Positions 1 through 64,000 of a DNA stretch of 64,000 nucleotides are shown piece after piece. The stretch comes from a virus. Under the pieces are notes generated by a model. It searched no databases. It saw only the letters and a list, made by a program, of their open reading frames with translations, and was not told the origin of the DNA. Within the stretch, counting starts at the first letter, position 1, and every line of letters starts with the position of its first letter. The DNA lies in the IMG/VR virus record IMGVR_UViG_3300025012_000002, positions 124,001-188,000 of that record, one strand, 5' to 3'. The translations under genes were made by a program, and so were the position numbers.

Positions 1-465
1 AGTGGAAGTTCTACTATAGACAAAATACGAACAGCTCTACAGGATGGTATGAGTAGAAGTGATATTATAACTAATTTAGATATCCCTAAAAAAAATATAG
101 ATATGCACTTATCTAAGTTAAACTATAAAGAAATATCTGTGGATATAACTTATGAAGGTGACGTTGATGAGGATCTTCATAGTAGAGATCTGTTAGTAGA
201 CTATAACACACCGGAAGATATAGTGGGGCATAAACTAGAGAATAACAACAGAAGTAGCATACTAAACAAAATTTTAAAAGATAAATTTAATGAAAGAGAA
301 CTATATATTATACAGCATAGATTAATAGAGGAAGATATGTCTATGCAAGAAATAGGTATTAAGTATGGTATAAGTAGAGAAAGAGTAAGACAGATAGAAA
401 ATACTATTAGAAAAAGATTAATGACATTACTTAATAAGAGGAATTGTGCGGCACTACATATGTAG
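1..465 (+). CDS. phage sigma factor, C-terminal part (5' end outside window)
   Basis: The reading frame is open from base 1, so the annotated ATG at 49 is probably internal and the gene begins left of the window. The last ~70 residues form a sigma-70 region 4 helix-turn-helix: an acidic helix (LKDKFNERELYII), then MSMQEIGIKYGISRERVRQI, the hallmark -35-recognition helix. The part before it resembles region 3. It should bind host RNA polymerase core and redirect it to phage promoters. The unusual promoters shared by several leftward genes here are candidate targets; that link is inference. Confidence 0.85.
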   Translation, partial: SGSSTIDKIRTALQDGMSRSDIITNLDIPKKNIDMHLSKLNYKEISVDITYEGDVDEDLHSRDLLVDYNTPEDIVGHKLENNNRSSILNKILKDKFNERELYIIQHRLIEEDMSMQEIGIKYGISRERVRQIENTIRKRLMTLLNKRNCAALHM

Positions 466-495
466 TAGATCACCAAATAATTAAAGGAGACAAAT

Positions 496-753
496 ATGGA
501 GCAACAAAGAATATCTGAAGGAGTGCGTGACACAGCAGAGGTAGAGTTTAATGAGCAACCAATGATTAACATTATAATGAGAATGAAAACAGTCATGGTA
601 ACACTCACAAAAGAAGATAAAGAAGGCAACAGATATGCAATACGTTTGGCTGGTGAGGAAGCCACTAAGTGGGCAGAGGCAGTAAATGGACAGGGCATGT
701 TGGCGTATCAACATGGAATTAAATTTCCTGAGCTTAAATGGGAAGAAATATGA
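496..753 (+). CDS. hypothetical protein, 85 aa
   Basis: A small acidic soluble protein with a good ribosome binding site (AAAGGAG, 7-8 nt before ATG). The centre (MRMKTVMVTLTKEDKEGNRY) suggests a beta strand pair. No domain recognised. It lies between the sigma factor and the MazG-like gene in the same direction. Confidence 0.7.
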   Translation: MEQQRISEGVRDTAEVEFNEQPMINIIMRMKTVMVTLTKEDKEGNRYAIRLAGEEATKWAEAVNGQGMLAYQHGIKFPELKWEEI

Positions 754-815
754 TTCCATTTTGTATTATATTAGTGATCTTGGCATGAGTAGCTTTAGGA
801 ATATTTTGTGGCTAA
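750..815 (+). other. possible tiny hydrophobic peptide with an in-frame TGA
   Basis: An ATG overlaps the TGA of the preceding gene (ATGA). It opens a 12-codon hydrophobic stretch (MIPFCIILVILA) that stops at TGA 786-788. The same frame then continues VALGIFCG to a TAA at 813-815. Together these would be a 20-residue membrane helix with one internal TGA. TGA ends many clear genes here, so it is a normal stop; this is either a broken membrane peptide or chance. Confidence 0.25.
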
Positions 816-833
816 AAATGAAAGGAGAAACAA

Positions 834-1196
834 ATGAATTTAAAAGCATTGTATAAAACATGTGGAGATATTACTACAAGTAAGGGCTTTAATACTAGTC
901 AACATGCCACACAGATATGTCTCATAGCAACAGAAATTGCAGAAGCATTAGAGCATGTAAGTACAGCATCCTGTGGATATGAAACTAAAATGTTTATTGA
1001 AACACTAAGAACCATATCAGATGTATACGAGAAGTATAGAAAGGATGAAACTATCAGTCATGAAGATAATTCTAATTTAGAAAATCTAAATGATTTCTTA
1101 GAAGAGATAGCAGACATACAAATTAGAATAGCATCTTATGTGACTACTCTACTGGGGCTAAAGCCCAGTAGCTTCCTAGTTCAACGACCCGTCTGA
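834..1196 (+). CDS. MazG-like NTP pyrophosphohydrolase, 3' end replaced by a TnpB element
   Basis: An all-alpha NTP-pyrophosphatase-like protein. The helix LIATEIAEALEHV carries the E-x-x-E type metal-binding pattern, and LNDFLEEIADIQIRIASYV matches the second metal-binding helix (E-E-x-x-D) of MazG-like proteins. Homologues continue for some 20 residues after this helix. Here, from about base 1143, the frame runs into the end of the oppositely oriented tnpB and its terminal hairpin, adding an unrelated 17-residue tail. The gene is thus truncated by the mobile element but both metal-binding helices survive. RBS AAAGGAG upstream of ATG 834. Confidence 0.65.
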   Translation: MNLKALYKTCGDITTSKGFNTSQHATQICLIATEIAEALEHVSTASCGYETKMFIETLRTISDVYEKYRKDETISHEDNSNLENLNDFLEEIADIQIRIASYVTTLLGLKPSSFLVQRPV

Positions 1197-1310
1197 CAGC
1201 ACGTGGTCTCCCTGGGCGTTTAGTTTCCGAGTGTCCCTCGGTACTCTGTAATAATCCGAATTGGAGTATATTCTTGGCTGCATTGTTGTCTCTATCAATT
1301 ATAGTATTAC
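1140..1310 (-). ncRNA. predicted TnpB omega RNA region (boundaries approximate)
   Basis: In characterised TnpB elements the guide RNA is transcribed from the 3' part of tnpB through the right end, and the guide is the flanking sequence just outside. By that rule the scaffold would lie here on the minus strand, ending with the 1149-1171 hairpin, and the guide would read into bases below ~1143, inside the MazG-like gene. This is positional inference from family knowledge; no structure beyond the hairpin was worked out. Confidence 0.3.
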
Positions 1311-2349
1311 ATTCTCGACAAGTCCATTCTCTGTCCTTTAAACTAAGAGATGTATTAATCCAACCACAGTTGTTACATCTTTTAGATGAAGGAAAGAAAC
1401 GATCAACCTGACCAAAATATACTCCGTTCCAATTTGATTTGTATTTAAGTTGCTGGATAAATTCTGACCAACCACTATCGGCAATAGACTTAGCCAACTT
1501 ATGGTTTGCCAGCATACCTTTCACATTTAAGTCTTCAACAAATATAGCTTGGCTCTCGCTAACTAATTTATGACTTAACTTGTGTAGGAAATCTTTTCTT
1601 TGATTAGTTATTTTATCGTGTACACATGCAACTTTGATTTTTGCTTTGTTTCTTCTATTACTTCCTTTTTGTTTACGAGAGAGTAATCTTTGTAGCCGTT
1701 TCAGTTTAAGTTCAGATTTTCTTAGGAACTTAGGAGCATCTATTGTTTCTCCAGTAGATGTAACTATAAATGATTTAATTCCTAAATCAATACCTATAGT
1801 ATCTCCTTGTTGTTTTTGCTTGACATCAATATCTAATTCACATAATATAGATGCGAAGTACTTTCCTGATGAGGACTTAGATATGGTAATGCTTTTCATT
1901 ACCCCATCTATATCCCTGTGAATAACAATAGGTATGGAGTTAAATTTCGGGAGATATAATAACTTACTCTGCACATCAATAGAAAAATGTTGAGGAGCAA
2001 GGAAAGATTGTTTTGAGTGTTTGTTTTTAAACTTAGGAAATTTAGTTTTATTATTAAAGAAATTATTATAGGCAACATCGAGATGACGTAGTGACTGCTG
2101 TAATGATTGCGCATTAATAGCTTTCAACCACACATACTCAGGTTGATTCTTGAGTGTGGTTAACATCTTCGATGTATCAGAATATGTTAATCCTTTTTTA
2201 GCATTACCTTTATTTGCAGCGTAGTAGTCTATTCTTTGACGGAGGAAATAATTATAGACGAATCTGCACGCACCAAAATGCTGTGCAAGCAAATCCTTTT
2301 GGTTGTCGTTAGGGTAAAGTCTAAATGTGTATGCTTTATTTATCTTCAT
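1144..2349 (-). CDS. tnpB: TnpB, RNA-guided RuvC-like nuclease of an IS605-type element
   Basis: A 401-residue TnpB/OrfB. The N-terminal HTH domain starts KAYTFRLYPNDNQK; the RuvC-like core has all three acidic residues (D188 in GIDLGIKSF, E272 in FVEDLNVKGM, D352 in IIDRDNNAAKN). A zinc ribbon uses C325/C328 and C344/C347. Length and motifs indicate an intact, active-looking nuclease. There is no tnpA transposase beside it, so it would depend on one in trans. The 3' end runs into a hairpin typical of the element's right end, where the guide RNA is normally encoded. It is opposite to its neighbours and truncates the MazG-like gene. No clear RBS; a phage-like promoter lies ~40 bp upstream. Confidence 0.93.
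   Translation of the reverse strand: MKINKAYTFRLYPNDNQKDLLAQHFGACRFVYNYFLRQRIDYYAANKGNAKKGLTYSDTSKMLTTLKNQPEYVWLKAINAQSLQQSLRHLDVAYNNFFNNKTKFPKFKNKHSKQSFLAPQHFSIDVQSKLLYLPKFNSIPIVIHRDIDGVMKSITISKSSSGKYFASILCELDIDVKQKQQGDTIGIDLGIKSFIVTSTGETIDAPKFLRKSELKLKRLQRLLSRKQKGSNRRNKAKIKVACVHDKITNQRKDFLHKLSHKLVSESQAIFVEDLNVKGMLANHKLAKSIADSGWSEFIQQLKYKSNWNGVYFGQVDRFFPSSKRCNNCGWINTSLSLKDREWTCRECNTIIDRDNNAAKNILQFGLLQSTEGHSETKRPGRPRAVRRVVELGSYWALAPVE
1149..1171. repeat. terminal hairpin of the TnpB element (right end)
   Basis: CTACTGGG at 1149-1156 pairs perfectly with CCCAGTAG at 1164-1171 around a 7-nt loop. It overlaps the last codons of tnpB. Subterminal imperfect or perfect hairpins of this type mark IS200/IS605 ends and are part of the TnpB guide-RNA scaffold. 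Confidence 0.6.
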
Positions 2350-2385
2350 TGATTTATAATTTAATTAATTATTTTGTAGATATGT

Positions 2386-2437
2386 ATAGTATAGCACATA
2401 ATTTTTTAAAAAATTTTCAAAAAATGAAAAAAATTTA
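2386..2437 (-). promoter_or_regulatory. leftward AT-block / extended -10 promoter
   Basis: On the minus strand a conserved AT-rich block (TTTTTTGAAAATTTTTTAAA and onward) is followed by ATGTG and an extended -10, TGC-TATACT (hexamer at 2388-2393). The same arrangement occurs before 46916, 57733 and 38531. TTGAAA lies 21 nt from the -10, too far for a standard sigma-70 -35. It would transcribe tnpB; on the plus strand the next gene starts at 2459, so the region separates divergent genes. Confidence 0.5.
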
Positions 2438-2458
2438 TTAAAATAATAAGGAGGCATA

Positions 2459-3103
2459 ATGACACAGCTAGAAAAAATTAAAGACATGCTTAGACTTCAG
2501 GATGAATTTAATATAGCAGTGATAGGAGAAAATTGGAAAGTTACTAATACTCCTTGGTACAGGGCGATATGGTTAGAGGCTGCTGAGATGCTTGAGCAGA
2601 CAGATTGGAAATGGTGGAAACATAAAGATGAGAATATCAATCATATCGTAATGGAGCTTGTTGATATATGGCACTTTGGTATAAGTGACATGCTTATCAA
2701 TTTTAAAGAAATAGATAAGACGGCTGCAATCATAAGTAAGTTATGCGATGTGCCCTATGAAGAGACTACTCAGAAACAGGACTTACCATTTTTGATAGAG
2801 GGTCTGGTAGAGGGAACTTTATTAAGTAGAAGTTTTAACGTGAGTAATTTTTTATCACTATGTAGGTGTTTAAATATAGATATCGATAAATTATATAATC
2901 TTTATATAGGAAAAAATATATTAAATATATTTAGACAAAAATATGGATATGATAAAGGGCATTATATTAAAATGTGGGATGGTAGGGAAGATAACGATTA
3001 TCTTATTGAATTTACTAAGACTTTAGATATGAGTAGCTCATCCGACCAAAATATACTTATTACTCGCTTAACAGAAACATATGAGAAGATGATAAATAAC
3101 TAA
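2459..3103 (+). CDS. all-alpha dimeric dUTPase (dUTP diphosphatase)
   Basis: A 214-residue protein of the dimeric, all-alpha dUTPase/MazG superfamily. It hydrolyses dUTP to dUMP and pyrophosphate, keeping uracil out of phage DNA and feeding dTMP synthesis. The N-terminal LRLQDEFN and IWLEAAEMLEQTDWKWWKHK carry the first E-x-x-E metal motif and the Trp-rich strand typical of the family. HIVMELVDIWHFGISDML holds the second (E-x-x-D). Length matches family members. RBS AAGGAGG before ATG. It is distinct from the MazG-like gene upstream, though both belong to the same fold. Confidence 0.85.
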   Translation: MTQLEKIKDMLRLQDEFNIAVIGENWKVTNTPWYRAIWLEAAEMLEQTDWKWWKHKDENINHIVMELVDIWHFGISDMLINFKEIDKTAAIISKLCDVPYEETTQKQDLPFLIEGLVEGTLLSRSFNVSNFLSLCRCLNIDIDKLYNLYIGKNILNIFRQKYGYDKGHYIKMWDGREDNDYLIEFTKTLDMSSSSDQNILITRLTETYEKMINN

Positions 3104-3112
3104 GGAGAAATT

Positions 3113-3544
3113 ATGAAAAAAGAATTGCAAGATAAGATTATAAATGATTTTCCTAAACTATTTAAGTGTAGAGATACTCAATATGAATTTTATTTTGAAA
3201 CGGAAAATGGATGGTATAATCTAATTTATACTGCATGTAAAGAACTACAAGAATGGAGTGATACAACTACAGCACAGATAACTATCCGACAAATAAAAGA
3301 AAAATTTGGGGCGATTAGAATCTACACCAATGTAGATAATGATAAAGACCTAGATATCGATACATCTGAAATAACTGCCATAGTAGATAGAGCTGAAGAC
3401 CTGTCAACGCAAACTTGCGAGAAGTGTGGTAGTATGGAAAATGTAGAACGCACTAATTTTGGTTGGATAAAGCATCTGTGCACTGTGTGTAAAACCAAAA
3501 GAGCCGTAGCAAAAAATGCGCATGAATTTTGGAGCGCTACCTAA
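3113..3544 (+). CDS. phage zinc-ribbon protein of unknown function, 143 aa
   Basis: Follows the dUTPase by 9 bp with RBS AAGGAG. The centre has the pattern IRQIKEKFGAIRIYTNVDN and the C-terminal third a treble-cysteine zinc ribbon (CEKCG ... LCTVCKT). Proteins with this QIKEKFG(G/A)xRxY plus zinc-ribbon layout recur in tailed phages, as far as I recall without an assigned function. Confidence 0.75.
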   Translation: MKKELQDKIINDFPKLFKCRDTQYEFYFETENGWYNLIYTACKELQEWSDTTTAQITIRQIKEKFGAIRIYTNVDNDKDLDIDTSEITAIVDRAEDLSTQTCEKCGSMENVERTNFGWIKHLCTVCKTKRAVAKNAHEFWSAT

Positions 3545-3555
3545 TTGGGGGGTGT

Positions 3556-3753
3556 ATGATAACAAAGTATGAACGTAATTTATTATACGCATTAGCAAGA
3601 GACTTATCGGAAGATAGAGTAGGATTATACTTACATTGTATGAAATGTTCTGCTACTCCCTTATATCAATTAAAAAGAATTAAAGAAGGAGAAGAGGTTG
3701 TGGGCTACGAATGCCCAAAATGCAAAAATATATGGATGATAAAGGAGGTTTAA
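3556..3753 (+). CDS. small zinc-ribbon protein, 65 aa
   Basis: The ATG at 3556 is preferred over an in-frame ATG at 3529, because GGGGGGTGT lies just before it and the earlier start would overlap the previous gene. Two CxxC pairs (CMKC and CPKC) predict a zinc ribbon. No further assignment. It directly abuts the next start at 3754. Confidence 0.7.
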   Translation: MITKYERNLLYALARDLSEDRVGLYLHCMKCSATPLYQLKRIKEGEEVVGYECPKCKNIWMIKEV

Positions 3754-4437
3754 ATGCTATTTATACCAAAAACATCAAATAAGAAAACAGGAGCAATACC
3801 AGTATCATACTCACCTGAAGATACCTGCCCAGCTACTTGTAAACTAAAATACCATGGGTGCTATGCTAAATACGGGCCAACATCATTAGTGTGGAAGAAA
3901 TATTCACAAAGATTATCTTATAATGAATTTATAGAAGAAATAAAAAAGCTACCCAAGAAAACATTCTGGAGGTCCAATATTGCTGGGGATCTACAGGGCA
4001 GGAACAATAAAATAGATATTAAAAAACTAAACATATTAGTAGCGGCTAATAAAGGAAGTATAGGGTATACTTATACGCATTACCCACTACACACCAAAGC
4101 CGAGAAAGATGCTATAATGAATGCCAATAAGAATGGATTTACAATAAACTTATCCGCCAATAATATTAAGCATGCGGACGAATTAGTAAAACTAAAAATA
4201 GCTCCTGTAACAGTAGTGGTAAACTCAAATGTAATTAAAAATTTTAAAACCAAGGAAGGAAATAATGTCATAATTTGCCCGGCTATTACTAAGGTAGACA
4301 TAACATGTGACAAATGTAGGTTGTGTGCTAAGGCTAATAGAAAATCAATAATAGCATTTCCAAGTCACGGTGCAGGAAAGAAAAAAACTAATAAAATAGT
4401 AGGAGGGGATAATGTATATAACCGCTTCTCCAGATAA
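3754..4437 (+). CDS. GP88/DUF-type cysteine-rich phage protein, 227 aa
   Basis: The N-terminus has SYSPEDTCPATCKLKYHGCYA and the C-terminal part a CDKCRLCAKA cluster followed by IIAFPSHGAGKKK. The CPxTC...CYA start and the late CxxCxxC resemble the gp88-like family found in phages and integrative elements, whose function I do not know. Cysteine spacing could bind zinc or an iron-sulfur cluster. RBS AAAGGAGG; the stop overlaps the next gene by 26 nt. Confidence 0.6.
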   Translation: MLFIPKTSNKKTGAIPVSYSPEDTCPATCKLKYHGCYAKYGPTSLVWKKYSQRLSYNEFIEEIKKLPKKTFWRSNIAGDLQGRNNKIDIKKLNILVAANKGSIGYTYTHYPLHTKAEKDAIMNANKNGFTINLSANNIKHADELVKLKIAPVTVVVNSNVIKNFKTKEGNNVIICPAITKVDITCDKCRLCAKANRKSIIAFPSHGAGKKKTNKIVGGDNVYNRFSR

Positions 4438-5215
4438 GACGAACATACCAGTCGTTAGTGCACAGCAACCAAAAGTCTGTGTATGTGGGGCGACAATAAG
4501 CCAGTATGACATAAAATGTAGTAATTGCCTTGCTAAAGAAAGGTATATTCCTATAAATGTAAAATGGGAAAAACTTATATCTGACATGCGCCAATTCAAC
4601 CCACACTATAGGCTAGAATACAGAAAAGAAGAAATAATAGGAATAATTAGAGAAAACCCATTTGATAACGTATATGCAAAAATATATAGGCGTAACATCT
4701 ATGGTAGTGGTAAATATGCTTTAAGAATAACTACTAATGCGTGGCATAAAGCTAACAGGCTAAAGAAGGATTTTGATGCGAAAGATATAGCTAAAACACT
4801 ACACAAAAGATGTAGTGATATACTAGGTAAAATGACTGATGAGATTACTCTGCAGCAAGCAAGGGAACGCAAGAGAAAAGAAACATCAGAAAAATTAAAA
4901 AATGAGTTCTCTACTATCAAAAATTACTCAAACAATACTGACACCATTATTAATCTTAAGCATACTAAAATCTATACTAATATCAATACTACTACGCTAG
5001 GGGATGGTACGACAGAAGAAAAATTTATTGGCACGGTAACTATGAACTATAGCAGAAATTTTAGTTTAAAAGAATGCAAAGAATTGATAGATAAATTATA
5101 TAATATGTTTGGTGACTTACATACAGAGAAATGCTGCTCACTTATATTATGTAAAGAATTTAATTTAGATGATACAAAAATTATAGTATCTACTATAGAA
5201 AATATGCTAGCTTAG
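4412..5215 (+). CDS. zinc-knuckle protein, tandem paralogue 1
   Basis: A 267-residue protein with an N-terminal CVCG...CSNC zinc knuckle (residues ~25-45), then a W-x-K-L motif and a conserved block around FDAKDIAKTLHKRCSDIL. The next gene has the same architecture. Strong AGGAGGGG RBS. No recognised catalytic motif. The knuckle plus basic central helix could bind nucleic acid; this is inference only. Confidence 0.75.
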   Translation: MYITASPDKTNIPVVSAQQPKVCVCGATISQYDIKCSNCLAKERYIPINVKWEKLISDMRQFNPHYRLEYRKEEIIGIIRENPFDNVYAKIYRRNIYGSGKYALRITTNAWHKANRLKKDFDAKDIAKTLHKRCSDILGKMTDEITLQQARERKRKETSEKLKNEFSTIKNYSNNTDTIINLKHTKIYTNINTTTLGDGTTEEKFIGTVTMNYSRNFSLKECKELIDKLYNMFGDLHTEKCCSLILCKEFNLDDTKIIVSTIENMLA

Positions 5216-5227
5216 GAGGGTAAAAAA

Positions 5228-6034
5228 ATGAGCTCGGAAGAAGCTGTACACTGTGCGTGTGGTACAGAAAAAAAATCATATCAAGTTATCTGCAATGATT
5301 GCGCGGCAAAAGAAAGCTACACCACTAGAAATGTAAAATGGAAAAAGTTCTTTTCTGAAATAAAGCAATTTAATCAACATTACAAACTAATATATTCTAG
5401 TATGTACCCTGAAGAGGTGATAGGTGTGCTCAGAGAAAACCCATTTGATGAGACATATGTAAAAATATATAGACAGATTATGTATGGTATTACACACAGT
5501 AATGGTAGTAGTACACTAAATAAGTACGCTCTAAGAATATCTACTAATTCACGGAAATGTGAAGCTGCTAGATTAAAGAAGGATTTTGATGCGAAAGATA
5601 TAGCTAAAACACTACATAAAAAATGCGATGATATGCTAGCAAAAATGTCGGATGACATAACAGCAGAATATAATAGGGCGCGCGAAAAAGGAGAAAAAAT
5701 AAAAAATATAAAAAATGAGTTCCGGAATATAAAAAATTATAAAGATAATGATAGTAAGTTTGTTAGTTTCAAGAACACAAGAATAACGCTGTCAGAAGAA
5801 AAGAAAATGCTAGAAAACGGTATACTAGAAATTACTCCATATAATACAATTAATATAAATACAGTTACTCGTAAGTTTAGTTTAAAACAAATTAAGGGTA
5901 TGGTAGATATACTATATAATAAATTTGAGAATGTCAGAGACAAAAAAGATTTTGAATTTAACATTGGCACAAGTTTTGATATAGAGGGTATTAAAGAGGT
6001 AGTAGAAGTTGTGGAAACTATTTTAGAAAAATAA
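5228..6034 (+). CDS. zinc-knuckle protein, tandem paralogue 2
   Basis: A 268-residue paralogue of the preceding gene: CACG...CNDC knuckle, NVKWKKF, RENPFD and FDAKDIAKTLHKKCDDML all align. Overall divergence is high, yet about 43 bp around the FDAKDIAKTLH block are identical between the two genes (near 4763 and 5573), suggesting gene conversion or strong selection. RBS GGAGGG 8-10 nt upstream. Confidence 0.75.
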   Translation: MSSEEAVHCACGTEKKSYQVICNDCAAKESYTTRNVKWKKFFSEIKQFNQHYKLIYSSMYPEEVIGVLRENPFDETYVKIYRQIMYGITHSNGSSTLNKYALRISTNSRKCEAARLKKDFDAKDIAKTLHKKCDDMLAKMSDDITAEYNRAREKGEKIKNIKNEFRNIKNYKDNDSKFVSFKNTRITLSEEKKMLENGILEITPYNTININTVTRKFSLKQIKGMVDILYNKFENVRDKKDFEFNIGTSFDIEGIKEVVEVVETILEK

Positions 6035-6069
6035 CATTCTAAGTTAACTACTTTGTAAAGGAGCACAGC

Positions 6070-7305
6070 ATGCACAGACACGCAATAAATAGTGAAAGAT
6101 TAAACAAAGAAATTAGTAGATTGATTGACCCTGTAAAAAACAAGACCAATACAGAAACCGAAGTGAAGCCACCACAGCCTCTAAATAGATCAATAGATAA
6201 AACATACAATATGTACACCTGGTCCTCTCATAGCAGAGCTACATTTTTAATTAATGCTTATGTAATACAGAACTATGTTAAATCAATTGCTGGAGAAGTA
6301 TTGTCCTACAATGTAGAGGCTACACAGGAATTTGAATATGACTATAAGAAGCAAGATATAATTAATGTTCACGGTCAGCAGGTATTTAATTATGAAAATA
6401 AATTGTATGTAATAGACATTAACAGCAACTGTGGTACAGTTACAATAAATAGTAACAACGATATATCTGAGATTATAGAAAAAATAAAATATGAAATAAA
6501 GTATAATAATCCAATAAGAAATAAACATATTCAAATAACTAATGGTAGTGATGGCGTCAATTATATATTTAAAAATCCGCCGTCAACTACATTTGATGAT
6601 ATAATAATGGATGAAAAAATTAAGGAGGACATATATGATAATACTATATTTCATTTAGAAAATCTAAATGATAATAATGGAATAATATTTTATGGAAATC
6701 CTGGTGTGGGTAAATCTGCAATATGTCAAGCTATAATTAATAAAGCATTAGAAAAGAAATATTCTACTTGTTTTGTTATATCACAAGTATATTATACAGC
6801 ATTGTCAGAATTTATAAATAACTTCCTTGCACCATGTATATTAATATTTGAGGATATAGATTCCTTTGGGCAAAGCAGAGATGTAGTACGGGATCATGGT
6901 GGAGGCTTAGCTGATTTCCTACAATTTATGTCAGGACTATATGAAAGAGATGATGCAATAATTGTAATAGCCACTACCAATTATATTGAACATTTAGACT
7001 CTGCTATCGCAAATAGACCTTGTAGATTTAATAGAAAGTATGAATTTAAATTACCCACTAATGATGAGATAAATAAAATGATTGATATGTTCTTTGGTAG
7101 TGATATTGTAGATTATGATCTTAAAAAATTATGTCATAACAAAAAACTAACAGGATCACATATCAAAGAAATACAAAGGACTTCTATGTTATTATCTAAG
7201 AAAAGACAAAAAGAAATTTTAGATGTATTTGAAGATTCTGTTAACATAGTATTAAATAACTTTAGTGTAGCAGGAGAGGCTAGTAGTGTGGGGTTTGGGA
7301 AATGA
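6070..7305 (+). CDS. AAA+ ATPase (BCS1/FtsH-like core)
   Basis: A 411-residue protein. The N-terminal ~170 residues are of unknown fold. The AAA+ core has Walker A GNPGVGKS (209-216), Walker B ILIFEDID (257-264), sensor-1 IATTN and an Arg-containing RPCRFNRKYEF segment, as in BCS1- and FtsH-type ATPases. A C-terminal helical lid follows. No protease or transmembrane segment is present, so it is probably a soluble remodelling ATPase; the substrate is unknown. RBS AAAGGAG before ATG 6070. The stop overlaps the next start (ATGA). Confidence 0.82.
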   Translation: MHRHAINSERLNKEISRLIDPVKNKTNTETEVKPPQPLNRSIDKTYNMYTWSSHSRATFLINAYVIQNYVKSIAGEVLSYNVEATQEFEYDYKKQDIINVHGQQVFNYENKLYVIDINSNCGTVTINSNNDISEIIEKIKYEIKYNNPIRNKHIQITNGSDGVNYIFKNPPSTTFDDIIMDEKIKEDIYDNTIFHLENLNDNNGIIFYGNPGVGKSAICQAIINKALEKKYSTCFVISQVYYTALSEFINNFLAPCILIFEDIDSFGQSRDVVRDHGGGLADFLQFMSGLYERDDAIIVIATTNYIEHLDSAIANRPCRFNRKYEFKLPTNDEINKMIDMFFGSDIVDYDLKKLCHNKKLTGSHIKEIQRTSMLLSKKRQKEILDVFEDSVNIVLNNFSVAGEASSVGFGK

Positions 7306-7580
7306 TACCCTCTTATGTGTCAATCTGTAGAGGATGTACACATGCAGTATACTGCGCTACAAACAAATATATTGATACCAAGAACAAATCTAGTTTACAA
7401 ATAAAACTACTGTGTAGGGTGAAAAAATCTGATAAAGGGGTGATCCGAGTAGAAACTAGACAACCAACTAAAGAACCCAGATTATATAATTCATTACAAG
7501 ACATGATAGAGAATTGTGAAGAACTAACATTAGAAGATACATTAATGTGGACTAAATTTATAAAGGAGAATAAAATATGA
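7302..7580 (+). CDS. small four-cysteine family protein (member 1)
   Basis: A 92-residue protein with CRGCTHAVYC near the N-terminus and a C-terminal helix LTLEDTLMWTKFIKEN. The C-x2-C-x5-C plus LxLEDxxxxT pattern recurs in several small proteins of this window (11404, 11987, 15432 and 57410; C-terminal half only at 13667 and 13891). Likely zinc binding; function unknown. It is translationally coupled on both sides by ATGA overlaps, between the AAA+ ATPase and the DNA ligase. Confidence 0.75.
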   Translation: MIPSYVSICRGCTHAVYCATNKYIDTKNKSSLQIKLLCRVKKSDKGVIRVETRQPTKEPRLYNSLQDMIENCEELTLEDTLMWTKFIKENKI

Positions 7581-8707
7581 AAAAATTTCCTACACTTTTT
7601 AAACTCACATCCACTAATGCCATACAATATTGGAAAATATCTGTTGAAGAGTTCATATGTAACTATGGTAAAATCATCACAGAGTATGGCCAACTGAGGA
7701 CGGATAAGCCTCAGATAACTACTGATATTATTTCTGTAGGAAAGAATAATGGTAAAACTAATGAGACTACACCATATGAACAGGCTATTAAAGAAGCAGA
7801 AGCAACATGGAATAAAAAATTAAAAAGTGGTTATGTAAAATCAGAAGAAGAAGCTACTAGTGGAAAAGTAGATAGCATAGTAGAAGGTGGTGTACTTCCT
7901 ATGCTAGCCTTTACATTCGAGAAGCAAGGGAGTAAAATTAAGTACCCATGCTTCTCTCAGCCCAAACTTGATGGATTAAGAATTATCTGTATTTTAAAGG
8001 ATGGTAAGGCTACTCTGTGGAGCCGCACCAGGAAACAGATTTTCTCACTTCCACATGTCATTGCTGAGATAGAAAGAAATTTTAAAGAAGATATTATACT
8101 AGACGGTGAGGGCTACTCCGATAAATTAAGTAATAATTTTGAACACATAGTTCATTTAGTTAAGCAAGAAGAGCCGGATAAAGATTGTACAGAAATATCT
8201 TATCATGTCTATGACGTAGTTAATAAAGATACATTTGAGAATAGATATAAAAGTTTACTTAAACATTTTGAGAATACTTCTAAATTTAAATATCTAAAAT
8301 TAGTAGAAACATTTATAGTAGACAATGAGGAACAAGTAACAGACTTCTACACTAAATTTAAAGCAGAAGGAAAAGAAGGAGCAATGCTGCGTAATGCTAA
8401 AGGCCTCTATGTAAACAAACGTTCTTCGGACTTAATAAAGGTGAAAGAAATGCAGGACTCCGAATTTAAAATTGTGGGGATAGAGGAGGGCAGAGGAAAG
8501 CTCGCAGGGCATGTTGGGGCTTTTGTTTGTGCTATAGGAAATGAAATATTCAAAACTAAGATGTCGGGGGGTACTGCTAAGTTAAAAGAGTATTTTGAAA
8601 ATCATAGCTTATGGAAAGACAAGCTGCTTACGGTGCAATTTCAAGATTACACATCTTATGGCATACCAAGATTCCCAATCGGTTTGCGTATTAGGGAAGA
8701 TGTATGA
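7577..8707 (+). CDS. ATP-dependent DNA ligase with N-terminal WGR-like domain
   Basis: A 376-residue ligase sealing nicks in DNA with ATP. The first ~95 residues look like a WGR domain (AIQYWKISVE, ITEYGQLRT, GKNNGKTNETT). The nucleotidyltransferase core has motif I SQPKLDGLR with the adenylated Lys at 130, motif III ILDGEGY, motif IV EGAMLR, motif V DLIKVKEM, and an OB fold ending in motif VI (PIGLRIREDV). Length and motif order are complete. The start overlaps the upstream stop and the stop overlaps the GIY-YIG gene, so it is part of an operon. Confidence 0.92.
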   Translation: MKKFPTLFKLTSTNAIQYWKISVEEFICNYGKIITEYGQLRTDKPQITTDIISVGKNNGKTNETTPYEQAIKEAEATWNKKLKSGYVKSEEEATSGKVDSIVEGGVLPMLAFTFEKQGSKIKYPCFSQPKLDGLRIICILKDGKATLWSRTRKQIFSLPHVIAEIERNFKEDIILDGEGYSDKLSNNFEHIVHLVKQEEPDKDCTEISYHVYDVVNKDTFENRYKSLLKHFENTSKFKYLKLVETFIVDNEEQVTDFYTKFKAEGKEGAMLRNAKGLYVNKRSSDLIKVKEMQDSEFKIVGIEEGRGKLAGHVGAFVCAIGNEIFKTKMSGGTAKLKEYFENHSLWKDKLLTVQFQDYTSYGIPRFPIGLRIREDV

Positions 8708-9339
8708 TAGTATATAAAATTGTTAATTGTGTGAATGGTGATTTTTATATAGGTAAAACTACCAAAAAACTTTCCCACAGAATTCAAAGACATTTCTCTA
8801 ACAGTAGTGGGTGTGTTAAATTTAAAGCAGCCGTAGCCAAATATGGAAAAGAAAATTTTTTAGTAGAAATATTAGTAGTATGTTCTTCCGTAGAGGAACT
8901 AAATAATACTGAGATTAGATTGATTAGAGAATTAAAACCAGTCTATAATATAACCTGTGGTGGAGATGGTGGGGCTACTAGGATTGGTTATAAGCACCGA
9001 GAAGACGCTAAACAAAAAATTTCTAAGGCCTTAACGGGTGGCAATCACCCGATGTATGGAAAAAAGCATAGCAAAGAATCTATCTCTAAAATTTCAGTAA
9101 AATTAAAAGGAAACAAAAATCATAAACTAGGTAAAGAATTTTGGTTAAAATATAGAGATAAAATAATTAAAGGCTCATATAAACCTTTAATAGATAAAAT
9201 TACAGGAAAACAATATGCTTCACCTAAAGAATATTCAGAGGCAACTGGTTACTCTATGAGTTATTTATACTGCATCCTATCTGGGCACAAGAAAAGTAAA
9301 AAATTAAATATTGAATATTTATTAAAAGGAGGTGGTTAA
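8704..9339 (+). CDS. GIY-YIG homing endonuclease with NUMOD motifs
   Basis: A 211-residue free-standing homing nuclease. The N-terminal GIY-YIG domain reads MIVYKIVN...GDFYIGKT, followed by a catalytic Arg/Glu region (LNNTEIRLIRELKPVYN). NUMOD3-type DNA-binding repeats come next (GNHPMYGKKHSKESISK), then a NUMOD1-like helix-turn-helix at the end (SPKEYSEATGYSMSYLYCIL). It starts inside the stop codon of the DNA ligase, a typical site for an intron-less homing gene next to a conserved target gene. Confidence 0.92.
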   Translation: MIVYKIVNCVNGDFYIGKTTKKLSHRIQRHFSNSSGCVKFKAAVAKYGKENFLVEILVVCSSVEELNNTEIRLIRELKPVYNITCGGDGGATRIGYKHREDAKQKISKALTGGNHPMYGKKHSKESISKISVKLKGNKNHKLGKEFWLKYRDKIIKGSYKPLIDKITGKQYASPKEYSEATGYSMSYLYCILSGHKKSKKLNIEYLLKGGG

Positions 9340-9340
9340 A

Positions 9341-9670
9341 ATGGAAATACCTATAACAATTTTTGTGGTAATTGGAATAGTAGTTCTGTGTACGTTTGGG
9401 ATAGTAAATATCGTAGACTATGATTACTATAAGAAAGGGATAATAAAATTCATATGTGCATTGCTACTTCTTGGTGTAATAATAGGAGTGCATCATCATA
9501 GACAAATATTGATTCAGACCAGCCCCAAATATATATCATCAATATCAATAGCCAATTCTAATGATCAAATTTATATAGTTTCTATTACTACTGAAGTTCC
9601 TTATTATACAGACCCCATAGAGATTTTGTATACTACAAGGCTGCCTAAATTGGGGGAACAAATAAATTAA
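9341..9670 (+). CDS. small membrane protein, 109 aa
   Basis: The ATG at 9341 lies 5-8 nt after AGGAGGTGG and is preferred to a GTG at 9332 inside that RBS. Two hydrophobic segments (IPITIFVVIGIVVLCTFGIV and FICALLLLGVIIGV) flank a short charged loop, followed by a ~60-residue soluble tail. No family recognised. It lies between the homing nuclease and Hen1. Confidence 0.7.
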   Translation: MEIPITIFVVIGIVVLCTFGIVNIVDYDYYKKGIIKFICALLLLGVIIGVHHHRQILIQTSPKYISSISIANSNDQIYIVSITTEVPYYTDPIEILYTTRLPKLGEQIN

Positions 9671-9680
9671 AGGGGGGGAA

Positions 9681-11039
9681 ATGTTTCTATCAATAAAAAC
9701 TAAAGGGACAAATGCTGATAAGTTATCTTACGCACTAATGAAGCACCCAGCTAAAATATTTACTAAAGATAATCTTACATGTTTCTTTCCTAAATATTTA
9801 CAAGATGAATGTGAAGTAGTAATATCTTGCAAGTTTCCAGAATACAAACTATGGAAAGAATCTAATGCATATGATATAGACGGCTACGTAACAGATCGGG
9901 AGTATGCATTGTCCTCCTTATTTTTAAAAGAATTGAAGATCTCATTCAATACAGCAATTAACAACAGCTATGCAGAAGACATTATAGAATATAAAGATAT
10001 AGTTTTTAATTTTGAAATAAAATTATTACCTTTTACCACGTCGTTACCAACAGATATAATAGAACAGTTATTTACTGGTTGTGGCTATACTGGTGTGGTG
10101 GTTACACAGCTATCAGAAGATATAGAGTATCTGCGGAATAAATTTAAAGTATATTCTATAGAATATAAATCTATAGGAACCATCTCAGATTTGTTTAGTA
10201 AGCTGATGATACTGATTCCTACTGTAGATAACTACATTCATTTCAATCCAGATGCTGAACTGTTATCAAACCAGTTTGAAAAACATGGGCAGGGCTGGGT
10301 GAAGAAGCATCCACTACAGACATTGATACTAAATAGATTTATGAGGTATAAAAAGAAGTTAGTAGAAAAGTACTTTGCCAATACTACAGAGAACCAGGAA
10401 ACAGAAACTTCCTTAGAAGAAAAAGTAAACTTAGAAGAAAAAGTAAACTTAGGAGAACACAGACTGAGGTGGATAGAAGAACAGATAAAAAATCTTAACG
10501 TAACTTCAGTGGTTGATTGTGGCTGTGGGAGCGGAAGATTATTAGAAAGACTAAGTCCTAATAAAAATTTAGAATTATATGGAGTAGATTGTAATCCAAC
10601 GTCAATAATACATGCTAAGAGACATAATAGAAAACTACAGGATAACATATGGTTTAGTTCTTTACTATATAAAGATGAAAAATTATTAAACAAAGATTGC
10701 TTTGTGCTGCAAGAGGTTATCGAGCATATGGAAGAATTTCAATTAAGTAAAAGTATAGATAATATATTTGGTTATTATAAGCCTAAATACGTTCTTATAA
10801 CTACACCTAATACGTTATATAATAGTATCTTCGGGATTACTGGGCTGCGGCATAAAGATCATAAGTTTGAGTTTACAGATACAGAGGTGACTAACTGGGC
10901 TTTCGGTGTACAAGATAAATATAAACAATATCAAGTACTAGAAGTACCCTCCCCTATAGGAGAAGGTAAAGAAGTAACACAAAAAGGAGTCTTAGATTAT
11001 CCTACGTTTGGAGTTGTGCTTAAGAGGAGGGCGGTATGA
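9681..11039 (+). CDS. hen1: Hen1, RNA 3'-terminal ribose 2'-O-methyltransferase
   Basis: 452 residues, the usual length of bacterial Hen1. The N-terminal ~230 residues match the Hen1 N-domain, which activates Pnkp ligase (YALMKHPAKI, DREYALSSLF, ILIPTVDNYIHF, GQGWVKKHPL). A SAM methyltransferase domain follows: SAM loop VDCGCGSGRLL near 278, metal site EVIEHM (E345, E348, H349), and GLRHKDHKFEFT supplying the fourth ligand His. Bacterial Hen1 works with Pnkp and methylates the 3'-terminal 2'-OH at the cut before sealing, so the repaired RNA resists re-cleavage. Both Pnkp parts lie downstream. An 18-bp perfect duplication (10413-10448) lengthens the interdomain linker. RBS AAAGGGGGGG. Confidence 0.93.
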   Translation: MFLSIKTKGTNADKLSYALMKHPAKIFTKDNLTCFFPKYLQDECEVVISCKFPEYKLWKESNAYDIDGYVTDREYALSSLFLKELKISFNTAINNSYAEDIIEYKDIVFNFEIKLLPFTTSLPTDIIEQLFTGCGYTGVVVTQLSEDIEYLRNKFKVYSIEYKSIGTISDLFSKLMILIPTVDNYIHFNPDAELLSNQFEKHGQGWVKKHPLQTLILNRFMRYKKKLVEKYFANTTENQETETSLEEKVNLEEKVNLGEHRLRWIEEQIKNLNVTSVVDCGCGSGRLLERLSPNKNLELYGVDCNPTSIIHAKRHNRKLQDNIWFSSLLYKDEKLLNKDCFVLQEVIEHMEEFQLSKSIDNIFGYYKPKYVLITTPNTLYNSIFGITGLRHKDHKFEFTDTEVTNWAFGVQDKYKQYQVLEVPSPIGEGKEVTQKGVLDYPTFGVVLKRRAV

Positions 11040-11104
11040 AAGTAGTATTAAATGTTTGTGACAGCTATAGTGTAAATTGTCCTAAGTGCTTTCCGAGGTG
11101 TTAA
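11036..11104 (+). CDS. tiny cysteine-rich peptide, 22 aa
   Basis: The ATG overlaps the Hen1 stop (ATGA) and sits 5 nt after a perfect AGGAGG. It encodes MKVVLNVCDSYSVNCPKCFPRC. The four cysteines include CPKCFPRC, which could bind a metal. The strong RBS and coupling to hen1 argue for translation; the very short length argues for caution. Confidence 0.4.
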   Translation: MKVVLNVCDSYSVNCPKCFPRC

Positions 11105-11107
11105 CAT

Positions 11108-11368
11108 ATGGAACATGTGATTAGAAATTTTGATAAGGATATGCATGTGTCAAGAGTAACTGTGAAAAACGATTCTACTAGTAGGATTTTTGTATTAGTA
11201 ATGGAGAATATTAAAATACTCGATACAGCCATTAGTAGTTTACAAAACTTTAGGTACGAATTTAATCAACAATTAATAGTCAAAGCTAATGCCGCACTAA
11301 AAGCAAACCACCCATTTAGTATAGATAGAGACACAGAAGTTGCCGAAGAAAGAAATCGAGAGGGCTAA
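11108..11368 (+). CDS. hypothetical protein, 86 aa
   Basis: A small mixed alpha/beta protein (VSRVTVKNDSTSRIFVLVME, then a helix with LQNFRYEFNQQLIVKANAAL). No domain recognised. It follows the tiny peptide by 3 bp with only a weak RBS, so translation may be coupled. Confidence 0.6.
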   Translation: MEHVIRNFDKDMHVSRVTVKNDSTSRIFVLVMENIKILDTAISSLQNFRYEFNQQLIVKANAALKANHPFSIDRDTEVAEERNREG

Positions 11369-11403
11369 AGAACTGAGAATTGCCTTCTATCAGGAGAAAT
11401 GAA

Positions 11404-12006
11404 ATGACAAATAAAACTGCCGCAGAATGGATGAAAGAAAAAATAGCAAAATATGAAGACTCCTTTGATTTCAAGCACGAAGAGTTGGTATTGGGTATCA
11501 CCGAACAGATATGCAACGCGATGGAGGAAAAGGGTATCGACAGGGCGGAGCTGGCTGACAAACTGGGCGTATCTCGCGCTTTTATTTCCAAATTGCTGAA
11601 CGGGACGCCTAATCTGACCACCGAGACGTTGCTGAAGATAACACTTGCATTGGGCCGGGAACTAAGCGTAAAGCTGCCTCCAGCCGGTTTTACAACAGCC
11701 CATCAGAGTTACACAACTATATCTAGTCTAGCCAGTAGGCTGGATTCTGCCCCATGTGGGTGGACTAATTGTAACAAAGAACTATGTACAATATTTAAAA
11801 CAAATGAATTAGCAAGCGATGAATGGAAAATGTTACCTCCATGTAAATCTACAGTAGATAATAAATTTATGCTATATGAATTTGGAAGGAGTTATGAAAT
11901 AGATATCAATGATAACTTAAGTATGTTATTATTTCAGATGAAAAATCTTAGCTTAGAAGATGCAATCACAATTACAAAGGTGAAAAATGAAATGGGAAAC
12001 TTGTAA
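11404..12006 (+). CDS. HTH (HigA/XRE-type) domain fused to the four-cysteine family domain
   Basis: The ATG at 11404 is chosen because CAGGAG lies 8 nt before it. Residues ~1-95 form an XRE/HigA-type DNA-binding domain (KGIDRAELADKLGVSRAFIS, then LLKITLALGRELSVKL), typical of bacterial antitoxins and regulators. This part is visibly richer in G+C than the surrounding sequence, with different codon use. Residues ~110-200 are AT-rich and match the phage small four-cysteine family (CNKELC, PPCK, LSLEDAITITKVKNEM). The gene looks like a bacterial HTH captured in front of a phage domain. It probably binds DNA, perhaps its own operon; no toxin gene is adjacent. Confidence 0.8.
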   Translation: MTNKTAAEWMKEKIAKYEDSFDFKHEELVLGITEQICNAMEEKGIDRAELADKLGVSRAFISKLLNGTPNLTTETLLKITLALGRELSVKLPPAGFTTAHQSYTTISSLASRLDSAPCGWTNCNKELCTIFKTNELASDEWKMLPPCKSTVDNKFMLYEFGRSYEIDINDNLSMLLFQMKNLSLEDAITITKVKNEMGNL

Positions 12007-12319
12007 AAAATGTCCTAAATATTTATGTGATGAGTATAAAGATAAGACCAAAGATATTAACAGTCCTACTTGGCTTATTTGGATAACTAACATCTTAGTA
12101 TTCCCGAAATGTGAATGGGGTGTTATGGCAAACAAATTTAGACTATATTTAAAAACAGCTGACGCACTTCGTTATGTCCCGCATAAAAATTTTGATACAT
12201 TAAAAGAATGTATTGATTACATAGACAAAAAATTTAAGAAAGAATTAGATTTTGAAAGTGCGCTACAGTTAACTAAAATTAAACAGGGGATAAAGAATGC
12301 TAATAAAAATACCAAATAA
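11987..12319 (+). CDS. small four-cysteine family protein (member 3)
   Basis: 110 residues. CKKCPKYLC near the start, a later PKCEWG supplying the fourth Cys, a strand pair NKFRLYLKTADALRYV, and the C-terminal LDFESALQLTKIKQGI helix that defines the family. It overlaps the HTH fusion gene by 20 nt and the Pnkp kinase gene by 23 nt, so it is embedded in the RNA-repair operon. Confidence 0.75.
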   Translation: MKWETCKKCPKYLCDEYKDKTKDINSPTWLIWITNILVFPKCEWGVMANKFRLYLKTADALRYVPHKNFDTLKECIDYIDKKFKKELDFESALQLTKIKQGIKNANKNTK

Positions 12320-13670
12320 TTCTTTAATAGCAATGGTAGGTATTTCTGGTAGCGGTAAAGACTACTTTGCTAATAAATATTTTAAATCTGTAAGAAATAT
12401 TAATGCAATAGTATCATCAGATAAGTGTAGAATAATGTTACATACAGAATATAATAATCTCACACAACAAGAATTACAAAAATTTAACGATGGCGCTTTC
12501 ACTATTTTCCACGCAATGATAGAAGCTAAGTTAAAGCATAATCAACTTACAGTAGCTAATGCTACTAATCTTAGCCCTGAGTCTAGACACAAACTAGAGG
12601 AAATAGCTAAGGCTAGTCATGTTCCTATATATTATATAGTAATGAATACTCCACTAGAAACTTGTATTGAAAGAGACAATCTTAGGGATGAGTTTGCTAA
12701 AGTAGGGGAAAGCGTGGTCAAAAAACACGCAACAAGATTTAAGTCTGCATATTCTTTCCTCGAAAAACAAAATAATGTTTTCATAGTAAACCCAGAAGAT
12801 GAAATTACTGTAGAATTATTAGATACAAATAATATAATTAATATAGACCACGGAATAGACATAATAGGAGATGTTCATGGAACGTTCTCAGAGCTTAATG
12901 AATTACTCGGTAAGTTAGGGTACATAATAGGTGGGCAAAAAATATGGCACCCTAGTGGGCGTAAGATAGTATTTGTTGGGGACATTGCAGATCGTGGCCC
13001 GGATAATTGGCGGTGTTTAGAACTGGCTAGACATATGATGGAAAATAACACCGGATGGTGGGTCATGAGCAATCATGATAATAAACTTATGAGATGGCTA
13101 TCAGGAAGAAAAGTTAGGATAGCGGACGGCCTACAGAAAACAATAGATCAAATTCCGGAAGAAGCTAAAGAATCTTTAAGAGAGTTTATGTATAAGAATT
13201 TAAAATCTTATTATCATTTTAAGCATACTAATGGAGAAGAGATAGTAGTAACTCATGGTGCGTTTAATAAAAAATTTATAGGAAAATATCATAGAGACAT
13301 ATCAGATTATTGTATGTATGGTCCTACCCAAGGAGAAGATGATAATGGTCACCCAATAAGAATTGATTGGGCGAGGTCCTATACTGGTCCGTTTGTAGTC
13401 TTTGGTCATGCGGTATGCGGGGTATCCCCCAAAAAGTATAAGAACGCAATCAACATCGACACTGGCGCGGTTTTCGGGGGAATGCTAAGTTCTTATTCTT
13501 TTCCTGCGAAAGAAATAGTACAAGTAAAATCTAAGCAAATTTATGATGGTAGTAAACCTGAGTTGTTTGAGATACAGGAGAATACAGATTTAACAATTCA
13601 GGATATGATAAATACTTCTATGATAGAAGTAGAAAATCATAGAGGCGAAATTATTAATTTGAGGCTATGA
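12297..13670 (+). CDS. pnkp: Pnkp kinase-phosphatase (RNA end-healing half of split Pnkp)
   Basis: 457 residues matching the first two domains of bacterial Pnkp. Domain 1 (~1-180) is a P-loop polynucleotide 5'-kinase: GISGSGK at 15-21, SSDKCR, NATNLSPESRHKL, and a CIERDNLRD lid. Domain 2 (~185-440) is a calcineurin-like 2',3'-phosphatase/phosphodiesterase: GDVHG 191-195, GDIADRG 228-234, NHD 259-261 (preceded by Ser instead of the usual Gly), VTHGAF, VFGHA and INIDTGAVFGG. It makes 5'-phosphate and 3'-OH ends from broken RNA. The usual third domain, the ligase, is absent; a separate gene at 16261 encodes it. Coupled to the next gene by an ATGA overlap. Confidence 0.93.
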   Translation: MLIKIPNNSLIAMVGISGSGKDYFANKYFKSVRNINAIVSSDKCRIMLHTEYNNLTQQELQKFNDGAFTIFHAMIEAKLKHNQLTVANATNLSPESRHKLEEIAKASHVPIYYIVMNTPLETCIERDNLRDEFAKVGESVVKKHATRFKSAYSFLEKQNNVFIVNPEDEITVELLDTNNIINIDHGIDIIGDVHGTFSELNELLGKLGYIIGGQKIWHPSGRKIVFVGDIADRGPDNWRCLELARHMMENNTGWWVMSNHDNKLMRWLSGRKVRIADGLQKTIDQIPEEAKESLREFMYKNLKSYYHFKHTNGEEIVVTHGAFNKKFIGKYHRDISDYCMYGPTQGEDDNGHPIRIDWARSYTGPFVVFGHAVCGVSPKKYKNAINIDTGAVFGGMLSSYSFPAKEIVQVKSKQIYDGSKPELFEIQENTDLTIQDMINTSMIEVENHRGEIINLRL

Positions 13671-13888
13671 TGTGGAAAGCATTTATAGTGCCTGAACTTA
13701 CGCTAGCGTGGGACACAGTAGCTAATAACTATATGTTGTATCTCGTATCTGCACAGTACAGGCAGTTTAATACGTATGAAGATGCAATTTGTTACATCTA
13801 TAATATGGTGTATAATAATGCCCTAGAACTATCGTTAGAATCTATGATAAAACTTACTAAGGAATATAATAAATTAAAGGCGGCGTAA
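13667..13888 (+). CDS. small LSLESMIKLT protein, tandem copy A
   Basis: 73 residues; the second half (FNTYEDAICYIYNM, LELSLESMIKLTKEYNKL) is nearly identical to the next gene and matches the C-terminal helix of the small four-cysteine family, but the cysteine cluster is missing. The ATG overlaps the Pnkp stop. Confidence 0.7.
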   Translation: MMWKAFIVPELTLAWDTVANNYMLYLVSAQYRQFNTYEDAICYIYNMVYNNALELSLESMIKLTKEYNKLKAA

Positions 13889-13890
13889 TA

Positions 13891-14118
13891 ATGGGACCAT
13901 ATTTTAATCTACCAGAAGTAGAAATAAGCACCGTATGCCCAAACAGCTTCCAGCAGTACTTTAGAGTATGGTACGATAAAGAGACTCATGAGAACCGGAA
14001 TAAATTCAATACGTATGAAGATGCAATCTGTTACGTATATAATATGACTCTTAATAATGAACTTGAATTGTCATTAGAATCTATGATAAAACTTACTAGA
14101 GAATATAATAAAATATGA
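13891..14118 (+). CDS. small LSLESMIKLT protein, tandem copy B
   Basis: 75 residues, duplicate of the preceding gene in its C-terminal half with an unrelated N-terminal ~35 residues. This suggests recombination at the conserved 3' half. RBS AAGGCGG. The stop overlaps the next start. Confidence 0.7.
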   Translation: MGPYFNLPEVEISTVCPNSFQQYFRVWYDKETHENRNKFNTYEDAICYVYNMTLNNELELSLESMIKLTREYNKI

Positions 14119-14429
14119 GTGCATCTATCAGACAAAAAATTAAAGATAATAGTGCTTACAAAAATTGGAAAAACGAATTAAAAATTAGTAACGATACTTG
14201 CAGGGAGTGCGGTGCCTATTTACTCCTCGAAGAAAAACAAGTACACCATATGATAGAATTAAACATGTTAATAAAAAATGCTAAATTAAAGTTTACAAAC
14301 TTAGGTTTGCGCAATAGAGATTTTATTAAAAATGTTATAGTAGATGTATTAAAATATCAGCATGATAATAATATAGGAATAATAGTATGTGATGATTGCC
14401 ATAACAAACTACATGGGAGGTTGGGATGA
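14115..14429 (+). CDS. HNH endonuclease-like protein, 104 aa
   Basis: A compact HNH fold. CREC near residue 33 and CDDC near 95 form the structural zinc site; VHHMIEL supplies the metal-binding/catalytic His pair and CDDCHNKLHG the final H. It is short and lacks a NUMOD domain. It could be a homing nuclease or a small repair/packaging nuclease. It sits inside the RNA-repair operon with ATGA overlaps on both sides. Confidence 0.75.
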   Translation: MSASIRQKIKDNSAYKNWKNELKISNDTCRECGAYLLLEEKQVHHMIELNMLIKNAKLKFTNLGLRNRDFIKNVIVDVLKYQHDNNIGIIVCDDCHNKLHGRLG

Positions 14430-15064
14430 GAGAATACCATAAAATTAATACAATATACAAAAGGGATGAGCATACTAAGAAAATACTAGAGGGATATTAT
14501 TCTATTCCTGAATTTGAATATCTTAAAAATAACATGTGGTCTTTTAGTGAGAAGCTTGATGGAATGTGCATAAGAACTCTATATGATGGTAATCGTATAA
14601 CATTTGGTGGGAAGACAGATAATGCTAGTATCCCCGCCAAATTATTAAATAACCTTAATTCATTCTTTCTTCCATTGGAAAATAAATTCAAAGAAATATT
14701 TAGAATAGAAGAAGGCGCTCCATGCAACATATGTCTGTATGGAGAAGGAATAGGCGCAGGTATCCAATCTGGGGGAGGCTATTCTACTGTTCAAAAGTTT
14801 GTTTTATTCGATATTAAAATTGGTGAGTGGTGGCTTCAGCGTAAAGATGTAGAAAATATTGCTAATAAACTAAACTTAGAAATAGTCCCTATTATAGGAG
14901 CAGGAACTTTAGATGATGCAGTAACTTTAGCTAAAACTGGTATGCAATCTACATATGGAAATTTTAAAGCAGAGGGAATAGTAGCACGTCCTGTCATAGA
15001 ACTTTTTACACGCGGAGGCCATCGTATTATAACTAAAATAAAATGTAGAGATTTTAAATCATGA
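14426..15064 (+). CDS. Rnl2-like RNA ligase
   Basis: A 212-residue member of the short phage RNA-ligase family. Motif I FSEKLDGMCIR gives the adenylated Lys at ~43; motif III is LYGEGIG, motif IV AEGIVAR and motif V ITKIKCRDF at the C-terminus. The family joins 5'-phosphate and 3'-OH RNA ends with ATP. It lacks a C-terminal accessory domain, as usual for this family. It lies between the kinase-phosphatase and the separate Pnkp-type ligase, so the operon carries two RNA-type ligases. ATGA overlaps with both neighbours. Confidence 0.88.
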   Translation: MREYHKINTIYKRDEHTKKILEGYYSIPEFEYLKNNMWSFSEKLDGMCIRTLYDGNRITFGGKTDNASIPAKLLNNLNSFFLPLENKFKEIFRIEEGAPCNICLYGEGIGAGIQSGGGYSTVQKFVLFDIKIGEWWLQRKDVENIANKLNLEIVPIIGAGTLDDAVTLAKTGMQSTYGNFKAEGIVARPVIELFTRGGHRIITKIKCRDFKS

Positions 15065-15435
15065 AAACCCCTATATTATACTATCTTAACAAAGCAAAAA
15101 TAGAAAGCAAAAAATCAAATCATTACAAAGTTAAGATAGGAGCAATACTTGTGAATAAAGGAAAGGTAGTAAGTACTGGTTTTAATAAACTTAGACACAA
15201 CAGACATAGACAATACAGTAGATGGCAAAACTCTGTTCACGCTGAAATAGATTGTTTGTTAAAAGCAGGTAACTCCGCCGGAGGAACTTTATATGTTTAT
15301 AGAGAAAATAAGAATGGCGAATTGGCTATATGTAAACCTTGTATATTTTGTCAAATACTTATAAGGGAAAAGAATATTAAAAAAATAATATATACTACCT
15401 CTTACTACCCTAATTATGTGGAGGAATATATATGA
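15061..15435 (+). CDS. cytidine/deoxycytidylate-deaminase-fold protein
   Basis: 124 residues with the zinc-deaminase signature: VHAEID (H60, E62) and CKPCIFC (C94 and C97 in the PCxxC form). Family members deaminate cytosine in nucleotides or in RNA. At 124 residues it is shorter than typical dCMP deaminases, and the N-terminal basic segment (FNKLRHNRHRQYSRW) is unusual, so an RNA or nucleic-acid substrate is possible. Placement within the RNA-repair operon is suggestive only. Coupled by ATGA overlaps. Confidence 0.8.
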   Translation: MKTPILYYLNKAKIESKKSNHYKVKIGAILVNKGKVVSTGFNKLRHNRHRQYSRWQNSVHAEIDCLLKAGNSAGGTLYVYRENKNGELAICKPCIFCQILIREKNIKKIIYTTSYYPNYVEEYI

Positions 15436-15788
15436 ATAGTGAATCTTATTTAGAGAAATGGGAAGTTTGCAAAAGGTGCATAAAAGAGATATGTAAAAAT
15501 GTTCATGACAATACAGATGTGGACTATGTTCCTTTAGATAGTGAATTTAGATTTTTAGTTGATGGTGTAAATTTTAATATTGATACGATGTGTATGGCCA
15601 GCAGCAGTATTATAGGACATTCTATTTCGCCTAGGTTGAGTGGGCCAGTTATTTATGAAAATAAGAGTTTATTATTAATATTTACTTATATATTAAATGA
15701 TTTTAAGGAATTACAATTAGAAGACGCAATTAAAATTACCAACCTAAGAAATAAGCAACTAAAATTTATGGTAGACAAAGGAGAGTAA
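15432..15788 (+). CDS. small four-cysteine family protein (member 4)
   Basis: 118 residues: WEVCKRCIKEIC at the N-terminus, a middle DTMCMASS cysteine, and the C-terminal LQLEDAIKITNLRNKQ helix. It belongs to the same paralogous family as the genes at 7302, 11404 and 11987. Starts inside the stop of the deaminase gene. Confidence 0.75.
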   Translation: MNSESYLEKWEVCKRCIKEICKNVHDNTDVDYVPLDSEFRFLVDGVNFNIDTMCMASSSIIGHSISPRLSGPVIYENKSLLLIFTYILNDFKELQLEDAIKITNLRNKQLKFMVDKGE

Positions 15789-16124
15789 ATGTTAACAGAA
15801 AATCTTATGCACAAATGGTACAATCTAAAAAGAGAGACTTTACGTACACATAGGTCGCATAGTCCCGCTCTAACATCAGCTTTATCCTCTTTTGGGGTGA
15901 ATAAAGAATTGACAGAGTACGAGAGTATACATAAGCTAAATTTTATTACAATAGAAAATAAATGGGATTTTAAATTTGACTGCTGGTTAGACATAGTAGA
16001 AAAAAACATTAGTATGTATAAACCATCGCAACTGGATACCATAATAAATAATTTCGCTAATAAATTCTATAATGATATTATAAAAGAATTTCCAAAAAAA
16101 GAGTTGATATTAAATGAAGAATAA
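15789..16124 (+). CDS. hypothetical protein, 111 aa
   Basis: Immediately follows the preceding stop, with RBS AAAGGAG. Mostly helical and charged, with no recognised motif (MLTENLMHKWYNLKRETLRT at the start). Unknown. Confidence 0.65.
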   Translation: MLTENLMHKWYNLKRETLRTHRSHSPALTSALSSFGVNKELTEYESIHKLNFITIENKWDFKFDCWLDIVEKNISMYKPSQLDTIINNFANKFYNDIIKEFPKKELILNEE

Positions 16125-16271
16125 AAAATAAAAATTAGAAATCCACTAGTAGAAGCTGCTAAATTTAGAAACTCGGCTGGAGTTATGGATAGTAAATATG
16201 ATAAGCAGAACCGTAATAAATTAAAAGGAAAACTTAGACAAGAAGTAAAGGAGCTTACTAATGAAAATTGA
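16125..16271 (+). other. small basic phage ORF with uncertain start
   Basis: Directly after the TAA of the previous gene, the same frame reads KIRNPLVEAAKFRNSAGVM and then DSKYDKQNRNKLKGKLRQEV to a TGA at 16269-16271. The RNPLxxxAxxFR...DKxxRxKxK pattern looks like a short basic phage protein. There is no ATG at its beginning; candidates are ATT at 16134, ATA at 16128, stop-codon readthrough, or an internal ATG at 16185 (28 residues). It overlaps the next gene by 11 nt. Confidence 0.4.
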
Positions 16272-17352
16272 AATAGTACAAGACATTATAAATAAGCTAT
16301 CAACAAAAACAATACCACCAAATAAACTTATATGGTTGTCACCGACAATGTGTCCAGGTCCAGTATCAGACCTCCCTCAATATATGGAGGATCCTATTAC
16401 TACTGCGGAATGGATGTTTAATAATTCAGATGAGCCTAGTACTGAGTTGATTGCTGAAGTAAAGCACATGGGTAGTCGATGTACATTTGCATTTTGGAGG
16501 GACGGTGAGTCTGTGGCGTGGTCTAGAAATGGATTTACTTTTTTTGGTAAAGAATATGAACCATTACTAGATCAAATGAATAAAGATATATTTGAAAAGA
16601 TAGAGGAGGATTTTATATGTATAGATGCGGAAGTACTTCCTTGGAATTTTAAAGCCGCAGGATTAGTAGAAGAAGATTTTTTACTAGCAGGATACAGCGG
16701 TCTAGTCACTAAAAAAGAACTAAACAACTATCTAAATGATGCTAACTTAAATAATGATATCAGCAATTTAAAAGACTATATCGAAGTGATTAAAAGATAT
16801 TGTTGGGATGTTAACATAGATAATATTAGAATAGCTCCATTCTTTATATTAGCTATAGGAAATAGAATGGGCAAAAATGTATATAAAACTCATAAAGAAC
16901 ACCTGGTAGCTTTGGGCAGTATTTTTGAAAACAAAAATTATTATCAATACGTATTTTCAGAAGTTATTAGTAAAGATCAACTTGACATATTAAATTCTTT
17001 ATGGTATACTATTACAGATAAATTTAAATATGAAGGATTCGTATTGAAATATAATAATGTACATCAATACTCTAACACAAAATATCCACAGCAACAACTA
17101 AAAGTACGAAGTAGCGACTACCTCAAAATAATATATGGAGCTAATTATCAAGAACCTGAAATATTAGAAAAATTAAAACATAATAGAAGACTAGATAGAA
17201 AAATGAAAATTGCTTATTATGAGACTATACTAAGTGATAATGCTCTTAAAGTTTATCTAAATAATCCCGATAAATTTGAAGCTTATCATAAATTCATAAT
17301 AGCCTGCATGGCGGTAGACTACGGTGCAAGAGAAATAGATCCTCGACTATAA
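16261..17352 (+). CDS. Pnkp-type RNA ligase (adenylyltransferase half of split Pnkp)
   Basis: 363 residues equivalent to the C-terminal ligase domain of bacterial Pnkp. Motif I is IAEVKHMGSRC with the nucleotidyl Lys at 68, close to the EEKHMGSR of Pnkp; motif III is CIDAEVLPW, motif IV YEGFVLKY, motif V QQLKVRSSDYLKIIYG. The tail, NRRLDRKMKIAYYE to the last residues EIDPRL, follows the Pnkp C-terminal module. With the 457-residue kinase-phosphatase it adds to ~820 residues, about the size of one-piece Pnkp. Pnkp ligase is normally poorly active without Hen1, which is encoded upstream. RBS AAGGAG. Confidence 0.9.
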   Translation: MKIEIVQDIINKLSTKTIPPNKLIWLSPTMCPGPVSDLPQYMEDPITTAEWMFNNSDEPSTELIAEVKHMGSRCTFAFWRDGESVAWSRNGFTFFGKEYEPLLDQMNKDIFEKIEEDFICIDAEVLPWNFKAAGLVEEDFLLAGYSGLVTKKELNNYLNDANLNNDISNLKDYIEVIKRYCWDVNIDNIRIAPFFILAIGNRMGKNVYKTHKEHLVALGSIFENKNYYQYVFSEVISKDQLDILNSLWYTITDKFKYEGFVLKYNNVHQYSNTKYPQQQLKVRSSDYLKIIYGANYQEPEILEKLKHNRRLDRKMKIAYYETILSDNALKVYLNNPDKFEAYHKFIIACMAVDYGAREIDPRL

Positions 17353-17370
17353 ATTATTAGGGGGGTTTGT

Positions 17371-17592
17371 ATGAATTGGTATACAATAATATTTGAGATG
17401 CTAATACTTACTTTAGCATTATTGGTTGGTATGTACTACGGAATAAAAATAGGAGTTGGTTTGGGTAAACGCTATATGTTGTTAGAATTTACTAAAAATA
17501 AAAAACTTATAACTGATTTACTGTTTGATGACTATATTAAAACAGATAAGGATAGCCTAGTGGAAAAGCTAAAGAAAAGCGGCATACTTTAG
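17371..17592 (+). CDS. single-pass membrane protein, 73 aa
   Basis: An N-terminal transmembrane helix (IIFEMLILTLALLVGMYYGI) is followed by a Gly-rich turn and a charged cytoplasmic tail. RBS AGGGGGG. Unknown function. Confidence 0.65.
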   Translation: MNWYTIIFEMLILTLALLVGMYYGIKIGVGLGKRYMLLEFTKNKKLITDLLFDDYIKTDKDSLVEKLKKSGIL

Positions 17593-17633
17593 CTATCTTT
17601 GTATAAGTAAATAAACTTAATAGGAAGGAATAA

Positions 17634-17822
17634 ATGCCAATAAAACAGTATCATCTCAATAAGATAATACGTCAAGTAACTAAGTCTCCTGATCATGGGA
17701 TAGAAATGAGGGCACTAACAAATCTATTAGTTAAATCTTTTTTATCTATAGGAGATCTAGCTCCTTACATAGATTGTGTTACACATAATAAAATATTTTT
17801 TAAATCAAAAAAACATAAATAG
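17634..17822 (+). CDS. hypothetical protein, 62 aa
   Basis: RBS AGGAAGG before ATG. Basic protein, helical in prediction by eye (HLNKIIRQVTKS, MRALTNLLVKSFLSIGDL). No motif recognised. Confidence 0.6.
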   Translation: MPIKQYHLNKIIRQVTKSPDHGIEMRALTNLLVKSFLSIGDLAPYIDCVTHNKIFFKSKKHK

Positions 17823-17832
17823 GAGTGTAGAT

Positions 17833-18036
17833 ATGCAGTTATATTGTCCAGTTTGTAATTGTCTAAAAAATAGCACTGAGTCCTCATCCGTTATTCCTAT
17901 AGTACTAGAAGACGGCGGTAGACAGTACAAAACATATTTTAATTATTACTGTGAAGAGTGTGGGGTATTTCTAAGAAGCGAAGAACAAAAAAGTGAATTT
18001 AAAAGATCAACTGAAGAGATAAAACCAGGAGTATAA
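17833..18036 (+). CDS. small zinc-ribbon protein, 67 aa
   Basis: The ATG at 17833 follows AGGAG by 7 nt and avoids overlap with the previous gene. Two knuckles, CPVC and CEEC, separated by ~34 residues predict a zinc ribbon. Unknown. Confidence 0.65.
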   Translation: MQLYCPVCNCLKNSTESSSVIPIVLEDGGRQYKTYFNYYCEECGVFLRSEEQKSEFKRSTEEIKPGV

Positions 18037-18059
18037 TACAAATATTTAAGGAGAAATCA

Positions 18060-18251
18060 TTGACTGAGATCAGAAGATGTAGAAACTGTAAATATTATGT
18101 GCCCTATGATAAAGATTCTAGATTTGCTAAATGCAGTAAAGAATTAAATTCTATGGGTGCTCCTAAATACTATTGTTCTACACAAAGACTTTCCCCAACC
18201 TCATGCGGAAAAGAAGGTAAATATTGGGAAACTAATAATAGATATTATTAA
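18060..18251 (+). CDS. small cysteine-rich protein, 63 aa (TTG start)
   Basis: TTG at 18060 preceded by AAGGAG. Contains CRNCKYY, a second Cys pair and SCGKEGKYW, a layout common in short phage proteins with a predicted zinc site. It is the last rightward gene; its stop overlaps the end of the leftward ClpP-like gene by 4 bp. Confidence 0.65.
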   Translation: MTEIRRCRNCKYYVPYDKDSRFAKCSKELNSMGAPKYYCSTQRLSPTSCGKEGKYWETNNRYY

Positions 18252-18820
18252 AGAATATCATCTATTATACCATACTTAAGGGCTTCTTTAGCACTGATAT
18301 ACCAATCTGTCTCCATTTTATTTCTAAGCTTGTGTTTAGTCATGTTGGTTTTACTAACAAGTAAATCATAGATGCTATCGTCTAGTAATTTTAATCCATG
18401 CCCTTGGGCCATAAGATCTTTTCTTTTAGTTGAAACTTCCCCTTCCATACGAACCAAATGAAGCATGACGTTTGAGTACTTATAAGCGAATCTTTTATGC
18501 CCACTAACTAATAGAAAAGCAGCGGCACTTCCAGCCATACCCATACAGTAAGTATACACAGGGGTTGTAGAAGACAAGATATATGAAATGACAAAAAATG
18601 CAGTAGTAATATCCCCACCAGAAGAATTGATATAAAGGTGAATTGGACTCTTCTTACTATCCTTTTTCATTAGCTCCATATTGTGAAAAATAGTATATAT
18701 GATATCGTTTGTTACATCACCGTTGAGTATTATTTTTCTATCCTCAAATAGCTCCACCTGAATTTTGTCTGTACTATACTCTATAGTCTCTTCTGCTACA
18801 TCTTCTGTATACCCCATCAT
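18248..18820 (-). CDS. ClpP-like serine protease
   Basis: 190 residues of the ClpP (S14) fold. The catalytic triad is in place: Ser98 in GMAGSAA, His121 in VMLHLV, Asp172 in METDWYISAKEA; the oligomer motif NSSGGD and C-terminal YGIID also match. The size fits a single-domain ClpP. It could degrade host or phage proteins with a host unfoldase, or act in virion maturation. Its position in a four-gene operon with exported proteins and far from head genes argues against a prohead protease. RBS AAAGGTGA. Confidence 0.88.
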   Translation of the reverse strand: MMGYTEDVAEETIEYSTDKIQVELFEDRKIILNGDVTNDIIYTIFHNMELMKKDSKKSPIHLYINSSGGDITTAFFVISYILSSTTPVYTYCMGMAGSAAAFLLVSGHKRFAYKYSNVMLHLVRMEGEVSTKRKDLMAQGHGLKLLDDSIYDLLVSKTNMTKHKLRNKMETDWYISAKEALKYGIIDDIL

Positions 18821-18826
18821 TCACCT

Positions 18827-19294
18827 TTACTTACTAAGTTTAGTAAATTCATTAAGCATATTCAATACATCAGGTTGCTCTTTATTTATCAGTAAAGATT
18901 TATTCCATATGTCTATAGCAGCAGATTTATCTCCAACACCACTATAAGCGATACCCAGTAAATTATATGCTTCATAGTCGTATGGTGCCAATAATATTAA
19001 TCTTTTTAAAATAACTACCGCTTCTGCTGGGTTATTTACTTTTAAATAAATTAATCCCAAGTTAAAAAGACTATTAATATTATCTGGATTGTGTAGTAAT
19101 GCTTTTTTGTATTCTACTGAAGCTCTATCAAAAATTCCCTCTTCATCGTAGTACAGTGCCTTATTATGATGTTCTATAGAAAGTTTTTCACTAACATCAG
19201 ATAGCTGTGAGTATTTGGGGATAGAAGCTATCGATGTATTGAATTGCAGGCAAGCAACTATTATATAATTAAATATCACTCTCCGCATCAGCAT
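18827..19294 (-). CDS. exported TPR protein, possible lipoprotein
   Basis: 155 residues. The N-terminus RRVIFNYIIVACLQ is a short signal with a lipobox-like IVAC (Cys15), so it may be a lipoprotein. The rest is three TPR units (ALYYDEEGIFDRASVEYKKA, NLGLIYLKVNNPAEAVVILK, LLGIAYSGVGDKSAAIDIW). TPRs mediate protein binding. It overlaps the upstream gene by 26 nt and has no RBS of its own, so translation is probably coupled. Confidence 0.8.
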   Translation of the reverse strand: MLMRRVIFNYIIVACLQFNTSIASIPKYSQLSDVSEKLSIEHHNKALYYDEEGIFDRASVEYKKALLHNPDNINSLFNLGLIYLKVNNPAEAVVILKRLILLAPYDYEAYNLLGIAYSGVGDKSAAIDIWNKSLLINKEQPDVLNMLNEFTKLSK

Positions 19295-19670
19295 CTAATC
19301 GTATCCCCCATGAGTCAGTATCCTTATCAAGAATCAGATGAACATCCGATAATACTTCAAGTGCCCCACCAACATATGATGGTACTGTACACTTAATAGT
19401 GACTATCGCGTAGGAACTTACTATTTTCTTGCTTACTATAGTCACGGTCATATCTTTACTAAAAGATAATACAACATGTTTAAATGTATCTATATCTAAT
19501 ACCGTATGATTCTTAGCTAACATTGCATATGCTTTTTCTAAAGAAGCATCATCTTGCTGTCTTATACTAGCATAAAATTCTTTAACCACCTTTTCAGGCG
19601 CTTTTATTTCCTTACAAAATCCAGTAACAGGAATAAATAATAGCATAAATATAAGTAATAATTTATTCAT
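19269..19670 (-). CDS. exported NTF2/DUF4878-like protein
   Basis: 133 residues with a clear signal peptide (MNKLLLIFMLLFIPVTGFC). The mature part has EKVVKEFYASIRQQDDASLE and a strand-rich C-terminal half ending in a W-G-I-R-L segment, resembling NTF2-like periplasmic domains. Function unknown. Strong AGGAGG RBS. Same operon as the TPR and ClpP-like genes. Confidence 0.72.
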   Translation of the reverse strand: MNKLLLIFMLLFIPVTGFCKEIKAPEKVVKEFYASIRQQDDASLEKAYAMLAKNHTVLDIDTFKHVVLSFSKDMTVTIVSKKIVSSYAIVTIKCTVPSYVGGALEVLSDVHLILDKDTDSWGIRLDADAESDI

Positions 19671-19689
19671 TTTATCCTCCTACATCTAT

Positions 19690-20001
19690 TTAATAATAGA
19701 CCTTAGTGTTTATGGTGATAAGTTCTTCTACAGCAATTTTAGGTATTGGCTGCATAGCGTAACAAAGTTTAAGCTGTTCTGTATCTAATGTAAGTTTAAA
19801 CTTTCTCTTTTCTAAAATACTATGCACCTCTTGCTCCCATAACTCATAACTAAATGGTGTTAAATGCCCATAAGTAAACCATGTGGGCAGCACCCATAAA
19901 TTATTTTTATTATCTTTAAATAAAATTTTAATAGTAAAGTCATTCTTTTTCTGGTTAATCTCTGTGCTAACTATATCAAGACCACCATCAGGTTTATCCA
20001 T
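19690..20001 (-). CDS. hypothetical protein, 103 aa
   Basis: ATG at 20001 closely follows AGGAGG (an in-frame GTG at 20004 is also possible). Strand-rich, with NNLWVLPTWFTYGHLTPF and no recognised domain. It lies between the metallophosphoesterase and the exported protein. Confidence 0.65.
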   Translation of the reverse strand: MDKPDGGLDIVSTEINQKKNDFTIKILFKDNKNNLWVLPTWFTYGHLTPFSYELWEQEVHSILEKRKFKLTLDTEQLKLCYAMQPIPKIAVEELITINTKVYY

Positions 20002-20009
20002 CACACCTC

Positions 20010-21245
20010 CTATACAAAAAGTATTGGGGCTACAATTGTTTTAAATCTTTTTTTATCTATTAGAAAAAATGCTTGTTTTGGTGGCTCAAAATTTGCTTTA
20101 ATTGAAAGAGCAAAAGGTGAGTAGCCTATTAAACTTCCATTAGATATAAATTTACCGCCGTCTAAGAAGCTATGATAATGCCCAAAGCAATCAAGGTCCG
20201 CCCTTTGTAATTTATCCCACTGACTAACTGCTTTATTAACAGGTACAGATAGTCCTAAAATCCCACCGCTGTATTGAATACAGTGACCATGATGCATACG
20301 AACTTTGTATGAATACACGTCTATATAGGAATGGTAACCTTCTGCAATAAGGAAAGTAACACGCGGTTCATTTCTAAAATGGTTGGCTATCTGATGGTAT
20401 ATAAAATACTCTAAACTATTACCAGCTTCAGTAGATATTCTTCTGTCAATTGTTTGACGGCCATGATTACCTGAGTGGCATGGGACAATTATATGTTCTA
20501 ATGATTTATCTTCTAATAGAAACTCTATACCAGAAGCTAACAAATTTTGTACAAATATAGCCTCTTCAATGGGAAGAAGATAGTTGCTTTCCATCAACTC
20601 CGGATGGATATTATTTGAAATGAAATCCCCCAGCAAAGCTAAGACAAGAGTGTTTATCGTAACGTCTCTTTGTTGTAGTTTAAGTAATCTAAGGCCATTT
20701 CTAAAGAATGTTTCAGCACGTTTCTTGGCAATTGTTAGATTATATTCGTTAAGTCCATTTACCTTATGGGAATCAATTCTTTCTGCTATGTGCCAATCTG
20801 ATGCCAGCATAAATGCAGTGGCCTCTGATTTTAGCATTGTATCATGCTCTATTGAATAGGTTTTAAAGTTTTGCCCTAGTTGTAGTAAAGCATCTCGTTC
20901 TTTTTCTACCTTATCTATTCTACTCAAAAGTATTTTGTACTTCTGATCAGTGTTCTTTTTATCATCTCGCAAGCGCCTTTGTATGATATCGTCTTCTACT
21001 TCTTTTTCAAAATCTATTTTTTCTTCTACAGAAACTACTTTCTTCTCCGTTTTCTTAAACGGTTTATCATAGTAATTTCTATTTCTATTCACATGTTTTC
21101 TAATCCCATTCCTAGTCCTCGCCACACTTAGCCGCATAGATACCTCTTCGGCCACCTCTCTATAGGCATATTCTTTATTAAGTAACTCTTTAATCAACTC
21201 CATTTCTTCACTGCTATAAAAGCCATCAGTACCACGGTTAGCCAA
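20010..21245 (-). CDS. HTH plus metallophosphoesterase
   Basis: The start is TTG at 21245, preceded by AAGGAG; an in-frame ATG at 21317 would read through the promoter. Residues ~10-60 form a homeodomain-like HTH (YSSEEMELIKELL, YREVAEEVS, RTRNGIRKHV), then a coiled-coil segment. The calcineurin-like phosphoesterase core has SDWHIA, LGDFISN, GNHGR, HHGH and GHYHS, the full set of metal-binding motifs. It probably hydrolyses a phosphodiester; a DNA or nucleotide substrate is suggested by the HTH. First gene of the leftward operon ending in the ClpP-like protease. Confidence 0.85.
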   Translation of the reverse strand: MANRGTDGFYSSEEMELIKELLNKEYAYREVAEEVSMRLSVARTRNGIRKHVNRNRNYYDKPFKKTEKKVVSVEEKIDFEKEVEDDIIQRRLRDDKKNTDQKYKILLSRIDKVEKERDALLQLGQNFKTYSIEHDTMLKSEATAFMLASDWHIAERIDSHKVNGLNEYNLTIAKKRAETFFRNGLRLLKLQQRDVTINTLVLALLGDFISNNIHPELMESNYLLPIEEAIFVQNLLASGIEFLLEDKSLEHIIVPCHSGNHGRQTIDRRISTEAGNSLEYFIYHQIANHFRNEPRVTFLIAEGYHSYIDVYSYKVRMHHGHCIQYSGGILGLSVPVNKAVSQWDKLQRADLDCFGHYHSFLDGGKFISNGSLIGYSPFALSIKANFEPPKQAFFLIDKKRFKTIVAPILFV

Positions 21246-21282
21246 TTTCGTGCTCCTTAAAATGAGATATACTACTAACAAT

Positions 21283-21311
21283 AGTATACACAAATTTTTT
21301 ATAAAATGCAA
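21283..21311 (-). promoter_or_regulatory. sigma-70-like promoter for the 18248-21245 operon
   Basis: Minus strand: -35 TTGCAT (21306-21311), 17-nt spacer, -10 TATACT (21283-21288). It lies ~38 bp before the TTG start. The spacer carries the TTTATAAAAAATTTGTG AT-rich and TGTG elements also seen in the AT-block promoters. Confidence 0.6.
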
Positions 21312-21323
21312 GTACAAAAAAAA

Positions 21324-21806
21324 TTATTCAGGCCATAGCGGATTATTAGCTATATCATAGTTCTGTATCTCTTCTACTGTTTGAAGACTATTTATCCTAG
21401 CTTCTATTAAATTTGAGGCTTCTCTCATAGCTTCTATTTTATTCCACAGTGACTGATTATCTCGTAATTCCTGTTCTTCAATTACAGTCAGTGAAAGTGC
21501 CACCTTTTTACCTAACAATTCTGTAGAACGTGCTAAGAGATTGCGCTGCTTATATTCTGGACATAGTGTTGAAATCTTATCAGCCGCAAATATTTTTACC
21601 TGTGTTTTTTACCAATTTTTGTATTAGCTAAATACGTAGAGTCAATATCACCAAAAGAATTTGAAGTTTCATTATAAATAGTCCCTAATAAAATATTTTT
21701 ATTTGTTACTTCTACCGCGTAAATACCATCTGGTGTATTTTGGCTTATCTTCTACGTGGGTAAAATTAATAACACAATTATTTTGTATGATAGCAAAAGT
21801 TTTCAT
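21324..21806 (-). pseudogene. frameshifted tail-fibre-associated gene
   Basis: Three pieces of one protein lie in three frames. Frame 1 starts at ATG 21806 (MKTFAIIQNNCVINFTHVED). Frame 2 reads NTPDGIYAVEVTNKNILLGT to a stop after GKKHR. Frame 3 reads KIFAADKISTLCPEYKQRNL, continues through ARSTELLGKKVALSLT and ends NPLWPE at 21324. Rejoined they form a ~160-residue protein of the fibre-accessory type found just after phage tail-fibre genes, and it does follow the large fibre gene. Two frameshifts are needed: true decay, phase variation or assembly error. The last piece alone could be made as a 64-residue protein. Confidence 0.65.
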
Positions 21807-21825
21807 TTAAATCCACTTTTTATAA

Positions 21826-24414
21826 TTACCACATGACTATAACAATACCCTGTTTTCCATCCCCACCATCACTAGTGACCCCACCAGCTCCGCCCCCACC
21901 ATAAAGCTTTCCATCGGCACCAACAGCAACACCACCAAATCCAGCAAAAGTTGCTGGGAAGTCTCTGGCAGCGTTCCCACCAGCTCCATGAGCTACACCA
22001 GGGTTAGCGTTACCACCAGTTGTCCCTGAGCTACCGAGCGACCATCCCGGAATGATAGCTCCTACGGTCCCCCCATCCCCACCATAATCTCTATCAGAAG
22101 CCTGCCCACAGCCAACCCCACCGTAAGCTAAGTCATTCCCATTAAAAGAAGTTGTTCCGCCACTTGTTCCATTGGGAGTACCGAAGATTCCGCCAGGCCC
22201 ACCAGCTCCAATAACAACACTAATGGGTGACGCCCCCGCAGTGGTAACAGTCCCGTGCCAATAGGCTCCGCCACCACCCCCACCAGCATAGCCACTGGTC
22301 TGTCCAGAGTAACCCCCACCACCACCACCCCCTATACCTATTACCACAAAACTCACAATCCCAGGAGCATCAGTAGCGGCATCCCAGGATGTACTGCTTG
22401 TAAAAACTCTCATTTTATGGAAATTAGATGAGACAGCAATATCAGCGTCAGATATTGCTGTATTCAATTGTGCAAGAGTAAAACTTCCAAGTGCTGTAGC
22501 GTTACCCACAGAAGTAACATGACCAGTCAAATTAGCATTGGTAGTTACGGTAGCTGCATTACCCGTGATATTACCGGTAATAGTTCCAGCAGAAAAATTG
22601 CCACTACCATCACGTTTAACTAAAGTATTCGCTGTATTAGAGGATGTAGCAGATGCAGTTAAATTCAACTCAGCAGCAGTAGCAGTTACTCCGTTTTTAT
22701 CTATAAGTTTTATATTGTCTATATAAATAGCTTGCGCCGCCCCGGATTCATTTCTAAGTACTACTCTGGCATATTTTATATTAGGCAGATCTGCTGAAGT
22801 GTGATTCCCACCATAAGCTGGTGTGGTATACGTCCAGTTAGCTAATAAAATATCCCCCGCTAATGATGCCCAAGAAGTAGTTACTGCCCCATTATAGAAC
22901 GCATAGTTATACCCTATGTTAATCGGGTATGTTGCATCAGCATTAACTTCTGCGGCTATATAATCTTTACTTGGATAGCCTCTAATATAGGAAGAAAAAA
23001 ATGATTCACTAGTAGCCCCTTTTACTACTGCTTTTATTTGATAAATATTGTTACTATTAAAAGGGATAGGAGCAGAAATAACATATTGTCCTGGAGTTAA
23101 TTTAAGGACTTTACGCCCAGCATCTAAAGAACTATCTAAAGTACCTGTACCAATCCATCCAGTAGGAAGCCCCCCAATAGTACCTTCCTCAAAGTCCCCA
23201 TTGACTATTAGGCTATCTCCATTAAAACTATTCTTGCCATCATCACTAAGTCTATCCGCCCCCATCGTACCGAAAACTCTTAAATCAGTTATAGGATTTG
23301 TAGAGATACTAGCATCGTATCTTTTGTCTCCATTAAACGCAGAAATCTTTGGGGTAGTAGTATCTGCATACACAGACCCCAAAATCAAAACTCCATACCC
23401 AGTACCATCTGTTGGGTATGCGATACTGATTTCAGAAGTTAACTCATTAGTTGTCTCATTATATTTTAAATAGATATAATATGTATTAGTGGTTGCAAAA
23501 TCAGCCATTAAAATTTCTCTCTCTGCCAGAGGAAGATCATTTATACCAACTCTATTTCCCTTAATAAAAGCATATTCATCTGATAATAAATCTATAATAA
23601 CTATCTTATCTGTAGTTACACTGGCGTCTATAAAACATTGGTATGCACTATGACTACCTATAATTCCAGTAGAATGTTCTTCCCTAACATGTGCAGTTTG
23701 TGCACTCTGTAATATACTGCTTACATCTATAACATCATTATCTAATGTAAACTTAGTGCGGCCACTACCATCTACAGTATTTGCTGGACTGACTAAAATT
23801 CTTCCTAAAAATACAGAATTATATTTTGTAACAGACACCCTAACTCTTGGGGATGGTACGTCTGTGTACTTACCAGCACCGAATGTATCCCCAAGTTCCT
23901 CTTGAGTTAATGATGTTATCGCGGAGTGATTAACCGCCGTCCAGTCAGATTCTATACCAGTAGTAGCTACCTGATTATGCTCCCCAGTAGATAATTGGGC
24001 TATAACATACCCATCCTCTTTTTTAGTATAGTAGTTAACCCCAGCCTCATCCGCCTCTCTATTTTTATGTATTTCTATGTATACAAGGTACACATAGGTG
24101 TCCTCTGCTGTTAACCGTCTACTAATATTTGTCAATGCAGAGGGGACATAAATACGTTCCCCACTTCCAGTGTACATCTCATCAGCACTATCAATATTAA
24201 AATCAGTATATGCCTCCCCAGCAGTTACATTGATGACAGAGGCGGTTGGGGCTGGGTAGAGGTATAAAGGACCACTAACACCGTCCTCATTAACAATGCC
24301 TTTACCTGCGACTGTCCCAAAGCGTTCTTTAATTCCAGCTGTTTTAGAATTATCTGAAGTTTGTAAATGTTCTTGTGTAGCAAGAACACCATTTAAATAA
24401 CGTGTACCTTTCAT
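21826..24414 (-). CDS. large tail fibre / receptor-binding protein with Gly-rich tip
   Basis: 862 residues. The N-terminal ~400 residues resemble a baseplate-attachment region (TRYLNGVLATQEHLQTSDNS start). Near 410-560 is a carbohydrate-binding-like jelly-roll (SLIVNGDFEEG ... YIDNIKLID). TATAAELNLT and GNFSAGTITGNITG spacer repeats follow. The last ~140 residues are a glycine-rich tip with many GGGG and GAGG runs ending IVIVMW, like the polyglycine sandwich of adhesin-type fibre ends. It probably binds the host surface. Confidence 0.8.
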   Translation of the reverse strand: MKGTRYLNGVLATQEHLQTSDNSKTAGIKERFGTVAGKGIVNEDGVSGPLYLYPAPTASVINVTAGEAYTDFNIDSADEMYTGSGERIYVPSALTNISRRLTAEDTYVYLVYIEIHKNREADEAGVNYYTKKEDGYVIAQLSTGEHNQVATTGIESDWTAVNHSAITSLTQEELGDTFGAGKYTDVPSPRVRVSVTKYNSVFLGRILVSPANTVDGSGRTKFTLDNDVIDVSSILQSAQTAHVREEHSTGIIGSHSAYQCFIDASVTTDKIVIIDLLSDEYAFIKGNRVGINDLPLAEREILMADFATTNTYYIYLKYNETTNELTSEISIAYPTDGTGYGVLILGSVYADTTTPKISAFNGDKRYDASISTNPITDLRVFGTMGADRLSDDGKNSFNGDSLIVNGDFEEGTIGGLPTGWIGTGTLDSSLDAGRKVLKLTPGQYVISAPIPFNSNNIYQIKAVVKGATSESFFSSYIRGYPSKDYIAAEVNADATYPINIGYNYAFYNGAVTTSWASLAGDILLANWTYTTPAYGGNHTSADLPNIKYARVVLRNESGAAQAIYIDNIKLIDKNGVTATAAELNLTASATSSNTANTLVKRDGSGNFSAGTITGNITGNAATVTTNANLTGHVTSVGNATALGSFTLAQLNTAISDADIAVSSNFHKMRVFTSSTSWDAATDAPGIVSFVVIGIGGGGGGGYSGQTSGYAGGGGGGAYWHGTVTTAGASPISVVIGAGGPGGIFGTPNGTSGGTTSFNGNDLAYGGVGCGQASDRDYGGDGGTVGAIIPGWSLGSSGTTGGNANPGVAHGAGGNAARDFPATFAGFGGVAVGADGKLYGGGGAGGVTSDGGDGKQGIVIVMW

Positions 24415-24428
24415 ACATACCCCCCCGA

Positions 24429-26459
24429 TTAAATAACTTTAATAACAATACTCTCTATCTCTATATCATTTTTATTTTTTAATTTATTGTGATATGCAGT
24501 TACTCGAACATATTGCTTAATATCTGTTGTTATAATTGTAAAATTATCTCCAGTATCTATAAGAGAACTAAACGTATCTGTTACTACTACCTTAGTAGTC
24601 GCATCATATGATAATATTTTTTCGTAATAACTTGCATTTACTCCAGTAGTAAATTTTAAATAACTTCCCGCATAATAATCATCAATATTACTTAAGTGAT
24701 TTAAACCACTTGCAGAAATAGTAAATGTATTATATGGGTAGGAACCAATTCCTACAGTTACAGTACCATCTACTGTCGTGTTCAACCTTTCATTCTGCTG
24801 TACTCTTCTGGGAAGTGTGTATATGACTCCATCATCACTAGATTCTATATATAGATATTCCTCTATAGCAGGATCCAACTTTCTAGTAAACCACCCAAAA
24901 GTGTATAGAGAATTAGTCAAATTTATCCCTAATTCAACTGGTTGTATATTAATTAATGGTGTGACATACTTTGTTTGATACGCTATATGTTCTACCCTAA
25001 ATATATCTCCTGGCATTATTGTATATGGGAATGAGTCAGTTGTGAACTGTTTTTCTCCACCCAAGTAGCTCAGTACTCTCTTGCTTATTCCGGCGTTATT
25101 TCCTGTTAAAAATAGGATATCTTTATTCTTATAATAATTGTACTTAGTAGTGATATTATCCCCAGTAAAAACATAGTCACCACTAACTACAGTGGTTACT
25201 GTACTGTTAAAATTATCTGAAAGTCTACTATATTCTAATAAGCTATCAACTACTGGTACTAAAGTGTTAGTCTCATAATTGACCTCCAGATTAGTCTTAT
25301 CCCCCATCCACTTATCCCATGAAGATTCTCCTAAGACAATAGGTTGATAGGTTGTTATATAGTCTACATGAAGTGGCATAAACTTACGTAACAATGTTTC
25401 AAATGATGTTTTATCAGTATCATCTAAGTATGGCCCGTGCACTGTTACTCTAGCCCCAAATGTATATGATAATGTGCTGTGTGGTGATGTATTAAAATTG
25501 GTAGATGTATCTGTATTAAATAATTGTACTACTGCACCTACAGGTATTTCATAGTCAATAGATTCAATAGTAAATGTTGCATTACCACCACTAGTACTAT
25601 AGTTTATAACAGAAAACATCTCACCATACAATGATTGATTAAACACAACCCCAGTTGGAACAGATACAAATGCTATATAATCACCAGTGTGATCCACATC
25701 CAACCCAGATGAAGATGTAGTAAAAGTATAATATCTCTCTGGCCCAATCGGTACCGCAGTAACAGTTAATGACTGCGCTGATTGTGCGTAACCTAACCTA
25801 TTTCTCCCGTACCTCCACCCAGTTTGTGCTAACGATTCAATTTGTGGGGTAATCCTATAAAATGCTCTTACAATATTATATAATCCCTCTGTGGTTCCTG
25901 TGTTTCTAAATCCAGAAATTAAATCCATAATACTTTTTCTGTATCGTATATAAGAAGTATTTGTATTTTTTTCAAAACCAAAGTTTATACCAAAGTTATT
26001 ATAAAGTTTTATATCTCTAACTGTCTCTATCCCAAAATCAGAAACTTGATCTTTTACCTCTATCTCAGCTCTAGCATGCCCTTCTTTTGTAACACTATGC
26101 ACCAAACTGTACACATTTGTATTTAGATTAGTATCCCAATAACCATTATTAAGTGTAGTAAGATAATTCTGTGTGCTTACTGCTGGGTAGGTTACAGTCT
26201 CAGTGCCAAGTATAGGTTGCCATGTAAAAGTGGCGGACGCAACATTAGAATAACCAGAATCTCCTCCCGTATTAAATGCTTTTACTCTAAAATAAATAGG
26301 TTCCCCATCTATTATACCGGTAGCGGTATATGTATTTACACTGGGGGCTACTGTGTCTATTTGCACCCATGATACACCATCAGAGCTCTTCTCAATTTTA
26401 AATCCATCCTCATCGAGAGAATTATCTTGCCATACTAGTATAACACTGTGAGTCGCCAT
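24429..26459 (-). CDS. baseplate/tail protein with N-terminal FN3 domain
   Basis: 676 residues from ATG 26459 (a GTG at 26474 is an alternative). Residues ~1-90 form a fibronectin type III domain (VILVWQDNSLDEDGFKIEKS, PIYFRVKAFN). A ~130-residue helical part then resembles phage tail-protein P2 gpI-type segments (YRKSIMDLISGFRNTGTTEG). The rest holds several copies of the GSYPYNTFTISASG / TGDNFTI module shared with other virion proteins here. Likely connects the baseplate to fibres. Confidence 0.65.
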   Translation of the reverse strand: MATHSVILVWQDNSLDEDGFKIEKSSDGVSWVQIDTVAPSVNTYTATGIIDGEPIYFRVKAFNTGGDSGYSNVASATFTWQPILGTETVTYPAVSTQNYLTTLNNGYWDTNLNTNVYSLVHSVTKEGHARAEIEVKDQVSDFGIETVRDIKLYNNFGINFGFEKNTNTSYIRYRKSIMDLISGFRNTGTTEGLYNIVRAFYRITPQIESLAQTGWRYGRNRLGYAQSAQSLTVTAVPIGPERYYTFTTSSSGLDVDHTGDYIAFVSVPTGVVFNQSLYGEMFSVINYSTSGGNATFTIESIDYEIPVGAVVQLFNTDTSTNFNTSPHSTLSYTFGARVTVHGPYLDDTDKTSFETLLRKFMPLHVDYITTYQPIVLGESSWDKWMGDKTNLEVNYETNTLVPVVDSLLEYSRLSDNFNSTVTTVVSGDYVFTGDNITTKYNYYKNKDILFLTGNNAGISKRVLSYLGGEKQFTTDSFPYTIMPGDIFRVEHIAYQTKYVTPLINIQPVELGINLTNSLYTFGWFTRKLDPAIEEYLYIESSDDGVIYTLPRRVQQNERLNTTVDGTVTVGIGSYPYNTFTISASGLNHLSNIDDYYAGSYLKFTTGVNASYYEKILSYDATTKVVVTDTFSSLIDTGDNFTIITTDIKQYVRVTAYHNKLKNKNDIEIESIVIKVI

Positions 26460-26489
26460 ATCCCCCTGCTGCACTACGTTTAGTAGTAG

Positions 26490-27497
26490 TTAAATTCCGT
26501 TAGTAAGTATCATTTTAAACAAGTAATTCTCAATATCACTAACCAAAGGCAAACTGAATGTGTTTACCGAAAAGACATCTCCTATTTCTATGATATTAGG
26601 AAAATAATCCGTGGTGAATTCTCTTGTATTCATATCAAAATTTCTTACTGTCCTTGACAAGCCTTTGTTAACCCCAGTAATAAATGTTATTACTGACCCT
26701 ATATAAAATACAGGATCAGTAATATTTAGCAATGTAGAATTTTCGTCTCTAAAAGAATTGTAATAATAGTTACTCTCTAGTAAAGTTCCCGTTGGGAGCG
26801 CAGACACCATATAAGTTAAATGTGCACTAACATCAAAGGTCTCACCTTTATTCTTGCTAATATATAGTTTAGGATAGTATGCATTTGTTAATACGAAATT
26901 TTCTCCGGGGAGTAGTGTTAACCCACCAGATACAGTAAAGGTTTTTGTGCTGCTATCATAGTTAGTAAGAGTATGCTCACTATCTGTATAAGTTATAGTA
27001 CTACCGACATACATCAAAGAGTCATCAATTAACCCCATGCTCTCCACCAAACCAAACCTGTCTCCGGTAGCAATAGGGAACTCTAATTTATCAGTAGTAA
27101 ATGTTCTACTACTTCCTGCGTAATCTTTTATTTTCTTTGGTGGAGACCCAAAATTCATACCAGTAAAAAATATAATATTACTATTATTGTATATGTCGTC
27201 TATACTACTTACTCCAGCAGAAGCCGCTACAGTAAACGTATCATACGGATATGTACTATCACCCACATCTACTATAGTAGATAGGTGTATGTCATTACCA
27301 TCCACAGCTAAAGCTTTGAATGGTATACTTCTACTAATAGGATCCCAATATAATAATATTCTTTCCTTATCTGCTAGTACTTGAAAGTTGGTTACTTTAT
27401 CATTAATAGATTTAAATATCCGGATTCTACTTATAGCAATAGATTCTCCTAAGCTATACGTACCACTTCCATATACACCTGATCCATAAGTAGACAT
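26490..27497 (-). CDS. virion protein built of repeated FTTD-GD modules
   Basis: 335 residues starting MSTYGSGVYGSGTYSLGE. It contains three copies of a ~70-residue module with the pattern IxFxTGxNxGxxxxVxxYxxxxxxFTTDxFPxxIxxGDxF. The same module occurs in the sheath and neighbouring proteins. RBS AAAGGAA. Baseplate or fibre-base role inferred from position. Confidence 0.65.
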   Translation of the reverse strand: MSTYGSGVYGSGTYSLGESIAISRIRIFKSINDKVTNFQVLADKERILLYWDPISRSIPFKALAVDGNDIHLSTIVDVGDSTYPYDTFTVAASAGVSSIDDIYNNSNIIFFTGMNFGSPPKKIKDYAGSSRTFTTDKLEFPIATGDRFGLVESMGLIDDSLMYVGSTITYTDSEHTLTNYDSSTKTFTVSGGLTLLPGENFVLTNAYYPKLYISKNKGETFDVSAHLTYMVSALPTGTLLESNYYYNSFRDENSTLLNITDPVFYIGSVITFITGVNKGLSRTVRNFDMNTREFTTDYFPNIIEIGDVFSVNTFSLPLVSDIENYLFKMILTNGI

Positions 27498-27545
27498 TTA
27501 ATATATTCCTTTAATAGTTACTAGATATATCATATTAACCTTAAT

Positions 27546-28895
27546 TTAGCTTCCCCGGATGAGTTTTAAGCCAGTCGGGCTGACGATCCAGCTACACTGT
27601 ATATAAACTATGTTGCTATAGCTGCTATTATCCTCCCCCTGGTAGGCTCTTACCCTAAACCACCGTTCTTGCCCACTGCCAACCCCAGTGATGACATAAG
27701 AAGTTGTACCTGGCCCTACAGTGGCTATCTGAGTAAAATCAATACCATTAATACTTTGCTCTATCCTAGAACCATCCTCTCCTATATTGTTATCCTGCCA
27801 AGTAAGAACAATTGTATTAGGACCAGAAGCTGTCTCACTATCCACCCATCTTGCTATATAAGTTCTCGTCTCCCCATTAACGATATTAAATTTTCCGCCA
27901 ATTAGTAATTTACCGTCTGTCTGTGTAAGCAGTACGCTCCCTGGCCAATTTAAATCTGGATTAAAATCAGGGTCTAAAATACCATCGGGGGTGATTCTAG
28001 CAATATAGTTTCTTCGTGTTGTTCCTATTGAATTAAAACTACCAACAAATATAACTTTACCACTGAGCTGAACTACAGCATCATATACAGCTGTTGGCCA
28101 CGCATACCCAAAAAGGGCCCCCACACCAACATTATTAAATTCTGTGTCTAAGTTACCATTTGAGTGTACTCTAGTAACACATTGCTGTGCAGTATTATCC
28201 ACTTGTGTAAAAGTACCACCTAGTATAAATCTATTATTTGGGTATGCTTCAATAGTATAAACATACCCATTAATCGATGTTACAGCAAAAGAATTATCTA
28301 ACCCACCATTAGAAGTAAGTCTAGCTATGTAGTGCTTAGTAGTACCATTTACTGTGTTAAATTTTCCTCCGATTAGTAACTTCCCGTCCGACTGTATATA
28401 CATAGCATGCACAGATCTATCTGCGTCCGCAGTGAAAGACGTGTCTAAACTACCTGTTGAGGTTAGTCTTGCTATATGATTTTTTACTACACCGTTAACT
28501 GTGGTAAATTCTCCGCCAATTAATATTTTATTGTCTGGTTGAACTATTATTGAGTGCACATACCCATTAGTATAACCAGTAAATGTATTATCCGTTGCAC
28601 CTGTAGAGGTAAGCCTGGCAAGATAATACCTAGTTACTCCATTAACGGTCGTGAACCTCCCCCCTACCAGAATTCTACCATCTGACTGTATCACTATAGA
28701 ATTAACTCCGTAAGAAAGCAACGCAGAAAAAGAAGTATCTAATGACCCATCTGAATTTAACCTTGCTATACACACTTTAGAAACAGAATTTACAACAGTA
28801 AACTCACCGGCTATTAATATTTTACCATCTGTTTGTACTGCTATTGCCTGAGTGTAACTGTTTACATCTGGTATAAAGGTTGCATCTAAACTCAT
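27546..28895 (-). CDS. delta-60 repeat beta-propeller with C-terminal FN3
   Basis: 449 residues. Seven-odd delta-60 repeats of ~50 residues (QTDGKILIAGEFTVVN, IARLNSDGSLDTSF) form a predicted beta-propeller. An FN3 domain follows (IVLTWQDNNIGEDGSRIEQS, WFRVRAYQGE), closely similar to that of the 24429 gene. Probably an exposed adhesin or fibre component. RBS AGGGGAA. Confidence 0.78.
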   Translation of the reverse strand: MSLDATFIPDVNSYTQAIAVQTDGKILIAGEFTVVNSVSKVCIARLNSDGSLDTSFSALLSYGVNSIVIQSDGRILVGGRFTTVNGVTRYYLARLTSTGATDNTFTGYTNGYVHSIIVQPDNKILIGGEFTTVNGVVKNHIARLTSTGSLDTSFTADADRSVHAMYIQSDGKLLIGGKFNTVNGTTKHYIARLTSNGGLDNSFAVTSINGYVYTIEAYPNNRFILGGTFTQVDNTAQQCVTRVHSNGNLDTEFNNVGVGALFGYAWPTAVYDAVVQLSGKVIFVGSFNSIGTTRRNYIARITPDGILDPDFNPDLNWPGSVLLTQTDGKLLIGGKFNIVNGETRTYIARWVDSETASGPNTIVLTWQDNNIGEDGSRIEQSINGIDFTQIATVGPGTTSYVITGVGSGQERWFRVRAYQGEDNSSYSNIVYIQCSWIVSPTGLKLIRGS

Positions 28896-28908
28896 TTATT
28901 CCCCTATT

Positions 28909-29973
28909 TTAAACAGCGTAAATCCCGCATTGTGCGACTAAATTAGTTGGCGCAATTAGGTTAATTGTCTCTGTCCATCTTGCTATATAATTACGTAATA
29001 CACTGTTAATTACAGTAAAATTTCCACCTATAAGGATATCATTATTTGATTGAACACCTATAGAGTATACTTGATTATTAGCGTTTGGATTGAAAGATGT
29101 ATCTAATGTACCATTTGAATGTATCCTAGCAATATAGTTACGTGGTACAGTATTAACTGACTGTATTAACCCACCCATTAAAATTTTTTCATCCACTTGC
29201 TTAGTTATAACTAATATATCACCTGAAACATTTGGGTTAAATGACATGTCTAATGTCCCCATAGAAGTAAGTTTAGCCATATTATTTCTGCTCTCATTAC
29301 CCACAGAAGCAAAATTACCCCCTACTATCATATCACCGTTTGGTTCTACGATTATTGAATAAACTGTGCCTAATATGTTAGGATCAAATGTCATATCCAA
29401 ACTTCCGTCTGGATATACCCTGGCCATGCCATTTCTTGTTATTCCATTTACGGTACTGAATGAACCCCCTATTAGTATATTTCCATCCGATTGTGTAATA
29501 GTATTTCTTACCCAAGAATTTATAGAAACATTGAAGGACGTGTCTACTGTGCCATCTATATTTAACTTAACTACTCTACTTTGCGGATTACCATTAACAG
29601 TGGTGAAAGCCCCACCAACAAATAATGCCCCATCACTTTGTAGGTTTAAGGATAATATATAATCATTCATGGTAGGAATAGAAAAAGTACTATCAGAAGT
29701 GCCATTGTAATTTAATTTTTGTATGCTAGCATTAGCAATACGTACAATAATTTTGTTGTCTGGCTGGATGACTATTCCCGAAGTAAAATCCGGCAATGTA
29801 GCCGTGAATCCAGTATCAACTGTACCATCTAAATTTAAACGAGCTAGGCCATTCTTAGTGTGCCCACCTATGGTAGAAAAACCTCCACAAACTAAAATCT
29901 TCCCATCACTTTGTGTTGCTATTCCTAGTATGGCTGCACTGGCACTGGGGTCGAATGTTAGATCTAAGGGCAT
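28909..29973 (-). CDS. delta-60 repeat beta-propeller
   Basis: 354 residues made almost wholly of delta-60 repeats (QSDGKILVCGGFSTIGGHTK, ARLNLDGTVDTGF and similar, ~6-7 copies). It is a paralogue of the preceding propeller without the FN3 domain, its C-terminus ending LVAQCGIYAV. Adjacent tandem placement suggests duplication. Virion-surface role inferred. Confidence 0.78.
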   Translation of the reverse strand: MPLDLTFDPSASAAILGIATQSDGKILVCGGFSTIGGHTKNGLARLNLDGTVDTGFTATLPDFTSGIVIQPDNKIIVRIANASIQKLNYNGTSDSTFSIPTMNDYILSLNLQSDGALFVGGAFTTVNGNPQSRVVKLNIDGTVDTSFNVSINSWVRNTITQSDGNILIGGSFSTVNGITRNGMARVYPDGSLDMTFDPNILGTVYSIIVEPNGDMIVGGNFASVGNESRNNMAKLTSMGTLDMSFNPNVSGDILVITKQVDEKILMGGLIQSVNTVPRNYIARIHSNGTLDTSFNPNANNQVYSIGVQSNNDILIGGNFTVINSVLRNYIARWTETINLIAPTNLVAQCGIYAV

Positions 29974-30012
29974 TATTTATCCTATTTTTAATAAAGTGGA
30001 AAATACTTAATA

Positions 30013-30447
30013 CTAATTCATCTCAGACTTAGTCTTCTTCTTAAGTTTTGCCCCATCCCATTTGTAAGCAATCTTCTTAATCTGTTTTCCATCTGGCAGA
30101 GTTACGTCTACTATAAAGTCTGCGGGGATATCGGAGGCCCGAACCTCCACAGACATGCTCTCCATCCCGTCTGGTCCTTTAGCCTTGATTGACTGAATCC
30201 CCTCAAGTTCTACGGCCTCAACAAAACCTTGATTAAGTCCCATCACTTCCCCCGTTATGGGATGAACCATAAGGATATTCCGAGGGACAAAAAACTCTGC
30301 ATCTCCTTCTGTCCCGTCAGGGTTTAATGTAACCTTGATAGTCTTGTTTGCCACGCTATAATATTTGTAAGGATGTTTATCTATGATGCTTCCTGCTTCG
30401 TCAATCTTTAACTTTCCTGCTTGTGAATCAATCCATTTATGTGCCAT
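30013..30447 (-). CDS. hypothetical virion-region protein, 144 aa
   Basis: Strand-rich with DAEFFVPRNILMVHPITGEV and PADFIVDVTLPDGKQIKKIA. No family recognised. Its G+C content is visibly higher than that of its neighbours, which may indicate later acquisition. RBS AAGGAGAG. It sits between fibre genes. Confidence 0.65.
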   Translation of the reverse strand: MAHKWIDSQAGKLKIDEAGSIIDKHPYKYYSVANKTIKVTLNPDGTEGDAEFFVPRNILMVHPITGEVMGLNQGFVEAVELEGIQSIKAKGPDGMESMSVEVRASDIPADFIVDVTLPDGKQIKKIAYKWDGAKLKKKTKSEMN

Positions 30448-30458
30448 TGAGCTCTCCT

Positions 30459-31580
30459 TTAAGATTCTGTGAGTTTGTAGACTTTATATTCTATAGTTTT
30501 ACTCGCCCCATAGCCGTTGATAATGTCAATTATCGTTCCTACATCTGCCCGCCTTGTTAGAGTAAAATGCACAGAAGCATTAACAGTTTCTGTTTCTGTG
30601 ACTCTAGCACCATACGTTATGATGTCAGACGTAGGGGAACTACTTAAATATGCAGAATAATGATAGAACTCATGCGCCGCCCCACTACTACCGCTAATAG
30701 TTATCCCATATGCTGTATCTGCATTAACTGTCTGGCTCCCACTCGCCACCGCAGTCCCCATCCTCGCCAGAGGCACGACTGTACTCCCTAACGTCCCTCC
30801 TGATATAGTTGACCCATTCTGGGTTCCTGTATGGTTGCCTCTTGCAAGTAAATCCGAGGCATGGTAACTGTCCACTGTATCGGCATTAGTTATAGATATA
30901 GAATGCCCGTGTAAGCTATCTGCAATGCTACCACTTCCGGCAGTTAATGTTGTAAGGTTAGCTTGTGTAACTGTCCCTGATATAGCTATCTTACTGCTTA
31001 ATTGTCCTTGTATACCAGATGTAACCCCAGAAGAATAATTTATTTCTGCAGTGGTAGCTGTTACACCATCCAAAATGTTTAACTCTGCAGCTGTTGCAGT
31101 CACATCAGTAGCTCCGGCGGATACAGCGTGTGTATGTGTGGTACTCGCCTTACCACTTAATTGTCCTTGTATACCAGATGTAACCCCAGAAGAATAATTT
31201 ATTTCTGCAGTGGTGGCTATTACACCATCCAAAATGTTTAATTCTGCGGCTGTTGCAGTCACATCAATAGCTCCAGCAGATACAGCATGTGTATGTGTAG
31301 TACTTGACTTACCACTTAGTTGTCCTTGTATACCAGATGTAACCCCAGATAGATAACTTAATTCGGCTGCTAAAACAGTCCCAACATTGGTGTTAGCTGG
31401 GAGGTTGGCTGCTGTAGCGCTATTTAGGTTAATAGTGCCTGTAAAAGATATTCCATTTAATGCAGATGTTTTAAGTTTACCGCCATTGGCACCGGCTGAT
31501 TCGTGTGCAATAGACATAAAATCGTTAAGCTCTTGTCCCCATGTGTTATTACTTCCTCCTACTGCAGGTAAATCTGCCAT
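30459..31580 (-). CDS. tail fibre protein with TAAELNILDG repeats
   Basis: 373 residues from ATG 31580, which follows GGGGG by 7 nt. Classic phage fibre repeats (DVTATAAELNILDGVTATTA, SGVTSGIQGQLSGK) occur as 53-residue units. A C-terminal strand-rich domain follows (residues ~250-373). Slender repeat shafts with a terminal knob are typical of side fibres. Confidence 0.78.
   Translation of the reverse strand: MADLPAVGGSNNTWGQELNDFMSIAHESAGANGGKLKTSALNGISFTGTINLNSATAANLPANTNVGTVLAAELSYLSGVTSGIQGQLSGKSSTTHTHAVSAGAIDVTATAAELNILDGVIATTAEINYSSGVTSGIQGQLSGKASTTHTHAVSAGATDVTATAAELNILDGVTATTAEINYSSGVTSGIQGQLSSKIAISGTVTQANLTTLTAGSGSIADSLHGHSISITNADTVDSYHASDLLARGNHTGTQNGSTISGGTLGSTVVPLARMGTAVASGSQTVNADTAYGITISGSSGAAHEFYHYSAYLSSSPTSDIITYGARVTETETVNASVHFTLTRRADVGTIIDIINGYGASKTIEYKVYKLTES
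30993..31350. repeat. 159-bp tandem repeats inside a tail fibre gene
   Basis: The block beginning TTGTCCTTGTATACCAGATG recurs at 31002, 31161 and 31320, a spacing of exactly 159 bp. The first two intervals are almost identical; the third copy is partial. It keeps the reading frame (53 residues), so copy number can change shaft length. Confidence 0.85.
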
Positions 31581-31593
31581 GCCATCCCCCAAA

Positions 31594-33294
31594 TTAATTA
31601 ATAGTTAAAGTTTTTAAAATCGCATACTCTCTATTAGAGAGTGTTATTATGTCAACAGCAGAAAAATCATCTATAGTCTCATCCCAATGTTCAAAAAAAG
31701 TACTACTTGATAAAGTGTCTACGGACACGTAGTCTACTTCTGTTATAACATAATCAGTACCTATTCCAGTCTGTGCGGTAACAATAATATCTGATGTCTG
31801 TATATCATCTCCAAATTTTAAGTTATTTATGTACTGTGACACCGCCCCCTCTACTTTTGTTTTAGCAGCTACGAAATCATAGCCACTAAATACTTTAATA
31901 GATAGGGTTAGTGCCAACTTTCCACGTAGTCCATTTTTAACTAATGTATTAGCCCCTACAACATTATATTGTGATTGTTCTACAAAATCCTGTAATACTG
32001 CAATGTCTGGATTATAATTATAATTTATACTTACTGAATCTCCTATATTTGGTCTTGGGTCTAACGTAAATGGGTCTCCTGCATTAATTGCGTTAGTGAA
32101 GGGGGTAGTTGTAAAAGTCACAATATTAGATGTAGTATTATAGCTATAAGTTAAAACAGTCTGCGTCTCCCCCGGATTGTTGCTCCCAAGAGTCATAGTT
32201 ACTCGTGTGTTTACATATGCATCAGCAGAAGTTACACTAATTTCCCCACCAGATACAGCATAGGTAAATGTGTCACCTCCTATAGAGCCTATTAAAGTTA
32301 CCCCAGCCCATGAAGGAACCCAATCTATTCTAGCTACTGTGGAATCTGATATAGTCGAGTTTGCATAAGCCGATTGTGCTTGCTTATTAAATTGATAAGA
32401 AACATTTTCTAACATACTCCATGTACCATATGCTATTACACTATTAATATCTAGTACTGGCTGGTTGATTAACTCTGTAAAATTAGCCCCCCCATATGTA
32501 TTGGTTTGCGTGTACGTTACAGGGGCTGAAACCGTGAGCGCATATATATCAACCCCGGACCTTACTGATTCCGTATCAAAAGGCCCAACAGCATATACGT
32601 CTTTAACTACTTCGTTATCTAGTATTAACTTTTTATAACCATCTTGTGTTCCTACAGAAGACACTACTAAGGATAGAGCACACCTTTGTTGCAAATCGAC
32701 ATCTGTCTCCTCATCAGTTCCACCACTTATAGCATCATTATTTGTAATACCTTCTATTTGTGGAATATTCGTCTGGAGAGTGGTAACAGTTCCCATATCT
32801 ACGTTACCCACCTTACCCGGAATGGTACATGCTATGGGGATAGCTGTAGACTCATATCGTCCGGTAGTAGAATTAAAATATGCAGATTTATTGCTGAATA
32901 ATAGAGAAATGTCTCCTATAGTTCTGAAAGTGACGTTCGGAAGTCCTACAGTATTCTTAGTGCTAAGTACAGTACCCTCTGGTATAATTATATCAGTTGT
33001 CCAAGTTGTGGTGTAAAATATAACATATCCTAAACTTACTGTGGCTGGTTTTCTTACTAGACTATAGTTCCTAGATACTGTATCCAAACTGCTGCCAAAT
33101 GTAGTAAAAACACTTTGTAGATTTTCCACCTCTTGTATAGATTCAAAGATTCTAGCAGAGGTCTGTGCATTACCTCCAAAAATCAGATCATAAATGTCAG
33201 TCCCAGTTTGCACATCTATCTGAGGATTTTTAGCTTTAATGAAAGATTTTATGTAGTTAAGTATATCACTAGTAGTTAGTATGTTAGTTGCCAT
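31594..33294 (-). CDS. baseplate J-like wedge protein
   Basis: 566 residues. The N-terminus (YIKSFIKAKNPQIDVQTGTD, ARIFESIQEVENLQ) and the IPEGTVLSTKNT / GKVGNVDMGTVTTLQ region match Baseplate_J (P2 gpJ/T4 gp6-type) proteins, which form the wedge ring of contractile tails. A module like the sheath insertion (NTRVTMTLGSNNPGETQTVL) lies in the centre. RBS GAGGT before ATG. Confidence 0.85.
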   Translation of the reverse strand: MATNILTTSDILNYIKSFIKAKNPQIDVQTGTDIYDLIFGGNAQTSARIFESIQEVENLQSVFTTFGSSLDTVSRNYSLVRKPATVSLGYVIFYTTTWTTDIIIPEGTVLSTKNTVGLPNVTFRTIGDISLLFSNKSAYFNSTTGRYESTAIPIACTIPGKVGNVDMGTVTTLQTNIPQIEGITNNDAISGGTDEETDVDLQQRCALSLVVSSVGTQDGYKKLILDNEVVKDVYAVGPFDTESVRSGVDIYALTVSAPVTYTQTNTYGGANFTELINQPVLDINSVIAYGTWSMLENVSYQFNKQAQSAYANSTISDSTVARIDWVPSWAGVTLIGSIGGDTFTYAVSGGEISVTSADAYVNTRVTMTLGSNNPGETQTVLTYSYNTTSNIVTFTTTPFTNAINAGDPFTLDPRPNIGDSVSINYNYNPDIAVLQDFVEQSQYNVVGANTLVKNGLRGKLALTLSIKVFSGYDFVAAKTKVEGAVSQYINNLKFGDDIQTSDIIVTAQTGIGTDYVITEVDYVSVDTLSSSTFFEHWDETIDDFSAVDIITLSNREYAILKTLTIN

Positions 33295-33307
33295 GGATAC
33301 CTCAGTA

Positions 33308-34081
33308 TTATCTTGTTTTCAATAAGTTAATTTGTGATTGTGTCATACTTTTATTTGTGACTTTTATTTTTATGTTTAATCCCCTAGGATCCCCAAATTG
33401 TGTAAGTATAATGTCTATAATACTCCTTAATTGCTCTTCCTCATTTAACTTCACTGGGATGCTCCAATACAAAATAGCTGACTTATTTCCACTAACTAGT
33501 ACAAAAGTATCATTAACTTTAGCCTGAAGAGAGTTGACGGTGCTAGCAATAATGTTCTCGTACTTATCTATATTAGTTTCTGATGTGTTCCCAAGAGTAT
33601 CCCTGTACACAGTAGTTACTGCATAATAATAAAATATGCTAGGTATTAGATTACTATCTGTATAAGTATTAGAAGAGATAATATGAGAATTTATTTTTCT
33701 CCAAGAAGAGGCGTCTGTTATATCCATTGTCCTGTATATATTTTTACCTAGTACTTTTAAAAAAGAAGTGCTAGTTTGTTGTTGTAGTTTAGCGTAGGTA
33801 GCTAGTGTCTCCCTAATCTCAGCATTCAGAAAAATTTTATCCTTAATAGTAGCATTAATAATATTAGATCCCAAAGATTTGGCGGTCGGATAACTGCCTT
33901 TTTTTACTATAACAGCTTTTTGAACTTGTTGCTCAAGTTTATCTAGCCCGATAAGTCGGCTTATCGCGCCCGATGAGTTAATATCTATATCATAGCCATA
34001 CCCAGTCTTAATAGACTTAGAATCAAATAGTTGTGTACCATCCGGAATTAATTTACTATTATTTGTATAATATATCGCCAT
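33308..34081 (-). CDS. baseplate protein, gp25/W-like candidate
   Basis: 257 residues. The segment YPTAKSLGSNIINATIKDKI followed by a helix recalls the gp25-like wedge domain, and position directly upstream of baseplate J fits. The C-terminal half is strand-rich with no assignment. Start overlaps the previous stop. Confidence 0.5.
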   Translation of the reverse strand: MAIYYTNNSKLIPDGTQLFDSKSIKTGYGYDIDINSSGAISRLIGLDKLEQQVQKAVIVKKGSYPTAKSLGSNIINATIKDKIFLNAEIRETLATYAKLQQQTSTSFLKVLGKNIYRTMDITDASSWRKINSHIISSNTYTDSNLIPSIFYYYAVTTVYRDTLGNTSETNIDKYENIIASTVNSLQAKVNDTFVLVSGNKSAILYWSIPVKLNEEEQLRSIIDIILTQFGDPRGLNIKIKVTNKSMTQSQINLLKTR

Positions 34082-34731
34082 TAAGTTTTTTGTACCTCAG
34101 TACCTTTAAATTGTTTTATGTCCCCGGTATCATCTAATTTCACAACAATATTAATCCCGACAATAACAGCACTTGGGTATTCTCCAACAGTAGGAATGTG
34201 TCCCGATAACGTTACAGGATATTTATTGCCTTTAGAATCTTCATTCTGTGTGTATACACGCACCACATCTCCGCGCTCTAAATTAAAGGTTGCTAAATTA
34301 TCTAAATAGTTAAGCATGGCTGTGACCTGATCTAGCTGATTTTCTAACTTGCTACGGTAATCTCCAAAGTAAGTATTTGCAAACCCAAATTGTGTATACT
34401 TATACGTAAGAGACCTTAGTTCATTTTTTCTATCAAAATATATGTTCTGTATATCCAAGTCTAATTTAGAAACCGACTCACATGCTTTAAATTCTTTAAA
34501 GGGTATTTGATTAAGAGCCTCTTCCAAAGGTTTTAGTGTTTCTTCAAACCCACTGATAACTGTGGTAAACGTATTAGCTAACACATCCTGTTGTGCTAGC
34601 ATAGCTTGAATTCTAGCCAATTCAATTTGAGTAAGTGTCTTTACTGTAGACAGCAGTACTCTTAATTGCTGCCGTGGTCTGGCTGTTAGTGCATTAATAA
34701 ATCCTTTTGTACACTCCGCTAATGCTGACAT
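34081..34731 (-). CDS. baseplate-region protein of unknown function, 216 aa
   Basis: Long helical N-terminal part (RQQLRVLLSTVKTLTQIELA, ISGFEETLKPLEEALNQIPF), then a small strand-rich end. Coupled to neighbours by overlapping stop-start codons (TAATG). Probably structural; not recognised. Confidence 0.65.
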   Translation of the reverse strand: MSALAECTKGFINALTARPRQQLRVLLSTVKTLTQIELARIQAMLAQQDVLANTFTTVISGFEETLKPLEEALNQIPFKEFKACESVSKLDLDIQNIYFDRKNELRSLTYKYTQFGFANTYFGDYRSKLENQLDQVTAMLNYLDNLATFNLERGDVVRVYTQNEDSKGNKYPVTLSGHIPTVGEYPSAVIVGINIVVKLDDTGDIKQFKGTEVQKT

Positions 34732-35936
34732 TATGTCGCCTTTACATTCTGTGTTTTGTAGTCACCAATATTTATAGTTATGCTTCCGGGGTATACTGGT
34801 TCCACAGCAGGTATCGCTGTTATAGGTACGGGTGTGCCAGTCCCAACAGCAACTATAGGAACTGTAGTGAATCGCTTGTCAGTTGTGGCCTGGGTAACAT
34901 CGACATACCCGTGCAGATGATTATTAAATTTAGTCTCTATCTCAGCCAAAACCTCTGCTTTAACTAAAGCTTTTAGGTTCGCTAATGTAGCATCGGTAAA
35001 ATTACCTAAGTTTACTTCATTACTTACTATATTAGCTACTTCAAATTTTATAGTTATATTACTATTATCCCCGATTATCTCTAATCCACCAGTAAGTTTG
35101 CTAGTGGGATTTATGGGGTTAGTTGCAGTTGTTGGTAACTTTAGGTATGTATTACCTAGATTATCTACCAATTGCTCTACACCAATACTACCATTCACAT
35201 AGTGAATAGTTTCGGATATAAGGGGGACAAGTGTGGAAGGGTGCACCTTAACTTCGTAGGTTTCTGCAGTGGTCTGTGTATCTGCTACTACATAGTTTCC
35301 AATTTTTTTTGTATATATAGTTTGCCCAGTCAAACCAACTTCAGTTATTTTAGTAGAATCTTCTACAATAGTTTTTAACCCCGTAGTAGTTGTAGCATCA
35401 GCTACACCACCTAAACCAGTAACAGTTGATATATTGGTATCTTTGTGTAGTAAAAAAGAATACCGTTTAGCATACCCAGTAGCCCTATCTATCCCTGCAG
35501 TATCTTGTTCAAGTGTGTTTGACCGTAACACAGCTAGGCCATCATTTTGAAAAATCTCAAGCCCTTGGGACAGCCAATTTGTTAGAAAAATTTCTCCACG
35601 TTTGTTGAAGAGTAATTTTTGTCCGTATCTCGACTGTGTGACAACCTCTCCCTCTTGTACATTATAAAATCTATTTTCATCTAGCTGATCCTTATAGTAC
35701 GCTGGGTAAAAACCAATTACACACGGAGTACTTTTATTATCCCAAATAACAACACATATATCGCCAATCTTAGGTAAATTAAAATTTCCTGGATCGCGTA
35801 TCAATAATACGTCATGATACTGTTCTGTACCTCGTAAGAGTTGCACACTACAAGTATGATTATTTGTATTAACTGCCTTTATCTCAGCTAAATAATATGA
35901 GGGAATAAATCCCATCGAACTTCTACTACCGAACAT
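34731..35936 (-). CDS. baseplate spike / gp5-VgrG-like protein
   Basis: 401 residues from ATG 35936, preceded by AAAAGG (an ATG at 35957 is also in frame). The N-terminal ~110 residues have an OB-fold-like pattern (YYLAEIKAVNTNNHTCSVQL, KIGDICVVIWDN, CVIGFYP) as in gpV/gp5 spike bases. The rest is strand-rich with repeated TKKIGNYVVAD-type segments, compatible with a trimeric spike. It punctures or docks the hub; inferred from fold pattern and position. Confidence 0.6.
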   Translation of the reverse strand: MFGSRSSMGFIPSYYLAEIKAVNTNNHTCSVQLLRGTEQYHDVLLIRDPGNFNLPKIGDICVVIWDNKSTPCVIGFYPAYYKDQLDENRFYNVQEGEVVTQSRYGQKLLFNKRGEIFLTNWLSQGLEIFQNDGLAVLRSNTLEQDTAGIDRATGYAKRYSFLLHKDTNISTVTGLGGVADATTTTGLKTIVEDSTKITEVGLTGQTIYTKKIGNYVVADTQTTAETYEVKVHPSTLVPLISETIHYVNGSIGVEQLVDNLGNTYLKLPTTATNPINPTSKLTGGLEIIGDNSNITIKFEVANIVSNEVNLGNFTDATLANLKALVKAEVLAEIETKFNNHLHGYVDVTQATTDKRFTTVPIVAVGTGTPVPITAIPAVEPVYPGSITINIGDYKTQNVKAT

Positions 35937-37746
35937 AGTCGTTGCCTTTTCTGACATTAGAGTTTTGAGTTGCTGTTGTTGCTACCTCTTTTGTCTTATC
36001 CTCGCTGTTCCTGTTTGTAAGTTCCTTAACTCCAGTACTACGTAAATCCTCTAAATCTAATGATATAATACTCTTGGTTCTTAAATCAGCAAGCATTTCT
36101 TTTACGTTTTTATACTTATGCGCTATAGCAAATACATTACCACTGATGTCTTCCCCCTCACGTCTGCCAGCAAAGCAATCAATAGATGTCTGCCATTGCC
36201 CACCACTGTTGACAGACCCTGATATATACGTGTGCGTTACTTGCCTTATCTGGTAAAACTTACGCTTACCATAATCCCAAATAGGTCTATCTATTTGTAG
36301 TTCGGGGCGCAGAGGAATAGTAGCTGACATTTGAAATCTTTCTTGATTTCTCTTTAAAAGAAAAGCTGCCGTGTACACATCCAGGACAAAGTTATCGGTT
36401 GTAGATGCTGTGTCTATGGTGGCTTCTCTGTAGCCAAATCTACGTATTCCATCCGGCCACACTATTGTGGCTGTATAACTATTAGGCAATTTTTCTCCGG
36501 TTTTTTCAATTATTCCAAAATGACCTTGTGCGTTGCCTATGGCTACTGTTACTATCTCCTGCTCATTCTGGCTGTAGGATTGCTGAGAAACTTCGTCTGG
36601 GGCTAAAAAATGCGTATACGGATGCTCCAGGTTTTTACTAGTTAAATCAGTTCCATTTTTAACTTGTAGGTATACTTTCTCATTATACTTAGCAGGGTGA
36701 TAATGTATATTTCCCGCCCCGTCTATATAGGATAGGTAGTGTGTTAAATTGGCAGTATCAGTTATTATATCTTTTCTTGTCTTCCATTCGCTATTATATA
36801 AATTAGAAAACTTGAATAACTGTTGATACACTACTCCAGTATTTCCCCAAATCAATCTTTTGGGATAAATGTTAGCTCTAAAACTGTAATCATTAGCTGA
36901 CGCCACTGGAATTACAATATGATAGTTATAGTTGTAATCATCTTTAATATCCCCATTATTGTCGTCAACATCATCAGGCAACGCTTCTGTCCACTGAACG
37001 GTTAAATCCTCTAATTTTCTTAACTCTTTTTCTACTAAATTCTTTGGGTTTAAATCCGTCATTAGCCTTACTATTTCGTCTCCCGGTTTTCCAGCTAACA
37101 CATTAGAATATGTTGTATAGCCTTTAGGTATACTAGCTAAATTAGCTTCAAAAACAGCAGGATGTACATTATACCTAGTGTAAGACAACCATCTACTAGC
37201 ATCTGATGACGATATAGAGATATTTTTTTCAGTCGGATTATCAACTTCATTAGTACCTGTAATGTACCCTGTCCATATTCTGTATAAGTTATCAGTATCT
37301 ATACGACCTCTAGCATCGATTGTAAAACGTAATCCCTCTTGGAAGATAGACTGCCCATAAAAGTAATTGTCTAGGTTAGTAACTATCCATTGATAATTAA
37401 TATTTTCCACAGTAAACGTACAAGAGTTCCCACCCAGAGTAGTACGTAATGTTACAGTAAAATTTGTTATAGACTCATTTATCGCTTTATTTAGCAGCGC
37501 TCCATAACCACTACCACCCTGATAAGCCCCTGGATAAATCTTGTCTAGGGCCCCCCAAACAGCCTTCTTAAATTGCTCCTCTAAGTTTTTATTATTACTC
37601 AATATTAGTGTGTGGAACTGCTCCCAATCAAATAATATCAAAAAAGAGTTACCACGTAACCCATGATCGACATCATCATTAACAATAATATAGTTAGATG
37701 GGGCATAATGTAATTCGTCTGCTCCCGGCTGATCAATCTTGCTCAT
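35926..37746 (-). CDS. tail hub-like baseplate protein
   Basis: About 606 residues from ATG 37746 (an ATG at 37800 would overlap the upstream gene by 49 nt). Contains FTVTLRTTLGGNSCTFTVEN near 100, YRIWTGYITG and a long central domain, consistent with hub proteins of the gpD/gp44 class, but I cannot confirm the family. It lies between the tube-initiator-like gene and the spike. Confidence 0.55.
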   Translation of the reverse strand: MSKIDQPGADELHYAPSNYIIVNDDVDHGLRGNSFLILFDWEQFHTLILSNNKNLEEQFKKAVWGALDKIYPGAYQGGSGYGALLNKAINESITNFTVTLRTTLGGNSCTFTVENINYQWIVTNLDNYFYGQSIFQEGLRFTIDARGRIDTDNLYRIWTGYITGTNEVDNPTEKNISISSSDASRWLSYTRYNVHPAVFEANLASIPKGYTTYSNVLAGKPGDEIVRLMTDLNPKNLVEKELRKLEDLTVQWTEALPDDVDDNNGDIKDDYNYNYHIVIPVASANDYSFRANIYPKRLIWGNTGVVYQQLFKFSNLYNSEWKTRKDIITDTANLTHYLSYIDGAGNIHYHPAKYNEKVYLQVKNGTDLTSKNLEHPYTHFLAPDEVSQQSYSQNEQEIVTVAIGNAQGHFGIIEKTGEKLPNSYTATIVWPDGIRRFGYREATIDTASTTDNFVLDVYTAAFLLKRNQERFQMSATIPLRPELQIDRPIWDYGKRKFYQIRQVTHTYISGSVNSGGQWQTSIDCFAGRREGEDISGNVFAIAHKYKNVKEMLADLRTKSIISLDLEDLRSTGVKELTNRNSEDKTKEVATTATQNSNVRKGNDYVR

Positions 37747-37751
37747 TATTC

Positions 37752-38531
37752 TTAGATAAGCATCTGTTCCATCTGCGCAGTAGATGCCATCTCCTCCCAT
37801 GATAGTATTGTAAAGTTTATACTATATTTCCAATTCCAGGGGTCCTTAGCAGAATCAGTAAATCCAAAAGATTCAAAATACCCATCAAATATATAATGAC
37901 GGTATACTACTTGGATTAAGTTACTACTAGCACGAGAGTTTTCATAAAATTTTTGAAGTTTTTTAAATAACTGATATTTTGGTGATAGTTTTAAAACATC
38001 GGTGTGAGACGTATTTGCAAAAACTGATTGGCTTAAAAAATTTTCCCCCACAAATGGTAATGGTGTTCCCATATCTATAGCTCTTGAGTTTATAGTTGTT
38101 TGCGCAGTATTTAACTCAATCTTATATTCTTGTAATTGTCTATCTGCTTCGGCCACTTGAAAACTTGTTTTGCCATATCTTTCAGCTAGTACAGTTATAT
38201 TGTCTTCTAATTCAGATATTAGGCTAATTAATTCATCTTGTCTTTTTGAAAAAAAATCAATATCAGCAGTAGCTTCATTATTTTTTGTGGCTACATGCGC
38301 GGATCTAAGTTCTTCACTTGGGTAGAGATTGCCTGTCTGTCCTTGATATGTAAAATTTATAGGTTGCTGCCCCCAATAGAATGTAACAATCCGTGTTTTA
38401 GTTCTTACTGGAGTAACTATTTTTTTGAAATTTAAAGTAAGTGCCTCTGGGTTGATGCTTAGCGTAATGGCTGTAGAGTCATCTGTTGGTGGTTTGTATC
38501 TAAATCTTAAAGGCTCTTGTACATATCCCAT
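37752..38531 (-). CDS. baseplate/tube-junction protein, 259 aa
   Basis: Starts MGYVQEPLRFRYKPPTDDST and carries IVTFYWGQQPINFTYQGQTG, a central coiled coil (~90-140) and a C-terminal DPWNWKYSINFTILSWEEM strand. Position before hub and spike suggests a tail-tube cap or hub adaptor. RBS AAGGAA. First gene of the baseplate transcription unit, with a promoter just upstream. Confidence 0.6.
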   Translation of the reverse strand: MGYVQEPLRFRYKPPTDDSTAITLSINPEALTLNFKKIVTPVRTKTRIVTFYWGQQPINFTYQGQTGNLYPSEELRSAHVATKNNEATADIDFFSKRQDELISLISELEDNITVLAERYGKTSFQVAEADRQLQEYKIELNTAQTTINSRAIDMGTPLPFVGENFLSQSVFANTSHTDVLKLSPKYQLFKKLQKFYENSRASSNLIQVVYRHYIFDGYFESFGFTDSAKDPWNWKYSINFTILSWEEMASTAQMEQMLI

Positions 38532-38580
38532 TAAAAAATTCCTTGACAGTACTATATTTACTATGGTACTCTATAACAGA

Positions 38581-38628
38581 AGTATAGCATATATAAATTT
38601 TAAAAATTTTTAAAAAAGTAAAAAAAGG
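38581..38628 (-). promoter_or_regulatory. leftward AT-block / extended -10 promoter for baseplate genes
   Basis: Minus strand: TTTTTTAAAAATTTTTAAAA block, ATATATGC and -10 TATACT (38581-38586) with TGn extension, ~50 bp before the start at 38531. Same arrangement as the promoters at 2386, 46936 and 57737. Confidence 0.5.
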
Positions 38629-38635
38629 AGAGTGT

Positions 38636-39121
38636 ATGCCCACCAATAAAAAAACTATAAACGTTAATAATCCAACCCAGATAAACATAGAGCACACAGA
38701 AAATGGGTATCAATCTTTAAAAAATGATGTACGAAATTTTGATACAACGTCTTTCCTGAGCGGTGCTTTTGACAGTATTCTTTCTGGATTGTTACTTTTT
38801 ATTCGGTCTTCTGTTGTTCCAGCTATCGTAGCTATACTAGCATTTGTTGGCACCATGGCGTGGTGGCATAATCAAAAACTAACCATGGCATACAGGGAAA
38901 TGTTCAAAATATTCATATTTATTGTAATGAAAGTTATTCCATTTCTATTTGTTAAAGGGTTTCCATTTATAATTATATTGGGATGCTGTTTCCTATATGC
39001 TTATCTGGGTATAAATAAAATGGCAAAGATTCTATACAAAAATGATGTTAAAAAACAAAAAGACTATATTAAAGCGTCATCTATAATAGGAAGTTTGCTG
39101 TTATTTTTAAATAGAAGATAG
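38636..39121 (+). CDS. membrane protein inserted in opposite direction
   Basis: 161 residues. A polar N-terminus (NVNNPTQINIEHTENGYQSL) precedes at least three hydrophobic segments (VVPAIVAILAFVGTMAWW, FKIFIFIVMKVIPFLFVK, FPFIIILGCCFLYAYLGI). RBS AAAGGAGAG. It is the only rightward gene in ~45 kb, placed between the tape measure and baseplate genes, and its stop touches the end of the tape measure gene. A holin or a membrane exclusion protein are possibilities; no motif decides. A TTGACA on the plus strand at 38552 could be part of its own promoter. Confidence 0.75.
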   Translation: MPTNKKTINVNNPTQINIEHTENGYQSLKNDVRNFDTTSFLSGAFDSILSGLLLFIRSSVVPAIVAILAFVGTMAWWHNQKLTMAYREMFKIFIFIVMKVIPFLFVKGFPFIIILGCCFLYAYLGINKMAKILYKNDVKKQKDYIKASSIIGSLLLFLNRR

Positions 39122-41149
39122 TTACTGTCCTGGAGTTACTTTATCCATTAATTGCTTAGTATTTGTAGCCCAGGAAACTATTACATTAGTAATACCATTC
39201 AATGCATCTCTTGCGCCGGCTTCATAGGCATCAGGTATTTCACGCATAACATAATTAGGCACTCCCCCCGCAGCTACTTCAGCATTTATTTGCGTTGCTT
39301 TTTCTTTCCATTCTTTTTGTTGTTGTATTTCTGACTTTATACGTTCTTCTCGCTCCTTCTTTACATCTCTAGTTGGATCGAATTCCCCCACATCTCCCCA
39401 GCCTGCCATGGACGCCTTCTCTATCCCATAACTCCCCAACGCTGCCATAGTAGCAGCTTGTTGTCTAGTTAACCCATATTGTTTCATTAACTCTTCTGTG
39501 GACAATGGCTTACCTTGACTTACGCTTTCTGCGTAGGCTTCCCCAGCTATAGACAAAGTTTGTGTAACGCCCATAGCATGCGCAGACCACCTACCAAGTA
39601 TAGATTCGATATTACCTACTGAAGTGGCCATAGTCTGCGTTGCTACAGCTACGGTGGCTGCTTGTTGTTCCCTAGCCTTGAGCATGTCTTCTGTGCTTTT
39701 TGCACTATCTCTAGCTTCTTTAAATCTGGCTACGAGTTCTTTATTAAACTCTTTTGGTGCCACTTTGTCCATAACATCAGCAAACTGACCCATTGCTGCT
39801 TTAGAAAATTCCATACCTAATGTCGGGCCAGCCAATTCAAGAAAAGACATAATCCCAGCACGCCCACCGCCCTCTACTGTTGTCCCCATCTGTTCTTTAT
39901 ATCTTTTCTGCAGCCATTCCACCTGGGATTCAATTAATGTCTCTGGGGCGTACTTCTCAGCCACACCATAAGCACCGACCTCTCTCATACCAGCAGGTAG
40001 TTTTTGCATTTTTTGATACTCTATTACTAATCCAGCCTCTCGTTCTGAGAGAGCCTCTCCCTCAGCGGCTTTAGCTTGAATCCTTCTATACTCAGCTCCC
40101 ATCTTTGGGAGCAAAAGTTCTTGCGTCATAGCCGCTCTAACTGCAGTTTGTTCCAATGCTATAGTACCGATACTCTTGGCCAATTCAGGAATTCTAGCCT
40201 GTTCTACTCCCAATCTTGTTAGTGTGGACGTAAGTGCTACAGCTTCTGCTGCCTCCAATCCATATTTTCGCATGTGTAAAGCTACTTCTGCTGTCTGCTC
40301 AGTAAATTTACCAGCATCCATGACTAAACTTGGGTACTCACTCTTTAAATGCTGAGCTGTCTCGAAAATCCCAATCATAGTAGCCCCAGCCTCTTTGCCA
40401 GTCATATTAAATTCTTTCATAAAAGTACTCATCAAAGCTACTTGTTTTTCTGGGGTTAGCTCTGACCATAATTTAGAATAGGTGTATACGCCCCTAACAG
40501 CATCATCCATATCTTTCTGATGAACCCCGGCTTTAGCTAATAGATTGACAGTATTTGCTACATTGTCTGTATTCTCTTTAAATTTCCATGCTGTGCTAGT
40601 AATTGTATCCTCAAACTTACTTCCAGCAATACCTAAGTCTCCCATGGCGGCATTAGTATCATAAATATTTCTATTAATAGCTGCAGTGTGCTCGTACCAA
40701 TCAAATAATGTTTTTGCTGCGAGCATAGCTATTTGATAGAAAGAACCTATTCCAGTAACCCATTTAGCTATGTCTAAACTACCTTGCCCCAATGTATTTC
40801 CTAGTTTACCAATAGTGTTATCTAATATACCAAATACATTTTTTAGATTATTAGAAGTTTTCTCCCACCCAAGCAAAGCCTCATTAACAGTTTTAGCTTC
40901 TTCAGATATTTCCTCCATTTTAGCTTGTATCTCAGCATAAGCTTCCTTACCAGCTTTTGTGTGTTTATTTAATGTTTCTGCTTGTACATTTAGGTCGACA
41001 TACACTTTCTCAAGAAGCTTCAATCTATCAATAAGTTCACGAGCCGCTGATGCGCCCTCTTTTTCTAATGCGCTAATTCCCATTTGCGCGGAAAAATCTG
41101 CTTTAGCTGTTGTAGAAGCTGATTTTATTCTGTCGTCTAAGTCAGACAT
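39122..41149 (-). CDS. tail tape measure protein
   Basis: 675 residues, mostly helical and Ala/Lys/Glu-rich with long coiled coils at both ends. A central hydrophobic stretch (SLDIAKWVTGIGSFYQIAML) and a segment DNVANTVNLLAKAGVHQKDM are typical of tape measures. It directly follows the frameshifted tail-chaperone pair, the canonical order. Short for a myovirus, implying a modest tail length. RBS GAGGAA. Confidence 0.85.
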   Translation of the reverse strand: MSDLDDRIKSASTTAKADFSAQMGISALEKEGASAARELIDRLKLLEKVYVDLNVQAETLNKHTKAGKEAYAEIQAKMEEISEEAKTVNEALLGWEKTSNNLKNVFGILDNTIGKLGNTLGQGSLDIAKWVTGIGSFYQIAMLAAKTLFDWYEHTAAINRNIYDTNAAMGDLGIAGSKFEDTITSTAWKFKENTDNVANTVNLLAKAGVHQKDMDDAVRGVYTYSKLWSELTPEKQVALMSTFMKEFNMTGKEAGATMIGIFETAQHLKSEYPSLVMDAGKFTEQTAEVALHMRKYGLEAAEAVALTSTLTRLGVEQARIPELAKSIGTIALEQTAVRAAMTQELLLPKMGAEYRRIQAKAAEGEALSEREAGLVIEYQKMQKLPAGMREVGAYGVAEKYAPETLIESQVEWLQKRYKEQMGTTVEGGGRAGIMSFLELAGPTLGMEFSKAAMGQFADVMDKVAPKEFNKELVARFKEARDSAKSTEDMLKAREQQAATVAVATQTMATSVGNIESILGRWSAHAMGVTQTLSIAGEAYAESVSQGKPLSTEELMKQYGLTRQQAATMAALGSYGIEKASMAGWGDVGEFDPTRDVKKEREERIKSEIQQQKEWKEKATQINAEVAAGGVPNYVMREIPDAYEAGARDALNGITNVIVSWATNTKQLMDKVTPGQ

Positions 41150-41155
41150 AAGTTA

Positions 41156-41479
41156 CTATTCCTCAATTATTATATTATCTCCAGTAGGATCTTCAATAAC
41201 ATTTTGTACTGGGAGTCGTTTTTTGCCCCAATTAGAATTGATATGCGTATTTTCTTCCTTTTCTTTAATATCAAAATACATATCTTTGTCTAACCAAGGT
41301 TTTAAAGCATTGAAGCATGACGTGATTAACTTCATTAACTTATCATCTTCTTTATTTATTTTATCATATAATAATAATTTTTGATATATACTGAGAGAGG
41401 TAAATCTTTGTTCGGTGGGTAAAACTTTGAAGTGTTCACATATGGCTAAATCTATCTGTAAAAGAGAATTATCTTCTAT
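41156..41479 (-). CDS. tail assembly chaperone, frameshift extension (T part)
   Basis: A ~108-codon frame without a usable start. It begins within the A10 run at the end of the preceding gene and reads IEDNSLLQIDLAICEHFKVL, TEQRFTSLSIYQKLLLYD, ending GDNIIIEE at 41156. It is entered by -1 slippage, giving a ~266-residue fusion. This G/G-T layout immediately before the tape measure is conserved in long-tailed phages. Confidence 0.8.
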   Translation of the reverse strand: MEDNSLLQIDLAICEHFKVLPTEQRFTSLSIYQKLLLYDKINKEDDKLMKLITSCFNALKPWLDKDMYFDIKEKEENTHINSNWGKKRLPVQNVIEDPTGDNIIIEE

Positions 41480-41955
41480 TTTTTTTTTAGATTATCGAAC
41501 TTAGTTTCTTGTTCTTTTAAAAGTTCCATATATTTTTCATAAATAATATGAAGTAATTCTGGGGAAAATTTATGTCTAAGATAATATCTTTGTTGTTCTA
41601 TTTCAGAAGGATTTTCTTTTGTATTTCTAAAATCTTTCCATGGTTCTATCTCAGAATCAGGGAACCGTAAAAGTTGCCCATTAATCCTAACAATAGCTCT
41701 AACTAATACTTCTACTCTAAGAAGTATTTCTTTAGTATGTACACTGGCCTCGTTGTCCAGTGCCCTAGATACTTCTATGTTCTCCGCTACAGTAAGAACC
41801 CTAAGTGTAACTTTAAACCCATCAAATATTTCAAATGTCTTATTTTCTATATTACCAAAAGTAAAAAGATGATTTAAGAAATTATCATAGAAAGCAGAAT
41901 TAAAATCATCCTCGTGTGGAACCCCTAAAAAATTTTGCTCTTTTGAGCGCCCCAT
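41476..41955 (-). CDS. tail assembly chaperone (G part)
   Basis: 159 residues, helical, including NKTFEIFDGFKVTLRVLTVA and ending DNLKKK at the slippery run. Position between tube and tape measure, and the frameshift, identify it as the tail chaperone that coats the tape measure during tail assembly. Confidence 0.78.
   Translation of the reverse strand: MGRSKEQNFLGVPHEDDFNSAFYDNFLNHLFTFGNIENKTFEIFDGFKVTLRVLTVAENIEVSRALDNEASVHTKEILLRVEVLVRAIVRINGQLLRFPDSEIEPWKDFRNTKENPSEIEQQRYYLRHKFSPELLHIIYEKYMELLKEQETKFDNLKKK
41479..41490 (-). promoter_or_regulatory. -1 programmed frameshift site
   Basis: The minus strand reads CTA AAA AAA AAA TAG at the end of the chaperone frame. A run of ten A bases directly before the stop lets the ribosome slip back one base and continue as ATA GAA GAT into the extension frame. 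Confidence 0.78.
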
Positions 41956-41970
41956 ATTGTTCTACACCCC

Positions 41971-42423
41971 TTAGCTTACTTTTCTGACCCTAGTTACCCA
42001 AAAAGCTGCTGTAGCCGTTATTACATTACCACCAACAGTGATTCCGGCCCTTGAGTACGTATTAATCTTACATCCCTGCCAGTCAAGCACAGAATCTACA
42101 CCATTAGGATCAGTCCTAACTTCTCTTATATCTATGGGGTCTTTAAGATCTTCAATGGAAGCAAAATTACTATACCCCATAAATTCTAAAACCTCTTTTC
42201 TATACAATTCTAAAGCAGTAACTGATATAGTGTGGTCTGTTACCCCCTCTACTATCTCAAGGCACTCCCCTGCTATAGAACCTTGGGCCAGCGCCCTTAC
42301 TCTTGTCAAGGCCCTTGATGAGCTCGGGGTAAAACTTTGAAAGTTACCTACTTCATTACCATTAAAAAGTACACTATAGCTAAATGCACTCACAGTCTGC
42401 GTACGGGGTATTAATAACGCCAT
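41971..42423 (-). CDS. tail tube protein
   Basis: 150 residues, strand-rich (FSYSVLFNGNEVGNFQSFTP, CKINTYSRAGITVGGNVITA), the expected size for a T4 gp19/P2 FII-type tube protein, located right after the sheath and before the chaperone. RBS AAGGAGAG. Confidence 0.78.
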   Translation of the reverse strand: MALLIPRTQTVSAFSYSVLFNGNEVGNFQSFTPSSSRALTRVRALAQGSIAGECLEIVEGVTDHTISVTALELYRKEVLEFMGYSNFASIEDLKDPIDIREVRTDPNGVDSVLDWQGCKINTYSRAGITVGGNVITATAAFWVTRVRKVS

Positions 42424-42449
42424 TTTTACTCTCCTTTATAAAAGGTTAA

Positions 42450-44075
42450 TTATACATAGAATGAAAAATCAAGTGAAACCCACCACAAAGAATACTGTGG
42501 GGAAACTTGTGCACTAACTTCTATAAGCCTAGGCTCAGCTAAACTCTGTCTCACCTTAATATCCTTATACGCTGTAATTACTTGGGAATTTATCATACCT
42601 TCAAATAATGAAGATAATTTAGCTCCCATAGCACCCACAAGTCTACTAGTTATAGCCTGTCCTATAAATGTTCTACCTAAATCCTCTCTTGTTACTTTCT
42701 TTATATGATCGGCTATACTCACTACAGCAACATCTTCTGTGTCTGCAGTAGAGGTGTCTGTAGTCTTACTTGCTATTATTCTAACCACTCCAGCATCAGC
42801 CACTAAGAAAGAAATACCTTTCCCAGTTAAACTTCTCTGTTGAATTGGATTATAAAATGTTGACGCCACAGAAACCCCAGTTAAAGACTCATTCAGCATC
42901 GACCTAAAATCACTTCTACTGCAGTATTTACCAGCCCAAGCCGCCGCTCCTATAGAACCATTTAGTGTCTTACTAGAAACCTCATTGAAACGAAGGTCCC
43001 CTGGTGCGATAACTACCATTCTCTGGGAAAAATAAGCTGGACCAAACCCTTTAAAATCTGCTTCTGTAGTAGTAGATAAGAAACCAGCGATACAGGTCCT
43101 CTCACCTTTATTTTCTGGAGTGGACATTAATTTGCAATGATTCCAAACAAGATTAATAGCATTTGTCTGTGCGCTGGAATTTAGCGTAAATGTAGTGGTA
43201 TTATCTGGTAACATTGGGACTATGAAATACGGCTGCTCCGCTATACTCTTTAGAGATTCTAGATGTGTGGCTAATGCAGTACCATACTCGCTAGCCGATG
43301 GTGCCAATTTATCAGAAAAACTAGCATTGCTCAACTGACCTACTATAGCACTCTGCGCCCCGTTTCTTAGAGCTAGTAGTGTTCCTGTTGTAAGCATGTT
43401 AACCATTGGACTGCTATTTTGTATTAAAAATATATCACCGACAGAAATAGCACTAGGGAAAGCCGTGGAAAATGTAAAGGTGCCGGTACTATAATTAGAT
43501 ACAGTTCTACTAATACCGGCGTTACTCCCAGAAACAAATTGTATACTCCAGTTAGTGTATGGAGTATTAATAGTCTCTTGGTTATTCCAGGCTAAAGTAT
43601 TACCACCAGTAGACCCTACCGTGGCTGTAGCAAACTGCTTCGTCGCTGAAAAGACTATATCGCCGTGGGCAGACTTAACATCAGATTCAGCTGAATACTC
43701 GGTGAGAATAAAATTAGAGATACTCTTATAATATGTTATATAGTACTCTGCCCCTGTCGATGGTGCGCCACTTACCCAGGTGATCTGATTTCCAGAAGCA
43801 GTAAAAGTTGTAGTTTTTGCATAATCAGAACTATTTGGTGTGTCACCTATTCTTACTACATTGGCTAGGTACTCATTAGCAGTAAGAGTACCTGCGTAGA
43901 TAGTTTGTGATAAGGTATCACTCCCGCTAGATCCTTTAAGTACTTTCTCATTTTCTACTAAAACTTTAACATCTCCAGCACCCAAAATTATGGGAGTCCG
44001 TATGCTAGCGATTCCCGAAACCAGGGCTTGGTTGGTTGTTACAGACGCAATAACTCCCGGAAGTCTATCAGACAT
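42450..44075 (-). CDS. contractile tail sheath protein
   Basis: 541 residues. The N-terminus (RLPGVIASVTTNQALVSGIA, PIILGAGD) and the C-terminal GRTFIGQAITSRLVGAMGAK and QYSLWWVSLDFSFYV follow sheath architecture, with the C-terminal domain that conserves the contractile lattice. An inserted module (SNAGISRTVSNYSTGTFTFS, ISVGDIFLI) near 190-230 is shared with other virion proteins of this phage. RBS AGGAGG. Confidence 0.87.
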   Translation of the reverse strand: MSDRLPGVIASVTTNQALVSGIASIRTPIILGAGDVKVLVENEKVLKGSSGSDTLSQTIYAGTLTANEYLANVVRIGDTPNSSDYAKTTTFTASGNQITWVSGAPSTGAEYYITYYKSISNFILTEYSAESDVKSAHGDIVFSATKQFATATVGSTGGNTLAWNNQETINTPYTNWSIQFVSGSNAGISRTVSNYSTGTFTFSTAFPSAISVGDIFLIQNSSPMVNMLTTGTLLALRNGAQSAIVGQLSNASFSDKLAPSASEYGTALATHLESLKSIAEQPYFIVPMLPDNTTTFTLNSSAQTNAINLVWNHCKLMSTPENKGERTCIAGFLSTTTEADFKGFGPAYFSQRMVVIAPGDLRFNEVSSKTLNGSIGAAAWAGKYCSRSDFRSMLNESLTGVSVASTFYNPIQQRSLTGKGISFLVADAGVVRIIASKTTDTSTADTEDVAVVSIADHIKKVTREDLGRTFIGQAITSRLVGAMGAKLSSLFEGMINSQVITAYKDIKVRQSLAEPRLIEVSAQVSPQYSLWWVSLDFSFYV

Positions 44076-44108
44076 TTATTCCTCCTATTATCCTATAAGC
44101 ATAATTTA

Positions 44109-44969
44109 TTAACTTCCGCCACGAAGTTCAAATGTAGCATTATTTGGTATCACAATACCTACATTATCTACTACAAATGTTCCCGTAGCAGCCGTATATC
44201 CTAGTACATTAACTACTATACTATTAACCGTATCAGATGTAAATCTTAATGTAAAATCGGTGTAATACCCATCTGCATTTGTAAATATATCCGGGGCTAC
44301 AGCCACAGCAGTAAAAGTATTATACGCCGGGGAATTGTCTCCAACTACTACTTTTCCATGTACTACTGGGGTGTATGCTATTACATCTTCTAATGTAATA
44401 CCAATGTTACCTAATGTATCTACTATATCCTGACCTTCTTCATAATCACTTTCAAACGTCAGAGACAAATTAATAACAAATTGTTTTACATTTGTCTGTG
44501 GATCATCCTCAGATGATTCTCCTGTATAGGACGGGGCCCCTAAAATCCGCATACCATATGTCTTAAGCAAAAAACGTTTTGTTTCTACACTAGTTAGATA
44601 AGAGCACACTATGTCCGCTAGATTATTCCTCTCATCCTCACTTTGTGCACGAATTTGAAAATTTAATGTGACAGTCGCAAACCCTCCATATATAGCCGAT
44701 ACAATACCTAATTCATCTGTGTAGTAGTCTTTAAACTTATTTAAAGAACAATCTTTAGTAGCAACATTACTAACTCCTATTAAAAGAACAGGGAAGTATT
44801 TAAAATCATATGTATCTACTACTTGGCATTTAGGTGATTTACTAAATACTATTTTATTATAACCATCATTTAACTGAACTTTATTTTCACTATATAAAAC
44901 AAAGATCTTCTGAAAAAAATCTACAAGGTGTCTTTTCTGCCGCTCTGCTATACGAAAATTAAATGCCAT
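44109..44969 (-). CDS. tail terminator-like protein with extra C-terminal domain
   Basis: 286 residues. The first ~185 form an alpha/beta domain (KRHLVDFFQKIFVLY, TVTLNFQIRAQSEDERNNLA, TKRFLLKTYGMRIL) similar to proteins that cap the tail tube just before the sheath gene. The last ~90 are strand-rich and contain the shared virion module (DNSPAYNTFTAVAVAPDIF). Inferred from layout. Confidence 0.55.
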   Translation of the reverse strand: MAFNFRIAERQKRHLVDFFQKIFVLYSENKVQLNDGYNKIVFSKSPKCQVVDTYDFKYFPVLLIGVSNVATKDCSLNKFKDYYTDELGIVSAIYGGFATVTLNFQIRAQSEDERNNLADIVCSYLTSVETKRFLLKTYGMRILGAPSYTGESSEDDPQTNVKQFVINLSLTFESDYEEGQDIVDTLGNIGITLEDVIAYTPVVHGKVVVGDNSPAYNTFTAVAVAPDIFTNADGYYTDFTLRFTSDTVNSIVVNVLGYTAATGTFVVDNVGIVIPNNATFELRGGS

Positions 44970-45156
44970 AATCTATTTCTATTCTACCATTCCTTACTAT
45001 ATGTTTTGGTTTGATAGCCTGTTCCAGCATAATAATTTTGTACTGTAGTTGTGCAACTTCCTGCTCTAAAGTAAAACACCTATCACAAATAGAGTATTTT
45101 TTTATCCATGCTATAACTTTATACATATAAAATTTTATATACATAAATAAAACCAT
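44959..45156 (-). CDS. small protein with hydrophobic N-terminus, 65 aa
   Basis: N-terminal MVLFMYIKFYMYKVIAWIKK could be a membrane anchor; residues ~28-50 (LEQEVAQLQYKIIMLEQAIK) form a heptad coiled coil. No strong RBS. It overlaps the next gene by 11 nt. Confidence 0.5.
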   Translation of the reverse strand: MVLFMYIKFYMYKVIAWIKKYSICDRCFTLEQEVAQLQYKIIMLEQAIKPKHIVRNGRIEIDYGI

Positions 45157-45168
45157 AATTTTTAGACC

Positions 45169-46029
45169 CTATAGTAACTGAAATTGTCTTATACTATCTG
45201 TTGGGCTAACTAGTGCCGTGGTAAAACTTTGTGTTGCCAAAATACTTTGGTGATTAAAATATAAATAGTTAGGATTATATGTTTTTATTTCATACCATTC
45301 TTGTGTGTCAGTTCTGTAAATAATATCAAATTCACTTAACTTTGGGTATCCTATTCTATCCCCCATAGTCCAACAGGTTGCTTCTTGTTGTTGATATTTA
45401 CCACCACCGATATAAACAGTCTCAAACGGATTAACTGGAAATGTTATTAATATAGTATTAGGATAACTTCTTCCTCTAAACTTGCTACTAGCATTTATAT
45501 ACTGCGTGAATCCATCTACAAATTCTGTTCTAAATGTATTTGGATAGTCACCGGGGTGTAAATTTTCCACTACATTTATATTCTTTGCTATAGTAGTGTA
45601 GAGGAAAGTTACTATTTTTCCAGCTAAATCAAACCCATCCTTAAGATATATTGCGACATTATCTACTATGTCTACTATATTAACTTGGGCTACTACATAA
45701 AATTCATTGTTAGTCTGTATAGTGGTGGAGTCATATGTTTTAGTTAACTCTATCCCATCCACCCATACTCTTAGTGATCTCACATCAGGGAAGATATCCT
45801 CATCATTCCCTGTCTGCCATATTATCTTTTTAGGAGCGGGGGAAGAAGCATCCCATGTAGATATAGTAATAGGCTCCACTTCATTACCTACTTCCTCCCC
45901 TCTTGTTTTCTTAAATAGAACTTTACAAGGGAATCCACTTACTTCTAAGAGCTGCTTATGCTGGCTAAGGGCATGTGACCAGTTTGTCCAGCTATCAATA
46001 CTTTTGTAAGGTGCGACCCAGAAGCTCAC
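45169..46029 (-). CDS. neck/tail virion protein of unknown family, 286 aa
   Basis: GTG start at 46029 after AAGGACG. Strand-rich with RSYPNTILITFPVNPFETVY and a final IRQFQLL. Position between the sheath region and a charged virion-region gene suggests a head-tail connector or neck role; not recognised. Confidence 0.6.
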   Translation of the reverse strand: MSFWVAPYKSIDSWTNWSHALSQHKQLLEVSGFPCKVLFKKTRGEEVGNEVEPITISTWDASSPAPKKIIWQTGNDEDIFPDVRSLRVWVDGIELTKTYDSTTIQTNNEFYVVAQVNIVDIVDNVAIYLKDGFDLAGKIVTFLYTTIAKNINVVENLHPGDYPNTFRTEFVDGFTQYINASSKFRGRSYPNTILITFPVNPFETVYIGGGKYQQQEATCWTMGDRIGYPKLSEFDIIYRTDTQEWYEIKTYNPNYLYFNHQSILATQSFTTALVSPTDSIRQFQLL

Positions 46030-46046
46030 ATTATACGTCCTTTATA

Positions 46047-46673
46047 TTACTTAAGTCCTTCTTCGAGTATCTCTTCTGCTTCCTCTTCTATCTCTTCTTC
46101 AAGAGAATCCTCTTCTCCTTGGGAAATAGATATCTCAATAGCATTACCAGCTTCAGGACCTTCTGGACCGTGCAAGCAGATTGTAAATCCACCCTTTTCT
46201 TCTTTTACGCTATATCCAGTGACAGCCTTAAGAAATTCCTGCTCTTCTGGAGTGAACTCCTTAGATACTTCTGTATCCTTGGCAAACTTATAATTATTGG
46301 CCTCCATCCACATAAGAAATCCATCAATAGGATCTGTAGGTAGCGCAGCAACTTCTTCCGCAGAAGCTGTTTTCATTACTTCATCTGTATCCTTTAGGAA
46401 TGCTTCTTTGAATGCAGCAAGTGGACCTTTCTTCTTGGGGCCGTGCTCCTTAGTAGGCTTCTCTAAAAACTTAGCAGGAACCTTATCCCAGGCAGTCTTT
46501 GCGGCTGCGGCTTTAGCCTCTTTATCAGATCTACCATCCTTGATATAACCATTATATGTACCAACATAAGTCTTGAGCCACTTCTCCTGCTCAGGCTTAG
46601 GAAGTTGGTCTATCTTCTTCATTACTGCCTTATCCTTTTTTACATCACTGATACTTAATTTTGCATCGGCCAT
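46047..46673 (-). CDS. charged protein with ChaB-like motif
   Basis: 208 residues. Near 45-70 the segment GYIKDGRSDKEAKAAAAKTA followed by WDKVP resembles ChaB-type domains found in phage structural regions. The C-terminus is strongly acidic (EEEIEEEAEEILEEGLK). Its codon use is richer in G+C than its neighbours, as for a highly expressed virion-region gene. Possibly a capsid-associated or scaffolding protein; unproven. RBS AGGAG. Confidence 0.6.
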   Translation of the reverse strand: MADAKLSISDVKKDKAVMKKIDQLPKPEQEKWLKTYVGTYNGYIKDGRSDKEAKAAAAKTAWDKVPAKFLEKPTKEHGPKKKGPLAAFKEAFLKDTDEVMKTASAEEVAALPTDPIDGFLMWMEANNYKFAKDTEVSKEFTPEEQEFLKAVTGYSVKEEKGGFTICLHGPEGPEAGNAIEISISQGEEDSLEEEIEEEAEEILEEGLK

Positions 46674-46697
46674 TTTATACTCCTATAAATTTATTTG

Positions 46698-46916
46698 TTA
46701 ATCATATTTAAGACCAGGACAATCATTTACACAAATTTTTAAAAATGCTCCCATGAGCTCATTATCGTATTCATAATTATCTAATCTATTTTTACATTTT
46801 TCCTTCAGAGCTTTACAACTCTCCTCTGATATTTTGGCTCTAAAAGTGGGACATTTACCTAAACAATTAGTTTTAAGCCATTTGTCTATAAGATTTTTTT
46901 CTGTAAAATTATCCAT
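46698..46916 (-). CDS. small cysteine-rich protein, 72 aa
   Basis: Six cysteines (CLGKC, SCKALKEKC, CVNDC) in a helical small protein. Possibly related to the small four-cysteine family but lacking its C-terminal LxLEDxxxxT helix. An AT-block promoter lies just upstream. Confidence 0.6.
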   Translation of the reverse strand: MDNFTEKNLIDKWLKTNCLGKCPTFRAKISEESCKALKEKCKNRLDNYEYDNELMGAFLKICVNDCPGLKYD

Positions 46917-46935
46917 TATATTTTTAGACTCTTAT

Positions 46936-46985
46936 ATTATAACACATTATTTTTTAAAAAATTTTCAAAAAATGAAAAAAATTTA
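46936..46985 (-). promoter_or_regulatory. leftward AT-block / extended -10 promoter
   Basis: Minus strand TTTTTTGAAAATTTTTTAAA, then ATAATGTGT and TATAAT (46936-46941), TGn-extended. It is 20 bp before the start codon at 46916. The AT block is almost identical to that at 2386-2437. Confidence 0.55.
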
Positions 46986-46996
46986 TAATTTATTTT

Positions 46997-47113
46997 TTAT
47001 ATTTGTTCCTTAATCCGCCAATAAGTTTTAGTAATACCCATGCCCCCCATATATGTGCCAACAATACTAACCCCAATAAAACCAGATCTGCCTGTAACTA
47101 ATACTTTGGTCAG
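46997..47113 (-). pseudogene. remnant of a nucleotide-sugar epimerase/dehydratase
   Basis: From a CTG overlapping the stop of the radical SAM gene the frame reads LTKVLVTGRSGFIGVSIVGT, then YMGGMGITKTYWRIKEQI and stop (38 codons). KVLVTGxSGFIG is the NAD-binding Rossmann start of SDR epimerases/dehydratases. Only this N-terminal fragment is left, in the sugar-gene cluster. Confidence 0.55.
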
Positions 47114-48327
47114 TACAACATTCCTTTAAAATCAATTAAAAATTTATTATAATATTTTGTTATTTTTTCTCTAGTTAAAGAGGATGTAGATACTTTGGAT
47201 AGTATTTCATTTCTTTTTCCGCCATAATAACATTTATCAAAACTTTCTTTTTCAAATTGTATGTCGTATCTTTGTGGGTTATCATAAATATCACATCCTG
47301 GCAGCGGATAGAACACGTATAAACCTAACTTGTCGGGTCTATTTTGTCTTATCCAGTCATATGTTTCCTGCACACTTTCTTCACCTTCTCCAGGATTCCC
47401 AAGCATCATAAACGCTTTAAACTTTAAGCCCTGCTCATGACAAATTTTAATAGCTTCGCTATTGTCAATAACTTTAGTTTTCTTCTGAAGATTATCTAAT
47501 ATTCTTTGACTCCCACTCTCCACACCTACACAGACTTCAACAAATCCTGCTGATTTCAATAATTGAACTACTTCAGGAGTCAATCTGTCTGCTCTTGTAG
47601 AGCATCTAAAGGATTTTTTAATACCAGCGTCAATAATTCCATTACATAATTCTTCTAACCATGATTTCTTTAATGTAAATGTATCGTCATAAAAAATTAT
47701 ATTATCATTTGGTATTGTTAATAATTCTTCAATAACTGATTTAGGATTTCTAAATCGTGTTTTGGCCTCACCGTCTATCTTTGCACAAAAAGTACACTGG
47801 AACGGGCAACCTCTACCTGCCATAACAGGGCTTGGCCCTCTATACCCTTTAAAATATGATCTATCTGGAAAAGGTATGTCATCAATATTAACTATTTGAT
47901 TACTTCTGTGGATACCTGTGGAGCCTTTTAAAATTGAATCTATTACTAATTCCCCTTCACCAGCTACTACAGATTCATACCCTAATTCTAAAACATCCTG
48001 TGGGAAAATTGTAGCATGAGCACCGCCAGCAATTAATCGCTTATTACTTATTTTAGGAATAAGCGATAGATATTTATATTGGGGAGTAACTGCTGATACC
48101 CCTATATATGGAGATTTTATTTTCTGAACCATTTCAGTAATTAACTGAGTTAGTCTATCATCGTCAATACATTCTTTAGTTAAAGGAGCCAAATCCAAGA
48201 AATCAACACTGTATCCTAAATTTTTAGTATACGTAGCTATATTTAGTATTCCTAAAGGATATACCCAAGTATTATCCTCAAGAAAGGGTGACGGAAGATT
48301 GATAAAAGTTACATCAGGAATAGACAT
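47110..48327 (-). CDS. B12-binding-domain radical SAM enzyme
   Basis: 405 residues. The N-terminal ~140 residues form a cobalamin-binding-like Rossmann domain (WVYPLGILNIATYTKNLGYS, GGAHATIFPQ). The radical SAM core has GRGCPFQCTFC with cluster ligands C174, C178 and C181, then CVGVESGSQRIL. It is the BchE-like class that methylates or rearranges carbon skeletons. Substrate unknown. Part of the glycan cluster with a second enzyme of the same class at 49156. Confidence 0.85.
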   Translation of the reverse strand: MSIPDVTFINLPSPFLEDNTWVYPLGILNIATYTKNLGYSVDFLDLAPLTKECIDDDRLTQLITEMVQKIKSPYIGVSAVTPQYKYLSLIPKISNKRLIAGGAHATIFPQDVLELGYESVVAGEGELVIDSILKGSTGIHRSNQIVNIDDIPFPDRSYFKGYRGPSPVMAGRGCPFQCTFCAKIDGEAKTRFRNPKSVIEELLTIPNDNIIFYDDTFTLKKSWLEELCNGIIDAGIKKSFRCSTRADRLTPEVVQLLKSAGFVEVCVGVESGSQRILDNLQKKTKVIDNSEAIKICHEQGLKFKAFMMLGNPGEGEESVQETYDWIRQNRPDKLGLYVFYPLPGCDIYDNPQRYDIQFEKESFDKCYYGGKRNEILSKVSTSSLTREKITKYYNKFLIDFKGMLY

Positions 48328-48339
48328 TATACAGAACCT

Positions 48340-49155
48340 TTAAAAATAGGCTTTAAACAATCCTTTTTCACGACAATTTATACAAAATTCATTATTGTCT
48401 CTATCCTCTATAAGCTGCTCCATTGTGACGTCATCATAAACGGTATAATTTAATTTAACATTTCTTGAGGCACAACAGACTAAATAATTCCCATCAACAT
48501 CTATAGGAAATTGAGTGGATAATGCACAAGATAGTTGATCAGTATTAAATTGAGGAGTTCTTAAAAGTTCATTAGTAAACCCAACCATATTCCTTTCAAC
48601 CTCACATGACAGATTGATAGGTTCAAATAGTATTTTATTTTCATTGCAGAACTTAAGTACTTCTTCATATTGATGCCCATTTAAAGGGTGTTTTTCAAAA
48701 CGAAGTATTATAATACAATTTGAATTCGTATCTTTCTTAAGTTGAAGTAGTTTAGCAAGATTAGAAAAAACCAAATCAAAATTACCACCTTTATTATATA
48801 TCGCATAGACTTCTTTAGTGATACCAGATACTGATACGTATACCCTTGTATAATTTAGTAATGCTTTTAAATATGCATCAGATAAAGGTAGCGATAGATT
48901 AGTACTGATAAAGGATTGTACTTGTTTTTTAATAATTTCAGACACCTCTACAAATTGCTTATGTAGTGTAGGCTCCCCCCAATTATACCAACACCCTAAA
49001 ACATGACCATGTTTTTCTATTATTTTAGTAATAGTCCCAACAGACATATTTTTCATAGAGCCTTTTCTGGTACTATTCCAGCAAAGTGCACAGGACATGT
49101 TACATCCATCCACTAATTCAGGAACTACCATGTATATGGGTGACCACAATTCCAT
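48340..49155 (-). CDS. radical SAM enzyme with SPASM-like C-terminus
   Basis: 271 residues. CNMSCALC (C18, C22, C25) binds the 4Fe-4S cluster close to the N-terminus; GCWYNWGEPTLH matches the GGEP region. C-terminal cysteines (NYLVCCASRN, EFCINCREKG) resemble a reduced SPASM domain for an auxiliary cluster. These enzymes modify sugars or peptides. Directly abuts the next gene. Confidence 0.82.
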   Translation of the reverse strand: MELWSPIYMVVPELVDGCNMSCALCWNSTRKGSMKNMSVGTITKIIEKHGHVLGCWYNWGEPTLHKQFVEVSEIIKKQVQSFISTNLSLPLSDAYLKALLNYTRVYVSVSGITKEVYAIYNKGGNFDLVFSNLAKLLQLKKDTNSNCIIILRFEKHPLNGHQYEEVLKFCNENKILFEPINLSCEVERNMVGFTNELLRTPQFNTDQLSCALSTQFPIDVDGNYLVCCASRNVKLNYTVYDDVTMEQLIEDRDNNEFCINCREKGLFKAYF

Positions 49156-50442
49156 TTAATTTTCCTTGTTTTTTTCTTTTATTTTATTTTCATAATTAAG
49201 TAGACTACCACGTAAGGGCTTATTTTTAGCTAACCAACCACGAAATTCTATTTCTAACTCCCTAAATTTATCACGAGTTAACCATTCTGTATCTACAGTT
49301 AAACCACCATAACCTTCTTTATCAACTTGATAAAACTGTTCAAAATCTTTATCAATATATGTTATACCAAATTTATCAGGAAAATTCCAACATGCTGTTC
49401 CGGGATATGGAATAAAGCTACTAATAAAATACTGATCTGGGTCTGCCCACTCTATGAATCGTTTAGTTTCTTCTAATGTTTCTTTAGTCTCGCCTGGAAA
49501 ACCTATAACAAAAAATGAACGAGAATCGATACCATACTTCTTAGCCCATTGAATCACGTTATAATTATCTTGAACTGTAGACCTTTTATTCATTCTGTCT
49601 AACATATATTGACTGCCCGTTTCTACACCCCAGGCGACTTGGGCGCAACCAGAATCCGCCAACATTGCATAAGTGTCTTCTGCATCTATGCCAGCCCTAC
49701 CATGACACCTAAATTTTATATCTAATGGTTTAAGTAATTGCATTAATTTTTTAAATCTTTCTTTTTTTAACGTAAAAATGTCATCCTGAAACCCAATAGC
49801 TGTTATTCCAAATTTATCCTTAATAGCTTTTATTTGATTAACCACAATCTCAGGATCTGCAAATGAAATATTTTCCATAGTATGCAAATAAGATAACCCA
49901 CAAAATTGACATTGGAATGGGCATCCTCTAGTTGTAAGCATCGGTAAACTCTTCCTACCAGCTATTGTTCTATGATAAGAATTAATAGCTACTAACTCGT
50001 ACTTAGGTAAAGGAAAACAATCAAATGCTGTGTGATTACTTACTACAAAAGAATCAACTCCATTGATAATATCCACCATAGCTAATTCACCCTTACCCAC
50101 AACAACGTGATTAGCCACACCTCTAAACATTTCTGGAACTGCTGATGCGTGCGCTCCACCAACTACAATAATAGAATTTGGATTTATTTCCTTACATTTT
50201 TTTATAATAGTTTCAACAATTTTATGAGACGGAGCATAAACAGTTATACCGTAAATATCAGCATACTTTATTGTCCACTCCACCTCTTGTTTACCTGCTA
50301 AATCATTTATAGTTACAGACACTTCATTATCGTTAAACTTAGATTGAATGTGTGTAGCAATGTAAATAAGACCCAAACAAGGGTCTAACATATCATCAGT
50401 AGAATTATAGTGGGGTGGATGTATTAGTTGAACTATCTTCAA
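49156..50442 (-). CDS. B12-binding-domain radical SAM enzyme (second)
   Basis: 428 residues, TTG start at 50442. Cobalamin-like N-terminal domain (PCLGLIYIATHIQ, IIVVGGAHAS), radical SAM TTRGCPFQCQFC (C174, C178, C181) and AWGVETGSQYMLD. Paralogous in layout to the 47110 gene, with identical cysteine positions. Substrate unknown. Confidence 0.85.
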   Translation of the reverse strand: MKIVQLIHPPHYNSTDDMLDPCLGLIYIATHIQSKFNDNEVSVTINDLAGKQEVEWTIKYADIYGITVYAPSHKIVETIIKKCKEINPNSIIVVGGAHASAVPEMFRGVANHVVVGKGELAMVDIINGVDSFVVSNHTAFDCFPLPKYELVAINSYHRTIAGRKSLPMLTTRGCPFQCQFCGLSYLHTMENISFADPEIVVNQIKAIKDKFGITAIGFQDDIFTLKKERFKKLMQLLKPLDIKFRCHGRAGIDAEDTYAMLADSGCAQVAWGVETGSQYMLDRMNKRSTVQDNYNVIQWAKKYGIDSRSFFVIGFPGETKETLEETKRFIEWADPDQYFISSFIPYPGTACWNFPDKFGITYIDKDFEQFYQVDKEGYGGLTVDTEWLTRDKFRELEIEFRGWLAKNKPLRGSLLNYENKIKEKNKEN

Positions 50443-50451
50443 GGTATACTC

Positions 50452-51153
50452 TTATTTTATAAGATATTTAATTTCTTCTGCTTGATCTAGTAATCTACCC
50501 ATATCATAACAAACTTTAGTAGTATCAACATTATTATCTCTATAGCTTTGATTTAATGCGTGCGCTACGTATGCTTTAGCTGATACCATTTTGATATATC
50601 CGTTATTATTTAATCTATTACAATATTCCGAATCTTCTGAACAGCCTTGTACAAATCTTTCGGCAATTAAACCGACACCATTTTTGGTAAAAATTTCTCT
50701 ATTCATAAGTACGCAAACAAATGGCATTACGTATCCATTAGGTATCTCAAAATCTTCTAAACCTCTTTTAGATAAATTTGATTGACTTGATGAAATATTG
50801 TTGCACATAGGCCCAACTATTCCAATCTTTGGATTGCTATTTAACGTAACCAACATATGATTCAACCAATCAATAGTAGGCTCTGCGTCCGAATTAAGTA
50901 AACAAATGTACTCCCCATCCGAAATATTTATGCCCTGATTAAATGCAGCACCTGGGCCTAGATTACTACTGTTAAAAATAGATTTACAATTCAATGACTT
51001 TATATACTCTATCATATCAGGTCTAGAATAGTTGTCCACGACTATTATTTCATAGTCATTTGATGTAAACTGCTTAATTGATTCTATACATTTCTTAAAA
51101 TATGGTAATGCATTCCAAGTTGCAACAATGATTGAAACTTTGTGCTTTATCAT
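50452..51153 (-). CDS. family 2 glycosyltransferase
   Basis: 233 residues, GT-A fold: VSIIVATWNALPYFKKCIES, EIIVVDNYSRPD, ICLLNSDAEP (the DxD-like site) and a C-terminal CSEDSEYCNRL acceptor region. Adds a sugar from an NDP donor to a glycan, probably at the cytoplasmic side. Member of the glycan cluster. Confidence 0.85.
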   Translation of the reverse strand: MIKHKVSIIVATWNALPYFKKCIESIKQFTSNDYEIIVVDNYSRPDMIEYIKSLNCKSIFNSSNLGPGAAFNQGINISDGEYICLLNSDAEPTIDWLNHMLVTLNSNPKIGIVGPMCNNISSSQSNLSKRGLEDFEIPNGYVMPFVCVLMNREIFTKNGVGLIAERFVQGCSEDSEYCNRLNNNGYIKMVSAKAYVAHALNQSYRDNNVDTTKVCYDMGRLLDQAEEIKYLIK

Positions 51154-51154
51154 T

Positions 51155-51613
51155 TTATAGTTCCACCTTTCTTAATATTATACTCAATTTTTCTATTTTA
51201 TCTGGGTGGTGCTGCTCTTCTTCAAAATCAACAACAAAAGCCGCTTTAACACCATAAGATTTAGCGAATCTTCTGTAATGGTCATTGCTCTTTTCAAAGT
51301 ACCAAAAAGTATTTCTATTCCAAAAACTTTTGTGATCCGGATCTTGAAATGCCCCTCTTCCGTCTGTTGTAGGAAGTACTATATGAACTTTAGCTCCTGG
51401 TTTGAGTACCCTCCATATTTCGTTCATAATCTTTAGTCTATCAGTTAAGTGCTCTAATACGTCTGCGGCAAGTATGTAATCTACTGAATTGTCTGGGTAG
51501 TCTATACCATTTTCTAAATCCATAACTACAACGTTGTCAGCTACTTTACGTGAATCAATATTTACATAGTCTGCCAAAATATTGTCACAACAACCTAAAT
51601 TTAACATTAACAT
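51155..51613 (-). CDS. SAM-dependent methyltransferase
   Basis: 152 residues: MLMLNLGCCDN forms the SAM loop, DYVNIDSR motif II, DYILAADVLEHL motif post-II and IWRVLKPGAKVHIVLP. A compact class I methyltransferase of the type found in glycan clusters (methylation of sugars). RBS AAAGGAG. Confidence 0.8.
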   Translation of the reverse strand: MLMLNLGCCDNILADYVNIDSRKVADNVVVMDLENGIDYPDNSVDYILAADVLEHLTDRLKIMNEIWRVLKPGAKVHIVLPTTDGRGAFQDPDHKSFWNRNTFWYFEKSNDHYRRFAKSYGVKAAFVVDFEEEQHHPDKIEKLSIILRKVEL

Positions 51614-51634
51614 CTAAAACTCCTTTATTTTAAA

Positions 51635-52522
51635 TTATACCACACTAAATTCAGAAATATCCCACCAATTATTCCATTTTTCAATAACAAAATTAGATAG
51701 TTTACTTTTTTCTGATATTGGGACAGACACATCTGTAATATTTTTAAACATCTCTTTGGGCGGAACAAACTTATTTCTTTCATTAAATAGTTGTGGATAA
51801 TTTTTTTCATATACTTCTTGATGATATATGTCCTCTGATAAAAGACCACTACCATTACCAGGCTGTGTCAGTAATCCTTTATTCACCCACGAATAAAAAC
51901 TTTTAGGTCCAAATATATGATGAAAATGAAAATGTACAGTTTCATCAATTATTAAATCACACACAAGGTCATCACTACCATTATGACTAAGAATAACATG
52001 TCTATTTTTTGGATTAATCCACTCTACATTATATTTATGTACATTCCAAATCCTACAATGCGGGTCATGTAACTTATGTGGCCCCCAATTTACCATAGAT
52101 AGTGGATGTCTACTCATAGTAGTTGGTGTGGTAGGGCAGTCCGTCGAATGCCCAATAGATCCTACATCAGGATCTATTGTACTAAATAAATTCCAAAAAT
52201 TACTTGTATATACCTCATCGGCATCCATACATATAATCCAATCAGAATTATATAATTCTTTGGCTCTAGTTAACGCATAATTTCTTGCTTCTGACTCCCT
52301 GTAGTCAAGAGCAAATCTTCTATCCCCACCAAAATTACCAAATTCTAATAATATCTTATTTGGATATTTTTCACCAAATTCAAAAATTATTTCTACAGTT
52401 CTATCTTTACTTCCCGTATCTAATATATACAAGCAGTCTATGTACGGCAGTATAGAGTCTAAACACATATCTATATAGAACTCTTCATCTCTAACAACCA
52501 ATACTACTGTTTTAGTTAACAA
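51635..52522 (-). CDS. family 2 glycosyltransferase, paralogue A
   Basis: 295 residues, TTG start after GGGGAT. TKTVVLVVRDEEFYIDMCLD, LYILDTGSKDRT and WIICMDADEVY (DxD) define a GT2 domain. The next gene is a tandem paralogue. The first ~25 codons are nearly identical in DNA between the two. Confidence 0.83.
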   Translation of the reverse strand: MLTKTVVLVVRDEEFYIDMCLDSILPYIDCLYILDTGSKDRTVEIIFEFGEKYPNKILLEFGNFGGDRRFALDYRESEARNYALTRAKELYNSDWIICMDADEVYTSNFWNLFSTIDPDVGSIGHSTDCPTTPTTMSRHPLSMVNWGPHKLHDPHCRIWNVHKYNVEWINPKNRHVILSHNGSDDLVCDLIIDETVHFHFHHIFGPKSFYSWVNKGLLTQPGNGSGLLSEDIYHQEVYEKNYPQLFNERNKFVPPKEMFKNITDVSVPISEKSKLSNFVIEKWNNWWDISEFSVV

Positions 52523-52538
52523 TTAAATCCCCATACTA

Positions 52539-53381
52539 TTAAAAATTTCCCCATTGCAGCCACCTATCTACTACATAATTCGGTAGTTTATTGCTGTCAG
52601 GTACTACAACAGAATCATTTTTAATATTTAATAATAAATGTGGCGGAGGTATAAACTTACTAACACTATCAAATAATTCTGGATAACGATCTGTATAAAA
52701 ATCTTGTTTATATATATCTACTTCTGGTGGAACGACGGGGGGATCTCCGCGCCACAATAACCACGAAAAAATAGATTTTGGACCAAACATATGATGAAGA
52801 TGATAATGAACTACGCTAGGAATAATAAAATCAACGGGAATGGGTAATGTAACATGTTGGCCTATTTGTTGAGTCCAATTTACGGTTAATCTCTTGTCAT
52901 TCCATATTCTTGTATGCACATCAAATAAAATATTTCCTCTAACATTAGATAAGGCATCCTTATTGTTATTAACCATATTAGGATAAACTGGGATATTGGT
53001 TGCGTGGGTTACTCCAATCCTATTCTCACTAATAGCGGTATTCATAAATGAAAAAAAGATTTCGCTATATACCTCATCGGCATCCATACATATAATCCAA
53101 TCAGGATTGAAATGAGCCCTGGCTCTACTTAAAGCATAATTTCTAGCTTCCAATTCCCTGTAGCCTTCCCCGAATCGCCTACTACCACCAAAATCACCAC
53201 ATTCCAATATTATCTTATTTGGGTACTTAATACTGAATTCGTTAATTATTTCTGTAGTTCTATCTTTACTTCCCGTATCTAGTATGTATAAATGATCTAT
53301 AAAAGGAAGTATGGATTGTAAACACATGTCTATATAAAATTCTTCATCCCTAACAACCAATACTACTGTTTTAGTTGACAA
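52539..53381 (-). CDS. family 2 glycosyltransferase, paralogue B
   Basis: 280 residues, TTG start preceded by AAGGAG. Same motifs as paralogue A (VVLVVRDEEFYIDMCLQS, DTGSKDRT, MDADEVY) but diverged in the central acceptor-binding part, suggesting transfer to different acceptors. Overlaps the upstream methyltransferase by 11 nt. Confidence 0.83.
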   Translation of the reverse strand: MSTKTVVLVVRDEEFYIDMCLQSILPFIDHLYILDTGSKDRTTEIINEFSIKYPNKIILECGDFGGSRRFGEGYRELEARNYALSRARAHFNPDWIICMDADEVYSEIFFSFMNTAISENRIGVTHATNIPVYPNMVNNNKDALSNVRGNILFDVHTRIWNDKRLTVNWTQQIGQHVTLPIPVDFIIPSVVHYHLHHMFGPKSIFSWLLWRGDPPVVPPEVDIYKQDFYTDRYPELFDSVSKFIPPPHLLLNIKNDSVVVPDSNKLPNYVVDRWLQWGNF

Positions 53382-54015
53382 TTAAATTCTCCTTGGTGGC
53401 TCTGAAAACATTTGGATTAAATCTAGGCTCCATTAAGCGCAAGCCACACTTAGATAAAATAATTTCCATAGATTTTTGATTAAATAAAGTAATGTGACCT
53501 ATACTTGGGCGCAGATACCACCAAGTAAGTATATCAAAATTTAAATTTCCATAAAGATACTCTGTATCTGTAAAAGATCCTTCTATGTACAAAACTCCGT
53601 TTGGATTAAGGTGCTGACTTAACGTAGTTAAAACGCTAACTGGGTCTGATATATGCTCTATAACTTCTATCATAGTAATAGCATCATAAGTTTTACTTAA
53701 ATTATCTAAGGTTAACTCTGTGTGTAAATCTATGCCTTCAGCATTAATACCGTTTGATTTACAAAAATTAACAAACTTACCATGACCACATCCAAAATCT
53801 AAAATATTCTTTGGATTATTTAGTCTCAATATTCTGTGCTTATTAACTTCATCTAAATTACGTTCTTCTTCACATTCACCCCCAACTTTATCATCATTTA
53901 ACATAGCGTTATTAACGAAAATTAATGTACAATTATTGCATTTATTTATTACTTCGTTATCTATACTACCCAAATCAGTAACATCAGAACTACCGCACAC
54001 AATACAGGCACACAT
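53371..54015 (-). CDS. SAM-dependent methyltransferase with N-terminal zinc ribbon
   Basis: 214 residues. CIVCGSSDV...CNNC forms a zinc ribbon, then NILDFGCGHGKFVNFC (SAM loop), AEGIDLHTEL and YDAITMIEVIEHI. The zinc-ribbon plus class I methyltransferase layout is typical of sugar C- or O-methyltransferases in glycan clusters. Confidence 0.8.
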   Translation of the reverse strand: MCACIVCGSSDVTDLGSIDNEVINKCNNCTLIFVNNAMLNDDKVGGECEEERNLDEVNKHRILRLNNPKNILDFGCGHGKFVNFCKSNGINAEGIDLHTELTLDNLSKTYDAITMIEVIEHISDPVSVLTTLSQHLNPNGVLYIEGSFTDTEYLYGNLNFDILTWWYLRPSIGHITLFNQKSMEIILSKCGLRLMEPRFNPNVFRATKENLIVN

Positions 54016-54017
54016 TA

Positions 54018-57000
54018 CTATACACCCCCTATAAATTTAGTACTTTCTGAATAAACAACCTCTGGTTTAATAAACCGCAAGCATTCTAAATTCCAAAAAC
54101 ATTGTTCTGGCCGACCTAAACTACAGGGAGCACACTCCATGTCTGTTCTTACCAAAACTGTTTTTGGCCCCAGTGGCTGCCACTCATAAGGGGAAACTTG
54201 CCCAGAAAATGTAACTAACGTAGGTACTTTAGATATTCCCGCCATATGAGAGGGCCCACTATTATTACCTATAAATAATTTACATTTGGGTAAAACGGTT
54301 AAAAATTCACCTAATCCTATTTCTCCACACAACATTACCACATTTTCTTTTTTATTTATTTTATTGTACGTTAAATCAGCTAAACCTCTCTCAGCCTTAG
54401 CCCCCACCAACAGTATTATAGCATCGTCTTTTTCTATAAATAAATTACATAATTCTGCATAGTATTCTACCGGCCACTGGCGTACAGGGGCTCCTGTTCC
54501 AGGGTGTATACAAATTATGTTACCATTATTTAGTAGCTGTGGGTACTTTTCAAATACTTTATTATCACTATCTTTTAATCTTAATTCTATTTCTGGTATT
54601 TCGTTTGGTATATCTTTGAATACAGATTTAATCATATGGCATATCTGAGCTGTGATATGTGGTTTTAAAATACCAGCAGGTCCTTTCTTATCATGAACAT
54701 TATCTGGAATTTTTACACAGGTGGTAAGAAAATCATAATTATTTTGATAAAACCAATAGCCTATTTTATATTTAGCGTTTGTGAAACTAAGGATACCACG
54801 AGTTTCTGGGTGTCTGCGTAGATCTATAGCTAGGTCAAACTCCTTAGATGTACACATTTTGTGTAGGTCTTTCAATTCTTCTTGTGTAAACTGTCGTTGT
54901 CCATTCTCGGAACGCTCATTAAAGAAATCGAATGTAACTATGTCATCTATGTAAGGTATTCTTTCAGCTATAGCTTTGGCATAATTACCACATAATAGTG
55001 TGATATTAGCATCTGGAAATTTATTCCTAACCATCCGCATTGCTGGGATTGTCAGTATGACATCACCAAGGTGATCCAACTTAACTATAAGAATATTTTT
55101 AATTTCAGATTCATTTATCTCAGTATGCTTAAGTAATTCAGGAACCATGCCTTCCATAGATGGAGTCTGACTAAGTACCTGTATCTCTTTCTTACCTTTA
55201 TACTCAGGTCTGGTATAGGTATAGTCTGTAGATACTTCTGAATTAATAATTACTCTTTTTCTCTCCCCTAAAACCTCATTGTAAACATTAATCCACGATC
55301 CTATATTCTTATAATAATCATATTTTTCTTTTATTTTAATCTGAGAATTACTACATAACTCTGTAATTTTATTAGGATTTTCTATCAATAAGCTTAGTGA
55401 TTTTACCCACTCTAAATGCTTATTTTTCTTAACAATTATTCCATCTTTACCACTTTCTATAACATTATTATATGGGTAAACATCAGATGCGATTGTCGCT
55501 GCCCCACAGAGGCTATACTCCAGAAATCTTAAACTACTGTTATGACTTATTATTCCGTTGGCTAAATAATAATGATTATCGGGTATCTCTATATCAAATA
55601 CATCATTTTCGCTGTTCTCTATTCTAATAATCTCCTCATTCAATTCCCATTCTTTATACTTATTAGAATGAGATTTATTATAAATATTTTCTAATTTTTC
55701 CTGTTTAATTTTTGATGTGAAACCTATTTCCAAATAAAAAATATCACATGCTTGGCGACCTAAATGTAAAGTATAGTACTGTCTTCCATAATGTCTACCA
55801 AAAGCCTCATGCACAGTGTTAATAATTATTTTACTCTTTATACCAAACCCCAAAAGTAAAAATTGAATTTGTTGCGCTAATTTTTTATTTTTTGTAGTAA
55901 ACGAACAGCCCCCTCCTGTTACACATCCGTCCGTCTCAAATAATCCACTTATAAACGCAGCAATAACTGATTTCGGAGATTTGAAAATAACATCAGGGAC
56001 AACTAAATTTTTTTCTTTCCTACCAGTAAATCCTATACTCTCTCCTAAAAAGTATCTCAAACTTTTACTACAAAAGGCTACATCTCTAGCCCTCTCAGAG
56101 GCTCTTTTGTCTTTATCTTTTTTAATAGTAATAAAAGGATTTAGCCCTAATTGTTTACCTAGTTTTAGTAGGTCGTCTATGATATCCTGATACTGGGCGT
56201 CGCATGAGACTTTGATCGCATTGCTCCACCCAATACACCCATCCCCCAGAAGATACCCAAGAAATCTTCCCCATCTCTCATTAATCTCGACTTTGGGTAG
56301 TAAGTCAGTATCTATCTCAGAAAAATCTATTCTATCTTTATCTATGTATGTAGAAAAGAATGGTGCCGATATTCTTTGGTATGGAACTTTTGGAAATTTA
56401 TAAAAACTAATATCTACTTTATCCCCTATTACAAAATTTTGCATTTCTATAAAAGTACCAGAACTTCTTAATTTATGATGTAGTGTACCTTCTATTTCAT
56501 ATCCATTTTTAGTTATTAGCTTAATAGTTTTTTGTTTTTTATATTCAAAAAAATTTGATACTTTTTTAAAATCAGTCTCTTGCCAAACTTTGGTTTTATT
56601 ATATTTAGTTCTTAAGTCTTCTATTGTTTGAATACCATCAGATGTCACAATCATGGTACCCCCAACTAAACATTTGCTGCAATTAAACTTATTGTCCTCA
56701 ATAGGAGCTAATCCTATATGTAAATTTAATGAATTAAGTTTATCATAGTAATCTTTAAAATCTACCCAGTTATGGAATTCTAGCCTGCTTCTATCGAACA
56801 TATTTAGGTATTTATCTACAGTACCGCCCATAAATACTAACTTAATATTTTTATATTTATTATGAACATCCTTAATAGCATGTATAGCATATTTTAGATC
56901 ATCATGATGATGTGCTGATCCCACCCACCCTACGCGAATTTCATTTTCTATTTTATTAGGAGGGATAATATAATTAGATAGTATACAATTTTGTAGTGTG

Positions 57001-57392
57001 TATACATTATTATTATACTTTAATAATACTTGTCTAAGGGGCTCTGTAGAACAAGTGACAGCATCACAAATTTTAATGAATTCTGTTAATTGTTTTAATG
57101 TAGCATTAGGATAGTGAATATAGGCGGGGTTAGCTGGGGTGAGGGAAAATAGATCATCATCTAATTCAAATATTTGTTTCTTTATTCCTTTGTACTTCTT
57201 AGCAAAGTCTAATAAGTTGAGCTTATGCTGACGTTGCCATATTATAAGATCAGCCCACTGCATGAGTTCGTCAGTCACAGCAAATGAAATTTTTACATTA
57301 GCTAAGTTATTTTTGGCAATAATATTAGCAGGAATTATCATGCGAATGTTTCCACAACCTGCCTGATCGCTAGCATAGTAGACTATGTTCAT
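54018..57392 (-). CDS. GT4-GT9 glycosyltransferase fusion interrupted by an intein
   Basis: 1124 residues before splicing. Residues 1-240 and 619-~710 form a GT-B glycosyltransferase (VGWVGSAHHHDDL, GLAPIEDNKFNCSK joined to SSLRFLEYSLCGAATIASDV). Residues 241-618 are an intein at the conserved donor-binding site. Residues ~765-1124 are a heptosyltransferase-like GT9 domain (NILIVKLDHLGDVILTIPAM, CIHPGTGAPVRQWP, GNNSGPSHMA). After splicing the product is ~746 residues carrying two transferases, so two sequential glycan steps may be linked. First gene of the leftward glycan cluster. RBS AAAGGAG. Confidence 0.9.
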   Translation of the reverse strand: MNIVYYASDQAGCGNIRMIIPANIIAKNNLANVKISFAVTDELMQWADLIIWQRQHKLNLLDFAKKYKGIKKQIFELDDDLFSLTPANPAYIHYPNATLKQLTEFIKICDAVTCSTEPLRQVLLKYNNNVYTLQNCILSNYIIPPNKIENEIRVGWVGSAHHHDDLKYAIHAIKDVHNKYKNIKLVFMGGTVDKYLNMFDRSRLEFHNWVDFKDYYDKLNSLNLHIGLAPIEDNKFNCSKCLVGGTMIVTSDGIQTIEDLRTKYNKTKVWQETDFKKVSNFFEYKKQKTIKLITKNGYEIEGTLHHKLRSSGTFIEMQNFVIGDKVDISFYKFPKVPYQRISAPFFSTYIDKDRIDFSEIDTDLLPKVEINERWGRFLGYLLGDGCIGWSNAIKVSCDAQYQDIIDDLLKLGKQLGLNPFITIKKDKDKRASERARDVAFCSKSLRYFLGESIGFTGRKEKNLVVPDVIFKSPKSVIAAFISGLFETDGCVTGGGCSFTTKNKKLAQQIQFLLLGFGIKSKIIINTVHEAFGRHYGRQYYTLHLGRQACDIFYLEIGFTSKIKQEKLENIYNKSHSNKYKEWELNEEIIRIENSENDVFDIEIPDNHYYLANGIISHNSSLRFLEYSLCGAATIASDVYPYNNVIESGKDGIIVKKNKHLEWVKSLSLLIENPNKITELCSNSQIKIKEKYDYYKNIGSWINVYNEVLGERKRVIINSEVSTDYTYTRPEYKGKKEIQVLSQTPSMEGMVPELLKHTEINESEIKNILIVKLDHLGDVILTIPAMRMVRNKFPDANITLLCGNYAKAIAERIPYIDDIVTFDFFNERSENGQRQFTQEELKDLHKMCTSKEFDLAIDLRRHPETRGILSFTNAKYKIGYWFYQNNYDFLTTCVKIPDNVHDKKGPAGILKPHITAQICHMIKSVFKDIPNEIPEIELRLKDSDNKVFEKYPQLLNNGNIICIHPGTGAPVRQWPVEYYAELCNLFIEKDDAIILLVGAKAERGLADLTYNKINKKENVVMLCGEIGLGEFLTVLPKCKLFIGNNSGPSHMAGISKVPTLVTFSGQVSPYEWQPLGPKTVLVRTDMECAPCSLGRPEQCFWNLECLRFIKPEVVYSESTKFIGGV
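55539..56672 (-). mobile_element. intein with LAGLIDADG homing endonuclease
   Basis: 378 residues. It starts with Cys241 (CLVGGTMIVTSDGIQTIEDL, block A), has a block B His motif (GTLHHKLRS), two LAGLIDADG dodecapeptides (GRFLGYLLGDG and IAAFISGLFETDG) with acidic residues present, and ends in HYYLANGIISHN followed by Ser619. All splicing residues (Cys1, penultimate His, terminal Asn, +1 Ser) are intact, so it should self-splice. The endonuclease appears intact and should promote homing. Confidence 0.93.
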
Positions 57393-57409
57393 TACTAATT
57401 ATTGCTCCT

Positions 57410-57733
57410 TTATGTACTGTCATTATGAACAATACATTTTTGTTTAATTTCAGTTAATTTTATACAGTCTTCAAATTCAAGTTCTTTGTAATTATCTAGT
57501 AGATAGCTTACACTCTTAAGCAGAGATTTTTTATATTTTATTTTAATCGGTAGGTTTTTATTCGATTGCCAAAAACATAATTTGAATGTATCTCCTTTTT
57601 TATTTATAGAACATTTGGGAGTGAGGTGGATATTGATACTAACAAAAATTCCTCTTGTATCATTTTCTCTTATACAGTACTCTATAGGGCACTCATTACA
57701 ATTTTTATATTCTACTCTTACAGCAAGATTCAT
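57410..57733 (-). CDS. small four-cysteine family protein (distal member)
   Basis: 107 residues with NCNECPIEYC, a middle PKCSINKKG cysteine and the C-terminal LEFEDCIKLTEIKQK helix. Clearly the same family as the copies at 7302-15788, over 40 kb away and on the other strand. The AT-block promoter ends 3 bp before its ATG, so the mRNA may be leaderless. Confidence 0.72.
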   Translation of the reverse strand: MNLAVRVEYKNCNECPIEYCIRENDTRGIFVSINIHLTPKCSINKKGDTFKLCFWQSNKNLPIKIKYKKSLLKSVSYLLDNYKELEFEDCIKLTEIKQKCIVHNDST

Positions 57734-57736
57734 AAT

Positions 57737-57787
57737 ACTATATCACATCTAATTTTTTAAAAATTTTCAAAAAAATAAAAAATTCAT
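57737..57787 (-). promoter_or_regulatory. leftward AT-block / extended -10 promoter
   Basis: Minus strand TTTTTTTGAAAATTTTTAAA, then TTAGATGTGA and TATAGT (57737-57742). The TGn-extended -10 and AT block match the sites at 2386, 38581 and 46936. The start codon is only 3 bp downstream. Confidence 0.5.
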
Positions 57788-57846
57788 ATCAGTTCATTTT
57801 TTATTTTTGCTAGAATTAGTGTTCCTTCTAAAGATTATAGGACCAA

Positions 57847-58383
57847 TCAATCACAATTTTTACCTAATATATAAATTCCCCATCTATGTATACATCCTAT
57901 ACTTTGCTGCCGTACTTCTTTCCACTCTATTAAATCATCTAAATTATCAGGAAAAATATCATTTGTTAGTTTATCTAAATTTTCTTTACTATAATCTATT
58001 GGGTAGATAGCTTCTTCAAAATTAGTATATGACCAATTACAATCAACATCTAAGTTACTTTTAAGTAAGTCTACGTATGAATTTAGCTCGTGTATATTCA
58101 CACCAAGGCACCCTATATCACTATCTATATATTCATCACAAATATCCTTAATTTTATTTGTTAGTTCTGACTTAGGAGCGAGTATTGTAGCAATAAAATA
58201 TTGCTGGTGACAAGCATGTCCTGCGGACTGATGGCCTATTCTAATCCAATCTTTATCTGATTTAAATTTATATTCTTCCTGGTAAGAATATTTTGGGTTA
58301 ATTTTTATACCTAGTATAAGCTTAGGTAACTCACTATCTTCAAAATATTTATAATTATCGGAATTAAAGTTTTTGTCTTTCAT
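57847..58383 (-). CDS. hypothetical protein, 178 aa
   Basis: ATG at 58383 with GAGG upstream (a TTG at 58395 is possible). Contains WIRIGHQSAGHACHQQYFIA and a C-terminal IHRWGIYILG. No family recognised. Soluble alpha/beta by eye. Confidence 0.65.
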   Translation of the reverse strand: MKDKNFNSDNYKYFEDSELPKLILGIKINPKYSYQEEYKFKSDKDWIRIGHQSAGHACHQQYFIATILAPKSELTNKIKDICDEYIDSDIGCLGVNIHELNSYVDLLKSNLDVDCNWSYTNFEEAIYPIDYSKENLDKLTNDIFPDNLDDLIEWKEVRQQSIGCIHRWGIYILGKNCD

Positions 58384-58397
58384 AACAGACCTCAATA

Positions 58398-58625
58398 TTA
58401 TTCATCAAAATCTAAATTTCTATCATCTAAAAATTTCCATAATCTATCACGAACTTCCTGTATGATTACACAGTCTGCATCCTGTCGTGCATCATTATAC
58501 TTTAGTTCACTTCTTAACCATTGGTCAAAATCATATAAAGTATATTTCCAATTAACAGCATTTACTGCGATATTAAACTCTACTTGTTCTTGTGGTAAGT
58601 CGAATTCTAATTTAGCTTTGGGCAT
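58398..58625 (-). CDS. conserved small phage protein, 75 aa
   Basis: The pattern KLEFDLPQEQVEFNIAVNAV, then LYDFDQWLRSELKY is common in short phage proteins of unknown function. RBS AGGAT. Immediately upstream of the 57847 gene. Confidence 0.7.
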   Translation of the reverse strand: MPKAKLEFDLPQEQVEFNIAVNAVNWKYTLYDFDQWLRSELKYNDARQDADCVIIQEVRDRLWKFLDDRNLDFDE

Positions 58626-58712
58626 ATACGTATCCTATCATAGATTTAGGATGAAGTCAATAAAAATAAACCCCATCAGGACTATAGCAATACACTGAGG
58701 GGGCGTCTAACG

Positions 58713-58740
58713 ACGATTTTAAATATTATAAATAAATCGT
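58713..58740. other. AT-rich stem-loop
   Basis: ACGATTT (58713-58719) pairs with AAATCGT (58734-58740) around a 14-nt AT loop, starting at the stop codon of the 58740 gene. No U-run follows on the minus strand, so it is not a standard terminator; it may be an RNA-processing structure or chance. Confidence 0.3.
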
Positions 58741-59093
58741 TAATGAACAGTAGAATTCTCTTCGTCTATATCAAAATTATCCAAATCATTTTCAAATACC
58801 ATATTGCCTTCCTCATCATAGTCATATCCCTCAAACAGTTCTACTTGCGTATTACCTATCTTAGATAATGTCATGGCAACTGAGGCCGCTAGATTAGGGT
58901 GAACAGAAAGATAAAAGCTAGTTTCTAAAATATACTTATCATTATCAAATCTTATTACTATATTAAATTCAAATGTGCTAAATATTATAAAATCTTCTTC
59001 TGTAGAATATTCTATGAAATAGTCATCTTTTGCTAAATCTAATATTTGTGCTAATTTAGATGCAAAATCTTTTAATTCAATTTCTTGTGACAT
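58740..59093 (-). CDS. hypothetical acidic protein, 117 aa
   Basis: ATG after AAGGAG. Helix-strand pattern (ELKDFASKLAQILDLAKDDY, FNIVIRFDNDKYILETSFYL) with an acidic tail (YDYDEEGNMVFENDLDNFD). Not recognised. Confidence 0.65.
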   Translation of the reverse strand: MSQEIELKDFASKLAQILDLAKDDYFIEYSTEEDFIIFSTFEFNIVIRFDNDKYILETSFYLSVHPNLAASVAMTLSKIGNTQVELFEGYDYDEEGNMVFENDLDNFDIDEENSTVH

Positions 59094-59137
59094 GGTTACT
59101 CCTTATAAGCTTTGATAAAAATAATATAGCATAAGTA

Positions 59138-60973
59138 TTAGATAAAAGCAAGATAATTCTTTGGTTTTACTTTTTGTACAGCTTGCTTATATCTCTTATC
59201 ATCATCCGGGAAAATATGAAATTCTGTCCAAACTCTAAACTTCCAATTTTTTAGTTTACAATAAGTAAGGGCCGCTAAAAATTTAGCTTTATATTCCGGC
59301 TTCTCATGTATTAATTTATACTTTGGCTTAATTTCTATTACCGTGGTTGGCGAGTCCTTAAATACTACTATAATATCTGGTAAGTAGTTTCTCTGTATAT
59401 CTAATTTATACGGAATATAAAAATTACATTTTTCGTATGATATAACCTTATCATCGTGTTCCAGTTTTTCAAATGCAGTTAATTCATAAGAAGAATCGTA
59501 CTTAATTGTAGTCTTATTCTTTTCAGAAAAATATGTTCCTTTTTTAGAAAATTTATCTGCTGTGTTGCCGTGTTCTATACAATACAATATCATACGTATA
59601 GACGCAGCGGCCTTTGTTTCATCTGAATGGGTTTTTCCTTTAAACGCAGAAGGTCTGCCCAAAGCTTTTTCGGATAAAATTTTAATAACTTCTTTAGAAT
59701 GAATTTTGCCGTAGAAAGGGTTTAGTTCTCCTAAGAAAAGTTTACTCAGTTTACTATTAATTATTATTCTTAGTTGTTTACCAATATCAGTTTTATAGAA
59801 TTTTTTAAGTGCCTCAGAAATTAGTTCTTTGGTTTTCTGCCCGTCTTCTGTCGCATAGTGTGCTACTACTCTTTGTCTATGCTTCTCGCACCACTCAGCA
59901 GACATTTTTAATCCTTTATTTAATGATGGTCTACCTTTCATAAACTGTCTAATTTTTTCTACTTCGGCAGGGTCACTCATCCTTTTTTTCATATAGCAAT
60001 GATAACTACAACATTTTTGATCATTTTTATTCGAATAAAATTCTTTAGCACACCATCGGCATACTTTTGGTTTTCTATTTAAGAAATCTCTTCTTTTAGC
60101 ATCGCAGTCTTTACCACAACAGATTTGTATTCTTTTGGTAGGATTAAAGTCAACACTGCAAATTGGACAGACTTTAGCTTCTATGTGCTCTTTAAGATAA
60201 GAATCTATATCAACTATATCTTCTACTGACAAATTGTGTTTTGTTAATGACATAGCTAACCTAGAGTCAATACTATGTTTTTTACCAAGAAAAGGCGCAC
60301 CATGTTGCGCTATGTACTGTGTAGCTTTTTCAGAGAATAATTTTTTGTTTTCTTCTGTGTGCGTTCGCCCGTAAAATGGGGCATTTTCGCCAGTTTGCTT
60401 TTCCCCTATAGCTTTTCCAGAACAAGACATAGAACAGTACTTCTGTTTGTACGATTTCTCAGTAAAATCATTACCACAATACTCGCATTTTACTATTCTA
60501 TCAAAACTTCTACTACTGGAATAGCATTCGTGCGAACAAAATTTTCTATGCCTACTTTTATAAGGTACAGTAAACTCAGACTTACAATATTCACATACTA
60601 AATCTAGTAATCGTTTAGGTCGAACTGGTTTTCTTTTAACACCAGATTCTTTTTCTTTTTTCCAATTTAACTTTTGTTTCTCACTTACAATGCTAGCCCC
60701 GTCTATAGCAGAGCACTTTCTGCTACAATACTTTCTTGGTTTATCTTTTGATTCCTTTTTAATAATAAATTCTAGGTTACAATTTTTACAAATTTTAATT
60801 ATTTTCTTAGACGGCTTATGTAGATAACCTTTTTGTTTTATCTTTTCTTTATTAATGATTAAGCGTTGAGCAATAACACAATCATAACTGCAGTAGCGTC
60901 TTTTGTATTTATCTGTAGTAAATTTTAATTTACAATGTTCACAAATTTTAGTATATAGTTTTATTTCATGCAT
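59138..60973 (-). CDS. multi-zinc-finger NUMOD3 / PD-(D/E)XK nuclease
   Basis: 611 residues from ATG 60973. Six CxxC...CSxxC-type knuckles (e.g. CEHCKLKF...YCSYDC, CEYCGNDF...YCSMSC, CRWCAKEF...CCSYHC) span residues ~10-330. Two NUMOD3-like motif groups (ENAPFYGRTHTEENKKLFSE, ELNPFYGKIHSKEVIKILSE) bind DNA in homing nucleases. The C-terminal ~110 residues carry a PD-(D/E)XK site: YELTAFEKL, YLPDIIVVF and VIEIKPKY. Probably a free-standing homing nuclease of an uncommon architecture. A promoter with its -10 7 bp upstream predicts a leaderless mRNA. Confidence 0.82.
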   Translation of the reverse strand: MHEIKLYTKICEHCKLKFTTDKYKRRYCSYDCVIAQRLIINKEKIKQKGYLHKPSKKIIKICKNCNLEFIIKKESKDKPRKYCSRKCSAIDGASIVSEKQKLNWKKEKESGVKRKPVRPKRLLDLVCEYCKSEFTVPYKSRHRKFCSHECYSSSRSFDRIVKCEYCGNDFTEKSYKQKYCSMSCSGKAIGEKQTGENAPFYGRTHTEENKKLFSEKATQYIAQHGAPFLGKKHSIDSRLAMSLTKHNLSVEDIVDIDSYLKEHIEAKVCPICSVDFNPTKRIQICCGKDCDAKRRDFLNRKPKVCRWCAKEFYSNKNDQKCCSYHCYMKKRMSDPAEVEKIRQFMKGRPSLNKGLKMSAEWCEKHRQRVVAHYATEDGQKTKELISEALKKFYKTDIGKQLRIIINSKLSKLFLGELNPFYGKIHSKEVIKILSEKALGRPSAFKGKTHSDETKAAASIRMILYCIEHGNTADKFSKKGTYFSEKNKTTIKYDSSYELTAFEKLEHDDKVISYEKCNFYIPYKLDIQRNYLPDIIVVFKDSPTTVIEIKPKYKLIHEKPEYKAKFLAALTYCKLKNWKFRVWTEFHIFPDDDKRYKQAVQKVKPKNYLAFI

Positions 60974-60979
60974 AGTATG

Positions 60980-61008
60980 AGTATAACATAAAAATATAAT
61001 AAAATCAA
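60980..61008 (-). promoter_or_regulatory. sigma-70-like promoter for the zinc-finger nuclease
   Basis: Minus strand: TTGATT (61003-61008), 17-nt spacer, TGT-extended -10 TATACT (60980-60985). Expected transcription start is about the A of ATG 60973. Confidence 0.6.
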
Positions 61009-61013
61009 CATAA

Positions 61014-62195
61014 TTATCGAGTACCCAAAACATTACCAAAATTTGTCATTGGCGGCGCTGCGGAAAATAATGATTGCTGCCTAAAACCAGCGCCCCTTTC
61101 CACCCTTACAGACCCCTTATACGCGAATTTCATTTTGAATGGGTAAAGCTGCTTATTAATTCTATCATTCATCATTGTAAGTAGCGTGCTAATTTTTTCC
61201 CAATGTGAGACAGTAAACGAATTTCCTTGAAGACTGTAATTACTATCTGTATCTATTGAAATAATTCCTTGTGAGAAAAATGAATATATACTAGCTGCAT
61301 CTATAAGTAATTGAGAATAATCTTGCCAAGGATAAGTTACAAAATTTAAAGAAGTTTCTGGCGAGAATCTATTTATCTCAGACAAACCGCCCTTTAAATA
61401 TAGATAAAGATTACTGTCAGTGTACCCGAAAATTCCTAATTCCTTCTGCGCTTTATCTATCTGATTCTTTAATAAAGGAAATAAACTATTTACATGTATA
61501 GGAATACTATATAGGTAGGAGCTTGCGTAGAACCGCTCGCCGCCACTTACGTCCCGATAGCTCCAAACAATATCATAATCACCTGCTATAGTAGTAGTAT
61601 AATCAACATAATAATTTCCAGCGGAATCTCTTTTTATATACGTACCTACTAAAGGCGGTAATATAGTTTCATTTATAACTAAGGTCTTACCATAATCGTA
61701 CACCTGCAATGTTAATTCATATGGATCATAGTATACAGAATTTACATCTACGAACGCGGCTTTAAGTCTTTTCTCATTTCCATTTAATACTATATAAGTT
61801 TGCTCCGGATTTTGAAATCCCGGTCTTACAAATTCTATCCCCGGTTGAGCTTGAGCAGTATATGATACTGTGACAGGAGCACCAAAATTTAATTCTTCAT
61901 CTACAACTAAAGCATACGCACCAGTATTTTTATATCTTATGCTATATGATTCAGATGCATTTGTAATACTATTATCTAATGCCTGATTAAAACTATAAAA
62001 ATATCTACCTGGAAAGTTGACAGAACTTTCCTCAGTCATGTTTAGTTCCACGTAAGTTGGAACAAATCCTGCGCCGTTAAAGAAATAGGAGTTACTTTGT
62101 TTTTGTATAACTACTGTGGGAATCTGGGCTGTTACACCACTGCCAGCAAAAGTTATTGTGAATATTAATTTTTCTGTAGTTCCTAGATTAGACAT
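61014..62195 (-). CDS. virion protein of unknown family, 393 aa
   Basis: ATG 62195 preceded by GAGGTG (a GTG at 62201 is possible). Strand-rich N-terminal two thirds (YFYSFNQALDNSITNASESY, GDYDIVWSYRDVSGGERF); the last third is helical (FSPETSLNFVTYPWQDYSQL). Its pattern is like neck or baseplate-associated structural proteins. Position between nuclease and fibre genes. Confidence 0.6.
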   Translation of the reverse strand: MSNLGTTEKLIFTITFAGSGVTAQIPTVVIQKQSNSYFFNGAGFVPTYVELNMTEESSVNFPGRYFYSFNQALDNSITNASESYSIRYKNTGAYALVVDEELNFGAPVTVSYTAQAQPGIEFVRPGFQNPEQTYIVLNGNEKRLKAAFVDVNSVYYDPYELTLQVYDYGKTLVINETILPPLVGTYIKRDSAGNYYVDYTTTIAGDYDIVWSYRDVSGGERFYASSYLYSIPIHVNSLFPLLKNQIDKAQKELGIFGYTDSNLYLYLKGGLSEINRFSPETSLNFVTYPWQDYSQLLIDAASIYSFFSQGIISIDTDSNYSLQGNSFTVSHWEKISTLLTMMNDRINKQLYPFKMKFAYKGSVRVERGAGFRQQSLFSAAPPMTNFGNVLGTR

Positions 62196-62231
62196 ACTCA
62201 CCTCAAATTATATATAAAAATCACACAACTA

Positions 62232-62348
62232 CTACCCCTTACGTTTCTTACTATTTTTGCTGTTTCCTTGGGTAGTTTTTTTAAACTTGTGTTTATTTTT
62301 ATTTATTAACTTACTGTTTGTTAGGTTACCTTGTTTAGCTTTTGCCAA
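62232..62348 (-). CDS. small lysine/asparagine-rich protein, 38 aa (TTG start)
   Basis: TTG at 62348 follows GGAGGA by 8 nt. The product (starts LAKAKQGNLTNSK, ends NSKNSKKRKG) is very basic. It fills part of an otherwise empty gap between two virion genes. Could bind nucleic acid; short, so tentative. Confidence 0.5.
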   Translation of the reverse strand: MAKAKQGNLTNSKLINKNKHKFKKTTQGNSKNSKKRKG

Positions 62349-62380
62349 TTGTTTGTCCTCCAATAAATTTAATATCTTAC

Positions 62381-62397
62381 TATGGTTCCCAACCATA
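62381..62397. repeat. perfect short inverted repeat
   Basis: TATGGTT (62381-62387) and AACCATA (62391-62397) form a 7-bp stem with a CCC loop, just after the stop of the fibre gene. No U-run follows, so termination is uncertain; an operator or RNA-processing hairpin is possible. Confidence 0.4.
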
Positions 62398-62425
62398 CAC
62401 GGTTAAGCTTATACTTTTAGCTAAA

Positions 62426-64000
62426 CTATAATCTGCCCATATTTGCTGGTGGGATTGCAGCAGTCTTTTGATCTATACTAGCCATACGTTGGGCGGACAG
62501 TCTTGTCTCTAAATCATCAACAAATTCCTTGATAGCCTTAAGCGATTCAGTAGTCCATCCGACCCCCTTTATCTCATTAAGTATTATAATAATCTCATCT
62601 ATCTGGGTGCTCTCACTTTGACTAACGATGTAACCAAAAGACCCGGATGTCTGATGTGTGGTCGTACTTTCATCCCATATCTCGTCTACGATAGTAGATA
62701 TTGAAACAGAGGATAGACTAAAATTATCCTTATCAGTTATTGCTCTTGTGGCCACAGACCATACATCAGCTGCGCTGTGAGTAGACCTGCTGCTTACAGC
62801 CGCATCTAGGTTAGTCTCTACAAGTAATCCATAGCTACCAGCAGTTCCATAAGTTGCTGTAGCAGCATTCCATACTGCTGTAGCCACATCAGTGGTACTT
62901 ACGTCGTTAAAGCCAGTAACTCCAGTTCCTTTAGCCAAGGCTATGTTAGTGCCTGCCGTGAGTACTCTTGTGGCCACAGACCATACATCAGCTGCGCTGT
63001 GAGTAGACCTGCTGCTTACAGCCGCATCTAGGTTAGTCTCTACAAGTAATCCATAGCTACCAGCAGTTCCGTAGGTAGCTGTAGCAGCGTTCCATACTGC
63101 TGTAGCCACATCAGTGGTACTTATATCGTTAAAGCCAGTAACTCCTGTTCCTTTAGCCAAGGCTATGTTAGTGCCTGCCGTGAGCACTCTTGTGGCCGTA
63201 CTCCATGCTTTATCTGCTCCAGTTTGCGTAATCCCTACATCATTGGTGATTGCGGTAACTGTGGGTATTACAGCCCCGGTGTGGTTACCGGAAGCCAAAA
63301 CATAAGATGACTTATCTAAATTTGTACCAGTAGTCACATTCAGGCTGCTATCAACTTTCGGTCCGAAATCATACTCAATACGATATTTACTGGTTGCGTC
63401 TGGAGCAACTTCCCAGCTTCGCGCGACTCCAAGGACTTTAGAAGTCCCGTTATAGCTTAAGACCCCTCTTGTCTGATTAATTCCTGTACCCTCATAAATA
63501 GATATTTTCTGCCCGATGAAAATATTGCTTATGGAAGAGGCTGTAGCTGCAAGAGTAATAGAAGATAAGCTTCCTGCTTGTGCTGTTCCCGCATGACCAT
63601 AATTTCTTTCTACTGGCTGAAGAACTACCCCGCTTGTTCCTGTATCATCAAGGATTGCTGCTGTATCGCCTTTTACCGCGGCAATATCTGTTGGTAAGTT
63701 AGCAGCATCAAGTTCTGCAAGTCTTGTCTCTGTACATACACTGGCTAGGGCTATATCCCCATCAGCAGGGCTAAAAATTCCTACAGCATATTTATAACTA
63801 TCAGCTGTTACGTATACTCTAAAATCTGTATCTTCGGTAACATTAGGATTATCTATTATATATATCCCGTTAGCCCTTTCTGTAAGAGTGCTTCCCGATG
63901 TAGATACAGTAGAACTATCGCTCATCTTCTTACACCAGGAATATGTTAAATCACCAATTACTTTTCCAGTAACAGCTAGATCTATCATTGTTTTAGCCAT
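62426..64000 (-). CDS. tail fibre-like virion protein with 74-residue repeats
   Basis: 524 residues; the ATG is the last three bases of the window. The N-terminal ~95 residues are a strand-rich domain (IDLAVTGKVIGDLTYSWCKK). Near 120-215 is a module of the kind seen in phage structural proteins (AGSLSSITLAATASSISNIF, TSKYRIEYDFGPKVD). Then two nearly identical 74-residue repeats (TRVLTAGTNIALAKGTGVTG ... AADVWSVA) and a helical C-terminus. Fibre or shaft role inferred. Confidence 0.7.
   Translation of the reverse strand: MAKTMIDLAVTGKVIGDLTYSWCKKMSDSSTVSTSGSTLTERANGIYIIDNPNVTEDTDFRVYVTADSYKYAVGIFSPADGDIALASVCTETRLAELDAANLPTDIAAVKGDTAAILDDTGTSGVVLQPVERNYGHAGTAQAGSLSSITLAATASSISNIFIGQKISIYEGTGINQTRGVLSYNGTSKVLGVARSWEVAPDATSKYRIEYDFGPKVDSSLNVTTGTNLDKSSYVLASGNHTGAVIPTVTAITNDVGITQTGADKAWSTATRVLTAGTNIALAKGTGVTGFNDISTTDVATAVWNAATATYGTAGSYGLLVETNLDAAVSSRSTHSAADVWSVATRVLTAGTNIALAKGTGVTGFNDVSTTDVATAVWNAATATYGTAGSYGLLVETNLDAAVSSRSTHSAADVWSVATRAITDKDNFSLSSVSISTIVDEIWDESTTTHQTSGSFGYIVSQSESTQIDEIIIILNEIKGVGWTTESLKAIKEFVDDLETRLSAQRMASIDQKTAAIPPANMGRL
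62735..63215. repeat. 222-bp tandem repeats in a fibre-like gene
   Basis: The CTTGTGGCC block recurs at ~62746, ~62968 and ~63190, exactly 222 bp apart. The first two full units differ at only a few bases; the third copy is the diverged start of another. In frame (74 residues), so copies can be gained or lost without breaking the gene. Confidence 0.85.

What the first reader, a model, noticed from the sequence alone, without database searches (positions are those of the whole stretch)
9681..17352. Phage-encoded Hen1/Pnkp RNA-repair system with Pnkp split into two genes
Hen1 (9681-11039), Pnkp kinase-phosphatase (12297-13670) and a Pnkp-type ligase (16261-17352) lie within 7.7 kb on one strand. 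Seen directly: the Hen1 metal site EVIEH and H-x-D-H; kinase P-loop and all phosphatase motifs; ligase KHMGSR with a C-terminus ending EIDPRL. Family knowledge: bacterial Pnkp is one kinase-phosphatase-ligase chain acting with Hen1 to heal, 2'-O-methylate and seal cleaved RNA. A split kinase-phosphatase/Rnl/Hen1 variant is known in some bacteria, but here the separate ligase is of the canonical Pnkp type and the carrier is a phage. Inference: the phage repairs tRNAs or other RNAs cut by host RNases and marks them against re-cleavage.
Basis: partly seen in the sequence, partly recalled or inferred. Interest (0 to 1): 0.92.

Follow-up and report, generated by a model that had tools for sequence, protein, structure and literature searches.

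The report
Phage Hen1/Pnkp RNA-repair genes, Pnkp split
A large phage carries a bacterial kit for mending cut RNA and chemically protecting the repaired spot, with the usual three-in-one repair enzyme broken cleanly into two separate genes; the enzymes are known, but this arrangement was not found in any bacterium or other phage examined here.

Summary
A 194-kb phage record encodes a full-length bacterial-type Hen1 (9681-11039), a Pnkp kinase plus calcineurin-type phosphatase (12297-13670) and a stand-alone Pnkp ligase (16261-17352). They are collinear on one strand. The two Pnkp genes cover profile positions 2-454 and 473-851 of the bacterial Pnkp model, so the split falls at the domain boundary with nothing lost, and seven intact ORFs lie between. 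A second contig shows the same arrangement. Catalytic residues are kept except one: the kinase P-loop reads GSGKD instead of GSGKS. Trees put all three proteins with canonical bacterial Hen1/Pnkp. In about 1,577 bacterial genomes and 80 fetched loci, every intact canonical Pnkp was fused. Phage Hen1 itself is not new: XacN1 was annotated with it in 2018. I found 14 further phage or viral records with Hen1, all but one (a cut-off contig) with a Pnkp-type ligase nearby. Those are of a second, divergent type, except one fused canonical pair. Vibrio phages RYC and sm033 even fuse Hen1 to a T4-type kinase-phosphatase. Best reading: methylating repair of ribotoxin-cut tRNA. Function is untested. New variant of a known kind.

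The parts
9681..11039 (+). [quoted passage not shown]
   Evidence: PF12623 E=4.8e-27; TIGR04074 E=2e-69; PDB matches to CthHen1/AvaHen1 methyltransferase and to the Hen1 N-domain 4dqz; Foldseek hits 3jwi/3jwg and 4e6n_B; metal-site residues kept
12297..13670 (+). Pnkp N-terminal half: 5'-OH polynucleotide kinase plus calcineurin-type 2',3' phosphatase, without ligase
   Evidence: TIGR04075 E=3e-99 at 2-454/851; PDB matches to CthPnkp phosphatase 4j6o and kinase 4jst; all bacterial phosphatase metal-site residues kept, P-loop Ser replaced by Asp
16261..17352 (+). Stand-alone Pnkp-type RNA ligase (Pnkp C-terminal half)
   Evidence: PF16542 E=6.7e-52; TIGR04075 473-851/851; phmmer to CthPnkp ligase 3ty9/4drf; Foldseek best hit 4e6n_A, TM 0.85 by query length
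11108..12319 (+). Between hen1 and the kinase-phosphatase: 86-aa ORF, HTH (XRE-like) regulator, 110-aa ORF whose end overlaps the kinase start
   Evidence: ORFs; HTH_3 PF01381 E=1.6e-11
13667..14118 (+). Two small related ORFs following the kinase-phosphatase, the first overlapping its stop codon
   Evidence: ORF list
14115..15064 (+). HNH-type ORF (14115-14429) overlapping an Rnl2-like RNA ligase of 212 aa (14426-15064)
   Evidence: HNH PF01844 E=6e-5; RNA_ligase PF09414 E=1.4e-14; phrog_548 RNA ligase E=4.7e-22
15061..16124 (+). dCMP/TadA-like deaminase (15061-15435) and two small ORFs before the ligase
   Evidence: PF00383 E=8.3e-13; phrog_174 dCMP deaminase E=4.8e-19

Best explanation
This is a phage-borne member of the canonical bacterial Hen1/Pnkp RNA-repair lineage in which the Pnkp gene has been split at the phosphatase-ligase boundary. 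Proposed action: (1) the kinase-phosphatase protein phosphorylates the 5'-OH end and removes the 2',3'-cyclic phosphate of an RNA cut by a metal-independent RNase; (2) Hen1 methylates the freed 3'-terminal ribose 2'-OH and its N-domain activates the separate ligase; (3) the ligase seals the break, leaving a 2'-O-methyl that blocks re-cleavage at the same site. The likeliest substrates are tRNAs cut by host anticodon nucleases or other ribotoxins during infection. Shown here: gene identities, completeness, active-site residues, collinearity, and family placement. Inferred: assembly into one complex, the reactions, the substrate and the counter-defence role.
For: Profiles. Solved-structure matches; Foldseek of AlphaFold models. 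Of columns at least 97% conserved in bacterial Pnkp/Hen1, the window keeps 70/99, 65/110 and 53/82, including the catalytic residues. Gene order Hen1, kinase-phosphatase, ligase equals the order in bacterial hen1-pnkp loci. All three trees place the window in the canonical clade. Across the other phage and viral records, Hen1 and a Pnkp-type ligase sit together. The phage also has a CCA-adding enzyme, an Rnl2-like ligase and two tRNA genes. The biochemistry (Hen1-dependent ligation, methylation protecting from the same ribotoxin, three separate proteins able to assemble) is established for bacterial relatives (PMC4411300).
Against: No activity, expression or complex was tested. The kinase P-loop has Asp where the bacterial enzymes have Ser, which could weaken the kinase. 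All three proteins are diverged (about 25-37% identity to bacterial ones, long branches). The host is unknown, so no anticodon nuclease could be matched.
Confidence: 0.72

Rival explanations
1. The three genes are real but act on other RNAs, for example phage mRNA or tRNA cut by the phage's own nucleases, or in tRNA maintenance, rather than in counter-defence.
For: The phage carries its own HNH ORF, CCA-adding enzyme and RNA ligase; no host anticodon nuclease could be shown.
Against: The known bacterial system repairs ribotoxin-cut tRNA (PMC4411300), and phage tRNA repair against host anticodon nucleases is the established precedent in T4.
Confidence: 0.2
2. The kinase-phosphatase and the ligase no longer work with Hen1: each has been recruited separately (for example DNA or nucleotide end processing), and gene proximity is a relic of an ancestral operon.
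For: The genes are separated by 1.3 kb and 2.6 kb of other ORFs; P-loop Ser to Asp.
Against: Hen1_L, the ligase-activating region, is kept and matches above its cut-off, and the model of the ligase matches the Hen1-bound Pnkp ligase structure best. In all viral records but one truncated contig, Hen1 keeps a Pnkp-type ligase close by.
Confidence: 0.12
3. The split is an artefact or the start of decay: a frameshift, assembly break or pseudogene.
For: Some bacterial 'splits' in the samples were N-gaps, frameshifts or truncations.
Against: Both halves are complete, each has its own start and upstream ribosome-binding-like stretch, seven intact ORFs lie between, and a second contig agrees.
Confidence: 0.03

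Closest known systems
[quoted passage not shown]
   Same: Same three activities, same phosphatase type, same ligase type, Hen1 with ligase-activating N-domain, same gene order; grouped with it in all three trees
   Different: Pnkp is one chain of about 850-900 aa in bacteria; here it is two genes, carried by a phage, with P-loop GKD and only about 25-37% identity
Bacterial Pnkp1-Rnl-Hen1 complex (Capnocytophaga gingivalis; PMC4411300)
   Same: Three separate proteins with Hen1, a stand-alone ligase and a kinase-phosphatase
   Different: Pnkp1 has a T4-type HAD phosphatase and Rnl/Hen1 belong to the other clade; the window has a calcineurin-type phosphatase and canonical ligase
Xanthomonas phage XacN1 ORF197/ORF198 (PMC5852040)
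   Same: Phage-borne Hen1 beside a stand-alone Pnkp-type ligase
   Different: Divergent clade; ORF197, called PNKP/metallophosphoesterase, is by profile the ligase alone, with a small separate kinase ORF199 next to Hen1
Vibrio phages RYC and vB_VpaM_sm033
   Same: Phage-borne Hen1 and stand-alone Pnkp-type ligase
   Different: Hen1 is fused to a kinase and a DxDGT (HAD, T4-type) phosphatase in one protein; divergent clade
IMG/VR contig 2225789004_000003 (locus L180)
   Same: Viral record with canonical Hen1 and canonical Pnkp
   Different: Pnkp is fused (851 aa) and about 49% identical to a bacterial one, i.e. close to bacteria
T4 Pnkp + Rnl1 tRNA repair
   Same: Phage-encoded end healing and sealing of cut tRNA
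   Different: No Hen1 methylation; unrelated phosphatase; different ligase family

Membership tests
Canonical Pnkp-Hen1 RNA-repair system | Hen1 with N-terminal ligase-activating domain and HEN1-type methyltransferase with E..EH / H..H metal site | tested here: met
   PF12623 95 bits over cut-off 23; E345, E348, H349, H394 kept
Canonical Pnkp-Hen1 RNA-repair system | P-loop kinase domain of the Pnkp type | tested here: inconclusive
   Domain matches CthPnkp kinase E about 4e-21 and D42/R45 are kept, but the P-loop Ser is Asp
Canonical Pnkp-Hen1 RNA-repair system | Calcineurin-type phosphatase with full metal site | tested here: met
   D192, H194, D229, R233, N259, H260, H320, H371, D388 kept; 4j6o E=1e-50
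Canonical Pnkp-Hen1 RNA-repair system | Pnkp-type ligase with adenylated Lys and module that Hen1 acts on | tested here: met
   K68, R73, E124, E258, K263, K281, R283 kept; best fold match Pnkp-C/Hen1-N 4e6n_A. The region after about residue 165 is shorter than in CthPnkp
Canonical Pnkp-Hen1 RNA-repair system | Kinase, phosphatase and ligase in one polypeptide | tested here: not met
   Two genes 2.6 kb apart; hence 'variant of', not plain member
Canonical Pnkp-Hen1 RNA-repair system | Hen1-dependent repair with 2'-O-methylation | not testable with these tools
   Needs purified proteins
Pnkp1-Rnl-Hen1 complex | T4-type kinase with HAD (DxDGT) phosphatase | tested here: not met
   Calcineurin-type phosphatase; bacterial Pnkp1 loci L177/L178 show DLDGT
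Pnkp1-Rnl-Hen1 complex | Ligase and Hen1 of the Rnl clade | tested here: not met
   Window falls in the other clade, split supported 100/100 (ligase) and 100 (Hen1)

The most novel reading that the evidence does not exclude
Large phages of several kinds carry Hen1-centred methylating RNA repair as a counter-defence that not only mends host-cut tRNAs but makes them immune to the same nuclease, with the end-healing part freely exchanged (fused, split, T4-type or calcineurin-type); the window shows the canonical form working as three separate proteins.
Probability: 0.5. Interest if true: 0.78.

Novelty: new variant of a known kind. Interest (0 to 1): 0.62.

Why it matters
Phage tRNA repair is known from T4, but a repair that also blocks re-cutting would be a stronger answer to anticodon nucleases. 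A natural split of canonical Pnkp gives separate healing and sealing proteins, which could make it easier to reconstitute and crystallise the canonical complex, whose full structure could not be obtained with the fused enzyme as of the 2015 paper (PMC4411300). The wider set of phage Hen1/ligase loci found here, with exchanged healing modules, is a ready test set for counter-defence.

Tried and rejected
The Rnl-type reading (Pnkp1-Rnl-Hen1) was rejected by phosphatase type and trees. Artefactual split was rejected by the second contig and seven intact intervening ORFs. Bacterial 'splits' turned out to be an N-gap (L074), apparent frameshifts (L106, G1519, G296), a truncated ligase beside an integrase-like ORF (L062), or a decayed copy (G748). 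Single-protein scans of IMG/VR with the window's ligase and Hen1 found only the near-identical contig; the ligase-profile scan added none. A nine-sequence ligase alignment was too diverse to scan with. Rfam found nothing in the window or in interrupted viral loci. A distant relative by terminase, Virus Rctr197k (36% identity), gave no Hen1 or ligase match in the tblastn searches and did not inform the locus. A review I wanted to check (NAR, doi gkw722, recalled from memory) is not in the library.
Full report
WHAT IS THERE. The window is bases 124001-188000 of a 194,269-base virus record. The 452-aa protein at 9681-11039 matches the Hen1 ligase-activating region (PF12623, E=4.8e-27) and the bacterial Hen1 model nearly end to end (TIGR04074, E=2e-69; its score of 234 bits is below that model's strict cut-off of 340, as expected for a diverged copy). 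The 457-aa protein at 12297-13670 matches positions 2-454 of the 851-position bacterial Pnkp model (E=3e-99) and the 363-aa protein at 16261-17352 matches positions 473-851 (E=1.7e-45). Together they cover nearly the whole of Pnkp, cut between phosphatase and ligase.

NOT AN ARTEFACT. Between the two Pnkp genes are seven intact, tightly packed ORFs, several with overlapping ends. The ligase, the kinase-phosphatase and Hen1 each have a purine-rich stretch just before their start. A second, 45-kb contig (IMGVR_UViG_3300024999_000175) is 99.995% identical over 21 kb across the whole region. Whether it is an independent sample is not known.

IT IS A PHAGE. Profiles find a terminase, portal, DNA polymerase A, helicase, ribonucleotide reductase, a sigma factor and a CCA-adding tRNA nucleotidyltransferase. 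Only two tRNA genes were found, Thr(TGT) and Gln(TTG). The closest terminase in named phages is 36% identical, in Virus Rctr197k. Host unknown.

ACTIVE SITES. Against 73 bacterial Pnkps and 60 bacterial Hen1s, columns at least 97% conserved are kept in 70/99 (kinase-phosphatase), 65/110 (ligase) and 53/82 (Hen1) cases. These include the Hen1 metal site, the phosphatase metal site, the ligase lysine and nucleotide-binding residues, and the kinase Asp42/Arg45. Which residues are catalytic rests on family knowledge of the Clostridium thermocellum enzymes. The exception is the P-loop: GSGKD in place of GSGKS. The small kinases beside Hen1 in phages XacN1 and RAS14 also read GSGKD, so the change may be tolerated in phages; that is inference.

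STRUCTURE. AlphaFold2 models (Hen1 pLDDT 77.5; ligase pLDDT 82.4, pTM 0.82) match, in the PDB, bacterial Hen1 methyltransferase and Hen1-N structures and, best of all for the ligase, the Pnkp-C/Hen1-N complex 4e6n (TM 0.85 by query length), ahead of Rnl. The models used bacterial relatives in their alignments, so this supports rather than independently proves the family.

BACTERIAL COMPARISON. Eighty bacterial loci found with the ligase motifs carry a fused Pnkp of about 820-930 aa in nearly all cases, usually with Hen1 just upstream on the same strand. Some shorter frames run off a contig end. The apparent splits are an N-gap, a frameshift and a truncated ligase beside an integrase-like ORF. 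In about 1,577 genomes of four phyla every intact canonical ligase lies in a frame of over 850 aa; others are broken copies (for one) or four Rnl-type ligases of about 395-401 aa. Two of those four loci were read and carry Hen1 and a DxDGT-bearing Pnkp1 beside the ligase. One genome of the Bacillota group has a fused copy of the divergent type.

OTHER PHAGES. In 50,697 named phage records only Vibrio RYC and sm033, Xanthomonas XacN1 and Stenotrophomonas CM1/RAS14 gave a Hen1 with a Pnkp-type ligase. RYC and sm033 fuse Hen1 to a kinase and a DxDGT phosphatase. XacN1 ORF197, described as PNKP in PMC5852040 and annotated as a metallophosphoesterase, is by profile and sequence the ligase alone. 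A Hen1-profile scan of IMG/VR gave nine further contigs besides the near-identical one. Eight hold a Pnkp ligase; the ninth is a 9-kb fragment ending within a kinase next to Hen1. In four of these the Pnkp is fused; in others it is interrupted or the ligase stands alone. None reaches the Hen1_L cut-off, while the window does easily. A scan with canonical bacterial ligases added one phage-like contig with canonical Hen1 and fused canonical Pnkp (L180) and a 6-kb contig with a fused canonical Pnkp fragment and no Hen1 (L179). The scans use short degenerate patterns, so more relatives may exist.

TREES. Ligase, Hen1 and kinase-phosphatase trees all separate two clades with full support: canonical bacterial Hen1/Pnkp, and a divergent clade holding Rnl (ligase and Hen1 trees), the other phage copies included in the trees and one Bacillota-group copy. 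L180 was found later and not included. The window falls in the canonical clade in all three, on a long branch (the Hen1 tree is a quick one, and the ligase tree's bootstrap had not settled). Its exact donor cannot be named.

MECHANISM. From PMC4411300: the Hen1 N-domain unlocks the Pnkp ligase, Hen1 methylates the 2'-OH responsible for cleavage, and the repaired RNA resists the same ribotoxin; three separate proteins can form such a complex. Applying this to the window is inference. Retention of Hen1_L with a stand-alone ligase makes Hen1-dependent sealing the likeliest scheme. The phage's CCA-adding enzyme and its Rnl2-like ligase fit a tRNA-repair theme, and a jumbo-phage survey describes such repair sets without using the name Hen1 (PMC7824862).

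VERDICT. Ordinary in parts, unusual in arrangement: a new variant of the canonical Hen1/Pnkp system, in a phage, with Pnkp split at the domain boundary. No published report of such a split, or of a tested phage Hen1, was found in the held library, which lacks many subscription papers.

Noticed in passing
L010:5094-8311 and L011:3256-6665: Vibrio phages RYC and sm033 encode Hen1 fused to a kinase and a DxDGT phosphatase in one ~720-aa protein, next to a stand-alone Pnkp-type ligase annotated only as hypothetical.
   Followed up: partly
L016:3019-6093: XacN1 ORF197 (called metallophosphoesterase/PNKP) is a stand-alone Pnkp-type ligase; ORF198 is Hen1 and ORF199 a small kinase with a GKD P-loop. 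RAS14 has the same trio.
   Followed up: yes
L022, L024, L029, L030 (fused); L023, L025, L026 (interrupted): Divergent phage Hen1/Pnkp loci; in L026 about 1.4 kb interrupts the phosphatase region with little loss, and in L025 an ORF (transposase-like by eye) sits where the start of the ligase is missing.
   Followed up: partly
L026:7218-7760, L022:7263-7808, L028:1764-2318: A KptA-like (RNA 2'-phosphotransferase) ORF, judged by eye, lies a few kb upstream of Hen1 in three related viral contigs.
   Followed up: no
L007:1530-2714 (genome about 96.5-97.7 kb): CCA-adding tRNA nucleotidyltransferase in the same phage, phrog_2244 E=1e-75.
   Followed up: partly
window 14115-15064: HNH ORF overlapping an Rnl2-like RNA ligase of only 212 aa; the jumbo-phage survey describes RNA ligases fused to N-terminal HNH domains.
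   Followed up: partly
window 7302-7580, 11380-12006, 11987-12319, 13667-14118, 15432-15788: Several small ORFs share a similar C-terminal stretch (such as LSLESMIKLTKEYNK), including the end of the HTH protein; function unknown.
   Followed up: no
window 4412-5215 and 5228-6034: Two adjacent related ORFs; a 220-base stretch within them is 76% identical in DNA.
   Followed up: no
L176:6845-10699: A bacterial genome in the Bacillota search group carries a divergent-type Hen1 and fused Pnkp close to that of viral contig L024.
   Followed up: partly
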